Shown here: in pieces, positions 1 to 64,000 of the stretch
How positions within the stretch are numbered: position 1 is the first letter of the stretch
How the letters are laid out: the number at the start of each line of letters is the position of its first letter
Source of the DNA: Micromonosporaceae bacterium
Lineage (GTDB): Bacteria; Actinomycetota; Actinomycetes; Mycobacteriales; Micromonosporaceae
Assembly: GCA_009377645.1 (NCBI GenBank)
Contig: WHTQ01000006.1
Coordinates: forward strand, 1 to 64,000
Reading direction: 5' to 3'
Length of the DNA: 64,000 nucleotides
Notes under the pieces: model-generated
What the model saw: only the letters and a program-made list of their open reading frames with translations
The model's database searches: none
What the model was told of the DNA's origin: nothing
Made by a program: the position numbers and the translations under genes

Positions 1-61
1 CTGCTGCGACCTTCCTCCGCAGCGCTACCCACATCCATCACCACACGCACGGAGGAGATCC

Positions 62-499
62 ATGCCAGCCAACTCTGCGGTTACCGTCCCGGCGCACGTG
101 CTGCCGCACCGCAGCCCCGCCGAGCTGCTCCGGCTCGCCCGGCAGGGGCTGGACGAGGCGGCCGCCACCCGGCTAGACGGGCTGCGCTACGCCACCGCCC
201 ATCTGGCGGCGCTGCGCGCGGCCGCGGCGGTGCTCGCCGCCCGGGCGCAGCCGGCGCTGGGCCGGCGAAACCGGATGACAAGTGTCTGGGCACTGCTGAC
301 CCGGGTCGCTCCGGATCTGCGGGAGTGGGCGGCCTTCTTCGCCGCCGGTGCCGCCCGGCGGGCCGCCGCCGAGGCGGGCATTCCACGGGTGGTCAGCGCC
401 CGCGACGCCGATGACCTGCTGCGCGCCGCGGAGCAGTTCACCGCGGTGGTGGAGGTGGCGCTCGGCCTGGCCCATCAGCCCACGCTGGTCGCCGCCTGA
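62..499 (+). CDS. SAV_6107-family HEPN-like protein
   Basis: This 145-residue, almost entirely helical, Ala/Arg-rich protein resembles the small SAV_6107-type HEPN proteins found just ahead of the ImuA'/ImuB/DnaE2 cassette in actinomycetes. No catalytic motif can be read; HEPN domains are often RNA- or nucleotide-associated helical bundles. The ATG is preceded by a strong GGAGGAG site about 5 bases upstream. It lies 43 bases before imuA' on the same strand, so co-transcription is likely. A role in the mutasome is only inferred from position. No LexA-type palindrome is visible in the 61 bases ahead of it. Confidence 0.75.
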   Translation: MPANSAVTVPAHVLPHRSPAELLRLARQGLDEAAATRLDGLRYATAHLAALRAAAAVLAARAQPALGRRNRMTSVWALLTRVAPDLREWAAFFAAGAARRAAAEAGIPRVVSARDADDLLRAAEQFTAVVEVALGLAHQPTLVAA

Positions 500-542
500 G
501 CCCGTCGCACCGGTTCGAGTGATAAGCGCGGGGGGCGGAGCC

Positions 543-1301
543 ATGGCGGTCCTGGAGCTGGTCGAGCCGACCGGTCACGCGATCCAGCGCGCCAGCGACC
601 TGGCCGGTGCCGCGGCGGCGCTCGGTCGGGTCGACCGGCTGGTGCCGGTCGACCCGGAGCTGCACCCGTTGCTGCCCGAGGGCGGGCTGCGCCGGGGGAG
701 CACCGTGGCGGTGGCGCCCGGGGCCAGCTCGCTGGTGCTGGCGCTGCTCGCCGGGGCGTCGGCCGCCGGAGCCTGGTCCGCGGTGGTGGGCATGCCCGGT
801 CTCGGCATCCTCGCCGCCTCCCAGGCCGGGGTGGCGCTGGAGCGGCTCGCCCTGGTCCCCGAGCCGGGCCCGGAGTGGGCCACCGTGGTGGCCGCGCTGC
901 TCGACGGGGTGGATCTGGTGGTGGCCGTGCCACCCGGGCCGGTCCCCGCCCGGGTGGCCAGCCGGTTGGCCGCCCGGGCCCGCCAGCGGGGCAGCGTGCT
1001 CCTGCCGGTCGGCCGGTGGGAGGGCGCCGCCCTGACCCTGACCGCCGGGCCCGGGGTGTGGGAAGGGCTGGGTGCCGGCCACGGCCGGCTGCGCTGCCGG
1101 GAGCTGACCATCACCGCGCAGGGCCGGGGCGCGGCCGGCCGGCCCCGGCGGTTGCGGGTCCGGCTGCCCGACCCGACCGGCCGGCTCGCCGCCGTGCTGC
1201 CGCCCGCCCCTGCCCTCGCCGCCCCGGTCCCCGGCAGGGGGCGGCCGGCGCTGGCGGTGATCGATGGTGAGTCGGTAACGGAAGAGGTTAGGGCGGCGTG
1301 A
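543..1301 (+). CDS. imuA': ImuA' mutasome accessory protein (RecA-like)
   Basis: The 252-residue protein is a degenerate RecA/SulA-like ATPase. The segment around residues 40-70 (GGLRRGSTVAVAPGASS) sits where a Walker A loop would be but lacks the canonical Lys. In mycobacteria ImuA' works with ImuB and DnaE2 in damage-induced mutagenesis and is essential for it. The ATG at 543 follows a GGAG and gives the family's usual length. An in-frame upstream extension has no ribosome site and overlaps the previous gene. Its stop overlaps the imuB GTG by four bases (GTGA), so the two are translationally coupled. Confidence 0.85.
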   Translation: MAVLELVEPTGHAIQRASDLAGAAAALGRVDRLVPVDPELHPLLPEGGLRRGSTVAVAPGASSLVLALLAGASAAGAWSAVVGMPGLGILAASQAGVALERLALVPEPGPEWATVVAALLDGVDLVVAVPPGPVPARVASRLAARARQRGSVLLPVGRWEGAALTLTAGPGVWEGLGAGHGRLRCRELTITAQGRGAAGRPRRLRVRLPDPTGRLAAVLPPAPALAAPVPGRGRPALAVIDGESVTEEVRAA

Positions 1302-2878
1302 CCAGGCCGGTGCGGACCCTGCTGGCCTGGTGCCCGGACTGGCCGGTGATCGCGGCCCAGATCGAGGTCGGGGTGCCCGCGCGGGAGCCGGTGGCGGTGC
1401 TGCACGGCAACCGGGTGGTCGCCTGCTCGCCGGCGGCCCGAGCCGAGGGGGTGCGGCGCGGGCTGCGGCGACGCGAGGCGCAGAGCCGCTGCCCGCAGCT
1501 GGTGGCGGTCGGCCACGACCCGGGCCGGGACGCGCGCGCCTTCGAGCCGGTGGTGGCCGCGATCGAGCAGGTGGTCGCCGGGGTGGAGGTGGTCAGGCCC
1601 GGCTGCTGCGCAATGGCGGTCCGGGGGGCGGCGCGCTACTTCGGCGGGGAGCAGCCGGCCGCGGAGCGGATCGTGGAGCAGGTCGCGCAGGAGTGTGGGG
1701 TGGAGGCGCAGGCCGGCATCGCCGACGGGGTCTTTGCTGCCGGGTTGGCCGCCCGAGCCGGCCGGGTCGTGCCGCCCGGGCAGACCCCCGGGTTCCTGGC
1801 CGGGGTCGAGGTCGGTGTGCTGGACCGACCGGAGCTGACCGACCGGCTGCGCCGGCTCGGCATCCGCACCCTCGGTGAGTTCGCCGCGCTGCCGGCTGGG
1901 GACGTGCTGACCCGGTTCGGGTTCGACGCCGCGCTGGCCCACCGGCTGGCCGGTAGCACCGACGATCGGCCGCTCACGGTGCGCCGGCCACCGGCCGAGC
2001 TGACCGCCACCGAGGAGTTCGACGAGCCGATCGACCGGGTCGACGTCGCCGCGTTCGCGGCCCGCTCGCTGGCGCGGCGGCTCCACGACACGCTCGCCGG
2101 GCACGGGCTGGCCTGCACCCGGCTGGGCATCGAGGCGGTCACCACGCACGGGCAGGAGCTGCACCGCACCTGGCGGCACGACGGGCTGCTGACCGTCTCC
2201 GCGATCACCGACCGGGTGCGCTGGCAGCTGGAAGGCTGGCTGACCAGATCGCTGGCGGGCGGCGATCCGGCCCGGCCGGCCGGCGGCGGGATCCGGTGGC
2301 TGCGGCTGGTTCCGGACGGGGTGCTCGCCCAGGCCGGCCAGCAGCCCGGCCTGTGGGGAGAGGTTGGGGAGGGCCGGAGCCGGGCGCACCGGGCGCTGGC
2401 CCGGGTGCAGGGGCTGCTCGGTCCGGCCTCGGTGCTCACCGCGGTGCTGCGGGGTGGGCGGTCACCGGCCGACCAGGTTCGGCTGGTGCCGTGGGGGGAG
2501 GAGCGGGCGCCGGCGGTAACCGCGGGCGGGCCTGGCATCCCGGCCGCCCCGGAGCCGTGGCCGGGGCAGCTCCCGGCACCCGCGCCGGCCACCGTCCTGA
2601 CCGAGCCGGCGCCGGCGACCGTCCAGGACGCGCGAGGACAGCCAGTCACCGTCAGCGCCCGGCTGGCGGTCAGCGCCGCTCCGGCGTGGCTCAGGATCGC
2701 GGACGACCTCCCGGCCCGGATCGCCGGATGGACCGGGCCGTGGCCGGTCCACGAACGCTGGTGGGCACCGGGCGAGGCGCGCCGGCGGGCCCGGTTCCAG
2801 GTCCGGCTGGCCGACGGGCGGGCGCTGCTGCTGGTCCGATCGGAGGGCCGGTGGTGCGTGGAGGCCTGGTATGACTAG
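1298..2878 (+). CDS. imuB: ImuB, catalytically inactive Y-family polymerase homologue
   Basis: This 526-residue protein has the Y-family polymerase fold. The acidic catalytic residues appear replaced: the N-terminal strand reads LLAWCPDWPV instead of a Met-Asp-x-Asp type motif, and the usual Ser-x-Asp-Glu site reads RPGCCAMAV. That loss is typical of ImuB, which acts as a hub linking DnaE2 and ImuA' to the beta clamp. A QLPAP stretch near residue 427 could be the clamp-binding motif (inference). The GTG start overlaps the imuA' stop. Downstream, the expected immediate neighbour dnaE2 is displaced by about 540 bases holding a toxin-antitoxin remnant. Confidence 0.88.
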   Translation: MTRPVRTLLAWCPDWPVIAAQIEVGVPAREPVAVLHGNRVVACSPAARAEGVRRGLRRREAQSRCPQLVAVGHDPGRDARAFEPVVAAIEQVVAGVEVVRPGCCAMAVRGAARYFGGEQPAAERIVEQVAQECGVEAQAGIADGVFAAGLAARAGRVVPPGQTPGFLAGVEVGVLDRPELTDRLRRLGIRTLGEFAALPAGDVLTRFGFDAALAHRLAGSTDDRPLTVRRPPAELTATEEFDEPIDRVDVAAFAARSLARRLHDTLAGHGLACTRLGIEAVTTHGQELHRTWRHDGLLTVSAITDRVRWQLEGWLTRSLAGGDPARPAGGGIRWLRLVPDGVLAQAGQQPGLWGEVGEGRSRAHRALARVQGLLGPASVLTAVLRGGRSPADQVRLVPWGEERAPAVTAGGPGIPAAPEPWPGQLPAPAPATVLTEPAPATVQDARGQPVTVSARLAVSAAPAWLRIADDLPARIAGWTGPWPVHERWWAPGEARRRARFQVRLADGRALLLVRSEGRWCVEAWYD

Positions 2879-2978
2879 CTGCGCTGACCGCACTCGCCTG
2901 CCGGGTTCCCAGCGGGACGTAGGTGCGAACACACCCTGTCAGCCGACTCAGCGCACCAGCCGGTGGCCGGCACCGGCA

Positions 2979-3376
2979 TCAGACCCGGATGACGGTCAGG
3001 TCCGGGACGGTTTCCGGAAACCCCCGGTCCTGCGTGACGACCGCCATGCCGTGAGCGATCGCGGTCGCGGCGATCCACGAGTCGTTGACCTCCATCCGGA
3101 GCCCCGTCAACGCAGCTGGCGGCGAAGCAGTGCCCAGGCGGCGGCGACCCGCTCATCCACCGGGAGCGGTGCCAGCCGCTGCGCGGCGGCGAGCGTGCTC
3201 AGCCTGGTCGACCGGGTGGCGTCATCCGCGGCCTGCAGCACACCCAGCCGAAGCTCGGCGATGGTCACGGCGCTGGCACCGGACTCGTCGGGCAGGGCGG
3301 CGACGTCGAGTGGTCGGCCAGCCTCGCGGGCGATGAAGACCGAGGTGTCGAGCAGGCCGGCCGTTACCGCTGCCAC
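2979..3376 (-). pseudogene. VapC-like PIN-domain toxin, frameshifted
   Basis: Two reading frames together make a complete PIN domain. The first has GLLDTSVFIA (first Asp) and VTIAELRLGVL (Glu) and ends at a TGA near 3107 after RRQLR. The second frame resumes with MEVNDSWIAATAIAHG and VVTQDRGF and ends at 2979. These carry the remaining Asp residues and the typical PIN C-terminus. One missing base around 3106-3110 explains the break. All four acidic positions of a VapC RNase are therefore present in the DNA but not in one polypeptide. The start is taken as the GTG at 3376. Sequencing error is the main alternative to true decay. Confidence 0.8.
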
Positions 3377-3405
3377 GGGTCGGTCAGGTCTACGCGGTGG
3401 TGGGG
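3364..3405 (-). pseudogene. Possible C-terminal scrap of the VapC partner antitoxin
   Basis: On the minus strand directly ahead of the toxin, one frame ends RVDLTDPWQR followed by TAA. The stop overlaps the toxin start by about a dozen bases. Antitoxin-toxin pairs usually overlap in this way, and many Phd/VapB-type antitoxins end in a short acidic-aromatic tail like this. Upstream the frame runs into the dnaE2 coding region, so the rest of the antitoxin is missing. The assignment rests on position and a short tail only. Confidence 0.4.
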
Positions 3406-3417
3406 GGTGACGCAAGC

Positions 3418-6400
3418 GTGGGCTGGAACAACCCGGCGGTGCCGTGGACGGAGCTGGAGCGGACGCTCTCCGGCCGACCGTACGTGGTGGATCCGCTGGC
3501 GGTCGACGGGGACGGTGGCGACTCCCCGGTGTGGAGCCACAAGCGGCAGCCCTACCAGGCCCCGGCGCTGGTGCGCCGGAAGGCCACAGTAGACTACACG
3601 GAGCTGCACTGCCACTCCGCCTTCAGCTTCCTGGACGGGGCCAGCCAGCCTGAGGAGCTGGTCGAGGAGGCGGCCCGGCTCGGGCTGACCGGGCTGGCGA
3701 TCACCGACCACGACGGGTTCTACGGGGTGGTGCGGTTTTCGGAGGCCGCCAAGGCGAACGACCTGCCCACCCTGTTCGGGGCGGAGCTGTCGCTGGACCT
3801 GCCCGGCCCGCAGAACGGCCAGCCCGACCCGGCCGGCGCCCACCTGCTGGTGCTGGCCCGGAACGAGCACGGGTACGCCAAGCTGTCCCGGACCATCTCC
3901 GAAGCCCAGCTGCGCGGCGGCGAGAAGGGCAAGCCCGACTACCAGAGCCTGGAGCAGGTCGCCGACTCTCTGGGCGACCAGGTGCTCGTCCTCACCGGCT
4001 GCCGGAAGGGGCACGTGCCGGCGGCGCTGGTGCGGCACGGCGAGGCGGCCGCCCGGGCCGAGCTGGACCAGCTGGTCACGCTGTTCGGCCGGGACGGGGT
4101 GGCGGTGGAGCTGACCTGCCACGGCGACCCGCTCGACGACGAGCGCAACGACGCGCTGGCCGAGCTGGCGGAGGCCCTCCGGCTGCCCACAGTGGCCACC
4201 AACAACGTGCACTACCACACCCCCTCCCGGATTCGGCTGGCCGCCGTGCAGGCGGCGATCCGGTCCCGGCGCTCGCTGGACGAGCTGGACGGGTGGCTGC
4301 CGGCCGCCGGCACCGCGTACCTGCGCAGCGGAGCCGAGCAGGCCGACCGGTTCGCCGCCTGGCCCGGCGCGGTGGCCCGGGCCGCCCGGCTCGGCAAGGA
4401 GCTCGCCTTCGACCTGAAGCTGGTGGCGCCGAAGCTGCCCCGCCTGGCCCCGAAGCGGGGCTACACCGAGATGGGGTGGCTGCGCAAGCTCACCCGGGAC
4501 GGTGCCCGGCAGCGCTACCACAACAAACCGGTCGCGCTCCGGCAGATCGCGCACGAGCTGGGGATGATCGAGCAGCTCGGCTTCCCGGGCTACTTCCTAG
4601 TGGTGCACGACATCGTGAAGTTTTGCCGGGAGAACGGGATCTTCTGCCAGGGGCGGGGGTCGGCGGCCAACTCCGCGGTCTGCTACGCGCTGGGCATCAC
4701 CCATGTGGACCCGGTCGGAAACAACCTGCTGTTCGAGCGGTTCCTCGCACCGGAGCGGGACGGGCCACCGGACATCGACGTCGACATCGAGTCGGACCGG
4801 CGGGAGGAGGTTATCCAGCACGTCTACGAACGCTACGACCGGCACCACACCGCCCAGGTCGCGAACGTCATCTCGTACCGTCCACGTTCGGCGGTGCGGG
4901 ACTCCGCCCGGGCGTTCGGGTTCTCACCCGGGCAGCAGGACGCCTGGAGCAAGCAGATCGACCACTGGCATCGAGCGTCCGCTGTGGACGTGGACGGCAT
5001 CCCGGAGCAGGTGGTCGGGTACGCCAACCAGCTGCAGACCTTCCCCCGGCACCTGGGCATCCACTCCGGAGGGATGGTGATCTGCGACCGGCCGATCGTG
5101 GAGGTGTGCCCGGTCGAGCCCGCCCGGATGCCCGGCCGCACCGTGCTGCAGTGGGACAAGGACGACTGCGCCGCGATCGACCTGGTGAAGTTCGACCTGC
5201 TCGGGCTGGGGATGCTCTCGGCGCTGCGGTACGCGTTCGAGCTGATCGCGTCGGAGCGGTCAAGCGAAGCCAGCGACGCCGTGGGCGTCATCGCGCACGA
5301 GGGGGTCCACCTGAAGCTGCACGAGTTCTCGCTGGCCGACCCCGAGGTGTACGAGATGCTCTGCCGGGCCGACACGGTGGGGGTGTTCCAGGTGGAGAGC
5401 CGGGCGCAGATGGCCACCCTGCCCCGGCTGCAGCCGCGGGAGTTCTACGACCTGGTGGTGGAGGTGGCGCTGATCCGGCCCGGGCCGATCCAGGGTGGCT
5501 CGGTGCACCCGTTCATCCGGCGCAAGAACGGCGAAGAGGAGGTGGAGATCCCGCACGATCTCATGAAGCCCTCGCTAGAGCGGACGAACGGGGTGCCGCT
5601 GTTCCAGGAGCAGCTGATGCAGCTGGCGATCGACGTGGCCGGGTTCACCGCGGCCGAGGCCGACCAGCTGCGGCGGGCGATGGGGGCGAAACGCTCGGAG
5701 GAGAAGATGGCGCAGCTGCGGGACCGGCTGTACGCGGGGATGGCGGCCAACGGGATCACCGGTGAGCTGGCCGACGACATCTACCGGAAGCTGGCGGCGT
5801 TCGCCAACTACGGCTTCCCGGAGAGCCACGCCTACTCCTTCGCGCACCTTGCCTACGTGTCCTCCTGGCTCAAGCGCTACCACCCGGCGGCGTTCTGTGC
5901 GGCGCTGCTGAACGCCCAGCCGTTGGGGTTCTACTCGCCACAGTCACTCGTGGACGACGCTCGCCGGCACGGGGTGGTGGTGCGCCGCCCGGACATCAAC
6001 GTGAGCCGGGCGGCCGCGACCCTCCAGGCACCGGTGCTCCCCGGCGGCCCGCGCACCGGGGAGCACGCGGATCCGGCCGGCTGGGGAGCCGGTGGGCCGG
6101 TGGTCCGGCTCGGGCTGTCCGGGGTGCGGACCCTCGGTGCCCCGGTGGCCGAGGCGATCGAGGCCGAGCGGGACCGCGCCGGGCCGTACCGGGACCTGAC
6201 CGACCTGGCCCGCCGGATGGCGGTCGCCGGCACTCCGCTGACCACCGCCCAGCTGGAGGCGCTGGCCACCGCGGACGCCTTCGCCGGCTTCGGGCTGGCG
6301 AGGCGGGAGGCGCTGTGGGCGGCCGCGCAGGAGCGCCCGGACCGGCTGCCCGGCACGGTCACCGGCGCGACCGCGCCGGCGCTACCCGGGATGGACGATG

Positions 6401-6816
6401 TGGACCGCCACGTGGCCGACGTGTGGGCGACCGGGCTGTCCCCGGACAGCCACCCGGCCCAGTTCATCCGCGCCGAGCTGGATCGGCTGGGCGCGGTGCC
6501 GGTCGCGCGGCTGGCGCAGGTGCAGGCCGGGCGGCGGGTCCGGGTCGGTGGCATCGTCACCCACCGGCAGCGACCGGCGACCGCTGGCGGGATAACGTTC
6601 CTGAACCTAGAGGACGAGACCGGCATGCTCAACGTGACCTGCTCGCCCGGTCTGTGGCGCCGCTACCGCCGGGTCGCCCGCAGCAGCCCGGCGTTGCTGG
6701 TCCGCGGCACCCTGGAGCGCACCGGGGAGCCGCCGCGCACGGTCACCAACCTGCGCGCCGACCGGGTTGAGGCGGTCACCGTCCCGTCCCGGACCAGATC
6801 CCGCGACTTCCGCTGA
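3418..6816 (+). CDS. dnaE2: DnaE2 error-prone DNA polymerase III alpha
   Basis: This 1132-residue C-family polymerase does error-prone lesion bypass with ImuA'/ImuB. It has an N-terminal PHP domain (TELHCHSAFSFLDGAS), then the polymerase core with GRGSAANSAVCYALG and the catalytic aspartates in PDIDVDIESDRREE. A helix-hairpin region follows, then a C-terminal OB fold (RVRVGGIVTHRQRP, FLNLEDETGMLNV). GTG 3418 gives the common DnaE2 opening MGWNNPAVPW and follows a G-run (GGGGGGTG). An in-frame GTG at 3397 is less well placed. The gene converges with the DUF3105 gene, 18 bases away. Confidence 0.93.
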   Translation: MGWNNPAVPWTELERTLSGRPYVVDPLAVDGDGGDSPVWSHKRQPYQAPALVRRKATVDYTELHCHSAFSFLDGASQPEELVEEAARLGLTGLAITDHDGFYGVVRFSEAAKANDLPTLFGAELSLDLPGPQNGQPDPAGAHLLVLARNEHGYAKLSRTISEAQLRGGEKGKPDYQSLEQVADSLGDQVLVLTGCRKGHVPAALVRHGEAAARAELDQLVTLFGRDGVAVELTCHGDPLDDERNDALAELAEALRLPTVATNNVHYHTPSRIRLAAVQAAIRSRRSLDELDGWLPAAGTAYLRSGAEQADRFAAWPGAVARAARLGKELAFDLKLVAPKLPRLAPKRGYTEMGWLRKLTRDGARQRYHNKPVALRQIAHELGMIEQLGFPGYFLVVHDIVKFCRENGIFCQGRGSAANSAVCYALGITHVDPVGNNLLFERFLAPERDGPPDIDVDIESDRREEVIQHVYERYDRHHTAQVANVISYRPRSAVRDSARAFGFSPGQQDAWSKQIDHWHRASAVDVDGIPEQVVGYANQLQTFPRHLGIHSGGMVICDRPIVEVCPVEPARMPGRTVLQWDKDDCAAIDLVKFDLLGLGMLSALRYAFELIASERSSEASDAVGVIAHEGVHLKLHEFSLADPEVYEMLCRADTVGVFQVESRAQMATLPRLQPREFYDLVVEVALIRPGPIQGGSVHPFIRRKNGEEEVEIPHDLMKPSLERTNGVPLFQEQLMQLAIDVAGFTAAEADQLRRAMGAKRSEEKMAQLRDRLYAGMAANGITGELADDIYRKLAAFANYGFPESHAYSFAHLAYVSSWLKRYHPAAFCAALLNAQPLGFYSPQSLVDDARRHGVVVRRPDINVSRAAATLQAPVLPGGPRTGEHADPAGWGAGGPVVRLGLSGVRTLGAPVAEAIEAERDRAGPYRDLTDLARRMAVAGTPLTTAQLEALATADAFAGFGLARREALWAAAQERPDRLPGTVTGATAPALPGMDDVDRHVADVWATGLSPDSHPAQFIRAELDRLGAVPVARLAQVQAGRRVRVGGIVTHRQRPATAGGITFLNLEDETGMLNVTCSPGLWRRYRRVARSSPALLVRGTLERTGEPPRTVTNLRADRVEAVTVPSRTRSRDFR

Positions 6817-6834
6817 GCGTTGGCCGCCGTCCGG

Positions 6835-7425
6835 TCAGGGGCAGTCGTGGTCGGTGATCCAGCCGTGCTGGTAGCGATCGCGGAGCGCTTCGACGAACCC
6901 GGTGATCCGGCGTTCGTCGTACCTGTCGAGCACGTCGATGCGTCCCCAGGCGGTCAGCGCGATGCCGTGCTCGAGCGGCGGGTACGGCGCGAGCAGCACG
7001 TCGGCGCCGTAGCGTCTGGCCAGCCGTGCCAGCTGCGCGACCTCGCGATCGCCGGTGGCCGGGGCGTACTGGATGACAACGTGGCCGTGCTCCATGGCGT
7101 GTACGGTCAGTCCCTCGGCGACCGGCTGGTCGTAGACCCCGGTGGCCACCGTGAACGCGAAGTGCGGTCCAGAGGTCGGGGGCAGTGAGCTGTACTCTAC
7201 CGATTCGGCCTGCGCTGGCGAGACATGGGGACTGTCCATGATGTCGACGGGCTGGCCGGGCAGGCAGGGCGCCTCGCGGGCCGCTTCGGCGGTGGAGCCG
7301 GCCACATTGCCGAGCAGGAACTGGTACGGCCCGGCCAGCAGCGCGACCAGCACGCCGAGGACCACCACAGTGAGCCCGGCCCGCCAGGCCAGGCGCCGGG
7401 GGGTGCCCACCGGTGGCGTACTCAT
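6835..7425 (-). CDS. DUF3105 membrane-anchored protein
   Basis: The 196-residue protein has one N-terminal membrane segment (about residues 13-32) and an extracytoplasmic domain. That domain carries DUF3105 features: YSSLPPTSGPH, then HAMEHGHVVIQY, with conserved His residues that look like ligands. The biochemical role of the family is not established. Its ATG overlaps the stop of the M50 peptidase gene (ATGA), so it is translated with the candidate RiPP operon, as its last gene. DUF3105 proteins are common in actinomycetes outside such loci, so membership in the pathway is inferred only from coupling. Confidence 0.8.
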   Translation of the reverse strand: MSTPPVGTPRRLAWRAGLTVVVLGVLVALLAGPYQFLLGNVAGSTAEAAREAPCLPGQPVDIMDSPHVSPAQAESVEYSSLPPTSGPHFAFTVATGVYDQPVAEGLTVHAMEHGHVVIQYAPATGDREVAQLARLARRYGADVLLAPYPPLEHGIALTAWGRIDVLDRYDERRITGFVEALRDRYQHGWITDHDCP

Positions 7426-8660
7426 CGGAGGGTTCCCGCCCGGCGCAGCCTGCGCTCCCGCCAGGCCAGCAGCGGGACCACCGCGTACTGGCCGATCACG
7501 ATAGTCACCACCGCGGCCGACTCCCAGAACGCGACTGAGCCCAGTGCGGGATGAGTGAGATTGTGGCCGACCCACCAGGTCATCGAGGCGATGAACGGGA
7601 TGGCGTAGGTGACTGCGATCCAACCCATCGCGACCAGCCCGGCGAGGAACAGCAGCCCGAACCAGCGGGCCACCCGCCGGTCGTGGTCGCCGATCGCGGC
7701 CAGCTCGGTGGTCTCGGTGGCGGTGAGCCCGCGCAGCCGGTCCTTGGTGGTCAGCCAGGTGGCCCGGTAGAGATCGTGGCAACGTAGCGCGTTGGCCAGC
7801 ACCGCGTACCCGTCGCTGCGCAGGAACAGCGCCGCCCATTGCCAGATGATGCCGAGCAGCTGGACCAGCACGACCGCGGCCAGCAGCCGGTCCACCCACC
7901 CGGGGAGCACGATCAGGTCGGTGCGGTGGGCCAGCCGCAGGCCCAGCGCCGCCGCGAGGACGGCGACGTCGAAAGCCATTCCGGCCAGGAACGCGCCGTA
8001 TCGCCGCCGCCGGCCGGTGGCGACGAGCTGAGTAAGGTCGGTCTCGAAGACCAGGAAGATGCCCCGGTAGCTGACTCGGAAGATGGCCGGGACACCGATC
8101 GCGCGCCCGGCCAGCCAGTGCCACGCCTCGTGGCAGGCGGTCAGCAGCAGCCCGATCGGGAACAGCACCAGCACCGAGAGCACCGGGTCGGGTAGCCACC
8201 AGGTGTGCTCGTAGCTGGGCCACAGGTCCGGCCGGGCCGAGAACACCGCGATCACGAAGCCGGTCGCCAACCCGTAGCCGATCCAGGCCACCGGGCCGAA
8301 CAGCCGCCGCGCCGCCGCCGGGCTGACCCCTTCGATCCAACGGATCTCCCTGGTCCGCCCCGACCTCCGCCCCGACCGAACCACCGCCACCTCCTGGGCC
8401 GGGTCGGTGGGTGGGTCCCACAGGCCGGCCGCCGCCAGCCCACTTAGAAAGTCATCCCCGTCGACCTCGGCCCCGGCCGCCTCGCTGGCCCGGGCGGTCG
8501 CCACCGCCAGCGGCTCGCCGGCCTGCAGCGCCTCCACGAGCACCACCCCGGGCCGCGGCACCACCACGTACACGCCGAGGTCCGGCCGTCCCAGCACGTA
8601 CTCGTCGCCGTCGTGGGCGACCACCACCCGCTCCAGCGCCGAGGCCAGGCCGGCATTCAC
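7422..8660 (-). CDS. M50-type membrane zinc metallopeptidase with PqqD-like front
   Basis: The 412-residue protein starts with an approximately 85-residue PqqD/RRE-like segment (DEYVLGRPDLGVYVVVPRPG, then FLSGLAAAGLW) of the kind that binds RiPP leader peptides. Several membrane helices follow. HEAWH at about residues 177-181 is the zinc site. A later SDGYAVLANAL (about residue 282) matches the DGYxxL region of 'putative peptide zinc metalloproteases'. GTG 8660 is chosen because AGGAGG lies 8 bases upstream. A hairpin separates it from the two peptide genes. Likely jobs are leader removal, export or immunity (inference). Confidence 0.8.
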   Translation of the reverse strand: MNAGLASALERVVVAHDGDEYVLGRPDLGVYVVVPRPGVVLVEALQAGEPLAVATARASEAAGAEVDGDDFLSGLAAAGLWDPPTDPAQEVAVVRSGRRSGRTREIRWIEGVSPAAARRLFGPVAWIGYGLATGFVIAVFSARPDLWPSYEHTWWLPDPVLSVLVLFPIGLLLTACHEAWHWLAGRAIGVPAIFRVSYRGIFLVFETDLTQLVATGRRRRYGAFLAGMAFDVAVLAAALGLRLAHRTDLIVLPGWVDRLLAAVVLVQLLGIIWQWAALFLRSDGYAVLANALRCHDLYRATWLTTKDRLRGLTATETTELAAIGDHDRRVARWFGLLFLAGLVAMGWIAVTYAIPFIASMTWWVGHNLTHPALGSVAFWESAAVVTIVIGQYAVVPLLAWRERRLRRAGTLR

Positions 8661-8689
8661 CTCGGTCACCTCCTGTCCGCCTGGGTGGT

Positions 8690-8726
8690 GCGGGTGCCCC
8701 GGCACGGCTCTCACCGGGGCACCCGC
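8690..8726 (-). terminator. Hairpin between the peptide genes and the M50 gene
   Basis: A perfect 13-bp stem (GCGGGTGCCCCGG, 8690-8702, paired with 8714-8726) encloses an 11-base loop. There is no U-run. It lies 25 bases after the first peptide's stop and about 30 bases before the M50 start. Partial terminators or RNA-stabilising hairpins at this place are common in RiPP operons, allowing more precursor than processing-enzyme transcript. That function is inference. Confidence 0.65.
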
Positions 8727-8751
8727 GTTGTCGAGGCTCGCGGTCGAGTCC

Positions 8752-8838
8752 TCAGGAATCACAGCTGATCGTGTTGGCGCTGCAATAGCTGTAGGACGTG
8801 AGTCGGGCGTTCTCGACCTTGCGGATCTCCAGCTTCAC
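8752..8838 (-). CDS. Candidate RiPP precursor peptide 1 (28 aa)
   Basis: This GTG-started ORF encodes a leader MKLEIRKVENARLT followed by a C-terminal part SYSYCSANTISCDS. GGAGGAATTC lies just upstream as a ribosome site. The leader differs from peptide 2 at one residue only (Ala versus Thr at position 11), while the rest has diverged. This is the conserved-leader, variable-core pattern of ribosomal natural product precursors. The core has two Cys (spaced C-x6-C), several Ser/Thr/Tyr and the ending SCDS. It lies 65 bases after peptide 2 and before the M50 gene. It is too short for ordinary gene callers. Confidence 0.8.
   Translation of the reverse strand: MKLEIRKVENARLTSYSYCSANTISCDS
8798..8837. 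repeat. Leader-encoding direct repeat, copy 1
   Basis: This 40-base stretch matches 8935-8974 at 38 of 40 positions and encodes the shared leader of the two peptide genes. Identity stops sharply at the start of the core-coding part. It indicates a recent duplication of the precursor gene with selection for divergence restricted to the core. Confidence 0.9.
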
Positions 8839-8903
8839 GGCGAATTCCTCCCTTCTTTGTCCAGTCGACCTTCTCAACCGGATCGGCTGCCGGTGCCGTT
8901 CCG

Positions 8904-8975
8904 TCAGGATTCGCAGGAGTTACACGTATGCGCCGTGAGTCGGGTGTTCTCGACCTTGCGGATCTCCAACTTCAT
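8904..8975 (-). CDS. Candidate RiPP precursor peptide 2 (23 aa)
   Basis: The ATG overlaps the stop of the ThiF-like gene (ATGA), with GGAGGAGGTG just upstream, so the peptide is translationally coupled to the enzyme. It encodes MKLEIRKVENTRLT followed by AHTCNSCES. The core has two Cys in C-x2-C spacing, and the last four residues SCES match the SCDS of peptide 1. The E1-like neighbour, the PqqD-like metallopeptidase and a twin peptide gene together support a RiPP precursor. The mature modification cannot be read from sequence. Confidence 0.8.
   Translation of the reverse strand: MKLEIRKVENTRLTAHTCNSCES
8935..8974. repeat. Leader-encoding direct repeat, copy 2
   Basis: This is the partner of 8798-8837 (38 of 40 bases identical). 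The two mismatches fall at the Ala/Thr codon and at a silent Leu codon. Confidence 0.9.
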
Positions 8976-10141
8976 CGCGTTTCACCTCCTCCGGAGGCTT
9001 GGTCCGGTGTCCGGTCTGGACGAGCTCCAGGACGGTCGACACCGCACTGTGGGCAGTCGGGTGCGGGTAGCCATGGGTCGTCCTGACGGATGGCGCAGCC
9101 GTTGGCGAAATCGATGATGATCGGCCGCCCGGCGTAGGCCGGCGGTTCGAACCGGGTGAGATAGCGCAGCACCTCGAACGCGCACAGGGCGCCGAGCAGC
9201 CCGGCGACCGGGCCGATCCCGCGGTTGGTGCGCGGCTTGTCCGCGTACAGCGCGAACACCGCGCCCTCGTTCGCCACCGGTCCAGCCTCCGGGGTTGCGT
9301 CCGGCCGGTCACCACCGGTGCGGCCGCAGGCACGGCAGGCACTGACACCGGGCTCGACCGACCACACCAGCCCCTGGGTTACCCACATGCCGCCGCGCAC
9401 GTAGGGCACGCCACGGCTGACGCACCCGGCGTCGACCCAGTCGTCGACCTCAGGAGGGCTGTCGATGCCCGACATCACCACGTCGGGGGCGAGCCGGTCC
9501 AGCAGCTCACCCACCTGCGCTGCGCTGTCCACTCCGGCGTCCAGCGCCTCCACCTTGATCGCCGGGTCGAACCCGCGCACCCACTCGGCGGCCAGCAGGA
9601 CCTTGCGGGCTCCAATGTCGTGATGCCGGTACAGGTACTGCCGGGCGAAGTTGCGGAGCTCCACCGTGTCGCGGTCCAGCAGCGTCAACCTGCCCACCCC
9701 GAGCCCGCACAGGTGCGGGATGGTGTTGGAGTTCAGCCCGCCGGTGCCCAGCACCAGGACGTGGGCGTCCCGCAAGGTCTGCTGGAAGTCCTCCCGGCTA
9801 CGGGCCAGCGACGCGAACGACTCGAAGAATGCCAGGTTCGAGAAGAACCGCTCTCGTTCCGGCTGGTCGAGCCGCCCCAGCCGCTGCTCGTCCTCCAGCA
9901 GCCCGTGCGAGTCGAACAGCTCCACCGCAGCGGCGAGGTCGTCGACCGGCACCGGGACGCCTCGCTCGGCGAAGACATCAGCCAGCTCGGCGACCGTACG
10001 GCCGCCCTCGCGCAGCAGCTCCAGCAGCGTCTCGACCGTCCGATCCGGATCAGCCAGCAGGAAGTAGTCCCGGATGTCGTACACCACCCGCAGCTGTTCA
10101 CCGTCCCGCTGCCATACCACACCCTTCAACCGCGGCGTCAT
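8972..10141 (-). CDS. ThiF/E1-like adenylating enzyme with RRE-like N-terminus
   Basis: The 389-residue protein has an approximately 90-residue winged-helix/RRE-like front (LRVVYDIRDYFLLADPD, TVAELADVFAERGVPVPVDD, SHGLLED). An E1/MoeB/ThiF Rossmann domain follows, with GTGGLNSN at residues 132-139, DRDTVELRNFARQ and DIGARK. Two CxxC pairs at about 269/272 and 363/366 probably hold structural zinc. Enzymes of this family adenylate carboxylates, often a protein C-terminus; MccB and TOMM docking proteins are RiPP relatives. The ATG has GGAGGTG upstream. The final codons overlap peptide 2. Its upstream region holds SARP-type heptads and a -10 box. Confidence 0.85.
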   Translation of the reverse strand: MTPRLKGVVWQRDGEQLRVVYDIRDYFLLADPDRTVETLLELLREGGRTVAELADVFAERGVPVPVDDLAAAVELFDSHGLLEDEQRLGRLDQPERERFFSNLAFFESFASLARSREDFQQTLRDAHVLVLGTGGLNSNTIPHLCGLGVGRLTLLDRDTVELRNFARQYLYRHHDIGARKVLLAAEWVRGFDPAIKVEALDAGVDSAAQVGELLDRLAPDVVMSGIDSPPEVDDWVDAGCVSRGVPYVRGGMWVTQGLVWSVEPGVSACRACGRTGGDRPDATPEAGPVANEGAVFALYADKPRTNRGIGPVAGLLGALCAFEVLRYLTRFEPPAYAGRPIIIDFANGCAIRQDDPWLPAPDCPQCGVDRPGARPDRTPDQASGGGETR

Positions 10142-10193
10142 CGCACTGGCACCTCCGGGAGCCGCGTCCGGGGAGTCCGGGCGTCGCCAACCC

Positions 10194-10237
10194 ACTATCG
10201 CCGCCGGCGGTTTCTACCTGGTTTCTGCGTGGTTGCC
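10194..10237 (-). promoter_or_regulatory. SARP-type heptad repeats and -10 box of the RiPP operon
   Basis: On the minus strand, heptads GGCAACC (10231-10237), AGAAACC (10220-10226) and AGAAACC (10209-10215) are each separated by exactly four bases, an 11-bp phase. Nine bases later comes GATAGT (10194-10199), a good -10 hexamer. Phased heptads ending about 8 bp before the -10 are the known architecture of SARP activator sites. The divergent gene at 10304 encodes a SARP. The 5' untranslated region to the ATG at 10141 would be about 45 bases. Confidence 0.75.
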
Positions 10238-10303
10238 AGGCGCCGGTTCCGGTCGGATGATGGGCTGGCTGGGGCACCGCACCATCGGAGGCCGGGAGGT
10301 CGG

Positions 10304-13300
10304 GTGGATCTGGAGCTGCGCGCCTTCGGGTCGTTGGAGATCTCCCGGGACGGCACCGAGGCACGGATCGCCTCTCGGCTGCGGCGGGTGCTGCTCGCGG
10401 TGCTGCTGGCCTCCCGGGGCAAGGTGGTGCCGGCCGCCACTCTCGCCACCAGCATGTGGCCCTCGCACCCACCGGCAGCGGTGGCGAAGAGCCTGCAGAT
10501 CCACATACACCGGCTCCGCCGGGCGCTCGGCGACGCGGGTGCGGTCCAGTACCGTCCGCCGGGCTACGCACTGGCCGCGGCCCCCGAGCAGGTCGACATC
10601 TATCGTTTCGACGAGCTTGCGCGCCGAGGGCACGCGGCGCTGGCTGCCGGTGACGAGCTGGCCGCCATCGACCTGCTGCGGCAGGCGGTCGCGCTCTGCC
10701 GGGGGCCGGCCTTCCAGGGGCTGGACGAGGTTCCGGTGCTGGCCGCGGAGGCTGACCGGCTGGAGGAGCTGCGTCTGGTCGCGATCGAGGAGCGGATGGC
10801 GGCCGAGCTCGCGCTGGGTGAACACGCCGCGGTCGTCGCAGAGCTGAGCCGGTTGGTGGTCGAGCACCCGCTGCGGGAACGTTTTCGTGCCCAGCTCATG
10901 ACCGCCCTGTACCGAGCCGGACGCAAGGCCGACGCGTTGGCCGCCTTCCGCGAGGGCCGGCGGAGGCTAGTCGAGGAGCTCGGAATCGAGCCCAACGCGG
11001 AGTGTCGTGAGCTTGAGCGTGCGATCCTGGCCGATGACCCGGGACTGGACCCGCCGAGCCGCACGGACCGGGTTGCCCGGCGCACCGACTCATCCTGGCC
11101 GGCGCCCAGGCAGCTGCCGCCGGATGTGGCGACCTTCACCGGCCGCACGGCCGAGCTGCGTGAGCTGGACGCGCTGCTGTCCGGTGCGAGGGCCGACGGT
11201 CCGGCGACCGCGGTCGGGATCTCGGCCATCGAGGGAGCGGCCGGGATCGGCAAGACCGCCCTGGCAGTGCACTGGGCACACCGGGTCTCGGGTCGGTTCC
11301 CCGACGGGCAGCTGTATGTGAACCTGCGCGGCTACGCCTCCGGCCCGGCGCTGCGACCGGTGGCGGCGCTGGCAGTCGTGCTGCGCTCGCTGGGGGCGCC
11401 GGCCGAGCACGTGCCGGCCGACCTCGACGAAGCGTCGGCGTGGTACCGGAGCCGGCTGGCGGGCAAACGGGTACTCGTCCTGCTGGACAACGCCGCGACT
11501 GCGGAGCAGGTGCGGCCGCTGCTGCCCGGCGCCGGTGGGTCGCTGGTGGTGGTCACCAGCCGGAACCGGTTGAGCGGCCTGGTGGCGCGGGACGGTGCGC
11601 GTCCGGTACGGCTTGGTCTGCTGCAGCCGGCGGAGTCCTTCTCGTTGCTGTCCCGGCTGGTGGGTGCGGCGCGGGTGGCCGCCGAGCCAGCGGCGGTCGC
11701 CGAGCTGGCCCGCCGGTGCGGGCACCTGCCACTGGCGCTGCGGATCGCCGCCGCCAACCTGATCGCCCACCCGGGTCAGCCGGTCGCCGGCTTCGCCGCG
11801 CAGCTCGGCGCCGGCCGGCTGGCGGCGCTGGCGGTGGCCGGGGACGAGCCGGCGACGGTGTCCGCCGCGTTCGACCTCTCGTACGCCCGGCTGCCCGACT
11901 CGACCCGGCGGATGTTCCGGCAGTTGGGGCTGGTACCAGGCCCGGATGTCACCGCCGAGGCCGCCGCCTCCCTGGCCGGCACCGACCCGGCCGAGGCCAG
12001 GGTGGCGCTGGAGAGGCTGGCCGACGCGCACCTCGTGGAGGAACATGCCGCGGGCCGGTACGTGATGCACGACCTGCTGCGCAGCTACGCGGCCGAGCTC
12101 GCCGGTCAAGACTCCGCTACGCGCCCGGATGCCGAGGACCACGCGGCCGCGCTCACCCGCCTCTACCGCTGGTACGTCGCCGGTACGGACGCTGCGGCGC
12201 GGATGGTGATGCCTCACATGCCCCGGCTCGCGGACCCGGTCGACGTCCAAGGCGTGGCCACTCCCCGGTTCGCCAGCCAGCCCGAGGCACTTGCCTGGCT
12301 CGACGCGGAATGCGGCAACCTGGTAACCGCCGTCGTGGCGGCCGCTGGAGCGCAGCGACGGCTTGCGGCCACGCTGTGTGCGGCGCTTCGCGGCCACCTG
12401 GTCCTCCGCCACCAGGTCGTCGACCTCAGCACGGTCGGGACGGCGGTGCTAGCCGCCGCGGACCGGCATGGTGACCTGCGGGCACAGGCGGCGGCGCGGC
12501 TGGCGCTCGGTTCGGCCGCGTTCGCCCAGCGGCGGCTGCCACAGGCGATCTCGGAGCACCTCGCCGCGCTGACGCAGGCGCGGCGGGCTGGCTGGGAGCC
12601 CGGTACAGCCAGCGCTCTCAGCAACCTGGGCACTGTGCATTGGGAGCTCGGGGACCTGGACCAGGCCGCAGATCGCTTCGCCGAGGCCCTCGTGATCGAG
12701 CGGCGTTCCAGCCGCCGGCCAGCACAGGCTCGGCTGCTGACCTTGGCCGGAGTCATCCACGCCGAGCGCGGCCGACTTCGTCGCGCCGCTGACCACTTCC
12801 GTAGCGCCCTGCTCATCAACGCCGAGCTCGGGCACGACCTCGGCCTGGCGATCGACCACGACAGCCTGGGCCACGTGCTGCATGCGCTCGGCCAGCTCGA
12901 CGACGCCGGCGACCACCTCGAGCAGGCGCTGCGGCTCTTCCGCGCGGCCGGCTACAAGTCCGGGGAGGCAAGCACCCTGGACAACCTCGCTGCGGTGCAT
13001 CGCGACGCCGGTCGGCTCGGGGTCGCCGTCAGCTGCGCCAGCTCGGCCGCCGCGATCGCGCGGGAGATCCGGGCGGAACGGGTGGAGGCGGAGGCGAGCA
13101 ACACGCTGGCGACGATCTTTGAACGGCTCGGACGGCACCTACCGGCCATCGAGCACCACCACCATGCGCTTCGGCTGGCCGTGGCGGCCGGCAGCAGGTC
13201 CACGCAGATCGGCGCGAAGGTCGGGCTCGCCATCGCACTGGTCGGCGACGGCCGTTTCGAGCTGGCGGTGAGCTATGCCGAGCCTGCCCGGGCGATGGCG

Positions 13301-13492
13301 GCGACCGCGGGCTACCTCGTCCTGGAGGCGGATGCGCTCGCCGCGCAGGCACGAGCGCGGCTCGCCCTGGGCGAGCCGGCACCCGCTGCCGAGCTGGCGC
13401 GGCAGGCGATCGAGCGACACCGCCGCAGCGGCCACCGGCTCGGCGAGGCCGAGAGTCGCCGCATCCTCGCCGCTGCTGGCGCGCAGGAGTGA
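10304..13492 (+). CDS. AfsR-like SARP-NB-ARC-TPR transcriptional activator
   Basis: The 1062-residue protein has, in order, an OmpR-type winged helix (about residues 1-90, LRAFGSLEISRDG), a BTAD domain (about 95-245), an NB-ARC/STAND ATPase and TPR repeats from about residue 720 to the end. The ATPase has Walker A GAAGIGKTAL near 312 and the typical FPDGQLYVNLRG. Such proteins activate antibiotic and RiPP clusters by binding phased heptads near the -35 region. GTG 10304 follows GGGAGGT and starts exactly at the DNA-binding domain. It is divergent from the ThiF-like operon and is its likely pathway-specific activator. Confidence 0.9.
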   Translation: MDLELRAFGSLEISRDGTEARIASRLRRVLLAVLLASRGKVVPAATLATSMWPSHPPAAVAKSLQIHIHRLRRALGDAGAVQYRPPGYALAAAPEQVDIYRFDELARRGHAALAAGDELAAIDLLRQAVALCRGPAFQGLDEVPVLAAEADRLEELRLVAIEERMAAELALGEHAAVVAELSRLVVEHPLRERFRAQLMTALYRAGRKADALAAFREGRRRLVEELGIEPNAECRELERAILADDPGLDPPSRTDRVARRTDSSWPAPRQLPPDVATFTGRTAELRELDALLSGARADGPATAVGISAIEGAAGIGKTALAVHWAHRVSGRFPDGQLYVNLRGYASGPALRPVAALAVVLRSLGAPAEHVPADLDEASAWYRSRLAGKRVLVLLDNAATAEQVRPLLPGAGGSLVVVTSRNRLSGLVARDGARPVRLGLLQPAESFSLLSRLVGAARVAAEPAAVAELARRCGHLPLALRIAAANLIAHPGQPVAGFAAQLGAGRLAALAVAGDEPATVSAAFDLSYARLPDSTRRMFRQLGLVPGPDVTAEAAASLAGTDPAEARVALERLADAHLVEEHAAGRYVMHDLLRSYAAELAGQDSATRPDAEDHAAALTRLYRWYVAGTDAAARMVMPHMPRLADPVDVQGVATPRFASQPEALAWLDAECGNLVTAVVAAAGAQRRLAATLCAALRGHLVLRHQVVDLSTVGTAVLAAADRHGDLRAQAAARLALGSAAFAQRRLPQAISEHLAALTQARRAGWEPGTASALSNLGTVHWELGDLDQAADRFAEALVIERRSSRRPAQARLLTLAGVIHAERGRLRRAADHFRSALLINAELGHDLGLAIDHDSLGHVLHALGQLDDAGDHLEQALRLFRAAGYKSGEASTLDNLAAVHRDAGRLGVAVSCASSAAAIAREIRAERVEAEASNTLATIFERLGRHLPAIEHHHHALRLAVAAGSRSTQIGAKVGLAIALVGDGRFELAVSYAEPARAMAATAGYLVLEADALAAQARARLALGEPAPAAELARQAIERHRRSGHRLGEAESRRILAAAGAQE

Positions 13493-13600
13493 GATCACCG
13501 ACGGCGGCGCGGGTCCCACCGCCCCCACAGGTGGACGCACCGGTGCCGAACCGGGCACTATCGGCAGGCATCCTGCCCGCTGTTACCCCGGAGGCCGATC

Positions 13601-16600
13601 ATGCACCCTGCCGACGCCGGCTACCTGCGCACGCCCACCATCTGCGGCGACAATGTGATCTTCGTCTGCGACGACGACCTGTGGCTGGTCTCGGCCGCCG
13701 GCGGCCGGGCGTACCGGCTGACCGCCGGGGTGGCCGAGGCGAGCGGCCCCCGACTGTCCCCGGACGGGCGGCTGCTCGCCTTCGTCGGTCAGGAGGAGGG
13801 TCCCCCGGACGTGTACGTCATGCCGGCCGTCGGGGGCGACACCCGCCGGCTGACCTACCAGGGCGGGATGATGGTGGTGGCCGGCTTCGACCCGGCCGAC
13901 GGAGCGATCCTCTACGCGACCGACGCCGACCGCCCGTTCTTCCGGGACCGGTGGCTGCACCGGGTCAGCCCGGACGGTGGCCTGCCGGAGCTGCTGCCCT
14001 ACGGCCCGGCGGCGGCGATCGGGCACGGCCCGGGCGGCGGGGTGGTGCTGGGCCGGTCGGTCGACGACCCGGCCCGCTGGAAGCGGTACCGGGGTGGCCG
14101 GGTCGGTGACCTGTGGGTGGACCCGGACGGGTCGGGGCAGTTCGGCCGGCTGATCCGGCTGGACGGCAACTTCGCCAGCCCCTGCTGGGTGGGGGAGCGG
14201 ATCTACTTCCTGTCCGACCACGAGGGGGTCGGCAACGTCTACTCTTGCACCCCGCAGGGGGAGGACCTGCGCCGGCACACCGACCACGAGGACTACTACG
14301 CGCGGCATCTCAGCGCCGACCAGCACCGGCTGGTCTACCAGGCCGGGGCACGGCTGTGGCTGCTGGAGCCGGGCGGCAGCGGCCCGCGCCCGGTGGCGGT
14401 CGAGCTGGCCAGCTCGCGCACCCAGCGCAGCCGGCGGTTCGTCCCGGCCGCCGAGCATCTGGACACCGTCGACCTGTCACCGGACGGGGCCGAGCTGGCG
14501 GTCACCACCCGCGGCAAGGCGTACGGGTTCGGCAGCTGGGCCGGGCCGGTGCGCCGGTACGGGGAGCCGGACGGGGTGCGGTACCGGCTGCTGCGCCATC
14601 TCCACGATGGCAAGCAGATGATCGCGGTCGCCAGCGACGAGTCGGACCGGGAAGCACTGGTGGTGTTCGGGCCGGACGGCACCGCCCAGCGGCTGCCGGA
14701 CCTGGACGTCGGCCGGGTGGTGGAGCTGGCCGCCGCCCCGACCGCGGCCGGGCTGGCGCTGACCAACCACCGCTGCGAGCTGCTGCTGGTGGACCTGACG
14801 GCGGCGACCCCGCAGCTGACCACGGTGGACACCAACCAGTACGGGGAGCTGGCGGACCTGGCCTGGTCTCCGGACGGGCGCTGGCTCGCGTACACCTGCC
14901 CGACCAGCCCGCGCACCTCGGCGATCAGGCTGGCCCGGGTGGAGACCGGCCAGACCTGGCCGGTGACCCGGCCGGTGCTGCGCGACAGCCGGCCGGCGTT
15001 CGACCCGGACGGGCGTTACCTCTACTTCATCGGCCAGCGGGCGCTCGACCCGGTCTACGACGAGGTCCAGTTCGACCTCGGCTTCCCGCTGGGCAGCCGG
15101 CCGTACGCGGTCACGCTCCGGGCGGACACCCCGGCGCCGTTCCTCCCGCAGGTGGAGCCGCTGTCCCGCGAGGAGGAGGACGGGGGCACCGCCGGTACCC
15201 GGGAGCGGGCGGACCGGACACCGGTGCAGGTCGAGATCGACCTGGTCGGGATCGAGCGGCGGGTGACCGCGCTGCCGGTGCCGGACGGCCGGTACCGGCG
15301 GGTGGCCGGCACCAGCCGGAAGGTGCTGTTCACCTCCCGCCCGGTGGTCGGGGCGAGCAGCCGGGACCTGCTGGCCGGCCCGGCGGCCGACCTGGTGCTG
15401 GAGATGTACGACCTGAAGACCGGCAAGCAGGAGAAGGTCACCGGCGGGCTGACCGACTTCCGGCTCGGCGCCGACCACCGGACGCTGCTGCTCCGGGCCG
15501 GCAACCGGCTGCGGGTGGCGCGGGCCGGCGTGACCCTGGAGGAGGGTGACCGGGCCTCCGACGAGCCGGGCCGGACGAGTGGCTGGGTGGACCTGGACCG
15601 GGTGAAGGTCTCCGTGCGCCCGGACGCCGAATGGCGGCAGATGTTCCGGGAGGCGTGGCGGCTGCAGCGGGAGAGCTTCTGGTCCGCGGACATGTCCGGT
15701 GTGGACTGGGACGAGGTCTACGGTCGGTACCTGCCGCTGGTCGACCGGGTCAGCACCCGGTCGGAGTTCTCCGACCTGCTGTGGGAGCTGCAGGGGGAGC
15801 TGGGCACCTCGCACGCGTACGAGTGGGGCGGCGCCTACCGGAACCGTCCGGACTACCGGCAGGGTTACCTGGGGGTGGACTGGACTGTGGACCCGAGCAC
15901 CGGTGCCTACCGGATCGGCCAGGTGCTGGAGGGCGACCTGTGGTCGGCGGACGACACGTCGGCGTTCAACCGGTCCGGAGTGGACGTGGCGGCCGGCGAC
16001 CAGGTGCTGGCGATCGGTGGAACCCCGGTCAGCCCGACCGTCACCCCGCCCGAGCTGCTGGTGAGCCAGGCCGAGGAGGAGGTCCAGGTGACCGTCCGGC
16101 GGGGAGACGGCGCGCCCCGTACGGTCTCGGTCCGGGCGCTGGCCGACGAGCGGCCGGCCCGGTACCGGGACTGGGTGGAGGCCAACCGGGCGCTGGTGCA
16201 CGATCGGACCGGCGGCCGGGTCGGCTACCTGCACCTGCCGGACATGCAGGCCCGCGGCTTCGCCGAGTTCCACCGCGGGTTCCTGCCGGAGCTGGACCGG
16301 GAGGCGCTGCTGGTGGACGTGCGCTACAACCGGGGCGGGCACGTGTCCGGGCTGCTGCTGCAGAAGCTGGCCCGGCGCCGGCTCGGCTACGTCTTCCCCC
16401 GGTGGGGGGTGCCGGACCCGTATCCGGAGGAGTCTCCGCGCGGGGTGCTGGTGGCGATCACGAACGAGAACGCGGGCTCGGACGGGGACATCATCAGCCA
16501 CGCCTTCAAGCAGCTCGGTCTCGGCCAGCTGGTGGGTAAGCGCACCTGGGGCGGAGTGATCGGGATCTGGCCCCGGCACCGGCTGGCCGACGGCACCACC

Positions 16601-16846
16601 ACCACCCAGCCGGAGTTCTCGTTCGCCTTCGACGATGTCGGCTGGCGGGTGGAGAACTACGGCACCGAGCCGGATCTGGAGGTCGACATCGCGCCGCAGG
16701 ACTACGCCAAGGGGTTGGATCCGCAGCTGGACCAGGCGGTGGCGTGCGCGCTGGCCACGCTGGCGCAGCGGCCGGCGCACACCCCGAACCCGTCCGCCCC
16801 GCCCCGGCTCGGCCGCCCGACCCTCGCCCCCCGGGAGCCGGCCTAG
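13601..16846 (+). CDS. Tricorn-type S41 peptidase
   Basis: The 1081-residue protein has the full tricorn layout: a six-bladed and a seven-bladed beta-propeller in the first two thirds ([27 protein letters not shown]), a helical segment, a PDZ domain (about residues 760-860) and a C-terminal serine protease core. [13 protein letters not shown] carries the nucleophilic Ser and the S1 Asp. [10 protein letters not shown] supplies the likely catalytic His. Tricorn is a cytoplasmic peptidase that degrades oligopeptides from the proteasome. The ATG has GGAGG 7-8 bases upstream. No operon partner is evident; the SARP gene ends about 108 bases before. Confidence 0.92.
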
Positions 16847-16949
16847 CGGCCCCGGCGGCTAATTGTTCGTAAAGAACTGGCCGGCATCCGGGACCTGCGC
16901 GGCTTGTGACCCTATGGTTCGTCCAGGCCCGACCGTGGAGGTGTTGGTG

Positions 16950-18191
16950 GTGTCGCCGCCCGGCATCGATGTCAACCCGGATCAGCTCGAGCGGTTCAAG
17001 GAGTTCGTGGCGGAGCAGTCGGACCACCTGTACGGGCTGGTCGGCTACGCCAGCAGCACCTGCGGCACCACCGACGGCCTGGACGGCGCCATGGATGTCC
17101 TGCGGGGACCGATCGAGGACCTCGCCGCCGCGGGCCGGCTGGTGGTGTCGCTGTCCGGCACCGGTCTCGGCCCGTACGGCGGGGTCGCCGGCAAGCTGCA
17201 GAACGTCCTCACCGAGTACCGGTACGCGGACGCGGAAAGCGCGGACTACCTCAACCAGCTCTTCCCGGACCCGCTGGAGTCGCTGCCGGTGGACGTGCCG
17301 CTGCCGGACGACCGGGGACCCGCGCAGCCGATCTTCTCGTACAGCCACGCCGAGGCACCCGACCCGGCGGTGCCGGAGGAGGACGTGGCCGAGCTCACGG
17401 CCGACGAGATCGATCCCGGCGGCGTGCTCGGCACCTTCGCCGACGCGTTCGAGTGGGTGTTCGGATGGGACCCGCTGCAGGAGCTGGTCGAGCCGCTGGT
17501 CGGGAGGTTCGGCCGGCTTGCCTGGCTGTCCACCGCGTACGTCAACATGGGCGATGCGATCTACCGGGTGGCCTGGAACCTCCGCGAAGGCACCTACATC
17601 GTGGCGCCGCACTTCAACGGGCAGGCCGGTTCGGCGTTCGAGCTGCTCATGTTCCGCTGGCACATGGGACTCGGTGGGCTCGGCGACGCGTACCACGTGG
17701 TGTCGACGCTGTTCGCCGGGGCGAGCCGGGTGATCGGCGACCTGGTGAGCTGGGCGCTGGACAAGCTGTACGAGATCATCGAGTGGCTGGCTGCGAAGCT
17801 TGCCGGGGTGGGGCTGGCGAAGACGGTGGGCAACGCCCTGTGGAACATCGTCACCGAGTTCGACCTCACCGCCGCCTACGACGAGGTGCGGGAGATCTAC
17901 GACGACGTGATGGGTCTCAAGGACAAGATCGGGGAGATCAAGGAGGCGTACGAGACGCTCAAGGAGAACCTGGTCGAGATGTGGAACACGATCGAGGAGG
18001 TGGCCGGCGTGGCCAGCGATCCGCGCCAGGCGATGGAGGACGCCATCGAGGACGAGGTGGCCGACCTCGCGAGCCGGGAGGTGCAGATCGAGCAGATGGG
18101 GGTGGGCGCCGCCCAGTGGCCGGCGGAGGTCGGGGTGGTCCGGGTCGGGCTGCTGCCACTGGGGTCCACCAGTGTCCAGGGCTACTACTGA
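16950..18191 (+). CDS. WXG100-like, probably T7SS-related protein, function unknown
   Basis: The 413-residue protein opens with a helical segment (VNPDQLERFKEFVAEQSDHL) resembling the EspC/WXG100-type N-termini of ESX-linked proteins. A central part (about residues 195-280) has FNGQAGSAFELLMFRW, close to a WXG hairpin, followed by hydrophobic and amphipathic helices. A charged coiled-coil-like stretch runs from about 310 to 370. There is no classical signal peptide. GTG 16950 is chosen because GGAGG lies 8 bases upstream; ATG 16915 is possible. The 108-residue gene follows 10 bases later. I do not recognise a catalytic domain; a secreted effector or structural T7SS protein is plausible. Confidence 0.6.
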   Translation: MSPPGIDVNPDQLERFKEFVAEQSDHLYGLVGYASSTCGTTDGLDGAMDVLRGPIEDLAAAGRLVVSLSGTGLGPYGGVAGKLQNVLTEYRYADAESADYLNQLFPDPLESLPVDVPLPDDRGPAQPIFSYSHAEAPDPAVPEEDVAELTADEIDPGGVLGTFADAFEWVFGWDPLQELVEPLVGRFGRLAWLSTAYVNMGDAIYRVAWNLREGTYIVAPHFNGQAGSAFELLMFRWHMGLGGLGDAYHVVSTLFAGASRVIGDLVSWALDKLYEIIEWLAAKLAGVGLAKTVGNALWNIVTEFDLTAAYDEVREIYDDVMGLKDKIGEIKEAYETLKENLVEMWNTIEEVAGVASDPRQAMEDAIEDEVADLASREVQIEQMGVGAAQWPAEVGVVRVGLLPLGSTSVQGYY

Positions 18192-18201
18192 GGTGAGGAC
18201 G

Positions 18202-18528
18202 ATGGCCGACCACGACGACGACTGGCTCGGGATGTCGGCAGTGGACCGGCTCCGGCAGGCCCGGGACCGGTTGGCGCCCGCCCGCCCGGACGGCACCGGC
18301 CCACCGGCCTCAGCGGACGGTGAGCCGGAGCCAGCGCCCGAGCCGGACCCGGAGCCTGAGCCGGTAAACCTGGCCGCCCCGGAGCATCGTGACAAGCTCC
18401 TCGCGCTGTTCCGGTGGGCGGCCGAGGGCCGCTCCTGGGAGGACGTGCGGGACGAGGCCGTCCCCATGTTCTTCCCCTCGCGCAAGCCGGACCCGCGCAG
18501 CGACGGTCGAGCCGGCGGCTCTGGGTGA
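18202..18528 (+). CDS. Small acidic Pro/Glu-repeat protein, unknown
   Basis: The 108-residue protein has an acidic start (ADHDDDWLGMSAVDRLRQAR), a low-complexity linker of alternating Pro and Glu around residues 38-56 and a C-terminal helix pair (HRDKLLALFRWAAEGRSW). It starts at an ATG with GAGGTGAGG upstream, 10 bases after the WXG100-like gene, so the two are almost certainly one operon. A chaperone or partner of the larger protein is a reasonable guess from adjacency only. Confidence 0.65.
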   Translation: MADHDDDWLGMSAVDRLRQARDRLAPARPDGTGPPASADGEPEPAPEPDPEPEPVNLAAPEHRDKLLALFRWAAEGRSWEDVRDEAVPMFFPSRKPDPRSDGRAGGSG

Positions 18529-18568
18529 TCGCGCCGGGAGGTGGGTGTGTGTTCGCCAGTTCAGCGCA

Positions 18569-19132
18569 CTAGCCACCGGTAGCGGAATCCTGGGCGGCGT
18601 GCGACCAGATCATGCAGTCGTGCCAGGTGTCGTCCGCCGGGTCGTCGTGGTGCCAGGACCGGCAGTGGTCGGGTAGGCGCCGCTCGAACCGGAACCCGCC
18701 GCGCTCGGCGACCCGCAGCGACGCCTCGTGTCCGGGCCGGATCTCCAGCCAGATCCGCACCAGCCCGGCCCGGTGCGCCCAGCCGGTGACCGCCCGCACC
18801 CCGCGGGTGGCCAGCCCCTGCCGCCGGTGGTCGGAACGGACCCAGTAGGCCAGCTCGGCGCTGCCCGGCCGGTCGGCCATCAGCCCCAGGGCGGCCAGCA
18901 GCCGCCCGTCCCGGAGCAGGCCGAACGACACCTGGTCCTGGCCGGGAGACCAGGCCGCCAGCGTGGCGGCCGCCTGCTCGGGCGAGTACGGCCCGGCCGG
19001 TCGCGGCCCCCATAGCGCCGGCTCGGACTCCTGCGCCGTGGCCTCCACCACCAGCGGCGCGTCCACGGCGAGCAGCGTCCGCAGCTGGAGGTCGGCCACG
19101 GTCAGGTCCAGCAACGGCAGGTCCAGAGTCAT
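18569..19132 (-). CDS. GNAT-family N-acetyltransferase
   Basis: The 187-residue protein is of the RimJ/RimL type. The acetyl-CoA-binding signature is seen as SDHRRQGLATRGVRAVTGWA, followed by RIWLEIRPGHEASLRVAERGG, the usual motif B. The substrate may be a protein N-terminus, an amino group on an antibiotic or a small amine; sequence does not decide. The start ATG overlaps the stop of the universal stress protein gene by four bases, so the pair is translationally coupled. Confidence 0.88.
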   Translation of the reverse strand: MTLDLPLLDLTVADLQLRTLLAVDAPLVVEATAQESEPALWGPRPAGPYSPEQAAATLAAWSPGQDQVSFGLLRDGRLLAALGLMADRPGSAELAYWVRSDHRRQGLATRGVRAVTGWAHRAGLVRIWLEIRPGHEASLRVAERGGFRFERRLPDHCRSWHHDDPADDTWHDCMIWSHAAQDSATGG

Positions 19133-20031
19133 GCCTGCTCACCGCCGGTGGCGGCCGGCACGATCGCCACTGGGCAGCCGGCGTGGTGCAGCACCGCCTG
19201 GCTGACCGAGCCGAGCAGCAGCCCGGCGAACCCGCCCCGCCCCCGGGCACCGACCACCACCAGCTGGGCGGTGGCGGACGCCTCCACCAGCGCCCGGGCC
19301 GGCCGGCCGTGCCGAGCCTGCTCGTGGACGATCACCCCGGGGAACCGGGCGCGGGCCGGGGCGACCCACCCGGCCAGCCGTCGGGCCTGCTCGGCCAGGA
19401 CGTCGTCGACGTCGTAGATCAGCGGCAGTTCCTGCTCCTGCTCCTGCGGCAGCCGCCCGGACCAGCTGCGCAGCGCGACCAGCTCGGCCCCGCGGGCGGC
19501 GGCCTCGGCGAACCCGAACTCGACCGCCTCCGCCGAGTTGGCCGAGCCGTCCACCCCCACCACCACCGGGCCGCCGGCGTCGGTGGCGTCGGCGGCGCCG
19601 CGGGCGACCAGCACCGGGCCGCGCGCGTGCGCGACCACCTGGATCGCGACCGAGCCGACCAGCAACCCGGCGAACCCGCCCAGCCCGCGGTCGCCGACCA
19701 CCACCAGGGCGGCCCGTTCCGCTTCGGCCAGCAGCACCGGGACCACGTTGCCGGTCACCACCTCGCCGGCCACCGGCAGGTCCGGGTCGACCGCGGCGGC
19801 GTGGGCCAGCGCGCCCGCCAGCACCCGGTCCGCGTCGGCCGCCAGCCCGCCGTCCGCCGGTCCCTCCGGCGAGGGCCCGAGGTGCACCCCGAGCAGCGGC
19901 CACACGAACGCGTGCACCAGCCGCAGCCGGTGGCCGTGCAGCCGGGCCTCCCGCGCGCCGAGCGCGATCGCGGCCCGGCTGGCCTCGGACCCGTCTACGC
20001 CCACCACCACCGTGCCCTGCTGAGTCGCCAT
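19129..20031 (-). CDS. Tandem universal stress protein (UspA family)
   Basis: The 300-residue protein has two Usp domains, about residues 1-145 and 150-300. Each begins with VVVGVDGS and ends with the ATP-binding loop (GLGGFAGLLVGS and GRGGFAGLLLGS), so both halves probably bind ATP. Tandem Usp proteins are widespread in actinobacteria and are associated with hypoxia and stationary phase. The ATG at 20031 follows GGGTGG. The long in-frame upstream extension is antisense to the BNR propeller gene and is rejected. It is coupled to the GNAT gene downstream. Confidence 0.9.
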   Translation of the reverse strand: MATQQGTVVVGVDGSEASRAAIALGAREARLHGHRLRLVHAFVWPLLGVHLGPSPEGPADGGLAADADRVLAGALAHAAAVDPDLPVAGEVVTGNVVPVLLAEAERAALVVVGDRGLGGFAGLLVGSVAIQVVAHARGPVLVARGAADATDAGGPVVVGVDGSANSAEAVEFGFAEAAARGAELVALRSWSGRLPQEQEQELPLIYDVDDVLAEQARRLAGWVAPARARFPGVIVHEQARHGRPARALVEASATAQLVVVGARGRGGFAGLLLGSVSQAVLHHAGCPVAIVPAATGGEQA

Positions 20032-20250
20032 CCACCCAGGATGGCAGAGCCTGCCCCGTCCACGACGATGCCGAGCCGCTCCAGCCCGGCCAGCGCCGCC
20101 GCCGGCCGCCGTGGAAGAAACACCCGCTTGTGCCCGAGTTCGGCCATATTGATCCATGAATCTGCAGTCTTCTAATCTTGCCGCCGCCCAAGTAACGTTG
20201 CTCACATCTGGGCGACGACGGCGCCCCCCCGCCGCGCTGGAGGTTTTGCG

Positions 20251-22548
20251 ATGCGATCCTGGCGATTCTCGCTCCTGACGGTCGGTCTTCTCGCGGCGGT
20301 GCTGGTCGCGATGTCGGTGGTGGTGTTCCGGGATGCCGGCTCCACCGCTCGAATGTTCGGCGCGACCCGGCAGCCGAACCCGGCCGCGCCGGCCGAGTGG
20401 ATGTGGCTGCAGCGGGCCAATCCGGACGGGTCGATCCCGGCGGATGCCTACCTGGACGCGGTGGCCCGGACCCGGCAGCTCGGCTCCGACACCCGGGCGC
20501 GGATGCCGCGGCTGGCCGAGATCGAGTGGGAGCTGCTCGGCCCGGCCAACATCGGCGGCCGCCTGATCGACGTCGTGATCGACCCGAACACCCCGGACGT
20601 GGTCTACGTAGCGGCCGGCACCGGCGGAGTGTGGAAGAGCACCGACGGCGGCAGCACGCTGGTCAGCGCCTGGGCCGACGACCTGCCGCAGTCGATGGGC
20701 GCGCTGGCGATCGCCCCGGACGGGACGCTCTACGCCGGCACCGGCGAGCCCGACCACGGCGGCGGCGGTTCCTACTACGGCAGCGGGCTGTACCGGTCGA
20801 TCGACGGCGGGGACAGCTGGCAGAGCCTGGGCCTGGAGGAGACCGGGGCGATCGGGCGGATCCGGATCGACCCGTCCGACCCGCAACGGATCTTCGCGGC
20901 GGCGCAGGGCCGGCTGTTCGACACCGGCGGCGACCGCGGGCTGTACCTGTCCGAGGACGGCGGCGACAGCTGGCGACAGGTGCTGGACGGGCTCAACGAC
21001 TCCACCGGCGCGATCGACGTCGCCGTCAACCCGGGTAACCCAGACATCGTCCTGGCGGCGATGTGGGACAAGCTCCGCTTCCCGGACGGCCGGGAGTACG
21101 GCGGGCCGGGCTCGGGCGCGCACCTGTCCACCGACGGTGGCGAGACCTGGACCCGGATCGGCGACCCGCTGCCGACCCCGGACAGCGAGCCGGGCCGGAT
21201 CGGGGTGGCGTGGTCGGACAGCGACCCGGACCGCGGTTACATCATCACCAACGACCGGATCGGCAACCTGACCGGCTTCTTCGTCACCGACGACGCCGGC
21301 ACGACCTGGACCCGGCCGATGACCGGCGAACCGGCGCTGGACGCCGCCGACGGCGGGTTCGCCTGGTGGTTCGGGCGGCTGTGGGTCGACCCGGCCGACG
21401 CCGACCACCTGCTCTCGGCCGGGGTGCCGATGATGGAGTCCTTCGACGGCGGGCTGAGCTGGACCCGTGGCCGGGGCATCCACGTCGACCAGCACGCGGT
21501 CGCGTGGGACCCGCACCACGAGAACCGGGTCTACGTGGGCAACGACGGCGGGCTCTACTGGTCGGACCAGAACGCCAACGTGGTCGGGCCGTGGACCGCC
21601 GCGCAGGTCCAGCCGTACATGCAGTTCTACGCGATGGACGCGTCCGCCCAGGACGTCACCCGGGTCTCCGGCGGCACCCAGGACAACGGGTCGCTGCGGT
21701 CCTGGAACGGCCCCTCGTTCAACAACTACCTCGGCGGCGACGGGATGATGAACCGGATCAACCCGGTCGACGTCAACAACGTCTTCGCCTGCTTCCAGTT
21801 CGGTGGGTGCGCCCGCTCCGACAACGGCGGGGACAACATGACCTCGATCGGGGCCCGGCTGGCCGGCACCCGGTTCAACTGGGTGTCGCCGCTGGAGATC
21901 GCGCCGGGGGCACCGGACACGGTCTACTTCGGGTCGAACCTACTCAACCGCTCCGACGACCGGGGAGTGACTTGGCGGGTGGTCAGCCCGGACCTGACCA
22001 ACGGGCCGACCCCGCGCAACCAGACCTCGTTCGCGACCATCACCGCGATCGGCATCGCGCCGACCAATGAGGACGTGGTCTACGTCGGGACCGACGATGG
22101 GCTGCTGTGGGTGACCGGCGACGGCGGCGGCGACTGGACCCAGCTGACCGACCCGGACCTGCCGGACCGGTGGGTCACCCGGGTCACCGTCGACCCCGTC
22201 GACCCGGACATCGCCTGGGTCACGTACTCGGGCTTCCGGAGCGAGAGCGAGACCCAGCCGCACCTGCTGATGACCACCGACGGCGGGGCGAGCTGGGACG
22301 ACATCTCCGGCAACCTGCCGCAGGCGCCGGTCAACGACGTGGTCCGGCACCCGGAGCACCGGCGGTGGCTGTACGTCGCCACCGACACCGGGGTGTTCTA
22401 CACCCCGAACCTGGGCCGGATCTGGCTGAAGGTCGGCGCCAGCTTCCCGCTGGTCCCGGTCACCGACATCCACTTCCACGCCGGTACGGACACCCTGTTC
22501 GCGGCCACCTTCGGGCGCAGCATCTTCCAGGCCACCGTGCCGGGGTGA
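20251..22548 (+). CDS. Secreted Asp-box/BNR beta-propeller protein
   Basis: The 765-residue protein has an N-terminal hydrophobic segment (FSLLTVGLLAAVLVAMSVVV) acting as signal or anchor. Many Asp-box/BNR repeats follow (WKSTDGGST, YRSIDGGDSWQSLG, YLSEDGGDSWRQV, LMTTDGGASWDDI), as in VPS10/sortilin- and sialidase-like propellers. No sialidase catalytic Arg triad or Tyr-Glu pair is evident, so 'glycosidase' would be an over-call. It probably acts outside the cytoplasmic membrane in binding or photosystem-assembly-like scaffolding; substrate unknown. The ATG has TGGAGG 8 bases upstream. Confidence 0.8.
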   Translation: MRSWRFSLLTVGLLAAVLVAMSVVVFRDAGSTARMFGATRQPNPAAPAEWMWLQRANPDGSIPADAYLDAVARTRQLGSDTRARMPRLAEIEWELLGPANIGGRLIDVVIDPNTPDVVYVAAGTGGVWKSTDGGSTLVSAWADDLPQSMGALAIAPDGTLYAGTGEPDHGGGGSYYGSGLYRSIDGGDSWQSLGLEETGAIGRIRIDPSDPQRIFAAAQGRLFDTGGDRGLYLSEDGGDSWRQVLDGLNDSTGAIDVAVNPGNPDIVLAAMWDKLRFPDGREYGGPGSGAHLSTDGGETWTRIGDPLPTPDSEPGRIGVAWSDSDPDRGYIITNDRIGNLTGFFVTDDAGTTWTRPMTGEPALDAADGGFAWWFGRLWVDPADADHLLSAGVPMMESFDGGLSWTRGRGIHVDQHAVAWDPHHENRVYVGNDGGLYWSDQNANVVGPWTAAQVQPYMQFYAMDASAQDVTRVSGGTQDNGSLRSWNGPSFNNYLGGDGMMNRINPVDVNNVFACFQFGGCARSDNGGDNMTSIGARLAGTRFNWVSPLEIAPGAPDTVYFGSNLLNRSDDRGVTWRVVSPDLTNGPTPRNQTSFATITAIGIAPTNEDVVYVGTDDGLLWVTGDGGGDWTQLTDPDLPDRWVTRVTVDPVDPDIAWVTYSGFRSESETQPHLLMTTDGGASWDDISGNLPQAPVNDVVRHPEHRRWLYVATDTGVFYTPNLGRIWLKVGASFPLVPVTDIHFHAGTDTLFAATFGRSIFQATVPG

Positions 22549-22612
22549 CCGGGCCGGCCGGTCCGGCTCGCGGAGCGGGAACCGTGCCCGGGCCGGTCTC
22601 GACTATCCCTAC

Positions 22613-23014
22613 ATGGGGGCTACCAGAGGGTTCCGGCCGGTGCTGGCTGGGCTGGCGATGGCGATGGCGGTGGTGGCCGCGCTGGCCGGGTGCGGCGGCG
22701 GTGGTGGCGGAGCGAACCCGCCCGACCGGGAGGTTTCCCGGTCCACCGCGCCGGCCGAGCGGTTCGAGTTCGAGATCGCCGATGGCCGGGCCAGTCCGCC
22801 GCTGGACCGGGCTACGGTGGCCCGGGGGAGCACGGTGCAGATCGTGGTGACCAGCGACCAGCCGGATGAGCTGCACCTGCACGGCTACGACCTGACCGTC
22901 CGGGTCGGCCCGGGCGAGCCTGGGTCGGTGGAGTTCACTGCCGACCAGACCGGGCTGTTCGAGCTGGAGGTCCACGACGCGGGCCTGGTGCTGCTCCAGC
23001 TGATTGTCGAGTAG
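22613..23014 (+). CDS. Cupredoxin-like lipoprotein
   Basis: The 133-residue protein has a lipoprotein signal ending LAGCGGGGGG, a short linker and a cupredoxin-like beta-sandwich (STVQIVVTSDQPDELHLHGYD ... FTADQTGLFELEVHD). One or two His (HLHGYD, EVHDAG) could be metal ligands, but the Cys of type 1 copper sites is absent. A TATCCC hexamer ends 4 bases before the ATG and no Shine-Dalgarno is visible, so a leaderless transcript is possible. Its 3' end overlaps the convergent DUF3159 gene by 80 bases. Confidence 0.78.
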   Translation: MGATRGFRPVLAGLAMAMAVVAALAGCGGGGGGANPPDREVSRSTAPAERFEFEIADGRASPPLDRATVARGSTVQIVVTSDQPDELHLHGYDLTVRVGPGEPGSVEFTADQTGLFELEVHDAGLVLLQLIVE

Positions 23015-23693
23015 CCGTCCCCGGCGGTGCGGGCGGCGGTCCGGCCGGGACCGGGTGGCGCAGGCCCGGATGGTCCGGCGGCAGGGCGCGGCGCACCACC
23101 CACCACGACACCGCCAGGCAGGCGGCGACCAGTGGCCAGGTCAGCGCCACTCGAGCCGCGCCCAGCGCCAGTACCTGGTCGGCCAGCCACAACGGGGTGA
23201 GCACCGCCACCCGGAGCAGGTACTGCGCCACCCACACCCAGCTGCCGCGGAGGTAGGCGCGCAGCAGGGCCGGGTCCCGCCGCCACCGCGCCTTCTGACC
23301 GAGCACCGCACCGACCACCACCCCCAGCAGTGGCCACCGGACGGTGATGCTGACCAGCCAGGCCAGCGCGCTGGCGGCGTTGCCGGCCAGCTGCACCAGG
23401 AAGAAGTCGACCGCCCGGCCGGTGCGCAGCGTGATCAGCGCGGACAGGGCGACCAGCAGCAGGCCGACCAGCGCCGCGCGCGGGCGAGCCCCCCGCAGCA
23501 GCCGCCAGCCCGCGAGCGCGACCGCGGCCGCACCCGCCGCGACCACCCCGACCAGCACCGACTGGCCGGCGGCCAGCCAGCCGCCGACAAACGCCACCGG
23601 CGGCACCGTCGCGTCCAGCGCGCCGACGCGTCCACCGAGCAGGCTCGCCAGCGACTCCGGCGCCGCCCGGTGCTCACTGGCCCGCGCGTCCAC
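22935..23693 (-). CDS. DUF3159 membrane protein
   Basis: The 252-residue protein has about five or six membrane helices. It shows the DUF3159 layout: a glycine-bounded first helix after SLASLLGGRVGALDATVPP, a central NAASALAWLVSITVRWPLLG and a C-terminal Pro/Arg-rich cytoplasmic tail. The biochemical function is unknown. The GTG start has AGAGGAG upstream. A sequence resembling an IdeR/DmdR iron box lies about 21 bases ahead of the start, suggesting iron control (inference). Confidence 0.85.
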   Translation of the reverse strand: MDARASEHRAAPESLASLLGGRVGALDATVPPVAFVGGWLAAGQSVLVGVVAAGAAAVALAGWRLLRGARPRAALVGLLLVALSALITLRTGRAVDFFLVQLAGNAASALAWLVSITVRWPLLGVVVGAVLGQKARWRRDPALLRAYLRGSWVWVAQYLLRVAVLTPLWLADQVLALGAARVALTWPLVAACLAVSWWVVRRALPPDHPGLRHPVPAGPPPAPPGTATRQSAGAAPGPRRGPPARTARSGRQ

Positions 23694-23713
23694 CCCGCTC
23701 CTCTCGTAGCTGG

Positions 23714-23732
23714 TAAGGCAAGCCTAACCTGG
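23714..23732 (-). promoter_or_regulatory. IdeR/DmdR-like iron box upstream of DUF3159
   Basis: The minus strand reads CCAGGTTAGGCTTGCCTTA, matching 16 of 19 positions of the actinobacterial DtxR/IdeR consensus TWAGGTWAGSCTWACCTWA. It is centred about 30 bases before the DUF3159 GTG, where repressor binding would block initiation. No divergent gene is convincing on the other side. Confidence 0.55.
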
Positions 23733-23948
23733 TGGTCGGGGTGGCCGGTCCGGTCGGGCGACCGGGCGAGCCGCCCTACCCTGGTCCGCGTGACCTCCCG
23801 GCCGGCGGCTGGGCGGCAGGGCTGCTGCCCCGCCACGCCGGCCGGGGCTGGTGGGTGGTCTCGCCGGGCGCTACCACTCTGCTCCGGATACGACAGCGGC
23901 CGGCCGGCTGCTCCATCTGCGCTAGCAGAGCGGCAGCGTCGCGAGAGG
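23733..23948. other. Short gap with no convincing gene
   Basis: Between the iron-box-like site and the Pr6Pr gene the sequence is extremely GC-rich with only Arg/Pro/Ala-type frames on both strands. A plus-strand frame from 23732 gives a 156-residue ORF without recognisable domains, and it continues antisense into the Pr6Pr gene. I see no gene to support here. Confidence 0.5.
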
Positions 23949-24560
23949 TCACCCGCCGCCCCGGGGCGGTCCGCCGGCCGGCTGGGAGCGGTGCGCGGCC
24001 AGCCGGTTACCGGCCCAGACGACCAGCGCGGCCAGGCCCGCCATCCCGGCCGCGACCAGCACGCAGGTCAGCGCTACCCCTGGGTACCCGTCCGGGCGAG
24101 GGTCGAGGAACGGGTACGGATACCAATCCACGATCGGTCCACGCAGGAGGGTGTACCCGGTCCAGACCAGCGGCGGCACCAGGGCGGCGGCCGCGTCGGT
24201 GACCCGCAGCCGGTGGCGGGGCGGGTCGAGCAGCCAGTCCAGCACCACCAGCACCGGGGCGACCCGGTGCAGCACCGTGTCCACCCACGGCACGGTCAGC
24301 TGCAGCTCGACCGGCAGGTCGGCGAGCAGGGTCGCGAACACCAGTCCGGTGCTCGCCAGGTAGAGGACCGAGGCGGCGCGCAGCCGGTCCAGCCAGGCCG
24401 GCCGGGACCCGGGACGCGCGGCCAGGATGAGCGCGGCGGCGGCGACCAGGTTGCTGAGGATGGTGAAGAAGCTGAGGAAGTTGACCAGGCTGAACCCGGG
24501 CCGGTCCCGCAGCCCGGTCACGAGCTGGTAGCCGATGGCGGCCAGCACCAGCGCCGCCAC
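23949..24560 (-). CDS. Pr6Pr-family integral membrane protein
   Basis: The protein is about 203 residues with six hydrophobic helices and the family hallmarks FLSFFTILSNLVAAA, VDTVLHRVAPVLVVLDWLL and YPYPFLDP. The Pr6Pr family is named for its predicted six-pass membrane topology; its function is not known. The start is uncertain. GTG 24560 begins at the first helix but lacks a good ribosome site, and longer in-frame starts would overlap the DUF2630 gene. It follows that gene on the same strand by 29 bases, so co-expression is likely. Confidence 0.78.
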   Translation of the reverse strand: MAALVLAAIGYQLVTGLRDRPGFSLVNFLSFFTILSNLVAAAALILAARPGSRPAWLDRLRAASVLYLASTGLVFATLLADLPVELQLTVPWVDTVLHRVAPVLVVLDWLLDPPRHRLRVTDAAAALVPPLVWTGYTLLRGPIVDWYPYPFLDPRPDGYPGVALTCVLVAAGMAGLAALVVWAGNRLAAHRSQPAGGPPRGGG

Positions 24561-24589
24561 CGCCAGCCGCGCGGCCGATCGCAGCCGGG

Positions 24590-24835
24590 CTACTGGAGGT
24601 ACCCTTCTACCTCGCTGACCGGCCGGGTCGCGACCGCGTTCGGGTCCTGGCCCTCGCGCAGTGCCGCGCGTCGCCGGCGCAGCAGGTCCCAGCACTGGTC
24701 GAGCGACTCCTCCAGGCTGCGCAGCCGGGCGTGCTCCTCGTCGGTGGAGATCTCACCGGAGGCCAGCTGGCGGCGCAGCCGGTGCTCCTCCTCGACCAGG
24801 TCGTTGATGCGGCCCAGCACGGACTCGTCAGTCAT
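24590..24835 (-). CDS. DUF2630 small coiled-coil protein
   Basis: The 81-residue highly charged helical protein fits the DUF2630 pattern: TDESVLGRINDLVEEEHRLR, LRSLEESLDQCWDLLRRRRA and a C-terminal NAVATRPVSEVEGYLQ. Function unknown. It probably forms a helical hairpin. ATG 24835 is preferred over GTG 24841 because it gives the usual TDE start. It is probably co-transcribed with the Pr6Pr gene. Confidence 0.88.
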   Translation of the reverse strand: MTDESVLGRINDLVEEEHRLRRQLASGEISTDEEHARLRSLEESLDQCWDLLRRRRAALREGQDPNAVATRPVSEVEGYLQ

Positions 24836-24936
24836 GCCCACCAGCGTCGCACATGGCCGGCCGGCGGGGCCGGGGTTGCCGATGCCCGGGGCCGGCGGGG
24901 TTAGGCTGTCGACCGGCCGGCGAAGGGAGTGGTGCG

Positions 24937-26037
24937 GTGTCGGGCAGCTCCGGGCGGGTGCTGGTGTTCGGGTTGGGCGGCACGATCGCGATGGCGGCGA
25001 CGGGGTCCGGCGGGGCGGTGCCGGAGTTCTCGCCGGCGCAGCTGCTGGCCGCGGTGCCGGGGCTGGCCGCCACCGGCGTCGAGGTGCGGGCCGAGGAGCT
25101 GCGCCGGGTGCCGGGCGGGTCGGTCCGGCTGACCGACCTGTACGCGCTGGCCGGGGTGGTCCGGGAGCGGCTGGCCGCCGGGTTCGGCGCGGCGGTGGTC
25201 ACGCAGGGCACCGACACGATCGAGGAGAGCGCCTACCTGCTCGACCTGTTGCACGCGGATCGGGCGCCGGTGGTGGTGACCGGCGCGATGCGCAACCCGT
25301 CGCTGGCCGGCGCCGACGGGCCGGCGAACCTGCTGGCGGCGGTCCAGGTCGCGGCCGCACCGGAGGCACGCGGGCAGGGTGTGCTGGTGGTGTTCAACGA
25401 CGAGATCCACGCCGCCCGGCGGGTCCGCAAGACCCACGCCACCAACCCGGCCACCTTCGGCTCACCGGACGGCGGCCCGCTCGGGTTCGTGGTCGAGGGC
25501 CGGCCACAGCTGGTCAACCGGCTGCCCGGTCGCACCGTGATCCCGGCGGCCGCGGTCGCGGCCGGCGACGGGCCAGCCGGTGCGAGGCCGGTACGGGTGG
25601 CGCTGGTGACCGTGACGCTGGGCGATGACGGGGGCCTGCTGGCCGGGCTGGCCGACCGGGCCGACGGGCTGGTGGTGGCCGCGTTCGGAGCTGGGCACGT
25701 GCCGGAGTGGCTGGTCGAGCCGCTGGCCGGGCTGGCCGACCGGATCCCGGTGGTGCTGGCCTCCCGGACCGGTGCCGGACCGGTGCTGGCCGCCACCTAC
25801 GGCTTCCCGGGCTCGGAGCGCGACCTGCTGTCCCGGGGACTGGTCCGGGCCGGGTTCCTCGGCCCGGAGAAGGCCCGGATCCTGCTGCACGCGCTGCTGT
25901 CGGCCGGTGCCGACCGGGCGACCATCACCGCCGCGTTCGGGGCCGCCGGTGGCCACGCGCCGGCCAGCACCTGGCCGTGGCCGACCGGTTTCGCCGGTGG
26001 TGAGGTCGGCTCCGGCTACGCCGGGTCGATCCGGTAG
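24937..26037 (+). CDS. L-asparaginase
   Basis: The 366-residue protein has the two asparaginase Thr motifs: GLGGTIAMAATG near the N-terminus, and VTQGTDTIEESAYLLD with the Thr-Asp pair. GAMRNPSLAGADGPANLL and the Lys in RVRKTHATNPATF complete the active-site region. It hydrolyses L-asparagine to aspartate and ammonia. No signal peptide is seen, so it is cytoplasmic (type I-like). GTG 24937 follows AGGGAG at a good distance. The 3' end overlaps the convergent sugar dehydrogenase gene by 22 bases. Confidence 0.9.
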   Translation: MSGSSGRVLVFGLGGTIAMAATGSGGAVPEFSPAQLLAAVPGLAATGVEVRAEELRRVPGGSVRLTDLYALAGVVRERLAAGFGAAVVTQGTDTIEESAYLLDLLHADRAPVVVTGAMRNPSLAGADGPANLLAAVQVAAAPEARGQGVLVVFNDEIHAARRVRKTHATNPATFGSPDGGPLGFVVEGRPQLVNRLPGRTVIPAAAVAAGDGPAGARPVRVALVTVTLGDDGGLLAGLADRADGLVVAAFGAGHVPEWLVEPLAGLADRIPVVLASRTGAGPVLAATYGFPGSERDLLSRGLVRAGFLGPEKARILLHALLSAGADRATITAAFGAAGGHAPASTWPWPTGFAGGEVGSGYAGSIR

Positions 26038-27200
26038 ATCGGGCCGGCCAGGTCGAGCACGTAGAGCTCCCGGTCGGGTCCCTGCGCGAACCCAACCACC
26101 GACCCGCCGTTCACGCCGAGGTTGGTCTCGCCGGTCACCTCGCCGTCGCGCACCTCCAGTGCCTGGATGTTGCCCTCGCAGAAGTCGCTGAACAGGTAGT
26201 TCCCGGCCAGCCCCGGGATCGCCTCACCGCGGTAGACGTAGCCGCCGGTGACCGAGCAGCGGCCGGGCTCGTTGTCGTACTCGAACACCGGCGGGACATG
26301 GTTGTCCGGCTCGTCGCCGGAGAACGGCTGGGTCCCCTCCATCCTGGACCAGCCGTAGTTTGCGCCGGCCCCGGTCCCGGCGGCCGCCAGGTCGATCTCC
26401 TCGCGGGCGGACTGCCCGACGTCGGCGATCCACAGGTCGCCGGTGCCGGCGTCGAACGAGAACCGCCACGGGTTGCGCAGCCCGTAGGCCCAGATCTCGG
26501 CCCGGGCACCGGGCTGGCCGACGAACGGGTTGTCCGGCGGGACCGCGTACCCGCCGTTCTGGTTGCCGGTGGGGTCGATCCGTAGCAGCGTGCCCAACAG
26601 GCTGCCCAGGTCCTGCCCGGAGCCGAGCGGGTCGCCGCCGCTGCCGCCGTCGCCGAGTCCGATGTAGAGCATCCCGTCCGGGCCGAACACCAGGTCGCCG
26701 CCGTTGTGGTTGGCGAACGGCTGCTCCTGAGTGAGCAGGGTGCGGCGGGTCTGCGGCTGCGGCTGCCCGCCGGCCACCGCCAGCTCGTCGATCGTGGTGT
26801 GTCCATTCCGGTCGGTGAAGGAGAGGTAGAGGTGGGCGAAGTCCTCGTCGAAGGCGATCCCGAGCAGGCCGCGCTCGCCGTCGGTGGTGGTCTCGCCGGT
26901 GATGTCCAGCACCGGTGCGCCCAGCCCCTCCTGGTCGAGCACGCGGACCCGGCCGGGCCGCTCGGCGATCCAGACCGTCCCGTCGGGTCCCGCGACCCCG
27001 GCCGACGGTGCCTGCGCGGTGGCGACCTCGGTCAGCCGCACCCGCCGGTCCGGCGCCGGGGTCGGCACCGGGGCCGTGGCCCCGTCCAGGTCACTGTCCC
27101 CGTCCCCGGCCGGCGGCTGCGAGCAGCCGGCCGTCACCACCCCGATCACCCCGGCCAGGCACAGAGTGCCGGCCATCACCCGGACCGCGGTACGCCGCAT
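26016..27200 (-). CDS. PQQ-dependent sugar dehydrogenase-like lipoprotein
   Basis: The 394-residue protein has a lipoprotein signal peptide (lipobox VTAGC) and a six-bladed propeller of the soluble glucose/sorbosone dehydrogenase (Gdh) family. Visible motifs are DGERGLLGIAFD, NHNGGDLVFGPDGMLYIG, YGLRNPWRFSFD and CSVTGGYVYRG. These enzymes oxidise sugars using PQQ and pass electrons to a carrier; the actual sugar is unknown. ATG 27200 begins just before the signal peptide; no clear Shine-Dalgarno is seen. No PQQ synthesis genes are in the window. Confidence 0.88.
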   Translation of the reverse strand: MRRTAVRVMAGTLCLAGVIGVVTAGCSQPPAGDGDSDLDGATAPVPTPAPDRRVRLTEVATAQAPSAGVAGPDGTVWIAERPGRVRVLDQEGLGAPVLDITGETTTDGERGLLGIAFDEDFAHLYLSFTDRNGHTTIDELAVAGGQPQPQTRRTLLTQEQPFANHNGGDLVFGPDGMLYIGLGDGGSGGDPLGSGQDLGSLLGTLLRIDPTGNQNGGYAVPPDNPFVGQPGARAEIWAYGLRNPWRFSFDAGTGDLWIADVGQSAREEIDLAAAGTGAGANYGWSRMEGTQPFSGDEPDNHVPPVFEYDNEPGRCSVTGGYVYRGEAIPGLAGNYLFSDFCEGNIQALEVRDGEVTGETNLGVNGGSVVGFAQGPDRELYVLDLAGPIYRIDPA

Positions 27201-27274
27201 CCGTGCATCGTCGCATCCCCGGGTCCGGTCGTGCCGCCTGACACCGGACGGCCCGGTCACCTATCGTGGGACGT

Positions 27275-27742
27275 GTGACCGACACCGTGCAGGTCTACCG
27301 GGTTTACATCCGGGCGGCTCCGCAGGCGATCTGGGATGCGATCACCAAGCCGGAGTGGTCGATGCGGTACGGGTATCAGTGTCCGGTCGACTACGACCTA
27401 CGCCCCGGCGGTACGTTCCAGGCGCAGGCCACCGAGGCGATGCGGTCGCGCGGTGCCCCGGAGGTGGTGGTCGACGGCGAGGTGATCGAGGCCGACCCAC
27501 CCCACCGGCTGGTCCAGACCTGGCGGGCGGTGTACATGGGGGAGGGGTTCACCCGCCTCACGTACGAGATCGAGGAGCAGGACGGGGGCGTCAGCAAGCT
27601 CACGGTGACCCACGACGTCACCGGCGCACCGCAGACCGCGGCGCAGCTCGCCGGCGAGATCGAGGGCGCCGGTGGTGGCTGGAGCGAGGTGCTCGGCGAC
27701 CTGAAGACGCTGCTGGAGACCGGCAAGCCGCTCTACGGCTGA
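27275..27742 (+). CDS. SRPBCC (AHSA1/START-like) protein
   Basis: The 155-residue protein has the AHSA1-type SRPBCC fold: VYIRAAPQAIWDAITKPEW at the start, then VVDGEVIEADPPHRLVQTWR and the C-terminal helix GGGWSEVLGDLKTLLETGKP. Such proteins bind hydrophobic ligands or act as Hsp90-ATPase-activator relatives; nothing narrows the role. The GTG at 27275 lies 7 bases after TATCGT with no Shine-Dalgarno, suggesting a leaderless message divergent from the sugar dehydrogenase gene. Confidence 0.85.
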   Translation: MTDTVQVYRVYIRAAPQAIWDAITKPEWSMRYGYQCPVDYDLRPGGTFQAQATEAMRSRGAPEVVVDGEVIEADPPHRLVQTWRAVYMGEGFTRLTYEIEEQDGGVSKLTVTHDVTGAPQTAAQLAGEIEGAGGGWSEVLGDLKTLLETGKPLYG

Positions 27743-27900
27743 CGGTCGGTCCTGCCTGGACGCTGGGGCACCGGTATACCCGCCCCCGGCTGGGTAGCGT
27801 GGTGATGCCTCCCGTACGTTGGGTAAGAGTGAGCCGGTCCCCCTCGGGACATGTTCTCGGCCGGCAGCCTGTGCCGATGCTGACCATGGGAGGGAAGGAC

Positions 27901-29421
27901 ATGGCCACCGTCGTTGACCTGGCCCATGGCCGGGCCGCGGTGGGGCGGCGGCTCCGCCGGCCGGACCCTGCGCACACTCTGCTGATCGCGGTGTCGGCGG
28001 CGTACTGCCTGCTCATATTCTTGCGTACGCCGCAGTCGATGACGCTCACCTTCGACGAGGTGGTGTACGCGAGCCAGCTCAGCGTGGACACGCCGGCGGC
28101 CGAGTTCGCCGATCACCGGGCGCGGGGGCTGCCGCTGCTGCTCGCTCCGGTGGTGATGGTCACCGAGTGGGTGTTCGCGCTCCGCGCGTACCTGACGCTC
28201 CTGTCCGGGGTGCTCATGTACCTGGCGTTCCGGCCGTGGCTGACGGTCTTCGGACGGGTCGGCGGCCGGTTCCGGTATGTCCCCGCGGTGGCGGCCGGCG
28301 GCTTCGCCACCCTGTGGATGGCGGTGCTGTTCGGCACGATGGCCTACCCGAACCTGTGGCTGGCCTTCCTGCTCGTCGCCGGGGTCGGGTTCTTCTGCCG
28401 GGCGGTGGTCGAACCGCCGCCCGCCTGGGGGCCGGTGGTCGGGGTGCTGGTCACGTTCGCCCTGGCCTCGCTGGTGCGGCCGCCCGATGCGCTGGCCGCG
28501 GCCGGGCCGCTGCTGGTCGCGGCGGTGCTGGTCCGGCGGTGGCGCCGGCTCTGGCCGCCGGTCGCGGTCGGGACCGGGCTGCTGATCGGCTGGGGCGCCT
28601 GGTTCGGGGAGGCGGTCGCCCGGTTCGGCGGTCCGCTGGCGCGGCTGCGCGACGGCGCGGAGAGCACCGGCAGTGGCCTGGTTAACGCGCTGCCGGCGAA
28701 CCTGGTCGCGGTCGACGGCCCGAGCCTGCTATGCCGCTCCGCCAGCGGCTGCGGGGGTGTCGACCCGGTCGCGGCGGCCTGGTGGGTGCTGCTGCCGGTG
28801 CTGGTCGCCGCCGGGCTGGCGGTCGCCGCCCGCACCCACTGGCTGGGCGCCGGCGGGCTGGCCACCGCGTCGGCCGTGGCGTTCGCCGTCCCGTACCTGC
28901 TGTTGCTCGACTACAGCTCGCCGCGGTTCCTGCTGCCCGGGTACGCGCTGCTGGCGCTCCCGGTGGCCGGGCTGCTGGTCTGGTTCACCGGTCTGGGTGG
29001 TGACCGGTCGACCCGGGCACTGATAACCGCCGTGGTGGCCGGTGCCGGGCTGCTGCACGTCGTCATCCAGCAGGATGTCCTGGAGACGGCCGCGGGCCGG
29101 ATGGAGAACACCTACGGCCGCTACACCCGGCTGGCCGAGTTCCTGCGCGAGGAGCAGAACGTGCGGCCGCCGTGTCTGGTCTGGGGCCAGGGCGCGGTCC
29201 CGCTGAGCTACCCGCTGAAGTGTCACTCCGCACGGGAGCCCGGTGGCCAGGCGCCGAGCGAAGGGGACCCGGCGATCGCGGCCGCGCTGGTGCGGGGGGA
29301 CACCGTGCTGGTACGGATCCGGGCCGACGAAGACCCGCCCCGGTTCATGGCCGGGTGGCGGCGGGTGGAGCTGCCCGGCAACCGAGCGTACGTCGGCTAC
29401 CTGCCGCCCGCCGACCGCTAG
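27901..29421 (+). CDS. GT-C-like multi-pass membrane protein
   Basis: The 506-residue protein has about ten membrane helices. An acidic loop after the first helix (MTLTFDEVVYASQLS) recalls the DE-containing first loop of lipid-linked-sugar (GT-C/GT39) glycosyltransferases. A soluble extracytoplasmic C-terminal part of about 100 residues follows (FLREEQNVRPPCLVWGQG ... GWRRVELPGNRAYVGYL). Donor and acceptor cannot be named. The ATG follows GGAGGGAAGG. The longer in-frame ORF beginning near 26884 is antisense to the neighbouring gene and is rejected. Confidence 0.75.
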   Translation: MATVVDLAHGRAAVGRRLRRPDPAHTLLIAVSAAYCLLIFLRTPQSMTLTFDEVVYASQLSVDTPAAEFADHRARGLPLLLAPVVMVTEWVFALRAYLTLLSGVLMYLAFRPWLTVFGRVGGRFRYVPAVAAGGFATLWMAVLFGTMAYPNLWLAFLLVAGVGFFCRAVVEPPPAWGPVVGVLVTFALASLVRPPDALAAAGPLLVAAVLVRRWRRLWPPVAVGTGLLIGWGAWFGEAVARFGGPLARLRDGAESTGSGLVNALPANLVAVDGPSLLCRSASGCGGVDPVAAAWWVLLPVLVAAGLAVAARTHWLGAGGLATASAVAFAVPYLLLLDYSSPRFLLPGYALLALPVAGLLVWFTGLGGDRSTRALITAVVAGAGLLHVVIQQDVLETAAGRMENTYGRYTRLAEFLREEQNVRPPCLVWGQGAVPLSYPLKCHSAREPGGQAPSEGDPAIAAALVRGDTVLVRIRADEDPPRFMAGWRRVELPGNRAYVGYLPPADR

Positions 29422-29542
29422 CTAGATCGCCCAGCTGGTTTGTTGACGCGGCTGATGGGCGGTACGCCGCGGCTGCGGTTCCTCGGCAGCGCCGGGGTCA
29501 CGAGTCGCCATCCCGGTTCGCGGCCCGGCGTATGCTGCGGCG

Positions 29543-30481
29543 ATGAACGTGATCGACTGGCTGCTCGACGGCGACCCCGCCATCCGCTGGCAGGTGCTGC
29601 GCGACCTCGGGAACGCGTCCCCCGACGACGTCGCGGCTGAGCGGGCCCGGGTCGAGCACGAGGGTTGGGGCGCGCGCCTGCTCGCGCTTGAGGGTCCCGA
29701 TGGGCTCTGGGAGGGCGGCGCCTGCTTCCCGGCGTCCTACGCCGGCGGTGAACCGGGGCAGCCCTGGACGCCTACGATGCATACGCTGCAGACGTTGCAG
29801 CTGTTCGGGCTCGACCCGGCGTCGGAGTCCGCCGGCCGGGCGATCGCGCTCGTCGCGGAGAACGGGCGCTGGGAGCACGCCGGGCAGCGCTACTTCGACG
29901 GCGAGGTCGAGCCGTGCATCAACGGCCGGACGATCGAGACCGGGGCGCACTTCGGGGTGGATGTCGCGGCGATCGTCGAGCGGATCCTCGGCGAGCGGCT
30001 GGACGACGGCGGCTGGAACTGCGAGGTCGAGAACGGTTCCGTGCGCTCCTCCTTCGACACCACGATCAACGTGCTCGACGGGCTGCTCGAGTTCGAGCGA
30101 GCGACCGGCGGGTCCGCACAGGTGCTCGCGGCCCGGCGCAGCGGTGAGGAGTACCTGCTCGAGCGCGGCCTGTTCCGCCGCAAGAGCACCGGTGAGGTCG
30201 CCGTTCCGGCGTATCTCGAGTTCGCGTTCCCCTACTACTGGCGCTACGACGTGCTGCGCGCGCTCGACTACTTCCGCTGGTCGGGCGCGGACCCGGATCC
30301 CCGGATGGCGGAGGCCGTGGAGGTCGTGCGATCGAAGCGGCAGCCCGACGGCCGGTGGCTGCTCGACCGCATCCACCCGGGTCGCGTCCACTTCGACTTG
30401 GAGGACGGCGTGGGGACGCCGAGCCGCTGGAACACGCTCCGCGCGCTTCGGGTGCTCGACTGGTGGGACGGCCCCGCCTGA
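29543..30481 (+). CDS. Squalene-cyclase-like alpha/alpha-toroid protein
   Basis: The 312-residue protein matches the 'prenyltransferase/squalene oxidase repeat' fold: NVIDWLLDGDPAIRWQVLRD at the start, then repeats such as DDGGWNCEVENGSVRSSFDT, QPDGRWLLDR and GTPSRWNTLRALRVL. The DxDD catalytic motif of true terpene cyclases is not seen, so enzymatic cyclase activity is doubtful. Its codon choice, with many GAC/CTC/GCG triplets, looks a little different from its neighbours. Together with the remnants downstream this suggests acquisition (inference). A TATGCT hexamer lies just before the ATG. Confidence 0.8.
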   Translation: MNVIDWLLDGDPAIRWQVLRDLGNASPDDVAAERARVEHEGWGARLLALEGPDGLWEGGACFPASYAGGEPGQPWTPTMHTLQTLQLFGLDPASESAGRAIALVAENGRWEHAGQRYFDGEVEPCINGRTIETGAHFGVDVAAIVERILGERLDDGGWNCEVENGSVRSSFDTTINVLDGLLEFERATGGSAQVLAARRSGEEYLLERGLFRRKSTGEVAVPAYLEFAFPYYWRYDVLRALDYFRWSGADPDPRMAEAVEVVRSKRQPDGRWLLDRIHPGRVHFDLEDGVGTPSRWNTLRALRVLDWWDGPA

Positions 30482-30535
30482 CGCCACCGGCCGCAGCCGA
30501 ACCTGACACAGCCCGGCGAGAAGCCGGCGCTCGGC

Positions 30536-30790
30536 CTACGACGTCTCGGGATGCGGATCAGGTCGTCCGGATAGGCGCTGGTCCTCCTGGAGCCCGCCGA
30601 GACCGGGTAGGAATCGACCAACCCCGGCGGCGTATCCGAGGTATCCGGCGCGAAGCAGGCCGGCGAGTCCAACCGCGAAGGCCGCGATGAACAGCAGCTT
30701 GGCCCACCAGCTCACCGAACCGGCCGGGCCGGCCGCTAGCCGCAGCCCGGTGTCTCCGGTGCGGCGCCACTGCAGGTAACTGCGTACGCC
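30536..30790 (-). pseudogene. Truncated isoprenylcysteine methyltransferase-like gene (N-terminal part)
   Basis: One minus-strand frame reads YLQWRRTGDTGLRLAAGP, then SVSWWAKLLFIAAFAVGLAG, and drifts into unrelated residues before a stop at 30536. This opening matches the first membrane region of actinobacterial isoprenylcysteine carboxyl methyltransferase-family proteins. The SAM-binding remainder is missing and no start codon precedes it in frame. I read it as a decayed 5' fragment. Confidence 0.45.
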
Positions 30791-31103
30791 GAAGGTGCTA
30801 GGCGGGCAACAGATTGAGGCCCATCGTGTGCCGGAGGCGCACAGCGGAGAAGTGGCGCTTGGCCTGCACGTCGTTGATCAGCGACGCGAACCGTTCCGGG
30901 TCGCCCCTGGGTGTTGCTGACCCCGCCCGGGAAGCCGGTCTCGACCGGTCAAACGCAGTCAGGTCCGCCGCCGGCCGAGCCGGCGGTCCCGACACCGAGC
31001 GCTACTCGTCCGGAGGGTTCCCCGCTGGCTCCAATACGCGGAGGCTCCCGCAGTTCGATCAGCAACCCGAAGGTGGCTCGCACGCGGCCGCGGACTGTCC
31101 AAG
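30791..31103. other. Gap with no intact gene, probable decayed DNA
   Basis: A minus-strand frame (30798-30995) ends with FASLINDVQAKRHFSAVRLR, which looks protein-like but is only 65 residues with an Arg-rich front and no ribosome site. Another minus frame near 31030-31090 (TFGLLIELREPPRIG) also looks like a fragment. I do not recognise either. With the truncated methyltransferase this stretch appears to be degraded coding DNA. Confidence 0.4.
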
Positions 31104-31394
31104 TCAGCGTGGACGATAGACGTCGGCCCGGTGGTCAATGTCTACGACATGCACAGTACGGGTGCCCTCGTCAACACGATAAACGATCCGGTAGGTGCCG
31201 CGCCGGGCCCCATGGCATCCGGCGAGCGGCCCGAACAGCGGTTTACCGACCCGGTGCGGGTTGGTAGCGAGGGCGCTTTCGCAGAACTCCAGCACAGCTG
31301 CGGCGACGGACTCGGGCAGGCGCTGTGCGATCGCCCGGCGAGCACTGGCCTGGAACCGCACGTCGTACCGGACAGGGTCCTCCGTGGCCGTCAC
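31104..31394 (-). CDS. RelE/ParE-family toxin
   Basis: The 96-residue protein has the RelE/YoeB fold: YDVRFQASARRAIAQRLPE, then NPHRVGKPLFGPLAGCHGAR and the C-terminal strand RGTYRIVYRVDE ... VVDIDHRADVYR. The conserved basic and aromatic residues of the mRNA interferase site (Arg in RIVYRV, His/Arg in HRADVYR) are present, so it looks active. The start overlaps the antitoxin stop by four bases. It is expected to cleave mRNA on the ribosome unless bound by the antitoxin. Confidence 0.9.
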   Translation of the reverse strand: MTATEDPVRYDVRFQASARRAIAQRLPESVAAAVLEFCESALATNPHRVGKPLFGPLAGCHGARRGTYRIVYRVDEGTRTVHVVDIDHRADVYRPR

Positions 31395-31690
31395 GCGCCG
31401 GTAGTGCGGCGGCGTGCTAGGTCGGAGCGTACAGTCGCGAGGTCGACGCCGCGCTCGCCCCGGCCCAGCGCTGCAAGGCTCTCGGAGATCCGGGCTACTG
31501 ACTCGGAGTCGCCGAGAATCTCTAGCGTCATCTCCAGTCCTTCAAGATCATCTACTGAGAGCAGTACAGCCTCGGCCTCGCCGTTGCGGGTTAGCGTGAT
31601 TCTCTCGTGCTGCTGGCGTACTCGCCGTGCGAGCTCAGACAGGTGAGCCTTTGCTTCCGACATAGGCACCGGGGTAGCTGCGATCGTCAT
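31391..31690 (-). CDS. Phd/YefM-type antitoxin
   Basis: The 99-residue protein has a Phd-type N-terminal DNA-binding part (MSEAKAHLSELARRVRQQHERI, TLTRNGEAEAVLLS) and an acidic toxin-binding tail. It is the partner of the RelE-type toxin just downstream and should neutralise it and repress the operon. A perfect TATAAT lies 7 bases ahead of the ATG, and there is almost no 5' leader. Confidence 0.9.
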   Translation of the reverse strand: MTIAATPVPMSEAKAHLSELARRVRQQHERITLTRNGEAEAVLLSVDDLEGLEMTLEILGDSESVARISESLAALGRGERGVDLATVRSDLARRRTTGA

Positions 31691-31697
31691 GGTCAGA

Positions 31698-31703
31698 ATT
31701 ATA
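31698..31703 (-). promoter_or_regulatory. -10 box of the toxin-antitoxin operon
   Basis: The minus strand carries a consensus TATAAT ending 7 bases before the antitoxin ATG. The surrounding sequence is unusually AT-rich for this chromosome. No clear -35 is seen at 16-18 bases. Confidence 0.65.
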
Positions 31704-31768
31704 GCTTACAGAGGTTCGATTGCTGACCACCGTACAAGTGTCCAGCTTGTGTGCGTGCGACGATGGCC

Positions 31769-32419
31769 TCACCAGCGGCGGGCGAGCCAATCGGGAATCG
31801 CGGGGCGTTCGGCGCCGAGTGTGCTGTCGTTGCCGTGGCCGGGGTAGAACCAGGTCTCATCGGGCAGACGGTCGAAGATCTTGTTCTGAAGGTCCCCCAT
31901 GAGCGAGTCGAAGTCGTCGCCGCCTGTTGTCCGTCCAGGACCCCCGGGGAACAGCGAGTCCCCGGTGAACAGGTGCGGGTGGCCGGCCGGGTCGTCGTAC
32001 CGCAGCGCGATCGACCCGGGGGTGTGCCCGACCAGGTGGATGACGGTCAGGTCGCACTCGCCCACCCGTACCGCCTCCCCGTCGGCGACGGTCCGGGTGA
32101 CGGTGGGCAGCTCGCCGGCGTCCGCGGCGTGGGCGACCGAGGCGGCGCCGGTGGCCGCCAGTACGTCTGCGAGCGCGAACCAGTGGTCCGGGTGCTGGTG
32201 GGTGGTCACCACGGTGGCCAGGCCGGCCTCCCCGACCAGCGGTAGCAGCCGCTCCGGCTCGTTCGCGGCGTCGATCAGTAGCTGCTCGCCGGTCCGGTGG
32301 CAGCGCAGCAGGTAGGCGTTGTTGTCCGTCGGTCCCACCGACAGCTTGCTGATGGTCAGCCCCGCCAGCTCGCGCACCGCCGCCGGACCGCCGGGGGTTA
32401 CCTGTCCGGTATAGGTCAC
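31769..32419 (-). CDS. MBL-fold metallo-hydrolase (glyoxalase II-like)
   Basis: The 216-residue protein has the metallo-beta-lactamase signature THQHPDHW, a further ligand His in HLVGHTPGSIAL, the Asp in FTGDSLFPGG and the final His in YPGHGNDS. This is the hydroxyacylglutathione-hydrolase-like subtype; the thioester or other substrate is unknown. The GTG start overlaps the XRE regulator stop by four bases, so both are one translational unit. Larger in-frame extensions upstream are antisense to the aminopeptidase gene and are rejected. Confidence 0.88.
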   Translation of the reverse strand: MTYTGQVTPGGPAAVRELAGLTISKLSVGPTDNNAYLLRCHRTGEQLLIDAANEPERLLPLVGEAGLATVVTTHQHPDHWFALADVLAATGAASVAHAADAGELPTVTRTVADGEAVRVGECDLTVIHLVGHTPGSIALRYDDPAGHPHLFTGDSLFPGGPGRTTGGDDFDSLMGDLQNKIFDRLPDETWFYPGHGNDSTLGAERPAIPDWLARRW

Positions 32420-32703
32420 GCCGCCGACCCTATCGTCAGCTCGGTCTGGTCGCCGACCGCCGCAGCGGTGACCGTGTCGGCCAGCGCGGTGAGGTCCAGG
32501 CCGAGCGTGCGGGCCAGCGCGGCGACCGTGAAGAAGGTCGGCGCGGCAATCGCCCCCCGTTCGATCTTGCGCAGGGTGTCCAGCGAGATCCCGGCCAGCT
32601 GGGCCACCTCGGCGGCGCTCCGGCTGCCGCGGGCCCGCTGCAGCGTCCGGCCCAGCCGCAGCCCGCGTTCCCACTCGGCCTCGGTCAACGGCGTGCGTAC
32701 CAT
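32416..32703 (-). CDS. XRE-family transcriptional regulator
   Basis: The 95-residue protein has a single Cro/C1-type helix-turn-helix: SAAEVAQLAGISLDTLRKIE, then APTFFTVAALARTLGLDL. It is divergent from the methionine aminopeptidase gene, with 49 bases between the start codons and two direct repeats in the gap. It therefore likely controls both directions. TAGTAT lies 6 bases ahead of its ATG, consistent with a leaderless message. Confidence 0.88.
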   Translation of the reverse strand: MVRTPLTEAEWERGLRLGRTLQRARGSRSAAEVAQLAGISLDTLRKIERGAIAAPTFFTVAALARTLGLDLTALADTVTAAAVGDQTELTIGSAA

Positions 32704-32713
32704 GGGTCGATAC

Positions 32714-32740
32714 TAATCCTGGTATTGTAATCCTGGTATT
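32714..32740. promoter_or_regulatory. Direct-repeat operator between XRE and map genes
   Basis: TAATCCTGGTATT occurs twice (32714-32726 and 32728-32740) at a 14-base period. The repeats fill the space between the -10-like TAGTAT of the regulator and the TAGAGT of map. The AT-rich tandem sites are a natural target for the adjacent XRE protein, which could repress both promoters at once. Confidence 0.65.
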
Positions 32741-32752
32741 AGAGTATTCAGC

Positions 32753-33520
32753 ATGGTTGTCTTGAAGACCGCCGCCGAGCTGGCGGCCATGCGGGAAGCC
32801 GGGCGGGTGGTCGCGCGTACGCTGGCCGCGGTCAGCGACGCGGCCCGGCCCGGGACCCGGCTCACCGACCTCGACCAGCTGGCCGCGGACCTGATCGCCG
32901 ACCTGGGCGCGAAGCCGTCGTTCCGGGGCTACCGCCCCCGGTTCGCGCGCACCCCGTTCCCGGCGGTGCTGTGCCTGTCGGTCGACGACGCGATCATCCA
33001 CGGCATCCCGGACCGGCGGGCGCTGCGCGACGGGGACCTGCTCAGCATCGACTGCGGCGCCTGTGTCGACGGGTTCCACGGCGACGCCGCGGTCACCGTC
33101 CCGGTCGGCAGCGTCGACCAGGCCGGGCACCGGCTGATCGCCACGGCCACCGAGGCACTCGCCGCCGGGATCGCCGCCGCCCAGCCCGCCGGCCGGATCG
33201 GCGACATCTCGTACGCGGTGCAGACCGTGTGCCGGGCCGCCGGGTACGGGACGCCGGCCGGGTTCGGGGGCCACGGGGTCGGCACCACCGTGCACGAGGA
33301 CCCGGACGTTCCCAACACCGGCCGCCCGGGCCGCGGACCGGTGCTGCGGGAGGGCCTGGCGATCGCGATCGAGCCGATGGTGCTCGAGGGCGGCCGGGAC
33401 CGGGTCCGGCTGCTGCGGGACGGCTGGACGGTCGTCACCGCCGACGGCAGCCGGGCGGCGCACGCCGAGCATACGGTCGCCGTCACCGCCGACGGCCCGG
33501 TGATCCTGACCGTCCCGTAG
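32753..33520 (+). CDS. map: Type I methionine aminopeptidase
   Basis: The 255-residue protein removes N-terminal Met from nascent proteins. Metal ligands are readable: the two Asp in SIDCGACVDGFHGDAA, His in GGHGVGTTVHED, Glu in AIEPMV and Glu in AHAEHTV. IIHGIP also fits. It lacks the N-terminal extension of longer isoforms. Being divergent from a dedicated XRE regulator rather than in a ribosomal or secY operon, it is probably a second, regulated copy (inference). TAGAGT sits 7 bases before the ATG with no Shine-Dalgarno. Confidence 0.93.
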   Translation: MVVLKTAAELAAMREAGRVVARTLAAVSDAARPGTRLTDLDQLAADLIADLGAKPSFRGYRPRFARTPFPAVLCLSVDDAIIHGIPDRRALRDGDLLSIDCGACVDGFHGDAAVTVPVGSVDQAGHRLIATATEALAAGIAAAQPAGRIGDISYAVQTVCRAAGYGTPAGFGGHGVGTTVHEDPDVPNTGRPGRGPVLREGLAIAIEPMVLEGGRDRVRLLRDGWTVVTADGSRAAHAEHTVAVTADGPVILTVP

Positions 33521-33627
33521 CCGGCCCTGGCTGCCCCCTGACCGGCCTGCGCAGGTAATCGGCTTTCGTACCGCCCGGCGGCTGCCTACCGTGGATCGGG
33601 ACGCGGGCTACCGGAGCCGGGCAGGAG

Positions 33628-34698
33628 GTGGGTGCCCTGACGTTCGACCTTGCGTCCCTGGGCTGGGACGCCGGCTTCGCCACCGGGTACGCGGAGCTCG
33701 CCGGCCCGGCCGACTGCCCGGGCCGGGTGGTACGCGCCGACCGGGGGGTCTGCACCGTGCTCACCGAACCGGGTACGGTCCGCGCCAGCCTGGCCGGGAC
33801 GCTGCTGGCGGCGGCCGGAGACGACCCGGTGGCGCTGCCCTGCGCCGGCGACTGGGTGGTGGTGCGCGGCTGGCCGGATGGCCGGGTCACCGCCGAGGCG
33901 GTGCTGCCCCGGCGGTCCGCGGTGGTGCGGCGCACCGCCGACAAGGACTCGACCGGCCAGGTGCTGGCCGCCAACGTCGACGTCGTGGCGGTGGTCGAGC
34001 CGATCGACCCGGCCCCGGAGCTGGGTCGGGTGGAGCGGCTGCTGTCCCTGGCCTGGCAGTCCGGCGCCGCGCCGCTGGTGGTGTTAACCAAGGCCGACCG
34101 GGCCGCCGACCCGGTCACGGTGGCGCGGCAGGTGGCCGACGTCACGGCCGGGGTGCCGGTGCTGCCGGTCAGCGCCGAGCGGGCCACCGGGCTGGCGGCG
34201 CTGCGACCATGGATCGCCCCCGGCCGCACCCTGGCGCTGCTCGGTCCGTCCGGAGCGGGCAAGTCGACGCTGGTCAACGCGCTCGCCGGCGGCACCGTGA
34301 TGAGCACCCAACGGGTCCGGCGAGCCGACGGCAAGGGCCAGCACACCACCACCCACCGGGCGCTGGTGCCGCTGCCGGGCGGCGGGGCGGTGCTGGACAC
34401 GCCCGGGCTGCGGGCGGTCGGGCTGCTGGACGGGGCGGCCGGGCTGGACCGGGCGTTCGCCGACCTGGCCGCCCTGACCGCGGCCTGCCGGTTCGCGGAC
34501 TGCGCCCACCGCACCGAGCCGGGCTGTGCGGTCCGGGCCGCGCTGGCCACCGGCGAGCTGTCCTACCGCCGCTGGGAGAGCTGGCAGAAGCTGCAACGCG
34601 AGCTGGCCTTCGAGTCGCGCCGCCGGTCCGCTCGGCTGGCCACCCAGGAACGCTCCCGCGGGAACCGGCGGCGGCCGGACCGCACCGGTGGTCCCTAA
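33628..34698 (+). CDS. rsgA: Ribosome small-subunit GTPase RsgA
   Basis: The 356-residue circularly permuted GTPase acts in late 30S assembly. It has an N-terminal OB fold, then the G domain with G4 VVLTKADR before G1 [16 protein letters not shown] and G3 DTPGLR. The C-terminal zinc knuckle is [16 protein letters not shown]. The start is ambiguous. The GTG at 33628 abuts the GGAG, whereas a CTG at 33637 is at ideal distance from AGGAGGTG and would give [10 protein letters not shown], a typical family start. The uvrA gene follows 51 bases later. Confidence 0.92.
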
Positions 34699-34719
34699 CG
34701 GGGCGCCGCCGGTGCGGGA

Positions 34720-34742
34720 ATGTCGGACCGCGGAGCTAGAGT
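34720..34742 (+). promoter_or_regulatory. PafBC/RecA-NDp-like promoter of uvrA
   Basis: ATGTCGGAC (34720-34728), exactly 8 bases and TAGAGT (34737-34742) resemble the LexA-independent DNA-damage promoter TTGTCRGTG-N8-TAGNNT described in mycobacteria, with 6 of 9 matches in the first element. The GTG start of uvrA is 7 bases after the hexamer, so the transcript would be leaderless or nearly so. Confidence 0.5.
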
Positions 34743-34749
34743 TTTCGCC

Positions 34750-37700
34750 GTGGCCGACCGACTGACGATCCGTGGTGCGCGGGAGCACAACCTGCGCGAC
34801 GTCAACCTCGACCTCCCCCGGGAGGCACTGATCGTGTTCACCGGGCTGTCCGGGTCGGGCAAGTCCAGCCTCGCGTTCGACACGATCTTCGCAGAGGGGC
34901 AGCGGCGGTACGTGGAGTCCCTCTCCTCGTACGCGCGGCAGTTCCTCGGGCAGATGGACAAGCCGGATGTCGACTTCATCGAAGGCCTGTCCCCGGCGGT
35001 CTCGATCGACCAGAAGTCGACCTCCCGGAACCCGCGGTCGACCGTCGGCACGATCACCGAGGTCTACGACTACCTCCGACTACTGTTCGCCCGGGTGGGC
35101 GAGCCGCACTGCCCGAACTGCGGCCGCCCGATCGCCCGGCAGACCCCGCAGCAGATCGTCGACCGGGTGCTCGGGATGGACGACGGCACCCGGTTCCAGG
35201 TGCTCGCACCGGTGGTGCGCGGCCGCAAGGGGGAGTATGCCGACCTGTTCGCCGAGCTGCAGGCGAAGGGGTTCGCGCGGGTCCGGGTGGACGGGGTGGT
35301 GCACCCGCTGACCGACTTTGCCGGGACGAAGCCCACGAAGCTGAAGAAGCAGGAGAAGCACACCATCGAGGTGGTGGTGGACCGGCTGACCGTGAAGGCG
35401 TCGGCGAAGCAGCGGCTGACCGACTCGGTGGAGACCGCGCTGAACCTGGCCGGCGGGGTGGTGGTGCTGGACTTCGTCGACCTGCCGGAGGACGACGACC
35501 ACCGGGAGCGGATGTTCTCCGAGCACCTCGCCTGCACGTACTGTGACCTCAGCTTCGAGGCGCTGGAGCCGCGCTCGTTCTCGTTCAACTCGCCGTACGG
35601 CGCCTGTCCGGAGTGCACCGGCCTGGGCACCAAGAAGGAGGTCGACCCGGAGCTGGTCGTGCCGGACCCGGAGCGGACGCTGCGCGAGGGCGCGCTGCAG
35701 CCGTGGACCGGCGGCACCACCCAGGACTACTTCCTCCGGCTGCTGGACGCGCTGGGCCAGCAGGAGGGCTTCGACCTGGACACGCCGTGGCGGGCGATCT
35801 CCGGCCGGGCGCAGAAGACCATCCTGCACGGGGCGCAGGACCAGGTGCACGTGCGCTACCGGAACCGGTACGGGCGGGAGCGCTCCTACTACACCGGGTT
35901 CGAGGGCGTGGTGCAGTGGCTGGAGCGGCGGTACGCCGACACCGAGTCGGACTGGTCCCGCGACAAGTACGAGGGGTATATGCGGGACGTGCCGTGCGGT
36001 GCCTGCGGCGGGGCGCGGCTCAAGCCGGAGGTGCTCGCGGTGACCGTCGGCGGGCGCAGCATCGCCGAGGTGTGCGCGCTGTCGGTCGGCGACTGCTCGG
36101 GGCTGGTCGCCGAGATGACGCTGACCGACCGGCAGAAGCTGATCGCGGAGCGGGTGCTGAAGGAGATCAACGCCCGGCTGCGGTTCCTGGTCGACGTCGG
36201 GCTGGACTATCTGTCGCTGGACCGGCCGGCCGCCACCCTGTCCGGTGGCGAGGCGCAGCGGATCCGGCTGGCCACCCAGATCGGGTCCGGGCTGGTCGGG
36301 GTGCTCTACGTGCTGGACGAGCCGTCGATCGGGCTGCACCAGCGGGACAACCACCGGCTGATGGACACCCTGGTGCGGCTGAAGAAGCTGGGCAACACAC
36401 TGATCGTGGTGGAGCACGACGAGGACACGATCCGGGCCGCCGACTGGATCGTGGACATCGGGCCGGGCGCCGGGGAGCGGGGCGGCCAGATCGTCCACAG
36501 CGGGACCTTCGCCCAGCTGCTGAAGAAGAAGGACTCGATCACCGGCGCCTATCTGTCCGGCCGCCGGTCGATCCCGCTGCCGACGATGCGCCGGCTGGCG
36601 ATGCCGGGCCGGGAGCTGGTGGTGCACGGGGCGCGAGAGCACAACCTGCGCAACCTGACCGTCGGATTCCCGCTGGGGCAGCTGATCGCGGTCACCGGAG
36701 TGAGCGGGTCGGGCAAGTCGACGCTGGTCAACGACATCCTGCACGCGGTGCTGGCGAACCAGATCAACGGCGCCCGGATGGTGCCCGGCCGGCACACCCG
36801 GGTGACCGGGCTGGACCACGTGGACAAGGTGGTCGGGGTGGACCAGTCACCGATCGGGCGCACCCCGCGGTCGAACCCGGCCACCTACACCGGCGTGTTC
36901 GACCACATCCGGCGGCTGTTCGCCGAGACCACCGAGGCGAAGGTGCGCGGGTACGGGCCGGGCCGGTTCTCGTTCAACGTCAAGGGGGGTCGGTGTGAGA
37001 ACTGCGCCGGAGACGGGACCATCAAGATCGAGATGAACTTCCTCCCGGACGTGTATGTGCCGTGCGAGGTGTGCAAGGGCGCCCGCTACAACCGGGAGAC
37101 GCTGGAGGTGCACTACAAGGGGCGCACCATCTCCGAGGTGCTGGACATGCCGATCGAGGAGGCCGAGCAGTTCTTCTCGGCGATCCCGCCGATCCACCGG
37201 CACCTGCGTACGCTGGTCGACGTGGGGCTGGGGTACGTGCGGCTGGGCCAGCCGGCGCCCACCCTGTCCGGCGGCGAGGCGCAGCGGGTCAAGCTCGCCT
37301 CCGAGCTGCAGAAGCGCTCCACCGGCCGAACCGTCTACGTGCTCGACGAGCCGACCACCGGGCTGCACTTCGACGACATCCGCAAGCTGCTGCGGGTGCT
37401 GGAGGGGCTGGTGGACAAGGGCAACACGGTGATCGTGATCGAGCACAACTTGGACGTGATCAAGACCGCGGACTGGCTGATCGACATGGGGCCGGAGGGT
37501 GGCGGCCGGGGCGGCACGCTGGTGGCGGTCGGCACCCCGGAGGAGCTGGCCGAGACGCCGACCAGCTTCACCGGCCAGTTCCTACGCCCGGTGCTCGGCC
37601 TGGCCGGGCCGGCGAGCGAGTCCGGCCAGGCGGGCGCGGCCGTGGCCCGGGCCGAGAAGGCGAACGGGGCGGCCCCCGGCCGAGCCAACACCAACGGAGC

Positions 37701-37833
37701 CGGCGGCAAGGCGGCGGGTGGCAAGGCGGCGGGCGGCAAGGCGGCGGGCGGCAAGGCCGGCGGCCGGTCCGGGGCGGCGAAGGCCGGCGCCCGGGGCCGG
37801 GTCCGGGTCCGGACCCCGCGGTCGAGGTCCTGA
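34750..37833 (+). CDS. uvrA: Excinuclease ABC subunit UvrA
   Basis: The 1027-residue protein recognises DNA damage in nucleotide excision repair. It has two ABC ATPase modules with Walker A loops [12 protein letters not shown] and [12 protein letters not shown], two LSGGEAQR signatures, and zinc-binding CTYC...CPEC and CENC...CEVC clusters. GTG 34750 gives the usual [14 protein letters not shown] start. After the conserved core a roughly 80-residue tail carries GGKAA repeats and a basic end ([11 protein letters not shown]), which may add nonspecific DNA binding. uvrC lies two genes downstream. Confidence 0.96.
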
Positions 37834-37930
37834 CCGAACCGGCCGGGCAGCCCGGCCAGCCGCGCGGAACCCGCTCCGACGTTGAACCGGAACCCGCCGA
37901 TCGGCGTATTCCCAGACGTGGCACCCGACA

Positions 37931-37961
37931 ACGCACCCAAAACGTTACGCACCCAAAACGT
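37931..37961. repeat. Tandem 15-bp repeats before the Rieske gene
   Basis: ACGCACCCAAAACGT occurs twice with a single T between (37931-37945 and 37947-37961), about 18 bases before the ribosome site and start of the Rieske gene. Each unit also ends in AACGT. A regulator-binding site is plausible, but no regulator can be named. Confidence 0.7.
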
Positions 37962-37979
37962 ACTAGAGAGGTTCTACGG

Positions 37980-38483
37980 ATGAGTGACGAACGCGGGGAG
38001 CTCGAGTCCGGAGCGAGCCGGCGGGCCTGGCTCGCCGGGGCGGGTGCGATCGGGGCGACGGCGGTTCTCGCCGCGTGCGGCACCAACAACGAGAGTCCGG
38101 GCACACCGCCCGGAGCCGACGGGAACGGCTCCGAGCCAGGTCCGGACGACACCGGCGGTGGCGACACCGGCGGCGACCAGGAGCCGCTCACCAGCGCCGA
38201 CGAGGTGGAGGTCGGGGGCGGCGTGATCCTGGCCTCGGAGAGCGTTGTGGTCACCCAACCCACCGCGGGCACCTTCAAGGGCTTCAGCGCCGCCTGCACC
38301 CACGAGGGCTGCACCGTCTCGTCGATCCGCGACGGCATCATCCACTGCGCCTGCCACGGCAGCCAGTACTCGATCGAGGACGGCTCGGTCCTGCAGGCCG
38401 CGCCGGGGCTGACTCCGCAGACTCAGAACCCGCTGCCGACGGTAGAGATCCTGGAGGACGGCGGCTCGATCGTCCGCGCCTGA
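37980..38483 (+). CDS. Rieske [2Fe-2S] lipoprotein with Tat signal
   Basis: The 167-residue protein begins with a twin-arginine signal ([18 protein letters not shown]) ending in a lipobox (LAAC). A Gly/Asp/Pro-rich linker follows, then a Rieske domain with both ligand boxes intact: CTHEGC and CACHGSQY. It should be folded with its cluster in the cytoplasm, exported by Tat and anchored outside as an electron carrier. Its redox partner is not in the window. The ATG follows AGAGAGG. It sits between uvrA and uvrC. Confidence 0.92.
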
Positions 38484-38553
38484 GCCCCCGTCAGCAGTCC
38501 CGTCAGCCGGGCCGCCGGGGGACGCGGCCGGACCGGAGCTAGGGTTGGTGGAC

Positions 38554-40503
38554 GTGGCAGACCTGTCGACCTTCCGACCGGTACCGGGCACGATCCCGGA
38601 CGGCCCCGGTGTGTACCGGTTCCGGGACGGCACCGGCCGGGTGATCTACGTCGGCAAGGCGAAGAACCTGCGCAGCCGGGTCTGCTCCTACTTCGCCGAG
38701 CCACTGCACCCGCGTACCCGCCAGATGGTTACCACCGCGACCGCGGTCGACTGGGTGACGGTCGGCACCGAGGTCGAGGCGCTGCAGCTCGAGTACGCGT
38801 GGATCAAGGAGTACGATCCGCGCTTCAACGTGAAGTACCGCGACGACAAGTCGTACCCGTACCTGGCGGTCACCCTGGACGAGGATTACCCGCGGCTGCA
38901 GGTGATGCGCGGGGCCAAGCGCCGCGGGGTGCGCTACTTCGGGCCGTACTCCCACGCCTGGGCGATCCGGGAGACGCTGGACCTGCTGCTGCGGGTGTTC
39001 CCGGCCCGGACCTGCTCGGCCGGGGTGTTCCGGCGGGCCGGCCAGATCGGCCGGCCCTGTCTGCTCGGGGACATCGGCAAGTGTGCCGCGCCGTGCGTCG
39101 GCCGGGTCGACGCGGACGAGCACCGGCAGATCGTGGACGACTTCTGCGACTTCATGGCCGGCCACACCGACCAGCTGATCCGGCGGCTGGAGCGGGAGAT
39201 GCGGCAGGCCTCGGACGCGCAGGAGTTCGAGCTGGCGGCCCGGCGGCGCGACGACCTGGCCGCGGTGCGGCGGGCGATGGAGAAGCAGACCGTGGTGCTG
39301 CCCGACGGCACCGACGCGGACGTGGTGGCCTTCGCCGACGACGCGCTGGAGGCGGCGGTAAAGGTGTTCCACGTACGGGCCGGGCGGGTCCGCGGCGAGC
39401 GGGGCTGGGTGGTGGAGAAGACCGAGGAGCTGTCCACAGGAGACCTCGTCCACCACTTCTGCCGGCAGGTCTACGGCGAGGCCGCGGACGTGCCCCGGGA
39501 GCTGCTGGTGCCGGAGCTGCCGGTGGATGCGGACGCGCTGGCGGACTGGCTCTCGCAGCGCCGCGGCGCCCGGGTCAGCCTCCGGGTGCCGCAGCGCGGC
39601 GACAAGAAGGCGCTGATGGAGACGGTGGCCCGCAACGCCGGGGAGGCGCTGACCCAGCACAAGCTGCGCCGGGCCGGCGACCTGACCGCGCGCAGCCAGG
39701 CGCTGGAGGAGATCGGGGGGGCGCTGGGCATGGCGACCGCGCCGCTGCGGGTGGAGTGCTACGACGTCTCCCAGATCCAGGGCACCGACGTGGTGGGCAG
39801 CATGGTGGTCTTCGAGGACGGGCTGGCGCGCAAGGGAGAGTACCGGCGGTTCACGGTCCACGGGGAGGCTGAGGGCACGGACGACGTCTCCTCGCTCTCG
39901 GAGGTGCTGCGGCGCCGGTTCACGCGCTACCTGCAGGCGCGGGCCGAGACCGGCGAGCTGGGCGAGGAGACGTCGAGCGACCCGGATCTGCCCGGAGTGG
40001 ACCCGACCACCGGGAAGCCGCGCAAGTTCGCGTACCCGCCGCAGCTGGTGGTGGTCGACGGCGGCGGCCCGCAGGTGAACGGCGCCGCCGCGGTGCTGAC
40101 CGAGCTGGGGATCACCGAGGTCACGGTGTGCGGGCTGGCCAAGCGGCTGGAGGAGGTGTGGCTGCCGGGGCAGGAGTACCCGTTGATCCTGCCCCGCCAG
40201 TCCGAGGGGCTCTACCTGCTGCAGCGGATCCGGGACGAGGCGCACCGGTTCGCGATCACGTTCCACCGGCAGCGCCGGTCGAAGCGGATGACCGCCTCCG
40301 GGCTGGACACCGTCCCGGGCTTGGGGGAGGTGCGGCGCAAGGCGCTGCTGCGCCGGTTCGGCTCGGTGCGGAAGCTGTCCGCCGCCAGCCCGGAGGAGAT
40401 CGCGCAGGTGCCGGGGATCGGCCCGCGCACCGCCGAGGCGATCGTCGCCGCCCTGCACCCACCCGATCCGGGACCGACACCGGCCGGCGGGCCTGCTCCC
40501 TAG
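38554..40503 (+). CDS. uvrC: Excinuclease ABC subunit UvrC
   Basis: The 649-residue protein makes both incisions in nucleotide excision repair. It has an N-terminal GIY-YIG domain ([26 protein letters not shown] shortened here to GVYRF...[10 protein letters not shown]), a UvrB-binding UVR motif ([17 protein letters not shown]), an RNase H-like endonuclease domain with [10 protein letters not shown], and C-terminal tandem HhH motifs ([29 protein letters not shown]). GTG 38554 is preferred; TAGGGT lies 8 bases upstream with no Shine-Dalgarno, so it is probably leaderless. Confidence 0.95.
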
Positions 40504-40529
40504 CGTGCTGAGGGTGGGCAGGCCCGCCG
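40485..40529. terminator. Hairpin between uvrC and the subtilase gene
   Basis: A 12-bp perfect inverted repeat, CGGCGGGCCTGC (40485-40496) with 40518-40529, encloses a 21-base loop. The left arm lies in the last uvrC codons. It lies between two convergent genes and could terminate both. No U-run is present, as usual in high-GC actinomycetes. Confidence 0.5.
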
Positions 40530-40544
40530 GTCAGTCGGCGGTGA

Positions 40545-43500
40545 TCAGCTGGCGGGTAGCCGCCAGGCGCGGTTGATCACCTGGTCGATCCGGTTGCCGC
40601 CGGCGTCCCAGGCCTCGACCCGCACCGACGCGAAGCCGGAGCCGGCCGGCGGCCGGTACGTGAGCACCGCCTGGTACTCGCCGTCCCCGACCTCGCGCAC
40701 CGGGCGGGCCAGCCAGCTCGCCCCGTCGTCGTACGAGATCCACAGCCGGGCCCCGGCGATCGCCGGTCCGGCCGCCCCGGGCTGGTGCCGGACCTGCAGG
40801 TCCATCGTGGGCAGCCCGCGGCGGTCCTGCGGTCGCGGCGCCGTGTTGAGCAGGTCCAGTTCGACGTCGTAGTCCACCAGCAGCAGTGGCACAATCTCCG
40901 CCTCACCGTCCGCGGGCCGGGCGGACTGCAGCGTCCAGGCGGTACGCGTGCTCGTCGAGGTGAGCCACCATTCGGCGGTGCGGGTGAGGTCCAGCTCCAG
41001 CCGGTACTCGGCCGGGTCCGGGCTCATCGGGAAGGCTCCTCGTGGCCGGGCCGTTTCGGTGGTCAGCTGGCCGTTCTCGTACATCCGGAACGCGCTCGTG
41101 TACAGGCTGGAGTTGAACAGACCGCGGTGGCCGCGATGCGCGTCCACCCACTCCGCCAGCGCCAGCTGCAGCGTGTCGGCCTCGCGGTAGGTGGGCTCGC
41201 CGCTCTCGAACGCGCCGCCCTCGTTGACACCGGGGTGGGCCGGCTGCTTCCACCAGGTCTGGTCCCGGTGCTCACCCGGCTGGTACGCGGTGAGCGGCTC
41301 GAACATCTGGTTGGGCCGGACGTGCTGCTGGTAGCGGGTATCGCCGGGGACCAGGTACTCGGTCCGCCGGTGTCCGGCGTAGACGGTGTCCGAGATCAGC
41401 AGGGACCGGTTCTGCCAGGGCCGGAAGAAGTGGCGGACCTCGGACATCGGGGTGTCCGCGAGGTCGCCGTGGAAGGCGTTCTCCACGGTGGCGAGCTGGT
41501 TCGGGTCGGCGACGTAGTGCAGCTCGTCCGGGATCCGGTCCGGCTCCGGGAGCACCAGGTCGAACAGGAACGAGCTGGCCGGCGTGCCGAACAGCCGGAC
41601 CGTCACCTCCCCGTCGTCGAGCAGCGCCTGCAGCGTGTCACCGTCCTCCATCGACATGGTCATCGACGGGATGGTGGCGGCGTTGCCCACGAACGCGGAC
41701 CGGATGCCCGACACATTGTTCGCAACGATCATGGCGCGGGCACCGGCGGCGGCGGCGTTCGCCTCCTGCGCGGCGAAGGTCAGGGCACTGGTGCGACGGA
41801 CCAGCACCACCGCGCCGGCCGCGTCGACGCCCTGGTACTCGTCCTCGGTGCCGGTCCCGGCGAACACCAGCGGCAGTGTGTCGTCGCCGTCGAGGGCCGG
41901 CGCGGAGCCGCCCATGGGCAGCACGAGCAGGTCAAGCTCGGTCGGGTCCAGCACGCTCAGCGCGGCGGCGGGCGTCCCGTGCCGGGTGCGGTGGAGGAAC
42001 TCGAACCCGCCGGTGCTGACCGGGTCGGTCGGCTTCGCGTAGAACGGGGTGACCGGCCCGGTGGTGAGGTGCTGGAAGTTGGTGCCCAGCGCGTCACCCC
42101 GCCAGTACCCGATGGTCGCGTTGCCGATTGGCCGGGACTCGAAGCCGGGCGCCTCGATCTCGATCGGGATGGCGTCGCGGGCGTCGAACACGAGCGTGGT
42201 GTCCTCGGTGACCTCGACCTCCGGGTCGCCGATCATCACCCGGTCCTGGACCTGCACCTCGGTCGCTTCGTAGGTGTTGATCAGCCCCATCACGGAGTAG
42301 GTGCCCGGTGGGACCTGGAGCGTGGCGACTCCGTCCACGTACCGCGTGCTCACCTCCGAGAACGCGTTGGCGTCGTGCACATCCACGACCCCGATGCTGC
42401 TGGTGCCGGTCGCCGGCCGGCCATTCCGGGCGATGCCCTCCACGGTCAGCTGGTACAGCTCCGGCTGCACGTAGAAACCGACCGGCGTACGGGCGGCGAC
42501 CTGCCCGCCGGCAGCCTCGGCAACCAGGTAGCCGCCGTAGAGACCGGTCTCGCCGGCGAGCGGGTCGAGCGTGACGGTCACCGTCGACACCCCGCCCGGC
42601 TCGATCGCGACCTGGTCCGGAGCCACCGACAGCATCGGCTCGGTCGCCTCCGCCCCGTCCCGGCTGGCGACCGCCAGCGACAGGTCGAGCGTGACCGGCT
42701 GGTCAGTGCGGTTCGTGTAGGTCAGCTCGGCCTGCACCGGTTCGGCGCCGTCCTGTGGGTACGGGAAGAAGCCCAGGTCGAGCGGGGCGGGGGTGGCCGT
42801 GACCGGTGCCTGCAGCGCGGCTGGCACGTCCACCCGGCCGCCGCCCTGCTGGTAGACGTCGAGGTCGCTGCGGGGCGCTCCGGTGCCGGCGAACCGGGCC
42901 TTCACCTCGCCGGCGGCCAGGTCCGGCTCGGCCTGCCGGAGGATCGCGGCCGCGCCCGCCACATGCGGGGTGGCCATCGAGGTGCCGCTGAGGATGGTGT
43001 AGTTCTCGTCCACCGGCGTACCGCGGCTGGTGCCGGCCGCCCGGGCCGAGACGATGCTCACGCCGGGGGCGGTCACGTCCGGCTTGACCGCGTGGTCACC
43101 CAGCCGCGGGCCGCGGCTGGAGGTGGCGGCGAGCTGCTCGGTCTTGCTCACCGAGCCGACCGTCAGGGCGGCGTCGGCGGCACCCGGTGCTCCGATCGTG
43201 TAGTCCCGGGACCCGTTGTTGCCGGCGGCGATCACGAACAGCAGGTCGTGCTGGGCGGTGAGGGTGTTCACGGCCTGGCTCATCGGGTCGGTGCCGTCGG
43301 CCGGGTCGGTCCCGAGGCTCAGGTTGACCACATCGGCACCCTGGTCGGCCGCCCACTGCATGCCGGCGATCGCCCAGGAGGACTGGCCGGAGCCGGTGTC
43401 GCCGAGCACCTTGCCGTTGAGCAACCGGGCGCCGGGTGCCACCCCGACGTACTGGCCGCCGGAGGCTGCCCCGGTGCCGGCGACGGTGCCGCCCACGTGG

Positions 43501-44318
43501 GTGCCGTGGCCGTGCCGGTCGGAGGCGGTGTCCGAGGTGGTGAAGTTCTCGGCACCTGCGACCTGGCTGGCCAGGTCCGGGTGCGTGGCGTCGATGCCGG
43601 TGTCGAGCACCGCCACGGTCACGCCGGTGCCGTCGAACCCGGCGTCCCACGCCTCGGGGGCGCCGATCTGCGGCACGCTGACGTCCAGCGACGCGGTGAT
43701 CTGCTCGTCCAGCCAGATCCGGTCGATCCCGGCGAGCGGTCCGGTGGTCGCGGCACGGTCACCACTGCCGGCGCCGACCTGCCCGCCACCCGCGGCGCGC
43801 CACCAGTCGGTGCCGTCGATGGTCACCGCCTGCCCGTCGATGCTGGGCAGGTCGGCGGTGACCGTCGCGCCCGCCACCGCCCCGGCGGACTGGGCGGCGA
43901 CCCGGTCCTGGGAGGTGGTGATCACCGGGATCCCGTCGGTGTAGCCGTAGCCGGCGAGCTTGCTGACGTTGAACAGCTCCCGGTCGAGCAGGTCCGGGAC
44001 CAGCCCGGCGGCATCGGACGGGATGACGTACAGGTCCTGGTCACGCTCGATCGTCTCGAACGACGGCGCGTACCCGTCCCGGGGTGCCGGGTCGATCTCG
44101 ACGGCCTGGTCGCCGCCGGGCAGGTGCTGGACCTGGACCTGGTCGCCGGTCAGCAGGGTAAGCGTCACCAGCGGAGCCGTGGCCTCGGCCGGCGGCCGGA
44201 GCTCTGGTGCCTGGTTCGGGGGTTGGGCGCCGGCCGCGCCGACGGAGGCGACGGAGGCGGCTATCACCAGTGTGAACGCGAGGGCGCTGGCCAGCACGCG
44301 GGGGTGGTTGCGAGTCAT
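40545..44318 (-). CDS. Large secreted subtilisin-like (S8) peptidase
   Basis: The 1257-residue protein has a signal peptide (LASALAFTLVIAASVASVGA) and a propeptide region of about 180 residues. An S8 catalytic domain follows with Asp in VTVAVLDTGIDATHPD, His in HGHGTHVGGTVAGT and Ser in GTSMATPHVAGAAAIL, with a PA-like insertion later (about residues 790-860). The long C-terminal half is beta-rich. It is likely an extracellular degradative protease. The ATG follows GAAGGA. The divergent TrmB/LuxR-type regulator at 44511 is the obvious candidate controller. Confidence 0.92.
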   Translation of the reverse strand: MTRNHPRVLASALAFTLVIAASVASVGAAGAQPPNQAPELRPPAEATAPLVTLTLLTGDQVQVQHLPGGDQAVEIDPAPRDGYAPSFETIERDQDLYVIPSDAAGLVPDLLDRELFNVSKLAGYGYTDGIPVITTSQDRVAAQSAGAVAGATVTADLPSIDGQAVTIDGTDWWRAAGGGQVGAGSGDRAATTGPLAGIDRIWLDEQITASLDVSVPQIGAPEAWDAGFDGTGVTVAVLDTGIDATHPDLASQVAGAENFTTSDTASDRHGHGTHVGGTVAGTGAASGGQYVGVAPGARLLNGKVLGDTGSGQSSWAIAGMQWAADQGADVVNLSLGTDPADGTDPMSQAVNTLTAQHDLLFVIAAGNNGSRDYTIGAPGAADAALTVGSVSKTEQLAATSSRGPRLGDHAVKPDVTAPGVSIVSARAAGTSRGTPVDENYTILSGTSMATPHVAGAAAILRQAEPDLAAGEVKARFAGTGAPRSDLDVYQQGGGRVDVPAALQAPVTATPAPLDLGFFPYPQDGAEPVQAELTYTNRTDQPVTLDLSLAVASRDGAEATEPMLSVAPDQVAIEPGGVSTVTVTLDPLAGETGLYGGYLVAEAAGGQVAARTPVGFYVQPELYQLTVEGIARNGRPATGTSSIGVVDVHDANAFSEVSTRYVDGVATLQVPPGTYSVMGLINTYEATEVQVQDRVMIGDPEVEVTEDTTLVFDARDAIPIEIEAPGFESRPIGNATIGYWRGDALGTNFQHLTTGPVTPFYAKPTDPVSTGGFEFLHRTRHGTPAAALSVLDPTELDLLVLPMGGSAPALDGDDTLPLVFAGTGTEDEYQGVDAAGAVVLVRRTSALTFAAQEANAAAAGARAMIVANNVSGIRSAFVGNAATIPSMTMSMEDGDTLQALLDDGEVTVRLFGTPASSFLFDLVLPEPDRIPDELHYVADPNQLATVENAFHGDLADTPMSEVRHFFRPWQNRSLLISDTVYAGHRRTEYLVPGDTRYQQHVRPNQMFEPLTAYQPGEHRDQTWWKQPAHPGVNEGGAFESGEPTYREADTLQLALAEWVDAHRGHRGLFNSSLYTSAFRMYENGQLTTETARPRGAFPMSPDPAEYRLELDLTRTAEWWLTSTSTRTAWTLQSARPADGEAEIVPLLLVDYDVELDLLNTAPRPQDRRGLPTMDLQVRHQPGAAGPAIAGARLWISYDDGASWLARPVREVGDGEYQAVLTYRPPAGSGFASVRVEAWDAGGNRIDQVINRAWRLPAS

Positions 44319-44510
44319 CTGGGTCCTTCGGGTGGCTCAGTCGGGGCGGGTGGGGCGGCGGCGGGTGTCCGCGACCAGGGGGCCGTCGGGCATCGCGCCG
44401 TCGGGGCCGCCTGCCCGTAGTCTGCCGCAGGTTGCGCGCAAACGGGCGTCGTGTTTATGTCATGACGCAGACAGGTCGCGTGCACCCGGCACGCGGAGAC
44501 GGAGGCCCCC

Positions 44511-45536
44511 ATGCATCAGCCCGCTGCGTTGGACGAGCCCAACGGTCACCGGCCGCTCGCCACGGTCGGCGTCGACCAGCTGGCGGAGCGCATCTACCGG
44601 CACCTGCTGGACCAGCCGACCTCGACCCTGTCCGAGGTCGCGACCGACCTGGCGCTCCCGGTCTCCCGGGTCCGGCGGGCGATCACCGGGCTGGAGAACA
44701 TGGGGCTGGTCAGCGCCGCCCCGACCCGGCCGCGCTGCTACACCGCCGCATCGCCGCAGGTGGCGCTGGAAGCCCTGGTCCACCACCAGCTGGAGCAGCT
44801 CTCAGCGGTGCGGGCCGCCGCGGAGCAGCTGCAGGAGCGCTTCCACGCCACCGTCGGGGCCCGGGCGTTCGAGGCGGTCGAGCTGCTGACCGGCCCGGAG
44901 GCGATCGGTCAGCACTTCACGCAGATGGAGCAGACCGCCCAGCGGGAGATCGCGGTGCTCGACCGCCCGCCGTACTTCCTGCCCGCCGTGCTCAACCAGC
45001 GGGTCGAGGCGCACGCCCTGCGGCGAGGGATCCCGGTCCGCGGGGTCTACGCGCACCAGGCGCTGGAGCTGCCCGGGCGGCTGGAGCAGATCCGCACCTC
45101 GGCCCGGGTCGGCGAGCAGGCCCGGCTGATCGCCGAGCTGCCGCTGAAGGTCGCCCTGGTCGACGACAGCGCGCTGGTTCCGCTGCTCGCGCACCCCGGC
45201 GACGAGCGGGCGCTGGTGATCCACCGGTCCGCGCTGGTCGCCGGGCTGTACCTGCTCTTCGAGCTGCTCTGGGAGCAGGCGACTCCGCTGTCCCTGGTCG
45301 ACGAGCCGGCCGGAGCCGCGGCCGGGCGGGCCGGCGACGCCCCGGACTGCGAGATCGCGACCCTGCTGGCGAGCGGGCTGCCGGACAAGGTGATCGCGCG
45401 TCAGCTCGGCGTGAGCCTGCGGACGGTCGCCCGGCGGGTCGGTGCGTTGATGGACCGGCTCGGCGCGCAGACCCGGTTCCAGGCCGGGGTCCGGGCCGCC
45501 ACGCAGGGGCTACTCGACCCACCCCCGGTAGCGTAG
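44511..45536 (+). CDS. TrmB/LuxR-type transcriptional regulator
   Basis: The 341-residue protein has an N-terminal winged helix of the TrmB type (AERIYRHLLDQPTSTLSEVA, RVRRAITGLENMGLVS). A middle sensor-like domain follows (residues about 110-260), then a C-terminal LuxR-type helix-turn-helix (LLASGLPDKVIARQLGVSLR, TVARRVGALMDRLG). This double-HTH design is common among actinobacterial regulators next to secreted subtilases. The gap to the divergent S8 gene contains a GTCATGAC palindrome at 44459, a possible operator. The alpha/beta hydrolase gene begins 5 bases after its stop. Confidence 0.85.
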   Translation: MHQPAALDEPNGHRPLATVGVDQLAERIYRHLLDQPTSTLSEVATDLALPVSRVRRAITGLENMGLVSAAPTRPRCYTAASPQVALEALVHHQLEQLSAVRAAAEQLQERFHATVGARAFEAVELLTGPEAIGQHFTQMEQTAQREIAVLDRPPYFLPAVLNQRVEAHALRRGIPVRGVYAHQALELPGRLEQIRTSARVGEQARLIAELPLKVALVDDSALVPLLAHPGDERALVIHRSALVAGLYLLFELLWEQATPLSLVDEPAGAAAGRAGDAPDCEIATLLASGLPDKVIARQLGVSLRTVARRVGALMDRLGAQTRFQAGVRAATQGLLDPPPVA

Positions 45537-45541
45537 GCGGT

Positions 45542-46183
45542 GTGAACACGCGACCAGCCGAGACCTGGGCGACCCAGACGCCGCAGGGCGCCGCCGAGGT
45601 GGAGCTGACCCGTCCGGCCGGTGCACCGGGAGGGCTGCTGGCGCTCGGCCACGGGGCCGGCGGCCACATCGACACACCGGACCTGCGGGCGGTACGGGCG
45701 GCGGCGCTGGACGCCGGGCTGGCGGTGGCCCGGATCACCCAGCCGTACCGGGTGGCCGGCCGCCGGTCCACGCCGCCGGCTCCCCGGCTGGACCAGGCGT
45801 GGACCGCGGTTCTGGCCGCCCTGCGGGCCGATCCGGACCTGGCGGCGGTCCCGCTGATCGCGGGCGGGCGCTCGAGCGGTGCCCGGGTGGCCTGCCGGAC
45901 CGCGGTCGCCACCGGGGCGGCCGCCGTGGTGGCGCTCGCGTTCCCGGTGCACCCGCCGGGCCGCCCGGAGCGCTCCCGGCTGGACGAGCTGGACGGAGCG
46001 GTGCCGACCCTGGTGGTCAACGGGGACCGGGACCCGTTCGGGGTGCCGCCGCAGCGTCCAGGGGTGACCGTGGTGATCCGCCCGGGCGAGCGGCACGACC
46101 TGAAGCGGGACCCGGGCGCGGTCGCGGACGCGGTGCTCGACTTCCTGCGGGAGCACCGCTGGGTGGCGGCTCAGGCGAGGTAG
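45542..46183 (+). CDS. Alpha/beta hydrolase (KANL3/Tex30-type)
   Basis: The 213-residue protein has LLALGHGAGGHIDTPDL (oxyanion region), the nucleophile elbow AGGRSSGARVACR and the Asp/His pair in VNGDRDPFG and GERHDLKRD. The nucleophile is in GRSSG. The substrate is unknown. The GTG is 7 bases after TAGCGT, again suggesting leaderless transcription from within the end of the regulator gene. Its last 13 bases overlap the convergent permease gene. Confidence 0.85.
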   Translation: MNTRPAETWATQTPQGAAEVELTRPAGAPGGLLALGHGAGGHIDTPDLRAVRAAALDAGLAVARITQPYRVAGRRSTPPAPRLDQAWTAVLAALRADPDLAAVPLIAGGRSSGARVACRTAVATGAAAVVALAFPVHPPGRPERSRLDELDGAVPTLVVNGDRDPFGVPPQRPGVTVVIRPGERHDLKRDPGAVADAVLDFLREHRWVAAQAR

Positions 46184-47460
46184 CGCAGCCACAGGTAGGG
46201 CATCGCGATCGCGATCGTGATCACGGTGACCACCAGGCCGTACCGGGTGAACTCCCAGAACGAGATCCGCCGCCCGGCCCGCTCCGCGATCCCGAGCACC
46301 ACCACGTTGGCCGACGCGCCGACCGCGGTGGCGTTGCCGCCGAGGTCCGCACCGAGCGCCAGCGACCACCACAGCACCTGGCCCCGGTCGGTCCCGTCGG
46401 CGGCGACCAGCTCCGCGACCACCGGGCTCGCGGTCGCCACGTACGGGATGTTGTCCACGATCGCGGACAGGAACGCGGACGCCCACAACAGCACGAACGT
46501 GGCCAGCCCGAGCCGGCCCTCCACCGCCTCGGCGGCCTGCTCGGCGACGTTCGCGATCACGCCGGTGTTGACCAGCCCGCCGACCATCACGAACAGGCCG
46601 GCGAAGAACGCCAGTGTCGGCCACTCCACGTCCTTGGCCACGCTCTCGGCGTTCAGGCGAGACAGCCCGAGCAGGGTCAGCCCGCCCACCACCGCGATCA
46701 CCGACGGCTCCAGGTCGAGGAAGGTGTGCAGCACGAACGCGATCAGCACCGCGCTGAGCACCACCCCGCTGATCGCCAGCAGCCGGACGTCGTGGATAGC
46801 GTCCCGCTCCCGCAGCTGCATGACCTCGGCCGCCCGCTCCGGGTCGTACCGGAACGCCTTCCGGAACAGCACCCGGCACAGCCCGATGAACACGACCAGC
46901 AGGACCACCACCAGCGGGGCGAGGTGGATCAGGAAGTCGTTGAACGACAGGCCGGCCCGGCTGGCGATGATGATGTTCGGCGGGTCGCCGACCAGGGTGG
47001 CGGTCCCGCCGATGTTGGAGGCGAGCACCTCGGCGATCAGGAACGGCGCCACCGGCACGTTCAGCCGTTCACACACCAGGAACGTCACCGGGGCGATCAA
47101 CAGCACGGTGGTGACGTTGTCCAGCGCCGCCGAGGCGACCGCGGTCACCAGCACCAGCAGCACCATCACCGGGAACGGGCGGCCGCGGGCGCGCTTGGCC
47201 GCCCAGATCGCCACATACTCGAAGACCCCGGTCCGCCGGAGCACGGCGACGATCAGCATCATCCCGAGCAGCAGGAAGATGACGTGCCAGTCGATCCCCG
47301 CCTCCTCCGAGAAGAAGGCGTGCTCGGCGTCGGTGGCCCCGATCACCAGCATGACCACGGCGCCACCCAGCGCCGCCGCCACCCGGTGCACCCGCTCGGT
47401 GGCGATCAACGCGTACGCGGCCGCGAAGATGACGACCGCAGCCCAGGCCTGGGCTGTCAC
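46171..47460 (-). CDS. ArsB/NhaD-type (SLC13-like) permease
   Basis: The 429-residue protein has about eleven membrane helices. The ion-transporter family signatures are ASAALDNVTTVLLIAPVT and the related second-half AIVDNIPYVATASPVV, plus SNIGGTATLVGDPPNIIIA. These are the two DN-containing re-entrant repeats of ArsB/NhaD/CitMHS-type carriers. The substrate (arsenite, Na+/H+ or dicarboxylate) cannot be chosen. The start GTG overlaps the CBS gene stop by four bases, implying coupled expression. Confidence 0.87.
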   Translation of the reverse strand: MTAQAWAAVVIFAAAYALIATERVHRVAAALGGAVVMLVIGATDAEHAFFSEEAGIDWHVIFLLLGMMLIVAVLRRTGVFEYVAIWAAKRARGRPFPVMVLLVLVTAVASAALDNVTTVLLIAPVTFLVCERLNVPVAPFLIAEVLASNIGGTATLVGDPPNIIIASRAGLSFNDFLIHLAPLVVVLLVVFIGLCRVLFRKAFRYDPERAAEVMQLRERDAIHDVRLLAISGVVLSAVLIAFVLHTFLDLEPSVIAVVGGLTLLGLSRLNAESVAKDVEWPTLAFFAGLFVMVGGLVNTGVIANVAEQAAEAVEGRLGLATFVLLWASAFLSAIVDNIPYVATASPVVAELVAADGTDRGQVLWWSLALGADLGGNATAVGASANVVVLGIAERAGRRISFWEFTRYGLVVTVITIAIAMPYLWLRYLA

Positions 47461-47903
47461 CGGCCCAGCACCCGGTCCAGCAGCGTGTGCAGGGTGATCG
47501 CGCCGATCATGACCCCGTCCCGGTCGACCACGGCGACCACCGGGCTGCGGGTGCGGGCCATCAGCGCCGCGATCTCGAGCACCGTGTCGTCCTCGTTGAC
47601 GGCCGGCAGCTCACCCTTCTGCTCCGACAGGCAGTCGGACAGCGTCCGGCCGGCCAGCTTGCGGAGGAACACGTCCGCGTGCGCCTCGTCGATCACCCGG
47701 GCTAGGGCCGGGTCGTCCTGGCTGTAGCGCGGCAACCCCAGCCGCAGCACCTGGGTGGCCGGCAGCACGACGATCGGACGGCCGCGCTCGTCGACGACCA
47801 CCAGGCCGTTGAGGCGATCGGTCGCCAGCCGCCGGGCCGCCTCCAGGGCGGGCGTGTCCATGGTCGCGCTCGGAAACGCCTCGGCGAGATCCCGGGCCTG
47901 CAT
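47457..47903 (-). CDS. Tandem CBS-domain protein
   Basis: The 148-residue protein consists of two CBS motifs (ATDRLNGLVVVDERGRPI and ARTRSPVVAVVDRDGVMIGAITL), a unit that binds adenine nucleotides. It precedes and overlaps the permease gene, so it probably regulates that transporter as a separate subunit (inference from coupling). The ATG follows a purine-poor leader; no strong ribosome site is seen. Confidence 0.88.
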   Translation of the reverse strand: MQARDLAEAFPSATMDTPALEAARRLATDRLNGLVVVDERGRPIVVLPATQVLRLGLPRYSQDDPALARVIDEAHADVFLRKLAGRTLSDCLSEQKGELPAVNEDDTVLEIAALMARTRSPVVAVVDRDGVMIGAITLHTLLDRVLGR

Positions 47904-48075
47904 ACCGGCTGCACCAATCCCTTCTCGTCGGGGAGGATGGGTTCACGAGATTGTATCCAGCCGACCAGCGACCGGCGGTGGGCGCATCCGCGCTGGCCGG
48001 GCCGCCGACCGGCCGGCGCTGCACCGGACAGGACCCAGTACAGTGATCGGGTCCAGGGCTGATCCGGAGTGGAAG

Positions 48076-49785
48076 GTGGCCAGCTCTTCGATGTCCAGCC
48101 AGCCCGGGGGAGCCGCGGCGACCGGGGCCGAGCCGGCGCCGGTCAGCTTCGCCGAGCTCGGGCTGCGCCCGGAGCTGCTGCTGGCGCTGTCCAGCCTGGG
48201 CTACGAGGAGCCCACCCCGATCCAGCGCGAGGCGATCCCGCCGCTGCTGGCCGGGCGGGACCTGCGCGGCCAGGCGGCGACCGGGACCGGCAAGACCGCG
48301 GCGTTCGCGCTGCCGGCGCTGCAGCGGCTGCCCGAGGCCGCCGAGCGCGGTCCGGAGCCGTCGATCCTGGTGCTCGTACCCACCCGGGAGCTGGCTGTGC
48401 AGGTCTCCCAGGCGTTCCACCGGTACGGCCGGGACCTCGGCGTGCGGGTGCTTCCGATCTACGGTGGACAGCCGATCGGAGCGCAGCTGCGGGCGCTGCA
48501 GCGCGGCGTCGACGTGGCGGTCGCCACACCCGGTCGGGCGCGGGACCACCTCGGGCGCGGCACGCTGCGGCTGGACGGGGTACGGACGGTGGTGCTGGAC
48601 GAGGCCGACGAGATGCTGGACATGGGGTTCGCCGAGGACCTCGAGGCGATCCTCGACCGGACCCCGGCGCAGCGGCAGACCGTGCTGTTCTCCGCGACCA
48701 TGCCCGCCCGGATCGACGGGATCGCCCGCCGCCACCTGCGGGACCCGATCCGGATCGAGATGGGCCACGCGGCGGTGGCCAGTGGCGAGCCGCCGCGGGT
48801 GCGGCAGACCGCGTACGTGGTCGCCCGGGCGCACAAGCCCGCCGCGCTCGGGCGGGTGCTGGACGTGGCGGCGCCGGCGGCCGCGATCGTGTTCTGCCGC
48901 ACCCGGGAGGAGGTCGACCAGCTCACCGAGACCCTGAACGGGCGCGGCTACCGGGCCGAGGCGCTGCACGGGGGGATGGGCCAGGAGCAGCGCGACCGGG
49001 TGATGGGGCGGCTGCGGGGCGGGACCGCCGAGCTGCTGATCGCCACCGACCTGGCCGCCCGCGGCCTGGATGTCGAGCAGCTCACCCACGTCGTCAACTA
49101 CCACGTCCCGTCCGACCCGGGGGCGTACGTGCACCGGATCGGTCGGGTGGGCCGGGCCGGCCGGACCGGCGAGGCGATCACCCTGGCCGAGCCGCGGGAG
49201 CACCGGATGCTCAAGGCGATCGAGCGGGTGACCCGGCAACGGATCGCGGTGGAGAGCGTGCCGACCGTGGCCGACCTGCGAGCGCGGCGGCTGGAGCTGA
49301 CCCGGGCGGCGCTGCAGGAGAGCCTGCTCGCCGACGACCTGGAGCATTTCCGGGTGGTGGTCGAGTCGCTCGCCGGCGAGTTCGACATCATGGACGTCGC
49401 GCTGGCGGCGGTGAAGCTGGCTCACGAGTCCAGCGGTGGCGACGCGAGCGAGACCGACGATGCGGAGATCCCGGCGGTCGCCGCCCCGCCCCCGCCTCCG
49501 CCGCCGTCCGGGCGGACCCGACCGTCGGGCCGCCGCCGGCCGCCCACCGGTGAGCCGGTGGCGCGGCTGTTCCTCGGGCTCGGGCGGCGCGCCGGGATCC
49601 GGCCGCAGGACGTGGTCGGGGCGATCGCCGGCGAGACTCGGCTGACCGGCCGGGACATCGGGGCGATCGAGATCGCCGACCGGTTCTCGCTGGTGGAGGT
49701 GCCGGAGTCGGCCGCCGAGGAGGTCATCGCCGCGCTGCGACGCAGCACCATCAAGGGCCGGAGGCCGACCGCCCGCCGCGGTTGA
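48076..49785 (+). CDS. DEAD-box RNA helicase with DbpA-type RNA-binding domain
   Basis: The 569-residue protein carries all helicase motifs: Q motif (YEEPTPIQREAI), motif I ATGTGKTAAF, Ia PTRELA, II VLDEADEML, III SAT, IV-VI including ATDLAARGLDV and HRIGRVGRAGRTG. The C-terminal 75 residues (FLGLGRRAGIRPQDVVGAI ... IEIADRFSLVEVPE) are a DbpA/CsdA-like RNA-binding fold after a Pro-rich linker. It likely remodels rRNA or mRNA in ribosome assembly or cold. GTG 48076 has GGAG upstream; ATG 48091 is an alternative. Confidence 0.92.
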   Translation: MASSSMSSQPGGAAATGAEPAPVSFAELGLRPELLLALSSLGYEEPTPIQREAIPPLLAGRDLRGQAATGTGKTAAFALPALQRLPEAAERGPEPSILVLVPTRELAVQVSQAFHRYGRDLGVRVLPIYGGQPIGAQLRALQRGVDVAVATPGRARDHLGRGTLRLDGVRTVVLDEADEMLDMGFAEDLEAILDRTPAQRQTVLFSATMPARIDGIARRHLRDPIRIEMGHAAVASGEPPRVRQTAYVVARAHKPAALGRVLDVAAPAAAIVFCRTREEVDQLTETLNGRGYRAEALHGGMGQEQRDRVMGRLRGGTAELLIATDLAARGLDVEQLTHVVNYHVPSDPGAYVHRIGRVGRAGRTGEAITLAEPREHRMLKAIERVTRQRIAVESVPTVADLRARRLELTRAALQESLLADDLEHFRVVVESLAGEFDIMDVALAAVKLAHESSGGDASETDDAEIPAVAAPPPPPPPSGRTRPSGRRRPPTGEPVARLFLGLGRRAGIRPQDVVGAIAGETRLTGRDIGAIEIADRFSLVEVPESAAEEVIAALRRSTIKGRRPTARRG

Positions 49786-49927
49786 CACCGGTGGCCGCCG
49801 AGCCGGTCGTGAGCCGGCGCCGGAGCAGCCCAGCTGCGATCATGGGGTGGTGGGTGTCCGGGCCGAGCCGGTGGCGCCGACGTCTCGGGTGAGCGGCGCC
49901 GCGGCGGCGCCGGCGGAGGGAGACGTG

Positions 49928-50344
49928 ATGAAGTACATGATCATGCTGTACGCCTCGCAGCGAGACTACGACCTGATGACCGGGAAGCCCACCGACCAGC
50001 CGGCCTGGGCCCCCGAGGACGTCGCGGCGATGCACGAGTTCATGGGCGCCTGGAACCAGGAGCTGATCGACTCCGGGGAGTTCGTGGACGCCCGGGGACT
50101 GGCCGCTCCGGTGCACACCCGCCGGATCCGCGGGCTGGAGAACGGGGTCCCGGTGGTGACCGACGGCCCGTACCCGGAGACCCAGGAGGTCCTCGCCGGC
50201 TACACGATCGTCGAGTGCGAGAGCTTCGACCGGGCGACCGAGATCGCCGCGCGGATCACGAAGGCACCCGGCCCGGGAGACTCGACCGGGGACTACGTGG
50301 AGGTGCGGCCGATCATCGAGGGGATCGGCGACCTGGAGCCGTAG
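49928..50344 (+). CDS. DGPF/YCII-family protein
   Basis: The 138-residue protein has the YCII/DGPF fold with the marker TDGPYPETQEVLAGYTIVE. The ATG follows GGAGGGAGACGTG. DGPF proteins are typically encoded with ECF42-group sigma factors, and the next gene, 11 bases on, is exactly such a factor. They are thought to take part in stress-linked processes, but the biochemical role is not established. Confidence 0.9.
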   Translation: MKYMIMLYASQRDYDLMTGKPTDQPAWAPEDVAAMHEFMGAWNQELIDSGEFVDARGLAAPVHTRRIRGLENGVPVVTDGPYPETQEVLAGYTIVECESFDRATEIAARITKAPGPGDSTGDYVEVRPIIEGIGDLEP

Positions 50345-50355
50345 GGGCCACCACC

Positions 50356-51599
50356 GTGACCGCAGAAACCACCGAGGACCTGCTGCGCCGGCTGGCGCCG
50401 CAGGTCCTCGGCGCGGTGGTACGGCGGTACGGGCACTTCGACACCGCCGAGGACGCGGTGCAGGAGGCCCTGATCGCCGCCGCCGCGCAGTGGCCGCGCG
50501 ACGGCGTACCGGACCGCCCGCACGCCTGGCTGATCACGGTCGCCTCGCGCCGGCTCACCGATCTGCTGCCAGTGAGCAGGCGCGCCGGCGGCGGGAGGAC
50601 ACGGTGGCCCGGTGGACCCTGCCGGACCAGTGGCTGGCGCCCCCGGCGGACCGGTCGGCACCGGAGTCCGACGACACGCTGATCCTGCTGTTCATGTGCT
50701 GCCATCCCGCGCTGTCCCCGGCGTCGCAGATCGCACTCACCCTGCGGGCGGTCGGCGGCCTGACCACGGCGGAGGTCGGCCGGGCGTTCCTGGTCCCGGA
50801 GGCGACCATGACCCGGCGGATCAGCCGGGCCAAGCGGACCAGCGCGGACAGTGGGATCCCGTTCAGCCTGCCCCCGGAGCCGGAGCGCGCCGCGCGGCTC
50901 GGCGCGGTCCTGCACGTGCTCTACCTGATCTTCAACGAAGGCTACGCCAGCACCTCCGGCCCGAGCCTGCACCGCCAGGACCTGTCGGCCGAGGCGATCC
51001 GGCTGGCTCGGATCGTCCACCGGCTGCTGCCCGACGACGGGGAGGTGGCCGGGCTGCTGGCGCTGATGCTGCTCACCGACGCGCGCCGGCCGGCCCGGAC
51101 CGGACCGGACGGCGGGTTGGTCCCGATGGCCGAGCAGGACCGGAGCCGGTGGAACGCGGACTACATCGCCGAGGGCGTGGCGCTGGTCAGCACCGCCCTG
51201 CCGCGCGGGCGGACCGGCCCGTACCAGCTGCAGGCGGCGATCGCCGCGGTCCATGACGAGGCGCCGAGCGCCGAGCAGACCGACTGGCCGCAGATCATGG
51301 CGTTGTACGAGGTGTTGCTGCAGATCTCCGACAACCCGGTGGTGGCGTTGAACCACGCGGTCGCGGTGGCCATGGTCCAGGGAGCCGAGGCGGGGCTGGA
51401 GCTGCTCGCAGAGATCGAGACCGACGCGCGGATCGCCACCGATCACCGGCTGTCGGCGGTCCGGGCTCACCTGCTGGAGATGGCCGGCGACCGGCCGGCG
51501 GCCCGGGAGGCGTACCTGGCCGCGGCCCGCCGGACTACCAGCTTCCCGCAGCAGCGTTACCTGCACGCCCGGGCTGCCCGCCTCACCGATGACCAGTAG
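50356..51599 (+). pseudogene. ECF42-type sigma factor, frameshifted
   Basis: Two frames make up one protein. The first (50356 to about 50570) encodes the sigma-2 region: FDTAEDAVQEALIAAAAQWP ... WLITVASRRLTDLL. The second (from about 50571) resumes SEQARRRREDTVARW and continues through sigma-4 (LTTAEVGRAFLVPEATMTRR) and the long helical C-terminal domain typical of ECF42. Relative to an intact frame, one base is missing at 50569-50570 (CC where a CGC codon is expected). It sits behind the DGPF gene as usual. Either a recent mutation or a sequencing error. Confidence 0.82.
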
Positions 51600-51675
51600 G
51601 CTGATGCCGACGTCCGCCCAATAACCCTCGACTTCCACGTGAGCGGGGTGCATGAGCACCCCGGAAGGGGGCGCG

Positions 51676-51991
51676 ATGGCTGGCTCCGGCGAACGCATCG
51701 TCCGGGCGAACGGGGTGGACCTGTGCGTCGAGACGTTCGGTGATCCGAGCGACCAGGCGACCCTGCTCATCATGGGGCTGTCCGCCGCCATGGACTGGTG
51801 GGAGGACGAGTTCTGCGAGCGGCTCGCGGCCGGCGGGCGGTTCGTGATCCGGTACGACCACCGCGACACCGGCCGGTCGGTGCGCTACCCGCCCGGCGCG
51901 CCCGCTGCCGGGGGTGGGTCACCAGATCCCCCCGCGGGCGGTCTGGGACATCGTCATCCCGGCCGTGCTGAGTCAGACGTCGAGCGGCTAG
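51676..51991 (+). pseudogene. Alpha/beta hydrolase with internal deletion
   Basis: The first about 75 residues match the start of an alpha/beta hydrolase (RIVRANGVDLCVETFGDPSD, LLIMGLSAAMDWWEDEFCER, VIRYDHRDTGRSV). The frame then becomes nonsense. In another frame the tail LPGVGHQIPPRAVWDIVIPA, the usual C-terminal His region, appears before a TAG at 51989. About 180 central residues, including the nucleophile elbow, are gone and the ends are out of frame. GGAAGGGGG precedes the ATG. The tail overlaps the 3' end of the sulfotransferase. Confidence 0.75.
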
Positions 51992-53003
51992 TGCTAGTGG
52001 ACACACCGGTCGGCCCGCCCCGGGGCTGGCCCAGGTCGGCCAGCTCGGCGGAGCGCCGGAGCCGTTCGTAGGCGCGGACCAGGCGACGCTTCGGCGCGGC
52101 GAACCGGTGGCGGAAGGCGACCCGCTCGTAGCGCAGCCGCACCCACGCCGGCGGCGGCGGCGCACCGGACAGCCCGTACCCGTGCGACTCGAGCCGGTCA
52201 CCCAGCACCGCCTCGGACAGCGACGCCTGCCACGGCTGCAGCCGTCGCGGCCAGCTGCCCGCCCGGGCGACGGTCACCGGCTGGCGGACCAGCGGGTGGT
52301 GCCGCTTGCGCTTGGGCACCACCAGCGACGCCAGCTGGGCGGGCTCGGCCATCGCCGGATGGTACGCCTCGCCGAGGTAGCCGCACAGCTCCGCCAGCTC
52401 CCGTTCCGGATCGTCGACCAGCCGCTCGTAGTACAGCTCGTAGAACGACTCTGGCCCGAGCCGCCGGGCGGCGCGCCGCGCATGGTCCACCGCCTGTGCC
52501 CAGATTGAGACCGCCTGGTAGGTGCCGCCACGGTGCCACGGCATCCGGTCCAGCGAGGCCACGCAGTCCCGGCCATCGCGTACGATGTGGACGAACTGGG
52601 CAGTGGGGAACAGCCGCTCGACGATCTCCAGGTTGGTCACATAGGACGGCCGCTTGTCGCCCCAGCGTGGCTTGCCGAACCGCCGCGCGTACGCGCGGAA
52701 CACCGCGCCCAGCGCCGAGCCCAGGGTGGGCGGCGCCGCGACGATCTCCTCGGTCAGCTGGTCCGGGTCCAGGCCGAAGTCGCGGAACCTGGTCTGCGGG
52801 TCGGACACGATCCACCGGGCCAACCGGCGACGGTTGGCCGGGTCGTGCAGGTCGCCGAATCCGCGGCGGTGCTGGTAGGCGGGCAGCAGGAACCGGTTCT
52901 CCGGTGGGATCGCGATTCGGGGATGGGCGTGCAGCATGAGCTGCAGCAGGGTGGTGCCCGACCGGGGGCAGCCGAACACCACGATCGGTCGGTCGGCGGT
53001 CAC
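51954..53003 (-). CDS. Sulfotransferase-family protein
   Basis: The 349-residue protein has the PAPS 5'-phosphosulfate loop VFGCPRSGTTLLQLML at the very N-terminus and the 3'-phosphate-binding element FVHIVRDGRDCVASLDRMPW about residue 140. It would transfer sulfate from PAPS to an unknown acceptor. The GTG follows AAGGAG. The last residues (SRSTSDSARPG) are low complexity and run antisense into the deleted hydrolase, so the natural C-terminus may have been altered by that rearrangement. Confidence 0.85.
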   Translation of the reverse strand: MTADRPIVVFGCPRSGTTLLQLMLHAHPRIAIPPENRFLLPAYQHRRGFGDLHDPANRRRLARWIVSDPQTRFRDFGLDPDQLTEEIVAAPPTLGSALGAVFRAYARRFGKPRWGDKRPSYVTNLEIVERLFPTAQFVHIVRDGRDCVASLDRMPWHRGGTYQAVSIWAQAVDHARRAARRLGPESFYELYYERLVDDPERELAELCGYLGEAYHPAMAEPAQLASLVVPKRKRHHPLVRQPVTVARAGSWPRRLQPWQASLSEAVLGDRLESHGYGLSGAPPPPAWVRLRYERVAFRHRFAAPKRRLVRAYERLRRSAELADLGQPRGGPTGVSTSTSRSTSDSARPG

Positions 53004-53090
53004 GAGCGTCTCCTTCCCCCGGGAAGATCGGCGCGGTTTCCTCTGGTAAAGGTACCCCGGGACCCGGAACGCCGCGGCTACCCAGGCGAG

Positions 53091-53474
53091 TCAGTCGCGC
53101 CGCGGCTCGAACAGCTCGACCGGGTTACCGGACGGGTCGTCGAGCAGGATCTGCCGACCTCCCCGACCCGTGACGATCTCGCTCCGGAACTCGGCACCGG
53201 CGGCGCGGAGCGCCGCCACCTCGGCCGTGAGATCCTCGACCGGCAGCTGGATCCGGTTCCACCCACCCGGCGTCGGGCGGCTCCCGTCGGCCATGGGTTG
53301 GGATGCGCCGCCGGGACCGGTCGGTGTGTTCAGCATCAGCCGCAGCGCGCCCCGGGAGAGCACGGCGAAGCCGGTGCCTGCACGCATCTCGACGGCGAAC
53401 CCCAGCCGGTCGCTGTAGAAGGCGACCGCCGCCGCGAGGTCGTCGACGATGTAGCGCACGCCGACCGTATCCAT
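53091..53474 (-). CDS. VOC-family (glyoxalase-like) protein
   Basis: The 127-residue protein is a single vicinal-oxygen-chelate module: VRYIVDDLAAAVAFYSDRLG, then RIQLPVEDLTAEVAALRAAG and ILLDDPSGNPVELFEP. The Glu in VELFEP is a usual metal ligand. No substrate can be inferred. ATG 53474 follows GGGAGG at good spacing, in preference to the upstream in-frame start at 53492. Confidence 0.88.
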   Translation of the reverse strand: MDTVGVRYIVDDLAAAVAFYSDRLGFAVEMRAGTGFAVLSRGALRLMLNTPTGPGGASQPMADGSRPTPGGWNRIQLPVEDLTAEVAALRAAGAEFRSEIVTGRGGRQILLDDPSGNPVELFEPRRD

Positions 53475-53577
53475 GCTCAGACCTCCCACCACGGGTCAGG
53501 GGTGTCGAGACATCACAGCGTACCCCCGGTCGGGCTCCATCAGGTCGGTGCCAAGAGACAAGAACCGCGAGCCTGGT

Positions 53578-53609
53578 GGGCAGGGGTCGCGCAGTCGCGG
53601 CCCCTGCCC
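53578..53609 (-). terminator. Strong hairpin after a gene remnant
   Basis: A 14-bp stem with one G-U pair (53578-53591 against 53596-53609, arm GGGCAGGGGTCGCG) closes on the tetraloop CAGT. It starts about 10 bases beyond the stop of the minus-strand remnant ending at 53620 and is best read as that gene's surviving terminator. Confidence 0.65.
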
Positions 53610-53619
53610 CGTCGGGGTG

Positions 53620-53742
53620 CTAGCTGTCGGTTCCGCCGATCCGGGAGCTGGCGGCCGCCAGGATGATCGCGGCCCGGTCCCGTACCGTGATCAGCCCGGC
53701 GTCGCGGAACTCGTCCGCCACCGCGACGACATGCCGGACGGT
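53620..53742 (-). pseudogene. C-terminal fragment of an unidentified gene
   Basis: A minus-strand frame reads TVRHVVAVADEFRDAG, then LITVRDRAAIILAAASSR and ends IGGTDS at a TAG. It looks like the helical end of a real protein and is followed by a good terminator hairpin. Upstream the frame hits TAA at once and no start exists. I do not recognise the family. Confidence 0.45.
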
Positions 53743-53922
53743 CCCCGGTTACCAGGTGTACAACCGACGCGCCCGACGTAGCCGGGGCGGACGCAACAGG
53801 GCCAACCCGCCGCAAATGTGGGTGTGGTCTGCCGAGCCCGCACATGAGCCCGTTGATCCCAAATGGATGTTCGACGAACTCAACGTGCAGAACGCGCGGC
53901 GGGGTTCGCGCGATGGAGCGGT
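53743..53922. other. Non-coding or scrambled stretch before the recombinase remnant
   Basis: Local GC is lower than elsewhere (for example CCCAAATGGATGTTCG), codon patterns break and no ORF on either strand has a recognisable domain or ribosome site. Together with the fragments on both sides it looks like debris of an integrated element beside the tRNA gene. Confidence 0.45.
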
Positions 53923-54033
53923 GAGTCCACCATCAGCAAGCATGACAACGTCCTACGCCAAGCCGAAGACGCCGACCCCCACGACCCGTTCACCCAAAGG
54001 CTGCGGCAACGCTACAGCGATCTGGAAGACTGA
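53923..54033 (+). pseudogene. Tail of a probable serine recombinase
   Basis: A plus-strand frame reads ESTISKHDNVLRQAEDADPH, then DPFTQRLRQRYSDLED before a TGA. This pattern (VLRQAxDxDPxDPFTxxLRxxYxxLE) is what I recall from the coiled-coil C-terminal part of large serine recombinases in actinomycetes. Only about 37 residues remain, without catalytic or zinc domains. It lies about 40 bases from the tRNA gene, a usual integration target. Confidence 0.45.
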
Positions 54034-54070
54034 ACGGCAGATGATACTGACCACCCTGGGCGGGCTGGAC

Positions 54071-54148
54071 TGGTGCCCCCGGTGGGACTCGAACCCACAC
54101 TGTATGGATTTTGAAGCCATTGCCTGCTGCCAGTTGGGCTACGGGGGC
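54071..54148 (-). tRNA. Class I tRNA with CAA anticodon (Leu by anticodon), CCA encoded
   Basis: The minus strand folds as a tRNA: acceptor GCCCCCG/CGGGGGC with A73 and an encoded CCA, a D arm with a 3-bp stem, and anticodon stem ATGGC/TCCAT with a C-U mismatch at the loop end. The loop is TTCAAAA (CAA in positions 34-36), the variable loop only 5 bases (ACAGT), and the T arm GTGGG-TTCGAGT-CCCAC. The anticodon says Leu, but leucine tRNAs normally have a long variable arm; this one does not. Without CCA it spans 54074-54148 (75 bases). Confidence 0.85.
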
Positions 54149-54260
54149 CGGGCCGAGTCCAGCGTACCCATTAGTCTGGTTGCGATGGCGGCCAGGTGCG
54201 GCCGCCAGCGGCGGTCGCCCGGTCCGGCGAACCGGCGGTACCGGCGGGAGGAGTAAATCG

Positions 54261-54887
54261 GTGGGCGAGACGCAGCGGTCCGAGGGGGCGCCCCGCCGGG
54301 TGCTGATCGCGGAGGACGAGGCGCTGATCCGGCTCGACCTGGCCGAGATGCTGACCGAAGAGGGGTACGAGGTGGTCGGCGAGGCCGGCGACGGCGAGGC
54401 CGCGGTCCGGCTGGCCGAGCAGCTGCGTCCCGACCTGGTCATCCTGGACATCAAGATGCCGATCATGGATGGGCTGGCGGCCGCCGAGAAGATCGCCGAG
54501 GCACACCTGGCGCCGGTGGTGATCCTGACCGCGTTCAGCCAGCGTGAGCTGGTCGAGCGCGCGCGGGCGGTCGGCGCGATGGCGTACCTGGTCAAGCCGT
54601 TCCAGAAGAGCGACCTGATCCCGGCGATCGAGATCGCGATCTCCCGGTTCGCGCAGGTTTCGGCGCTGGCGGCGGAGGTCGCGGGGCTCACCGAGCGGCT
54701 GGAGACCCGCAAGGCGGTCGAACGCGCCAAGGGCGCCCTCATGACCACGTACGGGATGACTGAGCCGCAGGCATTCAAATGGATCCAGCGCACCGCCATG
54801 GACCACCGGTTGGGGATGCGGGAGGTGGCGGAACGGATCATCGCCGAGACCGGGCCGGCGACGGCGGCCGACCAGGATGGCGAGTGA
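54261..54887 (+). CDS. pdtaR: ANTAR-domain response regulator (PdtaR-like)
   Basis: The 208-residue protein has a receiver domain with phosphoacceptor Asp in DLVILDIKMPIMDG, the conserved Thr in ILTAFS and Lys in YLVKPFQ. An ANTAR RNA-binding domain follows (ETRKAVERAKGALMTTYGMT, WIQRTAMDHRLGMREVAERI). ANTAR proteins bind paired hexaloop hairpins in nascent RNA and prevent termination. It acts with a PdtaS-type histidine kinase that is not in the window. GTG 54261 follows GGGAGGAG. The liv genes are next on the same strand after a 135-base gap with its own promoter-like sequence. Confidence 0.9.
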   Translation: MGETQRSEGAPRRVLIAEDEALIRLDLAEMLTEEGYEVVGEAGDGEAAVRLAEQLRPDLVILDIKMPIMDGLAAAEKIAEAHLAPVVILTAFSQRELVERARAVGAMAYLVKPFQKSDLIPAIEIAISRFAQVSALAAEVAGLTERLETRKAVERAKGALMTTYGMTEPQAFKWIQRTAMDHRLGMREVAERIIAETGPATAADQDGE

Positions 54888-54936
54888 AGGCTCCGGTGCC
54901 CGTCGGGTAACGGTTTGGTGACCGGGGCAACGGAAT

Positions 54937-54957
54937 CGCTGTGACAGCGGTTATGAT
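54937..54957 (+). promoter_or_regulatory. Palindrome and -10 box upstream of livH
   Basis: CGCTGT-G-ACAGCG (54937-54949) is a perfect 13-base palindrome directly followed by TATGAT (54952-54957), a good -10 hexamer. No conventional -35 lies at 17 bases. A repressor or activator bound here could control the liv operon. The start codon of livH is about 65 bases downstream. Confidence 0.5.
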
Positions 54958-55022
54958 CCTCCGATCCCGCCTGACACATCGTGCCCGCGGAACCGGACAC
55001 CCCCGATGGTGAGGAGCGCCGT

Positions 55023-56444
55023 TTGCGAAGAGCTGTGATCATGCTGGTCGCCGTGGTCGGCTGCGTGATCGTCGGGTTCGGTCTCGGCACCTCCACCGCC
55101 TGGGCCCAGGAGGAGGGCATCCAGGCCACCCTGACCCACAACGACGAGCCGGTGCCCGGGGTGACGATCACGGTGTTCACCGAGGGCGGTGCGCTGGTCG
55201 GATCGGCCGAGACCAACGCGGACGGGTTCTGGTCTGTCCCGGTGCCCGGGTCGGCCACCTACCGGGTGGAGCTGGACGAGAGCACCCTGCCGGAGGGGCT
55301 GGTGGCCGCCACCGGCACGGTCCGGGAGCCGTTCGTCCGCCCGGGCAGCGTCGGCAACGTGCTCTTCCGGCTGGAGGAGGGCACCGGGACGCCCGGCGGG
55401 CAACCGGAGCCCACACCCGGCCCGACCGGCACGCCCGCGCCCGGGTCGCCAACCGGCCCGCCCGAGGACGAGCCGGTGATCCCGGAGGACCCGGAAGAGG
55501 ACGTGGAGGTCGTCGCCGGGCCCGGCTGGTTCGACCGGCTGATCTCGTTCTTCTACAGCGGCATCCACTTCGGGCTGATCATCGCGCTCGCCGCGCTCGG
55601 CCTTTCGTTGGTGTTCGGCACGATGGGTCTGATCAACTTCTCGCACGGCGAGCTGGTGTCGTTCGGGGCGCTGGTGGCGCTGCTGTTCAACGTGGTCGGG
55701 GTCCACCTGTTCGGCTTCGACCTGAAGCTGCACCTGCTGGTCGCGACCCCGGTGGCGGTGGCCGCTGGGGCGCTGTTCGGATACCTGCAGGACCGGTTCT
55801 TCTGGGGCTGGCTGCGCCGGCGCTCCACCGGCGTGATCGCGATGATGATCATCTCGATCGGGGTGGCGCTGTTGCTGCGCAACCTGTTCCTCTACTTCAT
55901 CGGCCCCGGCCGGCAGCTCTACGACCAGTACGCGGTGCAGCGGCCGGAGCAGCTCGGGCCGCTGTCGGTGCCGGTCAAGACGCTGATCACGGACGGGATC
56001 GCGCTGGTGGTGCTGGTGGCGGTGGCGCTGGCGCTGGTGCTGACTCGGCTCGGCAAGGCGGTCCGGGCGGTGGCCGACAACCCGTCGCTGGCCGCCGCTT
56101 CCGGCATCAACGTGGACCGGATCATCCGGCTGGTGTGGATGATCGGCGGCGGGCTGGCGGCGCTGTCCGGGGTGTTCCTGGCCATGCACGAGTCGGCGAA
56201 CTACCTGATGGGCTTCCAGATGCTGCTGCTGATCTTCGCGGCGGTGATCGTCGGGGGGCTGGGCACCGCGTTCGGGGCGGTGGTCGGTGGGCTGATCGTC
56301 GGCGTGCTGATCCAGATCTCCGCGATGATCTTGGCTCGCTGGGACGCGACCGAGCTGAAGTACGTGGTCGCGCTGGCGCTGCTGATCGTCGTGCTGCTGG
56401 TGAGGCCACAGGGGATCCTGGGTCGCCGAGTGCGGGTGGGCTGA
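55023..56444 (+). CDS. livH: LivH branched-chain amino acid permease with fused N-terminal domain
   Basis: The protein is about 473 residues. The C-terminal 300 are a LivH permease (GLSLVFGTMGLINFSHGELV, VRAVADNPSLAAASGINV, IVGGLGTAFGAVVGGL). In front is an unusual exported part: a signal-like helix (VIMLVAVVGCVIVGFGLG), then a beta-sandwich resembling carboxypeptidase regulatory/SdrD repeats (VPGVTITVFTEGGALVGSAE, NADGFWSVPVPGSATYRVEL) and a Pro/Thr/Glu linker. TTG 55023 is chosen because GAGGAG lies 7 bases upstream; GTG 54981 is an alternative. Stop and livM start are only 4 bases apart. Confidence 0.88.
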   Translation: MRRAVIMLVAVVGCVIVGFGLGTSTAWAQEEGIQATLTHNDEPVPGVTITVFTEGGALVGSAETNADGFWSVPVPGSATYRVELDESTLPEGLVAATGTVREPFVRPGSVGNVLFRLEEGTGTPGGQPEPTPGPTGTPAPGSPTGPPEDEPVIPEDPEEDVEVVAGPGWFDRLISFFYSGIHFGLIIALAALGLSLVFGTMGLINFSHGELVSFGALVALLFNVVGVHLFGFDLKLHLLVATPVAVAAGALFGYLQDRFFWGWLRRRSTGVIAMMIISIGVALLLRNLFLYFIGPGRQLYDQYAVQRPEQLGPLSVPVKTLITDGIALVVLVAVALALVLTRLGKAVRAVADNPSLAAASGINVDRIIRLVWMIGGGLAALSGVFLAMHESANYLMGFQMLLLIFAAVIVGGLGTAFGAVVGGLIVGVLIQISAMILARWDATELKYVVALALLIVVLLVRPQGILGRRVRVG

Positions 56445-56448
56445 GCCG

Positions 56449-57480
56449 ATGGACTGGGAGGTGATCACCAACACCACAGTCAGCCAGGCGTTCGGCCCGA
56501 GCGTGGTGGTCTTCGCGCTGGCCGCGATCGGTCTGAACGTCCAGTTCGGCTACACCGGGCTGCTCAACTTCGGGCAGGCGGCGTTCGCCGCGATGGGCGC
56601 GTACGGCCTGGCCATGGGAATCTCCACCCTGGGCTGGCCGTTCTGGTGGAGCATCCTGCTGGGGCTGGTCGCCGCGCTGGTGCTGGCGCTGCTGCTCGGC
56701 GTGTCCACGCTCCGGCTGCGGGCCGACTACCTGGCGATCGCCACGATCGCGGCGGCAGAGGCGATCCGGCGACTGGTCCGGTCGGTCGCGCTGCGCGAGT
56801 ACACCGGCGGCGCGGAGGGGATCCGGGCGTTCGCCGAAGACTTCCGAGAGTTTGGGGTGAGGCTCGGGTTCGAGCGGGCTGGCACGGTCGAGTTCGGACC
56901 GTTCTTCTACCCGATGCAGCCCCACCTGTGGATGATGGCGGTCGGCTGGACCCTGATAGCGCTGTGCCTGCTGCTGGTGTGGCTGGCGATGCGCAGCCCG
57001 TGGGGCCGCGTGCTCAAGGCCATCCGGGAGGACGAGGACGCCGTCCGCAGCCTGGGCAAGAGCGCGTTCAGCTACAAGATCCAGTCGCTGACCCTGGGTG
57101 GCATGATCGGGGCGCTGGCCGGCTTCATGGAGGCGCTGCGGATCGGCAACGTCGCGCCGGACCAGTACCACACCACGTTCACCTTCTACACGTACGCGGT
57201 GCTGATCCTCGGCGGTGCCGCGCGGGTGTTCGGCCCGGTGGTGGGTGCGATGCTGTTCTGGGGGCTGTTCAACTTCCTGACCGCGTTCCTGCGCGAGCTG
57301 GCGGAGCTGCGCACGGTGACGGTCGGGCCGCTGGAGATCCCGATCGACGCGGTGCTCACCACCGCCGAGGTGGGCCCGTTCGTGTTCGTGCTGCTCGGGG
57401 TCGGCATCATCGCCCTGTTGATCTTCCGACCGCAGGGGATCTTCGGCGACCGGAGGGAGATCTCCCTGAATGTACGCTGA
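56449..57480 (+). CDS. livM: LivM branched-chain amino acid permease
   Basis: The 343-residue protein has about nine membrane helices and the LivM signatures NVQFGYTGLLNFGQAAFAAMG, LGVSTLRLRADYLAIATIA and WGRVLKAIREDEDAVRSLGK (the cytoplasmic EAA-like loop). It pairs with LivH to form the membrane channel of a hydrophobic-amino-acid/amide importer. Its stop overlaps the probable livG ATG. Confidence 0.93.
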   Translation: MDWEVITNTTVSQAFGPSVVVFALAAIGLNVQFGYTGLLNFGQAAFAAMGAYGLAMGISTLGWPFWWSILLGLVAALVLALLLGVSTLRLRADYLAIATIAAAEAIRRLVRSVALREYTGGAEGIRAFAEDFREFGVRLGFERAGTVEFGPFFYPMQPHLWMMAVGWTLIALCLLLVWLAMRSPWGRVLKAIREDEDAVRSLGKSAFSYKIQSLTLGGMIGALAGFMEALRIGNVAPDQYHTTFTFYTYAVLILGGAARVFGPVVGAMLFWGLFNFLTAFLRELAELRTVTVGPLEIPIDAVLTTAEVGPFVFVLLGVGIIALLIFRPQGIFGDRREISLNVR

Positions 57481-58414
57481 TCGTATGACCATCACCGATC
57501 TACCCGGCCGGGAGCTGGCCCAGCAGGCGTTGGCCGGCGTTCCCCCGGAGCCGGGGGTGCTCAAGCCGGACCCGATCCTGGTCGCCCACGACCTGCGGCG
57601 CCAGTTCGGCGGGCTGGTGGCGGTCGACGTGGCGCACCTGGCGGTGCAGCGCGGGGCGATCACCGCGGTGATCGGGCCGAACGGGGCTGGCAAGACCACC
57701 CTGTTCAACGTGCTCACCGGCTTCGACAAGCCGCAGTCCGGGCGCTGGTTCTTCAACCGGCAGCCGGTGCAGGGGCGGCGCGCCCACCAGGTGGCCCGGC
57801 TCGGGATGGTGCGCACCTTCCAGCTCACCAAGGCGCTGTCCCGGCTGACCGTGATCGACAACATGCGGCTGGGGGCGACCGGCCAAACCGGCGAGAACTT
57901 CTGGCTCGGCCTGCTGCCGTTCCTGTGGGACCGGCAGGAGCGGGAGATCACCGCGCGCGCCGCCGAGCTGCTGGCCTGGTTCCAGCTGGACCGGATGCGG
58001 GACGAGTTCGCCGGCAGCCTCTCCGGCGGCCAGCGCAAGCTGCTGGAGATGGCGCGGGCGCTGATGGTCAGGCCGGATCTGGTGCTGCTGGACGAGCCCA
58101 TGGCCGGGGTGAACCCGGCGCTGGCCCAGTCGCTGCTCGCCCATGTCAAGCAGCTGCGCGAGGACGGGCTGACGGTGCTGTTCGTCGAGCACGACATGGA
58201 CACCGTGCACGACATCAGCGACTGGGTGGTGGTGATGGGGGAGGGGCGGATCATCGCGGAGGGCACGCCGGACCAGGTGATGTCCGACCAGCAGGTGATC
58301 GACGCGTACCTCGGCGCCCACCACGACGGTGCGGTGAAGACCGTGGCCGGCCACGACGTCTCGGCCGATCAGCTGCCCTCGCCGGACCGGGAGAGCAGTG
58401 ATGGATCTGAGTGA
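57470..58414 (+). CDS. livG: LivG ABC transporter ATP-binding protein
   Basis: The 314-residue protein has Walker A GPNGAGKTTLFNVLTG, the signature SLSGGQRKLLEMARAL, Walker B LVLLDEPMAGVNP and the switch His in LFVEHDMDTVH. It has a 30-residue N-terminal extension and a C-terminal Asp/Ser-rich tail of about 30 residues beyond the usual end. ATG 57470 lies behind GGAGGGAG and overlaps livM; ATG 57485 is possible. It energises LivH/LivM together with LivF. Confidence 0.92.
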   Translation: MYADRMTITDLPGRELAQQALAGVPPEPGVLKPDPILVAHDLRRQFGGLVAVDVAHLAVQRGAITAVIGPNGAGKTTLFNVLTGFDKPQSGRWFFNRQPVQGRRAHQVARLGMVRTFQLTKALSRLTVIDNMRLGATGQTGENFWLGLLPFLWDRQEREITARAAELLAWFQLDRMRDEFAGSLSGGQRKLLEMARALMVRPDLVLLDEPMAGVNPALAQSLLAHVKQLREDGLTVLFVEHDMDTVHDISDWVVVMGEGRIIAEGTPDQVMSDQQVIDAYLGAHHDGAVKTVAGHDVSADQLPSPDRESSDGSE

Positions 58415-59258
58415 CGAGTCCACCGGCGGGCAGACCTTCGACCTGACAGTGGCGGCGGTCGACGAGGAGGCATTGGTCGACGACACGGCCGGGGTGGTGG
58501 CCGTCGACCGCAGCGTGCACCTGGCCGGCGCCGAGGGTGCGCTGCTGCGGGCGGACGAGATCGTGGCCGGCTATGTGCCCGGGGTGGACATCCTCAACAG
58601 CACTGACTTCTACGCCAACGAGGGCGAGCTGGTCGGCATCATCGGCCCGAACGGCGCCGGCAAGTCCACCCTGGTGAAGGCGATCTTCGGCCTGCTCAAG
58701 GTCAGGTCCGGGACGGTCACCCTGGCCGGCAAGAACATCACGAACACCGAGCCGCACCGGCTGGTGGCGCGCGGGCTCGGGTACGTGCCGCAGACCAACA
58801 ACGTCTTCCAGCGGCTGACCATCGAGGAGAACCTCGAGATGGGTACGTTCCTGCGGCCGGAGCGGTTCCGGCAGCGGTTCGAGTTCGTCGCTGAGCTGTT
58901 CCCGACCCTGGCTCAGCGCCGCCGGCAACGGGCCGGTTCGCTGTCCGGCGGGGAGCGGCAGATGGTCGGCATGGCGCGGGCGCTGATGATGGAGCCGCAC
59001 GTGCTGCTCCTGGACGAGCCGTCGGCCGGCCTTTCGCCGATGCTGCAGGACGAGGTGTTCTTCCAGACCAAGCAGGTCAACGCGGCCGGAGTGACGGTGG
59101 TGATGGTGGAGCAGAACGCCCGACGCTGCCTACAGATCTGCGACCGCGGCTACGTGCTGGACCAGGGCCGCAACGCCTACACGGCGCCCGGCACGCAGCT
59201 GATCGAGGACCCCAAGGTGGTCGAGCTCTACCTCGGCACCCTCGCCCGCGCCCGCTAG
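58401..59258 (+). CDS. livF: LivF ABC transporter ATP-binding protein
   Basis: The 285-residue protein has Walker [19 protein letters not shown], signature SLSGGERQMVGMARAL, Walker B LLLDEPSAGLSP and the switch region VMVEQNARRCLQI (Gln in place of His is normal in LivF). The N-terminal 45 residues are a divergent acidic extension. ATG 58401 follows GGGAGAG and lies inside the end of livG (14-base overlap), so it is coupled. It is the last gene of the liv operon. Confidence 0.92.
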   Translation: MDLSDESTGGQTFDLTVAAVDEEALVDDTAGVVAVDRSVHLAGAEGALLRADEIVAGYVPGVDILNSTDFYANEGELVGIIGPNGAGKSTLVKAIFGLLKVRSGTVTLAGKNITNTEPHRLVARGLGYVPQTNNVFQRLTIEENLEMGTFLRPERFRQRFEFVAELFPTLAQRRRQRAGSLSGGERQMVGMARALMMEPHVLLLDEPSAGLSPMLQDEVFFQTKQVNAAGVTVVMVEQNARRCLQICDRGYVLDQGRNAYTAPGTQLIEDPKVVELYLGTLARAR

Positions 59259-59300
59259 CGCGCCCGCCGCTGGCGGACGCGGAGGTATGGGTGCTGTCTC

Positions 59301-59348
59301 GGGCCACATCCGTATGAACATGGGTTACATGCGCCCGGATGTGGAGCC
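59301..59348. terminator. Hairpin after livF
   Basis: GGGCCACATCCG pairs with CGGATGTGGAGCCC (one bulged base) around a 23-base loop, centred about 65 bases after the livF stop and about 210 before the next start. It could end the liv message or be an operator for the SARP gene. Confidence 0.45.
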
Positions 59349-59533
59349 CCGCACACCACCCCCCTGACTCCTACCCGCTACCCGCCACCGGCACGGGCGC
59401 GCCGGCTCGCCGATCGCGGTGCCGAGGTCGCGTCGCTGCCGGCCGACTGGCGGGACAGCATCGTGGGGTCACGCACCGTAAGATGTCGATGGCTGTCATG
59501 CTGTCAGGTTTGTTGCCAGAAATGGCGGGGGCT

Positions 59534-62500
59534 ATGAGGTTTGAGGTACTTGGTCCAGTGCGAGTCAGTGCGGGATCCAGGGCGGTGACGATTGCGCGGC
59601 GGGAACGGGTCCTGCTGGCGGTCCTGCTGCTGCACGCCAACCGAACTGTCGGGTCGGGGCTGATCATCGATGCGATCTGGGGCGACCGCCCACCGGCGGA
59701 AGCCGCGGGACAGGTCCATTCCAGTGTCTACCGGCTACGGAACCGGCTCTCGGCTGACGGGTTGCCGCGCGGGCTGATCATCACCGATCCGGCCGGCTAT
59801 CAGCTGCAGGTCGATCCGCAGAGCATTGACCTTGTCGAGTTTCGTGAGCTACGGAACCGGGCGCGCACTGCTGCGGTGGGCGAGGACCTCGACGCAGCCG
59901 CGGCCGGCTACCGGGCGGCCCTCGAGCTGTGGCGCGGTCCGGCGCTGGCGGATGTGGATAGCGACCTGGTACGGCGGGCCGCGGCCGGACTGGACGAGGA
60001 GCGCCTCCAGGCGGTGGAGGAGCGCATCGAGGTGGAACTGTCGCTAGGTCGCGGCAGGGAGCTGGTGGCCGAGCTGACCGACCTGGTGAGCCAGCATCCC
60101 CACCGGGAGAGGCTACATTGCGCGCTGATGCTCGCGCTGTACCGGGCCGCTCGGCAGGCCGACGCGCTGGCCGCGTACCGGAATGCCCGCCAGCTCCTGC
60201 ACGACGAGCTGGGGATCGAGCCCGGGGCGGAGCTGCAAGAAATGCACCACGCGATCTTGAACCGGAGCCCGGAGCCGGAGCAGCCGGCGCAGCCCGTGCC
60301 TGGGCCAGTAGCCGAAGCCGCCCGGCCGACCGTCCCCCGGGAGCTTCCAGCGGATGTCGCCGGGTTCACCGGCCGGGCAGATGCCCTGAATACGCTGGAT
60401 GAGCTGCTTACCGAGGTAGTAGCGGAGTCCCCGGCGCCGGTGGTGATCTCGGCCATCGCCGGCACCGCCGGGGTGGGAAAGACCGCCCTGGCTGTCCACT
60501 GGGCGCACCAGGTTGCGAACCGGTTCCCGGACGGCCAGCTCTACATCAACCTGCGAGGCCACGCGCCCGGCCCACCGCTGGCACCCATCGAGGCGCTTGG
60601 CGCGCTGCTACGGGCGCTTGGCGTATCACCCGACCAGATCCCGCCCGAACAGTCCGAGGCAGCGGCGCTCTACCGGACCCACCTGGCCGATCGTCAAGCA
60701 CTCGTAGTCCTCGACAACGCCCGTTCAGCCGACCAGGTGCGCCCGCTACTACCAGGATCGCCCGGAATCCTCGCCCTGGTCACAAGCCGCAACCGGCTAG
60801 CTGGGCTGATTGCCCGCGATGGCGCGCGCCGGATCACTCTGGATGTCCTCACCCCGCTGGAGGCGCGAATGCTGTTGGCGCGCCTGCTCGGCGAGGTACG
60901 CGTCCAAGAGGAGCCAGACGCGGCGGTCCGACTCGCGGAGGCGTGCGCTCGCCTGCCGCTGGCGCTACGCATCGCGGCGGCGAACCTGGCCGATCGTCCG
61001 GGTGCGAGCATAGAGGGATACGTCGATGAGCTGAGGTCCGGAGAGCTGCTGGCCGCCCTGGTAGCTGATGGTGACGAGGAGGGCGCGGTACGCAGTGCGC
61101 TCGAGATTTCCTATCGCGCAGTCCCGGAACCGGCACGAAAGACCTTCCGCCTTCTGGGCCTGGCACCTGGCCCAGACATTAGCGCCGCAGCCGCTGCTGC
61201 TCTGGTCGGGACAGTTGAAGCTCAGGTCGAACCACTGCTCCGGCAGCTTACCAACGCACATCTCCTGGAGGAACACGCGCCCCGACGGTTCGCCTTTCAC
61301 GATCTCCTCCGCGGTTACGCGCGAGAGCTTGCCGAAGCCGAAGATACCCCAGCGGACCAAGCTGAAGCCGTCCACCGGCTGCTCGAATGGTATCTGTACC
61401 ACTCGGACTCCGCGGCCAATGTTCTCGCTCCGGGAGTCCTACGCCTGCCGCTCCCAGACGTGCGCATCCCGCCGGCAGTCGTCACGTTCGACGATCCAGG
61501 CGATGCCACCGAGTGGGTGGATGCGGAGCGCGGGAACCTGATCGCTGCGATCCGCCTCGCCGCAGATCTCGGGCCACGACCCGTCGCCTGGCTGCTGGCT
61601 GACAGCCTTCGCGGATACCTCTGGCACAGCGGCCGTAAGGCGGACTGGCGGATGGTAGCCAACCTATCCCTGGCAGCCGCAGAGCACGAATGCGACCTTC
61701 CAGCTCAGGCCGCGATCCGGATGAGCCTCGGTGATCTCTACGTGTCGCTTGGTGAGTACCAGCATGCTATCGAACAGCTGGGTACGGCGCTATCGTTCGC
61801 CCGGCGATCGGCGTGGCCGGAAGCCGAGTCCACGACGATCGGCAAGCTCGGGATTGCGTACTGGCATCTGGGCTTCCTCGATCGTGCCGCCGAGATGCTC
61901 TCGCAAAGCCTGGCGTTGTCCCGGAAGACTGGTCGTCTACTCGAGCAGGCGATTACGCTGGGGAATCTCGGGAATGTTCTGCGTGAGCTGGGGCGGTTGC
62001 AGGCGGCCGCCGAGCAGTACCGTCAGTCTGTGGAGATCCATCGCGAACACGGTAGCCGGGGTGAGATGATTGCAATGAACAACCTGGGAGTTGCCAGTCA
62101 CGAACTCGGCCAGCTTGAGCGTGCTGTTTGGTTCGGAACCCAGGCGCTGCAGATGTCCCGGGAGCACGGTTCACGTTATGATGAGGCCTGTGCACTCGAT
62201 AGCCTCGCCGCAGTTCGTCGTGACATTGGTCATCGCGCGCAAGCGCTGGAGCTGGCCCAGTTGGCAGTCGACTTGGCGAGGAGGATCGGCGATCGCCGAA
62301 CCGAAGCCGACGCTCTGAACACGCTCGGCAGCATTCAGACGAGGCTGGGGCAGATTGATCATGCCATTCGCTCTCATGAGCAGGCTTCTAACGTGGCACA
62401 GAGGATCGGCACTCGGGTCGCGACGGTGGTCGCCGCGATCGGGGTTGCCGACGCGCACAGCCGCCTCGGGTCCCATGACGAAGCTCACCGCCACGCTCGA

Positions 62501-62803
62501 GCCGCGCTGGTGCAGGCTCGCGAGTTCCAATACAGGGTTCTAGAGGGACAGGCATTGACAGTTCTTGCAAGGGTGCATCTGCGGCGGGGCCAGAACGACC
62601 ACGCGATCGAAGCTGTGCAGGATGCGCTCGCGAACCATCGTGATACCGGACACCGGCTTGGCGAGGCCAGCGCACTCATCATCGCTGGGCAAATCGCTCA
62701 AGCCGTCGAGGATGCAACAGGGGCTGGACGGTCGTGGCGGGCCGCACGAGATGTGTACGCTGCCACTGGTGCCATTCCACCCGACGATCTTCCCGAGGTT
62801 TGA
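59534..62803 (+). CDS. Second AfsR-like SARP-NB-ARC-TPR regulator
   Basis: The protein is about 1089 residues with the same layout as the one at 10304: winged helix (MRFEVLGPVRVSAGSRAVT), BTAD (IDLVEFRELRNRARTA ... DELGIEPGAELQEMH), NB-ARC with Walker A GTAGVGKTAL and FPDGQLYINLRG, then TPR repeats in the last 400 residues (LGNLGNVLRELGRLQAAAEQ). The start is uncertain: ATG 59534 begins exactly at the domain, and ATG 59522 or 59483 are in frame upstream. No biosynthetic genes adjoin it. The target may be the liv genes or lie elsewhere. Codon choice is slightly less GC-biased than its neighbours. Confidence 0.88.
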   Translation: MRFEVLGPVRVSAGSRAVTIARRERVLLAVLLLHANRTVGSGLIIDAIWGDRPPAEAAGQVHSSVYRLRNRLSADGLPRGLIITDPAGYQLQVDPQSIDLVEFRELRNRARTAAVGEDLDAAAAGYRAALELWRGPALADVDSDLVRRAAAGLDEERLQAVEERIEVELSLGRGRELVAELTDLVSQHPHRERLHCALMLALYRAARQADALAAYRNARQLLHDELGIEPGAELQEMHHAILNRSPEPEQPAQPVPGPVAEAARPTVPRELPADVAGFTGRADALNTLDELLTEVVAESPAPVVISAIAGTAGVGKTALAVHWAHQVANRFPDGQLYINLRGHAPGPPLAPIEALGALLRALGVSPDQIPPEQSEAAALYRTHLADRQALVVLDNARSADQVRPLLPGSPGILALVTSRNRLAGLIARDGARRITLDVLTPLEARMLLARLLGEVRVQEEPDAAVRLAEACARLPLALRIAAANLADRPGASIEGYVDELRSGELLAALVADGDEEGAVRSALEISYRAVPEPARKTFRLLGLAPGPDISAAAAAALVGTVEAQVEPLLRQLTNAHLLEEHAPRRFAFHDLLRGYARELAEAEDTPADQAEAVHRLLEWYLYHSDSAANVLAPGVLRLPLPDVRIPPAVVTFDDPGDATEWVDAERGNLIAAIRLAADLGPRPVAWLLADSLRGYLWHSGRKADWRMVANLSLAAAEHECDLPAQAAIRMSLGDLYVSLGEYQHAIEQLGTALSFARRSAWPEAESTTIGKLGIAYWHLGFLDRAAEMLSQSLALSRKTGRLLEQAITLGNLGNVLRELGRLQAAAEQYRQSVEIHREHGSRGEMIAMNNLGVASHELGQLERAVWFGTQALQMSREHGSRYDEACALDSLAAVRRDIGHRAQALELAQLAVDLARRIGDRRTEADALNTLGSIQTRLGQIDHAIRSHEQASNVAQRIGTRVATVVAAIGVADAHSRLGSHDEAHRHARAALVQAREFQYRVLEGQALTVLARVHLRRGQNDHAIEAVQDALANHRDTGHRLGEASALIIAGQIAQAVEDATGAGRSWRAARDVYAATGAIPPDDLPEV

Positions 62804-62830
62804 CCAGAGCATTCGCACCGTAGGGATTCA

Positions 62831-62868
62831 CTGGTGTGCCCCGGCCGTACCCGGCCGGGGCACACCAG
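62831..62868. terminator. Perfect 17-bp terminator hairpin
   Basis: CTGGTGTGCCCCGGCCG (62831-62847) pairs perfectly with 62852-62868 around the tetraloop TACC. It lies between the convergent SARP and livK genes and should terminate both directions. It is the longest perfect stem noticed in the window. Confidence 0.85.
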
Positions 62869-62892
62869 GTGGTAGATGGTCGGACTATCGGG

Positions 62893-64000
62893 TCAGAGCT
62901 GGCCGATCCGCTCGTCGGTCCGGGTGGCGGTGTTGTCCGCTCCGTACTCGAAGATGCCGATCGTCGCCTCGGTGGGGTCACCACCAGTCTCCGGCATCCA
63001 GCTGATCGGACCTGTCATCCCGTCGTAGTCGATGTCCTCGCCGCTCTCCAGCAGCTGCTTGCACTCCGCGAACTCAGTGCACTTGGTGCCGCCGGTGACC
63101 ACCTCGAACATCGCGTCCCGGATCGCGTCCTGGTCGTCCGCATTGGCGGCGATCGCGGCTAGCGCCACGGTGATCACCGCGTCGTAGGACTCTGGGACGT
63201 AGACCCGCTCCGGAGTGCCCGGCCGGAACTCGTCCACCCGCGTGAACAGGTCCTCCGGCGCGGTCCCCGGGGTGGTCGCCTTGACCCCTTCCATCAGCCC
63301 CTCGTCGAAGTCCTCGTCGTAGCCGAGGTTGTTCCCGTCGACGAAGTACCACTGGGTATCCTGCGGGTCCAGCCCCGCCCCGACCAGTGCTGGGATGACC
63401 TGCCGGGACTCCTCGTAGGAGACCAGCACGAACGCGTCCGCGCCGGAGTCGGCCATCGCCGACGCCTCGGCCGCGTATTCGGTCTGGGCCAGGTCGTAAA
63501 ACTCGGTGGTCAGGACCTCGCCGCCGCCGGCGGTGAAGACCTCCTCGATCTGGGCGGCCAGGCTCTCCCCGTACGAGGTCTGTTGCCCCATGATCGCCAT
63601 GGTCTGGTGGCCATCCTCCAGGGCGACCTCGGCCAGCGTGCTGCCCTGCAGGACGTCCGACGGCGCGGTCCGGAAGTAGTAGTCGCCGAACTCGTGGTCG
63701 GTCAGCTCCACTCCGGTGTTCGATGGCGAGATCTCGATGATCTTCTGGTTGAACAGGGTCTCGATCACGTTCAGCGTCGCTGTGCTGGAGGCCGCACCGA
63801 CCACCGCGTTCGCGCCCTGCGAGATCATCGTGTCGGCGGCCGCCTGGACCACCTCGGGCTCCTCGGCGGCGCCCTCGTCCTGGATGATCTGAGTGATGTC
63901 GTTGCCCCAGACCCCGCCGGCCTCGTTGACATCCTGGACGGCGAGTTCGGCCGCGGCGGACATGCCCTCACCGAAGGTGGCGAGCCCGCCGGTCTGCGGC
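62893..64000 (-). CDS. livK: LivK-type branched-chain amino acid binding protein (5' end beyond window)
   Basis: The visible 369 residues cover most of a periplasmic-binding-protein type I domain: MSAAAELAVQDVNEAGGVWG, VVGAASSTATLNVIETL, DYYFRTAPSDVLQGSTLAEV, IMGQQTSYGESLAAQIEEVF and VPESYDAVITVALAA. The signal peptide lies past position 64000. It would deliver ligand to LivHMGF. It is transcribed toward the transporter genes but separated from them by the second SARP gene, and it ends at the 17-bp hairpin. Confidence 0.92.
   Translation of the reverse strand, partial: PQTGGLATFGEGMSAAAELAVQDVNEAGGVWGNDITQIIQDEGAAEEPEVVQAAADTMISQGANAVVGAASSTATLNVIETLFNQKIIEISPSNTGVELTDHEFGDYYFRTAPSDVLQGSTLAEVALEDGHQTMAIMGQQTSYGESLAAQIEEVFTAGGGEVLTTEFYDLAQTEYAAEASAMADSGADAFVLVSYEESRQVIPALVGAGLDPQDTQWYFVDGNNLGYDEDFDEGLMEGVKATTPGTAPEDLFTRVDEFRPGTPERVYVPESYDAVITVALAAIAANADDQDAIRDAMFEVVTGGTKCTEFAECKQLLESGEDIDYDGMTGPISWMPETGGDPTEATIGIFEYGADNTATRTDERIGQL

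What the first reader, a model, noticed from the sequence alone, without database searches (positions are those of the whole stretch)
6835..10141. Candidate RiPP pathway built from an E1-like enzyme, twin tiny precursors and a PqqD-fronted M50 peptidase
Seen: one minus-strand operon encodes a ThiF/E1-like protein with an RRE-like N-terminus, two overlooked peptides (23 and 28 residues), an M50-type HEAWH membrane protein with a PqqD-like N-terminus and a DUF3105 protein. The first peptide is coupled to the enzyme by ATGA. Known: E1-like enzymes adenylate peptide C-termini or act as TOMM leader-binding partners, and PqqD-like domains bind leaders. Inference: a compact RiPP system with no YcaO, Lan, radical-SAM or ATP-grasp enzyme. 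That combination I cannot match to a named class.
Basis: partly seen in the sequence, partly recalled or inferred. Interest (0 to 1): 0.88.

Follow-up and report, generated by a model that had tools for sequence, protein, structure and literature searches.

The report
Tiny-peptide RiPP system with E1-like enzyme
This actinomycete operon encodes two tiny precursor peptides plus an enzyme that probably activates their tail end and a membrane protease that probably trims them, a gene set found in scores of related bacteria and not found described in the papers searched.

Summary
A minus-strand operon (6835-10141) encodes an RRE-fused ThiF/E1-like enzyme, peptides of 23 and 28 residues sharing the leader MKLEIRKVEN.RLT, an intramembrane M50 protease with an N-terminal RRE, and a DUF3105 protein. 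Predicted cores are mostly 4-15 residues and end in small residues; 21 of 58 lack Asp/Glu, so the enzyme most likely adenylates the C-terminal carboxylate. The leader motif ends in Thr throughout. Protease layout and leader resemble those of daptides. A divergent BTAD regulator recurs. DUF3105 goes with two-Cys cores (19 of 22 against 1 of 61), but this rests on few evolutionary events and has exceptions. It is a RiPP system of the known RRE-ThiF kind (microcin C, pantocin, GRC, enterofaecin, Ind) in a combination my searches did not find described. The modification itself is unknown.

The parts
8972..10141 (-). RRE-ThiF/E1-like adenylating enzyme (389 aa)
   Evidence: Pfam ThiF 4e-42; family profile matches MccB 2e-47, MoeB 2e-42 and PaaA 2e-41; G132/G134/G135, D156, N164, R167, Q168, K180, D227 and CxxC...CxxC invariant in 10 of 10 rows
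8904..8975 (-). precursor peptide 1, MKLEIRKVENTRLT-AHTCNSCES (hyphen = proposed leader/core border)
   Evidence: leader motif conserved beside ThiF/M50 loci; ATGA overlap with the ThiF stop
8752..8838 (-). precursor peptide 2, (GTG start) MKLEIRKVENARLT-SYSYCSANTISCDS
   Evidence: 3 of 42 bases differ from peptide 1 in the first 14 codons
7422..8669 (-). RRE-fused intramembrane site-2-type (M50) protease (415 aa; start could also be 8660)
   Evidence: PqqD in 7 of 17 and Peptidase_M50 in 6 of 17 family members at E up to 10; AlphaFold model pLDDT 86; residues 4-86 to TfuB1 RRE Z 8.2, residues 112-395 to SpoIVFB Z 8.1; H180, E181, H184, D286 invariant in 17 of 17
6835..7425 (-). DUF3105 protein: one N-terminal membrane helix plus a domain with a weak thioredoxin-like match
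   Evidence: Pfam DUF3105 8e-28; ATGA overlap with the M50 stop; model pLDDT block means 89-97 for residues 91-180; best Z 8.0 to Trx2; fused to M50 in L059
10304..13492 (+). divergent BTAD (SARP-type)-NB-ARC-TPR regulator; exact start not fixed
   Evidence: Pfam BTAD 2e-43, NB-ARC, TPR; a divergent upstream BTAD gene recurs in 30 of 83 loci, matched domains 127-440 bases apart

Best explanation
A compact RiPP pathway. The two 23/28-residue precursors carry a leader of about 14 residues ([VI]RKVE..(R/K/E).T), bound by the RREs of both enzymes. The E1-like enzyme uses ATP to adenylate a core carboxylate, most likely the C-terminal one, and hands the acyl-AMP to a nucleophile not yet identified. 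The RRE-site-2 protease then cuts at or next to the invariant Thr and releases a 9- and a 14-residue product (AHTCNSCES, SYSYCSANTISCDS) at the membrane. The DUF3105 protein probably acts on the two cysteines of the core outside the membrane. The divergent BTAD-NB-ARC-TPR protein probably controls the operon. Shown by computation: gene set, conservation, fold matches and conserved active-site residues. Inferred: binding, adenylation site, cleavage site, DUF3105 role, regulation.
For: Leader-motif ORFs lie beside 36 of 43 ThiF+M50 loci, with none in 490 kb of flanks and one on the opposite strand inside, and beside 52 of 59 loci of a second set (46 of 53 once 6 duplicates of first-set loci are removed) against 1 of 21 M50-only loci, whose search area is smaller. 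By family profile ThiF's best solved relatives are the RiPP enzyme MccB, then MoeB, then the RiPP enzyme PaaA, with catalytic residues kept. Protease = RRE + site-2 protease by profile and model. Of 58 distinct predicted cores 21 lack Asp/Glu, leaving only the C-terminal carboxylate, and C-termini are mostly small: Gly 17, Ser 14, Ala 8, Thr 7, Val 5. With a pattern that did not require it, Thr ends the motif in 54 of 70 distinct matches and, read by eye, in 14 misanchored ones; the other 2 look like chance ORFs. Daptide peptides, with leader ELExMEAP, are cut after that motif and carry an RRE-site-2 protease (PMC10036551, PMC12338566, passages).
Against: No product or activity is known. With the window sequence alone the top solved match is MoeB, not a RiPP enzyme. 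The model-to-PDB matches are moderate: Foldseek's best are TbiB1 chains at probability 1.00 but E 0.12 and up, and the aligner's notes warn that Z under about 13 can be common for helical proteins. No transporter was found among the window proteins scanned. 7 of 43 and 7 of 59 ThiF+M50 loci showed no peptide with the counting patterns; a looser one later found some in L225 and L268. Some loci carry an extra gene between ThiF and M50. The DUF3105-cysteine link has exceptions (L239, L241, L244, L246; L225) and only 2 changes of DUF3105 state on the tree. The core border is inferred from the daptide analogy; if the cut lies elsewhere, the argument from Asp/Glu-free cores weakens (a Lys or Glu of the leader could then take part).
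Confidence: 0.8

Rival explanations
1. Macrolactone variant: the E1-like enzyme joins the C-terminal carboxylate to the hydroxyl of the invariant Thr, giving a ring of mostly 5-16 residues (Thr included) as in lactone/thiolactone signals, and the protease cuts before the ring.
For: Thr is conserved at the leader/core border, with 4-15 residues after it in 52 of the 54 peptides with Thr at the expected place; GrcB makes a thiolactone by the same chemistry (PMC12250964, section 14); the core GFAV has no side-chain nucleophile of its own.
Against: Thr may simply be the last residue of a recognition/cleavage motif, where daptides have Pro; ring size would vary threefold.
Confidence: 0.2
2. Cysteine-centred variant in the window clade: the acyl-AMP is captured by a core Cys as a thiolactone, and DUF3105 guards or oxidises the thiols.
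For: Two-Cys cores in 19 of 22 loci that have DUF3105; GrcB precedent.
Against: Most of the 83 loci have cores without two cysteines, and the ThiF rows from such loci keep the same active-site residues, so this cannot be the general reaction.
Confidence: 0.15
3. The peptides are unmodified or lightly modified pheromones processed by the M50 protease, and the ThiF homologue does something else.
For: Very short products, site-2 protease processing, a TPR regulator next door.
Against: ThiF carries an RRE-like domain and sits with the peptide gene in 36 of 43 and 52 of 59 loci; 20 of 21 M50-only loci lack the peptide.
Confidence: 0.07
4. The peptide ORFs are chance or non-coding.
For: They are tiny; the gene tables shown for two homologous Streptomyces plasmid loci do not list them (those tables are incomplete by the tool's own note).
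Confidence: 0.01

Closest known systems
RRE-ThiF RiPP enzymes: MccB (microcin C), PaaA (pantocin A), GrcB, EnfB (enterofaecin), IndF
   Same: RRE-fused E1-like enzyme, short precursor next door, conserved adenylation residues; EnfA leader motif (V/I)RKA resembles (V/I)RKVE
   Different: no C-terminal Asn, no Glu-Glu core, no radical SAM found, no WWIVI or NWYFI tail; protease is RRE-site-2-type and not M16 as in Ind; predicted core down to 4 residues in relatives; DUF3105 and BTAD partners
Daptides (DapP/MpaP peptidase)
   Same: RRE-site-2-protease fusion; leader motif ELExMEAP against KVExIEAT-type here
   Different: no decarboxylase or aminotransferase family found among the window proteins scanned; C-terminus is not invariant Thr; E1-like enzyme instead
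Pearlins and epipeptides (M50 proteases TglG, EpeP)
   Same: membrane M50 protease matures a small peptide product (PMC10885120, passages)
   Different: no LanB-type ligase (recalled as the pearlin hallmark) or radical SAM found among the window proteins scanned

Membership tests
RRE-ThiF (TLAT) RiPPs | ThiF domain with adenylation residues | tested here: met
   Pfam 4e-42; residues invariant in 10 of 10 rows
RRE-ThiF (TLAT) RiPPs | N-terminal RRE fused to ThiF | tested here: met
   family-profile match to PaaA over profile positions 2-200; window sequence alone matches PaaA from residue 30; ThiF itself was not modelled
RRE-ThiF (TLAT) RiPPs | conserved precursor gene beside it | tested here: met
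RRE-ThiF (TLAT) RiPPs | ATP-dependent modification of the precursor | not testable with these tools
   needs biochemistry
RRE-ThiF (TLAT) RiPPs | transporter in the cluster (a search criterion in PMC12150305) | tested here: not met
   no transporter family among the window proteins scanned, about 0.3-30 kb; not every ORF was scanned and some scanned frames gave no family
microcin C | short peptide ending in Asn | tested here: not met
   both peptides end in Ser
pantocin A | Glu-Glu core and PaaB oxygenase | tested here: not met
   no Glu-Glu in either peptide; no oxygenase family among the proteins scanned
GRC RiPPs | radical SAM enzymes and C-terminal Cys | tested here: not met
   peptides end in Ser; no radical SAM family among the proteins scanned
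enterofaecin / Ind | Trp-containing C-terminal motif | tested here: not met
   no Trp in either peptide
daptides | RRE fused to intramembrane site-2 protease | tested here: met
   DapP itself was not available for comparison
daptides | invariant C-terminal Thr | tested here: not met
   window peptides end in Ser; Thr ends 7 of 58 distinct cores
daptides | alcohol-dehydrogenase-like decarboxylase, aminotransferase | tested here: not met
   no such family among the window proteins scanned
thioredoxin-like proteins (for DUF3105) | thioredoxin fold | tested here: inconclusive
   Z 8.0, rmsd 3.6 over 94 residues to 7d6l, and the rows shown are nearly all thioredoxins; Foldseek's best E is 2.6e-3; Z at or below 8 can be a common arrangement; 5-row alignment
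thioredoxin-like proteins (for DUF3105) | CxxC active site | tested here: not met
   no CxxC in A5; invariant C53, C194 and HxxEH instead

The most novel reading that the evidence does not exclude
A broad actinomycete family of modified peptide signals: 4-15-residue cores, closed or capped at the C-terminus by an RRE-E1 enzyme (possibly as a lactone on the invariant leader-border Thr), released by an RRE-site-2 protease and sensed by the divergently encoded BTAD-NB-ARC-TPR regulator, which would then be a peptide receptor that switches on specialised metabolism.
Probability: 0.18. Interest if true: 0.88.

Novelty: new variant of a known kind. Interest (0 to 1): 0.64.

Why it matters
It adds a widespread actinomycete RiPP family whose precursors are so short that they are easily missed, with predicted products as small as four residues in relatives. 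It pairs E1-like chemistry with a daptide-type RRE protease, which suggests RiPP modules are mixed freely. It gives a first functional lead for DUF3105, a domain for which the paper search returned nothing. Cores with no acidic or nucleophilic side chain make the reaction of the E1-like enzyme directly testable.

Tried and rejected
Rejected: chance ORFs. Rejected: YcaO partner role of ThiF, since no YcaO family is among the window proteins scanned. Rejected: daptide, microcin C, pantocin, GRC, enterofaecin and Ind membership (Membership tests). A perfect DUF3105 = two-Cys rule, seen in the first set (8 of 8 against 0 of 29), did not survive the second set: 11 of 14 with DUF3105 and 1 of 32 without. 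L225, found later, has three peptides, two of them with two Cys, and no DUF3105. On the tree (quick method, with warnings about long branches) DUF3105 changes only twice and the two-Cys state 5 times; the independent-pairs test has 2 pairs, median p 0.5.

Led nowhere: a single-protein scan of genome contigs with ThiF; DUF3105 by sequence in PDB, no convincing match, and in papers; Pfam and NCBIfam on the peptides; NCBIfam on the protease family, weak lasso PqqD hits only; paper searches for leader strings, which returned 4 papers that by title are unrelated, none. No daptide-named NCBIfam family was among the matches; that absence tests nothing.

Rows dropped before counts: the broken copy L045; 6 duplicates of first-set loci; 7 of 43 and 7 of 59 ThiF+M50 loci without a recognised peptide; also L036's longer second peptide (one Cys in its core) and one spurious ORF in L227 (still among the 53 ORFs). 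L059 was counted although its contig starts at the peptide, so its ThiF was not seen. First-set stretches were chosen from the best matches, second-set ones are 80 of the places listed. The nine genomes of the BTAD density count are ones whose locus has a BTAD gene, and that count used Pfam's model, the loci my own model built from the window's protein. Misanchored matches were read by eye.
Full report
WHAT IS THERE. The window is on contig C89 of a 4.97-Mb draft genome; its relatives in the collection carry group codes only. On the minus strand, in order: RRE-ThiF (10141-8972), peptide 1 (8975-8904), peptide 2 (8838-8752), RRE-M50 protease (8669-7422) and a DUF3105 protein (7425-6835). ThiF/peptide 1 and M50/DUF3105 each overlap by ATGA. 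Upstream and divergent lies a BTAD-NB-ARC-TPR regulator (from about 10304), followed on its strand by a Tricorn-type S41 peptidase gene (13601-16846). Downstream and convergent lie a DNA polymerase III alpha-like gene and, beyond it, an IMS-family gene. The two peptides share MKLEIRKVEN(T/A)RLT, with 3 of 42 base differences in those codons, and the leader pattern finds no further copy in the genome at up to 2 mismatches. Pfam scans of 32 window proteins, the two peptides included, show no transporter, YcaO, radical SAM, aminotransferase or alcohol dehydrogenase family; several of the ORFs scanned gave no family and may be wrong frames.

ENZYMES. The ThiF protein scores 4e-42 against Pfam ThiF. 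A profile of 10 family members finds MccB (2e-47), MoeB (2e-42) and PaaA (2e-41) as best solved relatives, and the PaaA match runs over profile positions 2-200, thus through its RRE. With the window sequence alone MoeB comes first (6e-20), then MccB (2e-16); PaaA is at 2e-12, from residue 30. The glycine loop, D156, N164, R167, Q168, K180, D227 and the two CxxC pairs are invariant in 10 of 10 rows. Review PMC12250964 (section 17 read) names Arg167, Lys180 and Asp225 as needed in EnfB; that these are the same positions is my inference from the spacing. The M50 protein has no Pfam hit of its own, but in a 17-member family 7 hit PqqD (best 4e-5) and 6 hit Peptidase_M50 (best 0.005) at a limit of E 10, and a family profile finds the RRE TbiB1 at 5e-4. 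Its AlphaFold model (pLDDT 86) aligns residues 4-86 to the RRE TfuB1 (Z 8.2, rmsd 2.7 over 80) and 4-87 to TbiB1 (Z 7.6), and residues 112-395 to the intramembrane protease SpoIVFB (Z 8.1, rmsd 3.4 over 132) and a site-2 protease (Z 6.5, rmsd 5.4 over 144). Foldseek ranked TbiB1 first but only at E 0.12. H180, E181, H184 and D286 are invariant in 17 of 17.

CONSERVATION OF THE PEPTIDES. First set: 43 stretches with both ThiF and M50, chosen from the best matches. 36 hold a motif ORF within 700 bases of the genes on the same strand (38 ORFs in 167 kb); one match lies inside on the opposite strand and none in 490 kb further off on either strand. Second set, 80 of the places listed: 59 have ThiF, and 52 of these 59 hold such an ORF (6 of the 52 duplicate first-set loci, leaving 46 of 53), against 1 of 21 stretches with M50 but no ThiF; 2 matches lie in 413 kb of flanks of the ThiF+M50 stretches (looser pattern). 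With a pattern that did not demand it, Thr stands at the end of the motif in 54 of 70 distinct matches; of the 16 others, read by eye, 14 are misanchored copies that also have the Thr and 2 look like chance ORFs. Named hosts include Streptomyces, Nonomuraea, Kribbella, Terrabacter, an Actinophytocola MAG and a Geodermatophilaceae MAG. An M50 of this kind is in 18 of 394 genomes of the class, in 78 of 250 of one family of that class and in 83 of 300 of the window's family; not all of these have ThiF. In the window's genus, one of the genomes searched (G913) has a distant M50 and one (G884) none.

CORES. Taking the core to begin after that Thr, as daptides are cut after their motif (PMC10036551, PMC12338566; passages seen), 58 distinct cores range from GLQV and GFAV to VAIISEPGCRNDVCG. 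They end in Gly 17, Ser 14, Ala 8, Thr 7, Val 5, Cys 3, His 2, Leu 1, Pro 1, and 21 have no Asp or Glu. GFAV has no side-chain nucleophile either. Hence the carboxylate common to all is the C-terminal one. In the window's own clade the tail is mostly (D/E)S: CES, CDS, SDS, PDS, TDS.

DUF3105. In 83 non-redundant loci, DUF3105 is present in 19 of 20 with a two-Cys core and in 3 of 63 others. L225, found later, is a further exception: three peptides, two of them with two Cys, and no DUF3105. On the M50 tree DUF3105 changes state only twice, so this is a correlation with few independent events. In L059 the protease and DUF3105 are one protein of 617 residues, which links them more firmly. The DUF3105 model (5 rows, pLDDT 76; block means 89-97 for residues 91-180) looks thioredoxin-like (best Z 8.0; Foldseek's best E 2.6e-3), without CxxC but with an invariant HxxEH and two outlying invariant cysteines. 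I read it as a membrane-anchored, outward-facing thiol or metal protein acting on the released two-Cys peptide; this is tentative.

REGULATOR. A BTAD gene lies in the fetched stretch of 39 of 83 loci, where the density in nine genomes predicts about 4.4. In 30 it is upstream and divergent, the matched domains 127-440 bases apart. The loci are related, the nine genomes are ones whose locus has BTAD, and the two counts used different models, so the excess is large but not a count of independent events.

WHAT IT WORKS LIKE. The closest precedents are the ThiF-like RiPP enzymes. All adenylate a carboxylate and differ in the nucleophile (PMC12150305, parts 1 and 2 of 3 read). That paper mined 27,400 RRE-ThiF fusions and says several unannotated clusters may encode new chemistry (its Figure S1, not seen), so this family may be drawn there without a name. 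The protease and leader resemble those of daptides. My paper searches returned no paper that, in what I saw of it (listings, abstracts, passages and the sections named here), describes the combination; the library is open-access only. I therefore call it a new variant of a known kind.

LIMITS. No chemistry is shown. The cut site, the nucleophile, export and biological role are inferred. The BTAD regulator as receptor is a guess from its TPR domain and position.

Noticed in passing
L045 (G000:C152, about 60.9-62.5 kb): The window's own genome carries a second ThiF-M50 pair in pieces across several frames (ThiF piece 56% identical); no peptide ORF was recognised there.
   Followed up: partly
window 13601-16846 (+): A Tricorn-type S41 peptidase gene follows the BTAD regulator on its strand; whether it takes part in peptide turnover was not looked at.
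   Followed up: no
L059:221-2074: M50 protease and DUF3105 fused in one 617-residue protein in a Geodermatophilaceae MAG.
   Followed up: yes
L107-L113: RRE-M50 relatives without ThiF; in several (for example L109) the next genes encode a roughly 700-residue protein beginning HHWIRAARRRDR-like and a flavin-oxidoreductase-like protein (name recalled, not searched), with a BTAD regulator in L108, L109, L111 and L113: perhaps another RiPP-like family.
   Followed up: no
L115:7674-7751 and L116:8117-8203: M50 without ThiF beside peptides MKKLVVRKLEPIKTSANADCVPAAA and MPRMKKLIVRRLESVKTSAATSCSVVVA, same leader type.
   Followed up: no
L122, L123, L126: ThiF and M50 separated by a gene of roughly 210-310 residues, with no motif peptide found.
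   Followed up: partly
L225: Three precursor-like ORFs in one locus (tails TTGVCQDCNYA, TTQGCPTHGSG, TTQACPANNPGCGAG) with ThiF and M50 but no DUF3105.
   Followed up: no
window 59825-60259 (+): A second BTAD domain in the window, far from the operon.
   Followed up: no
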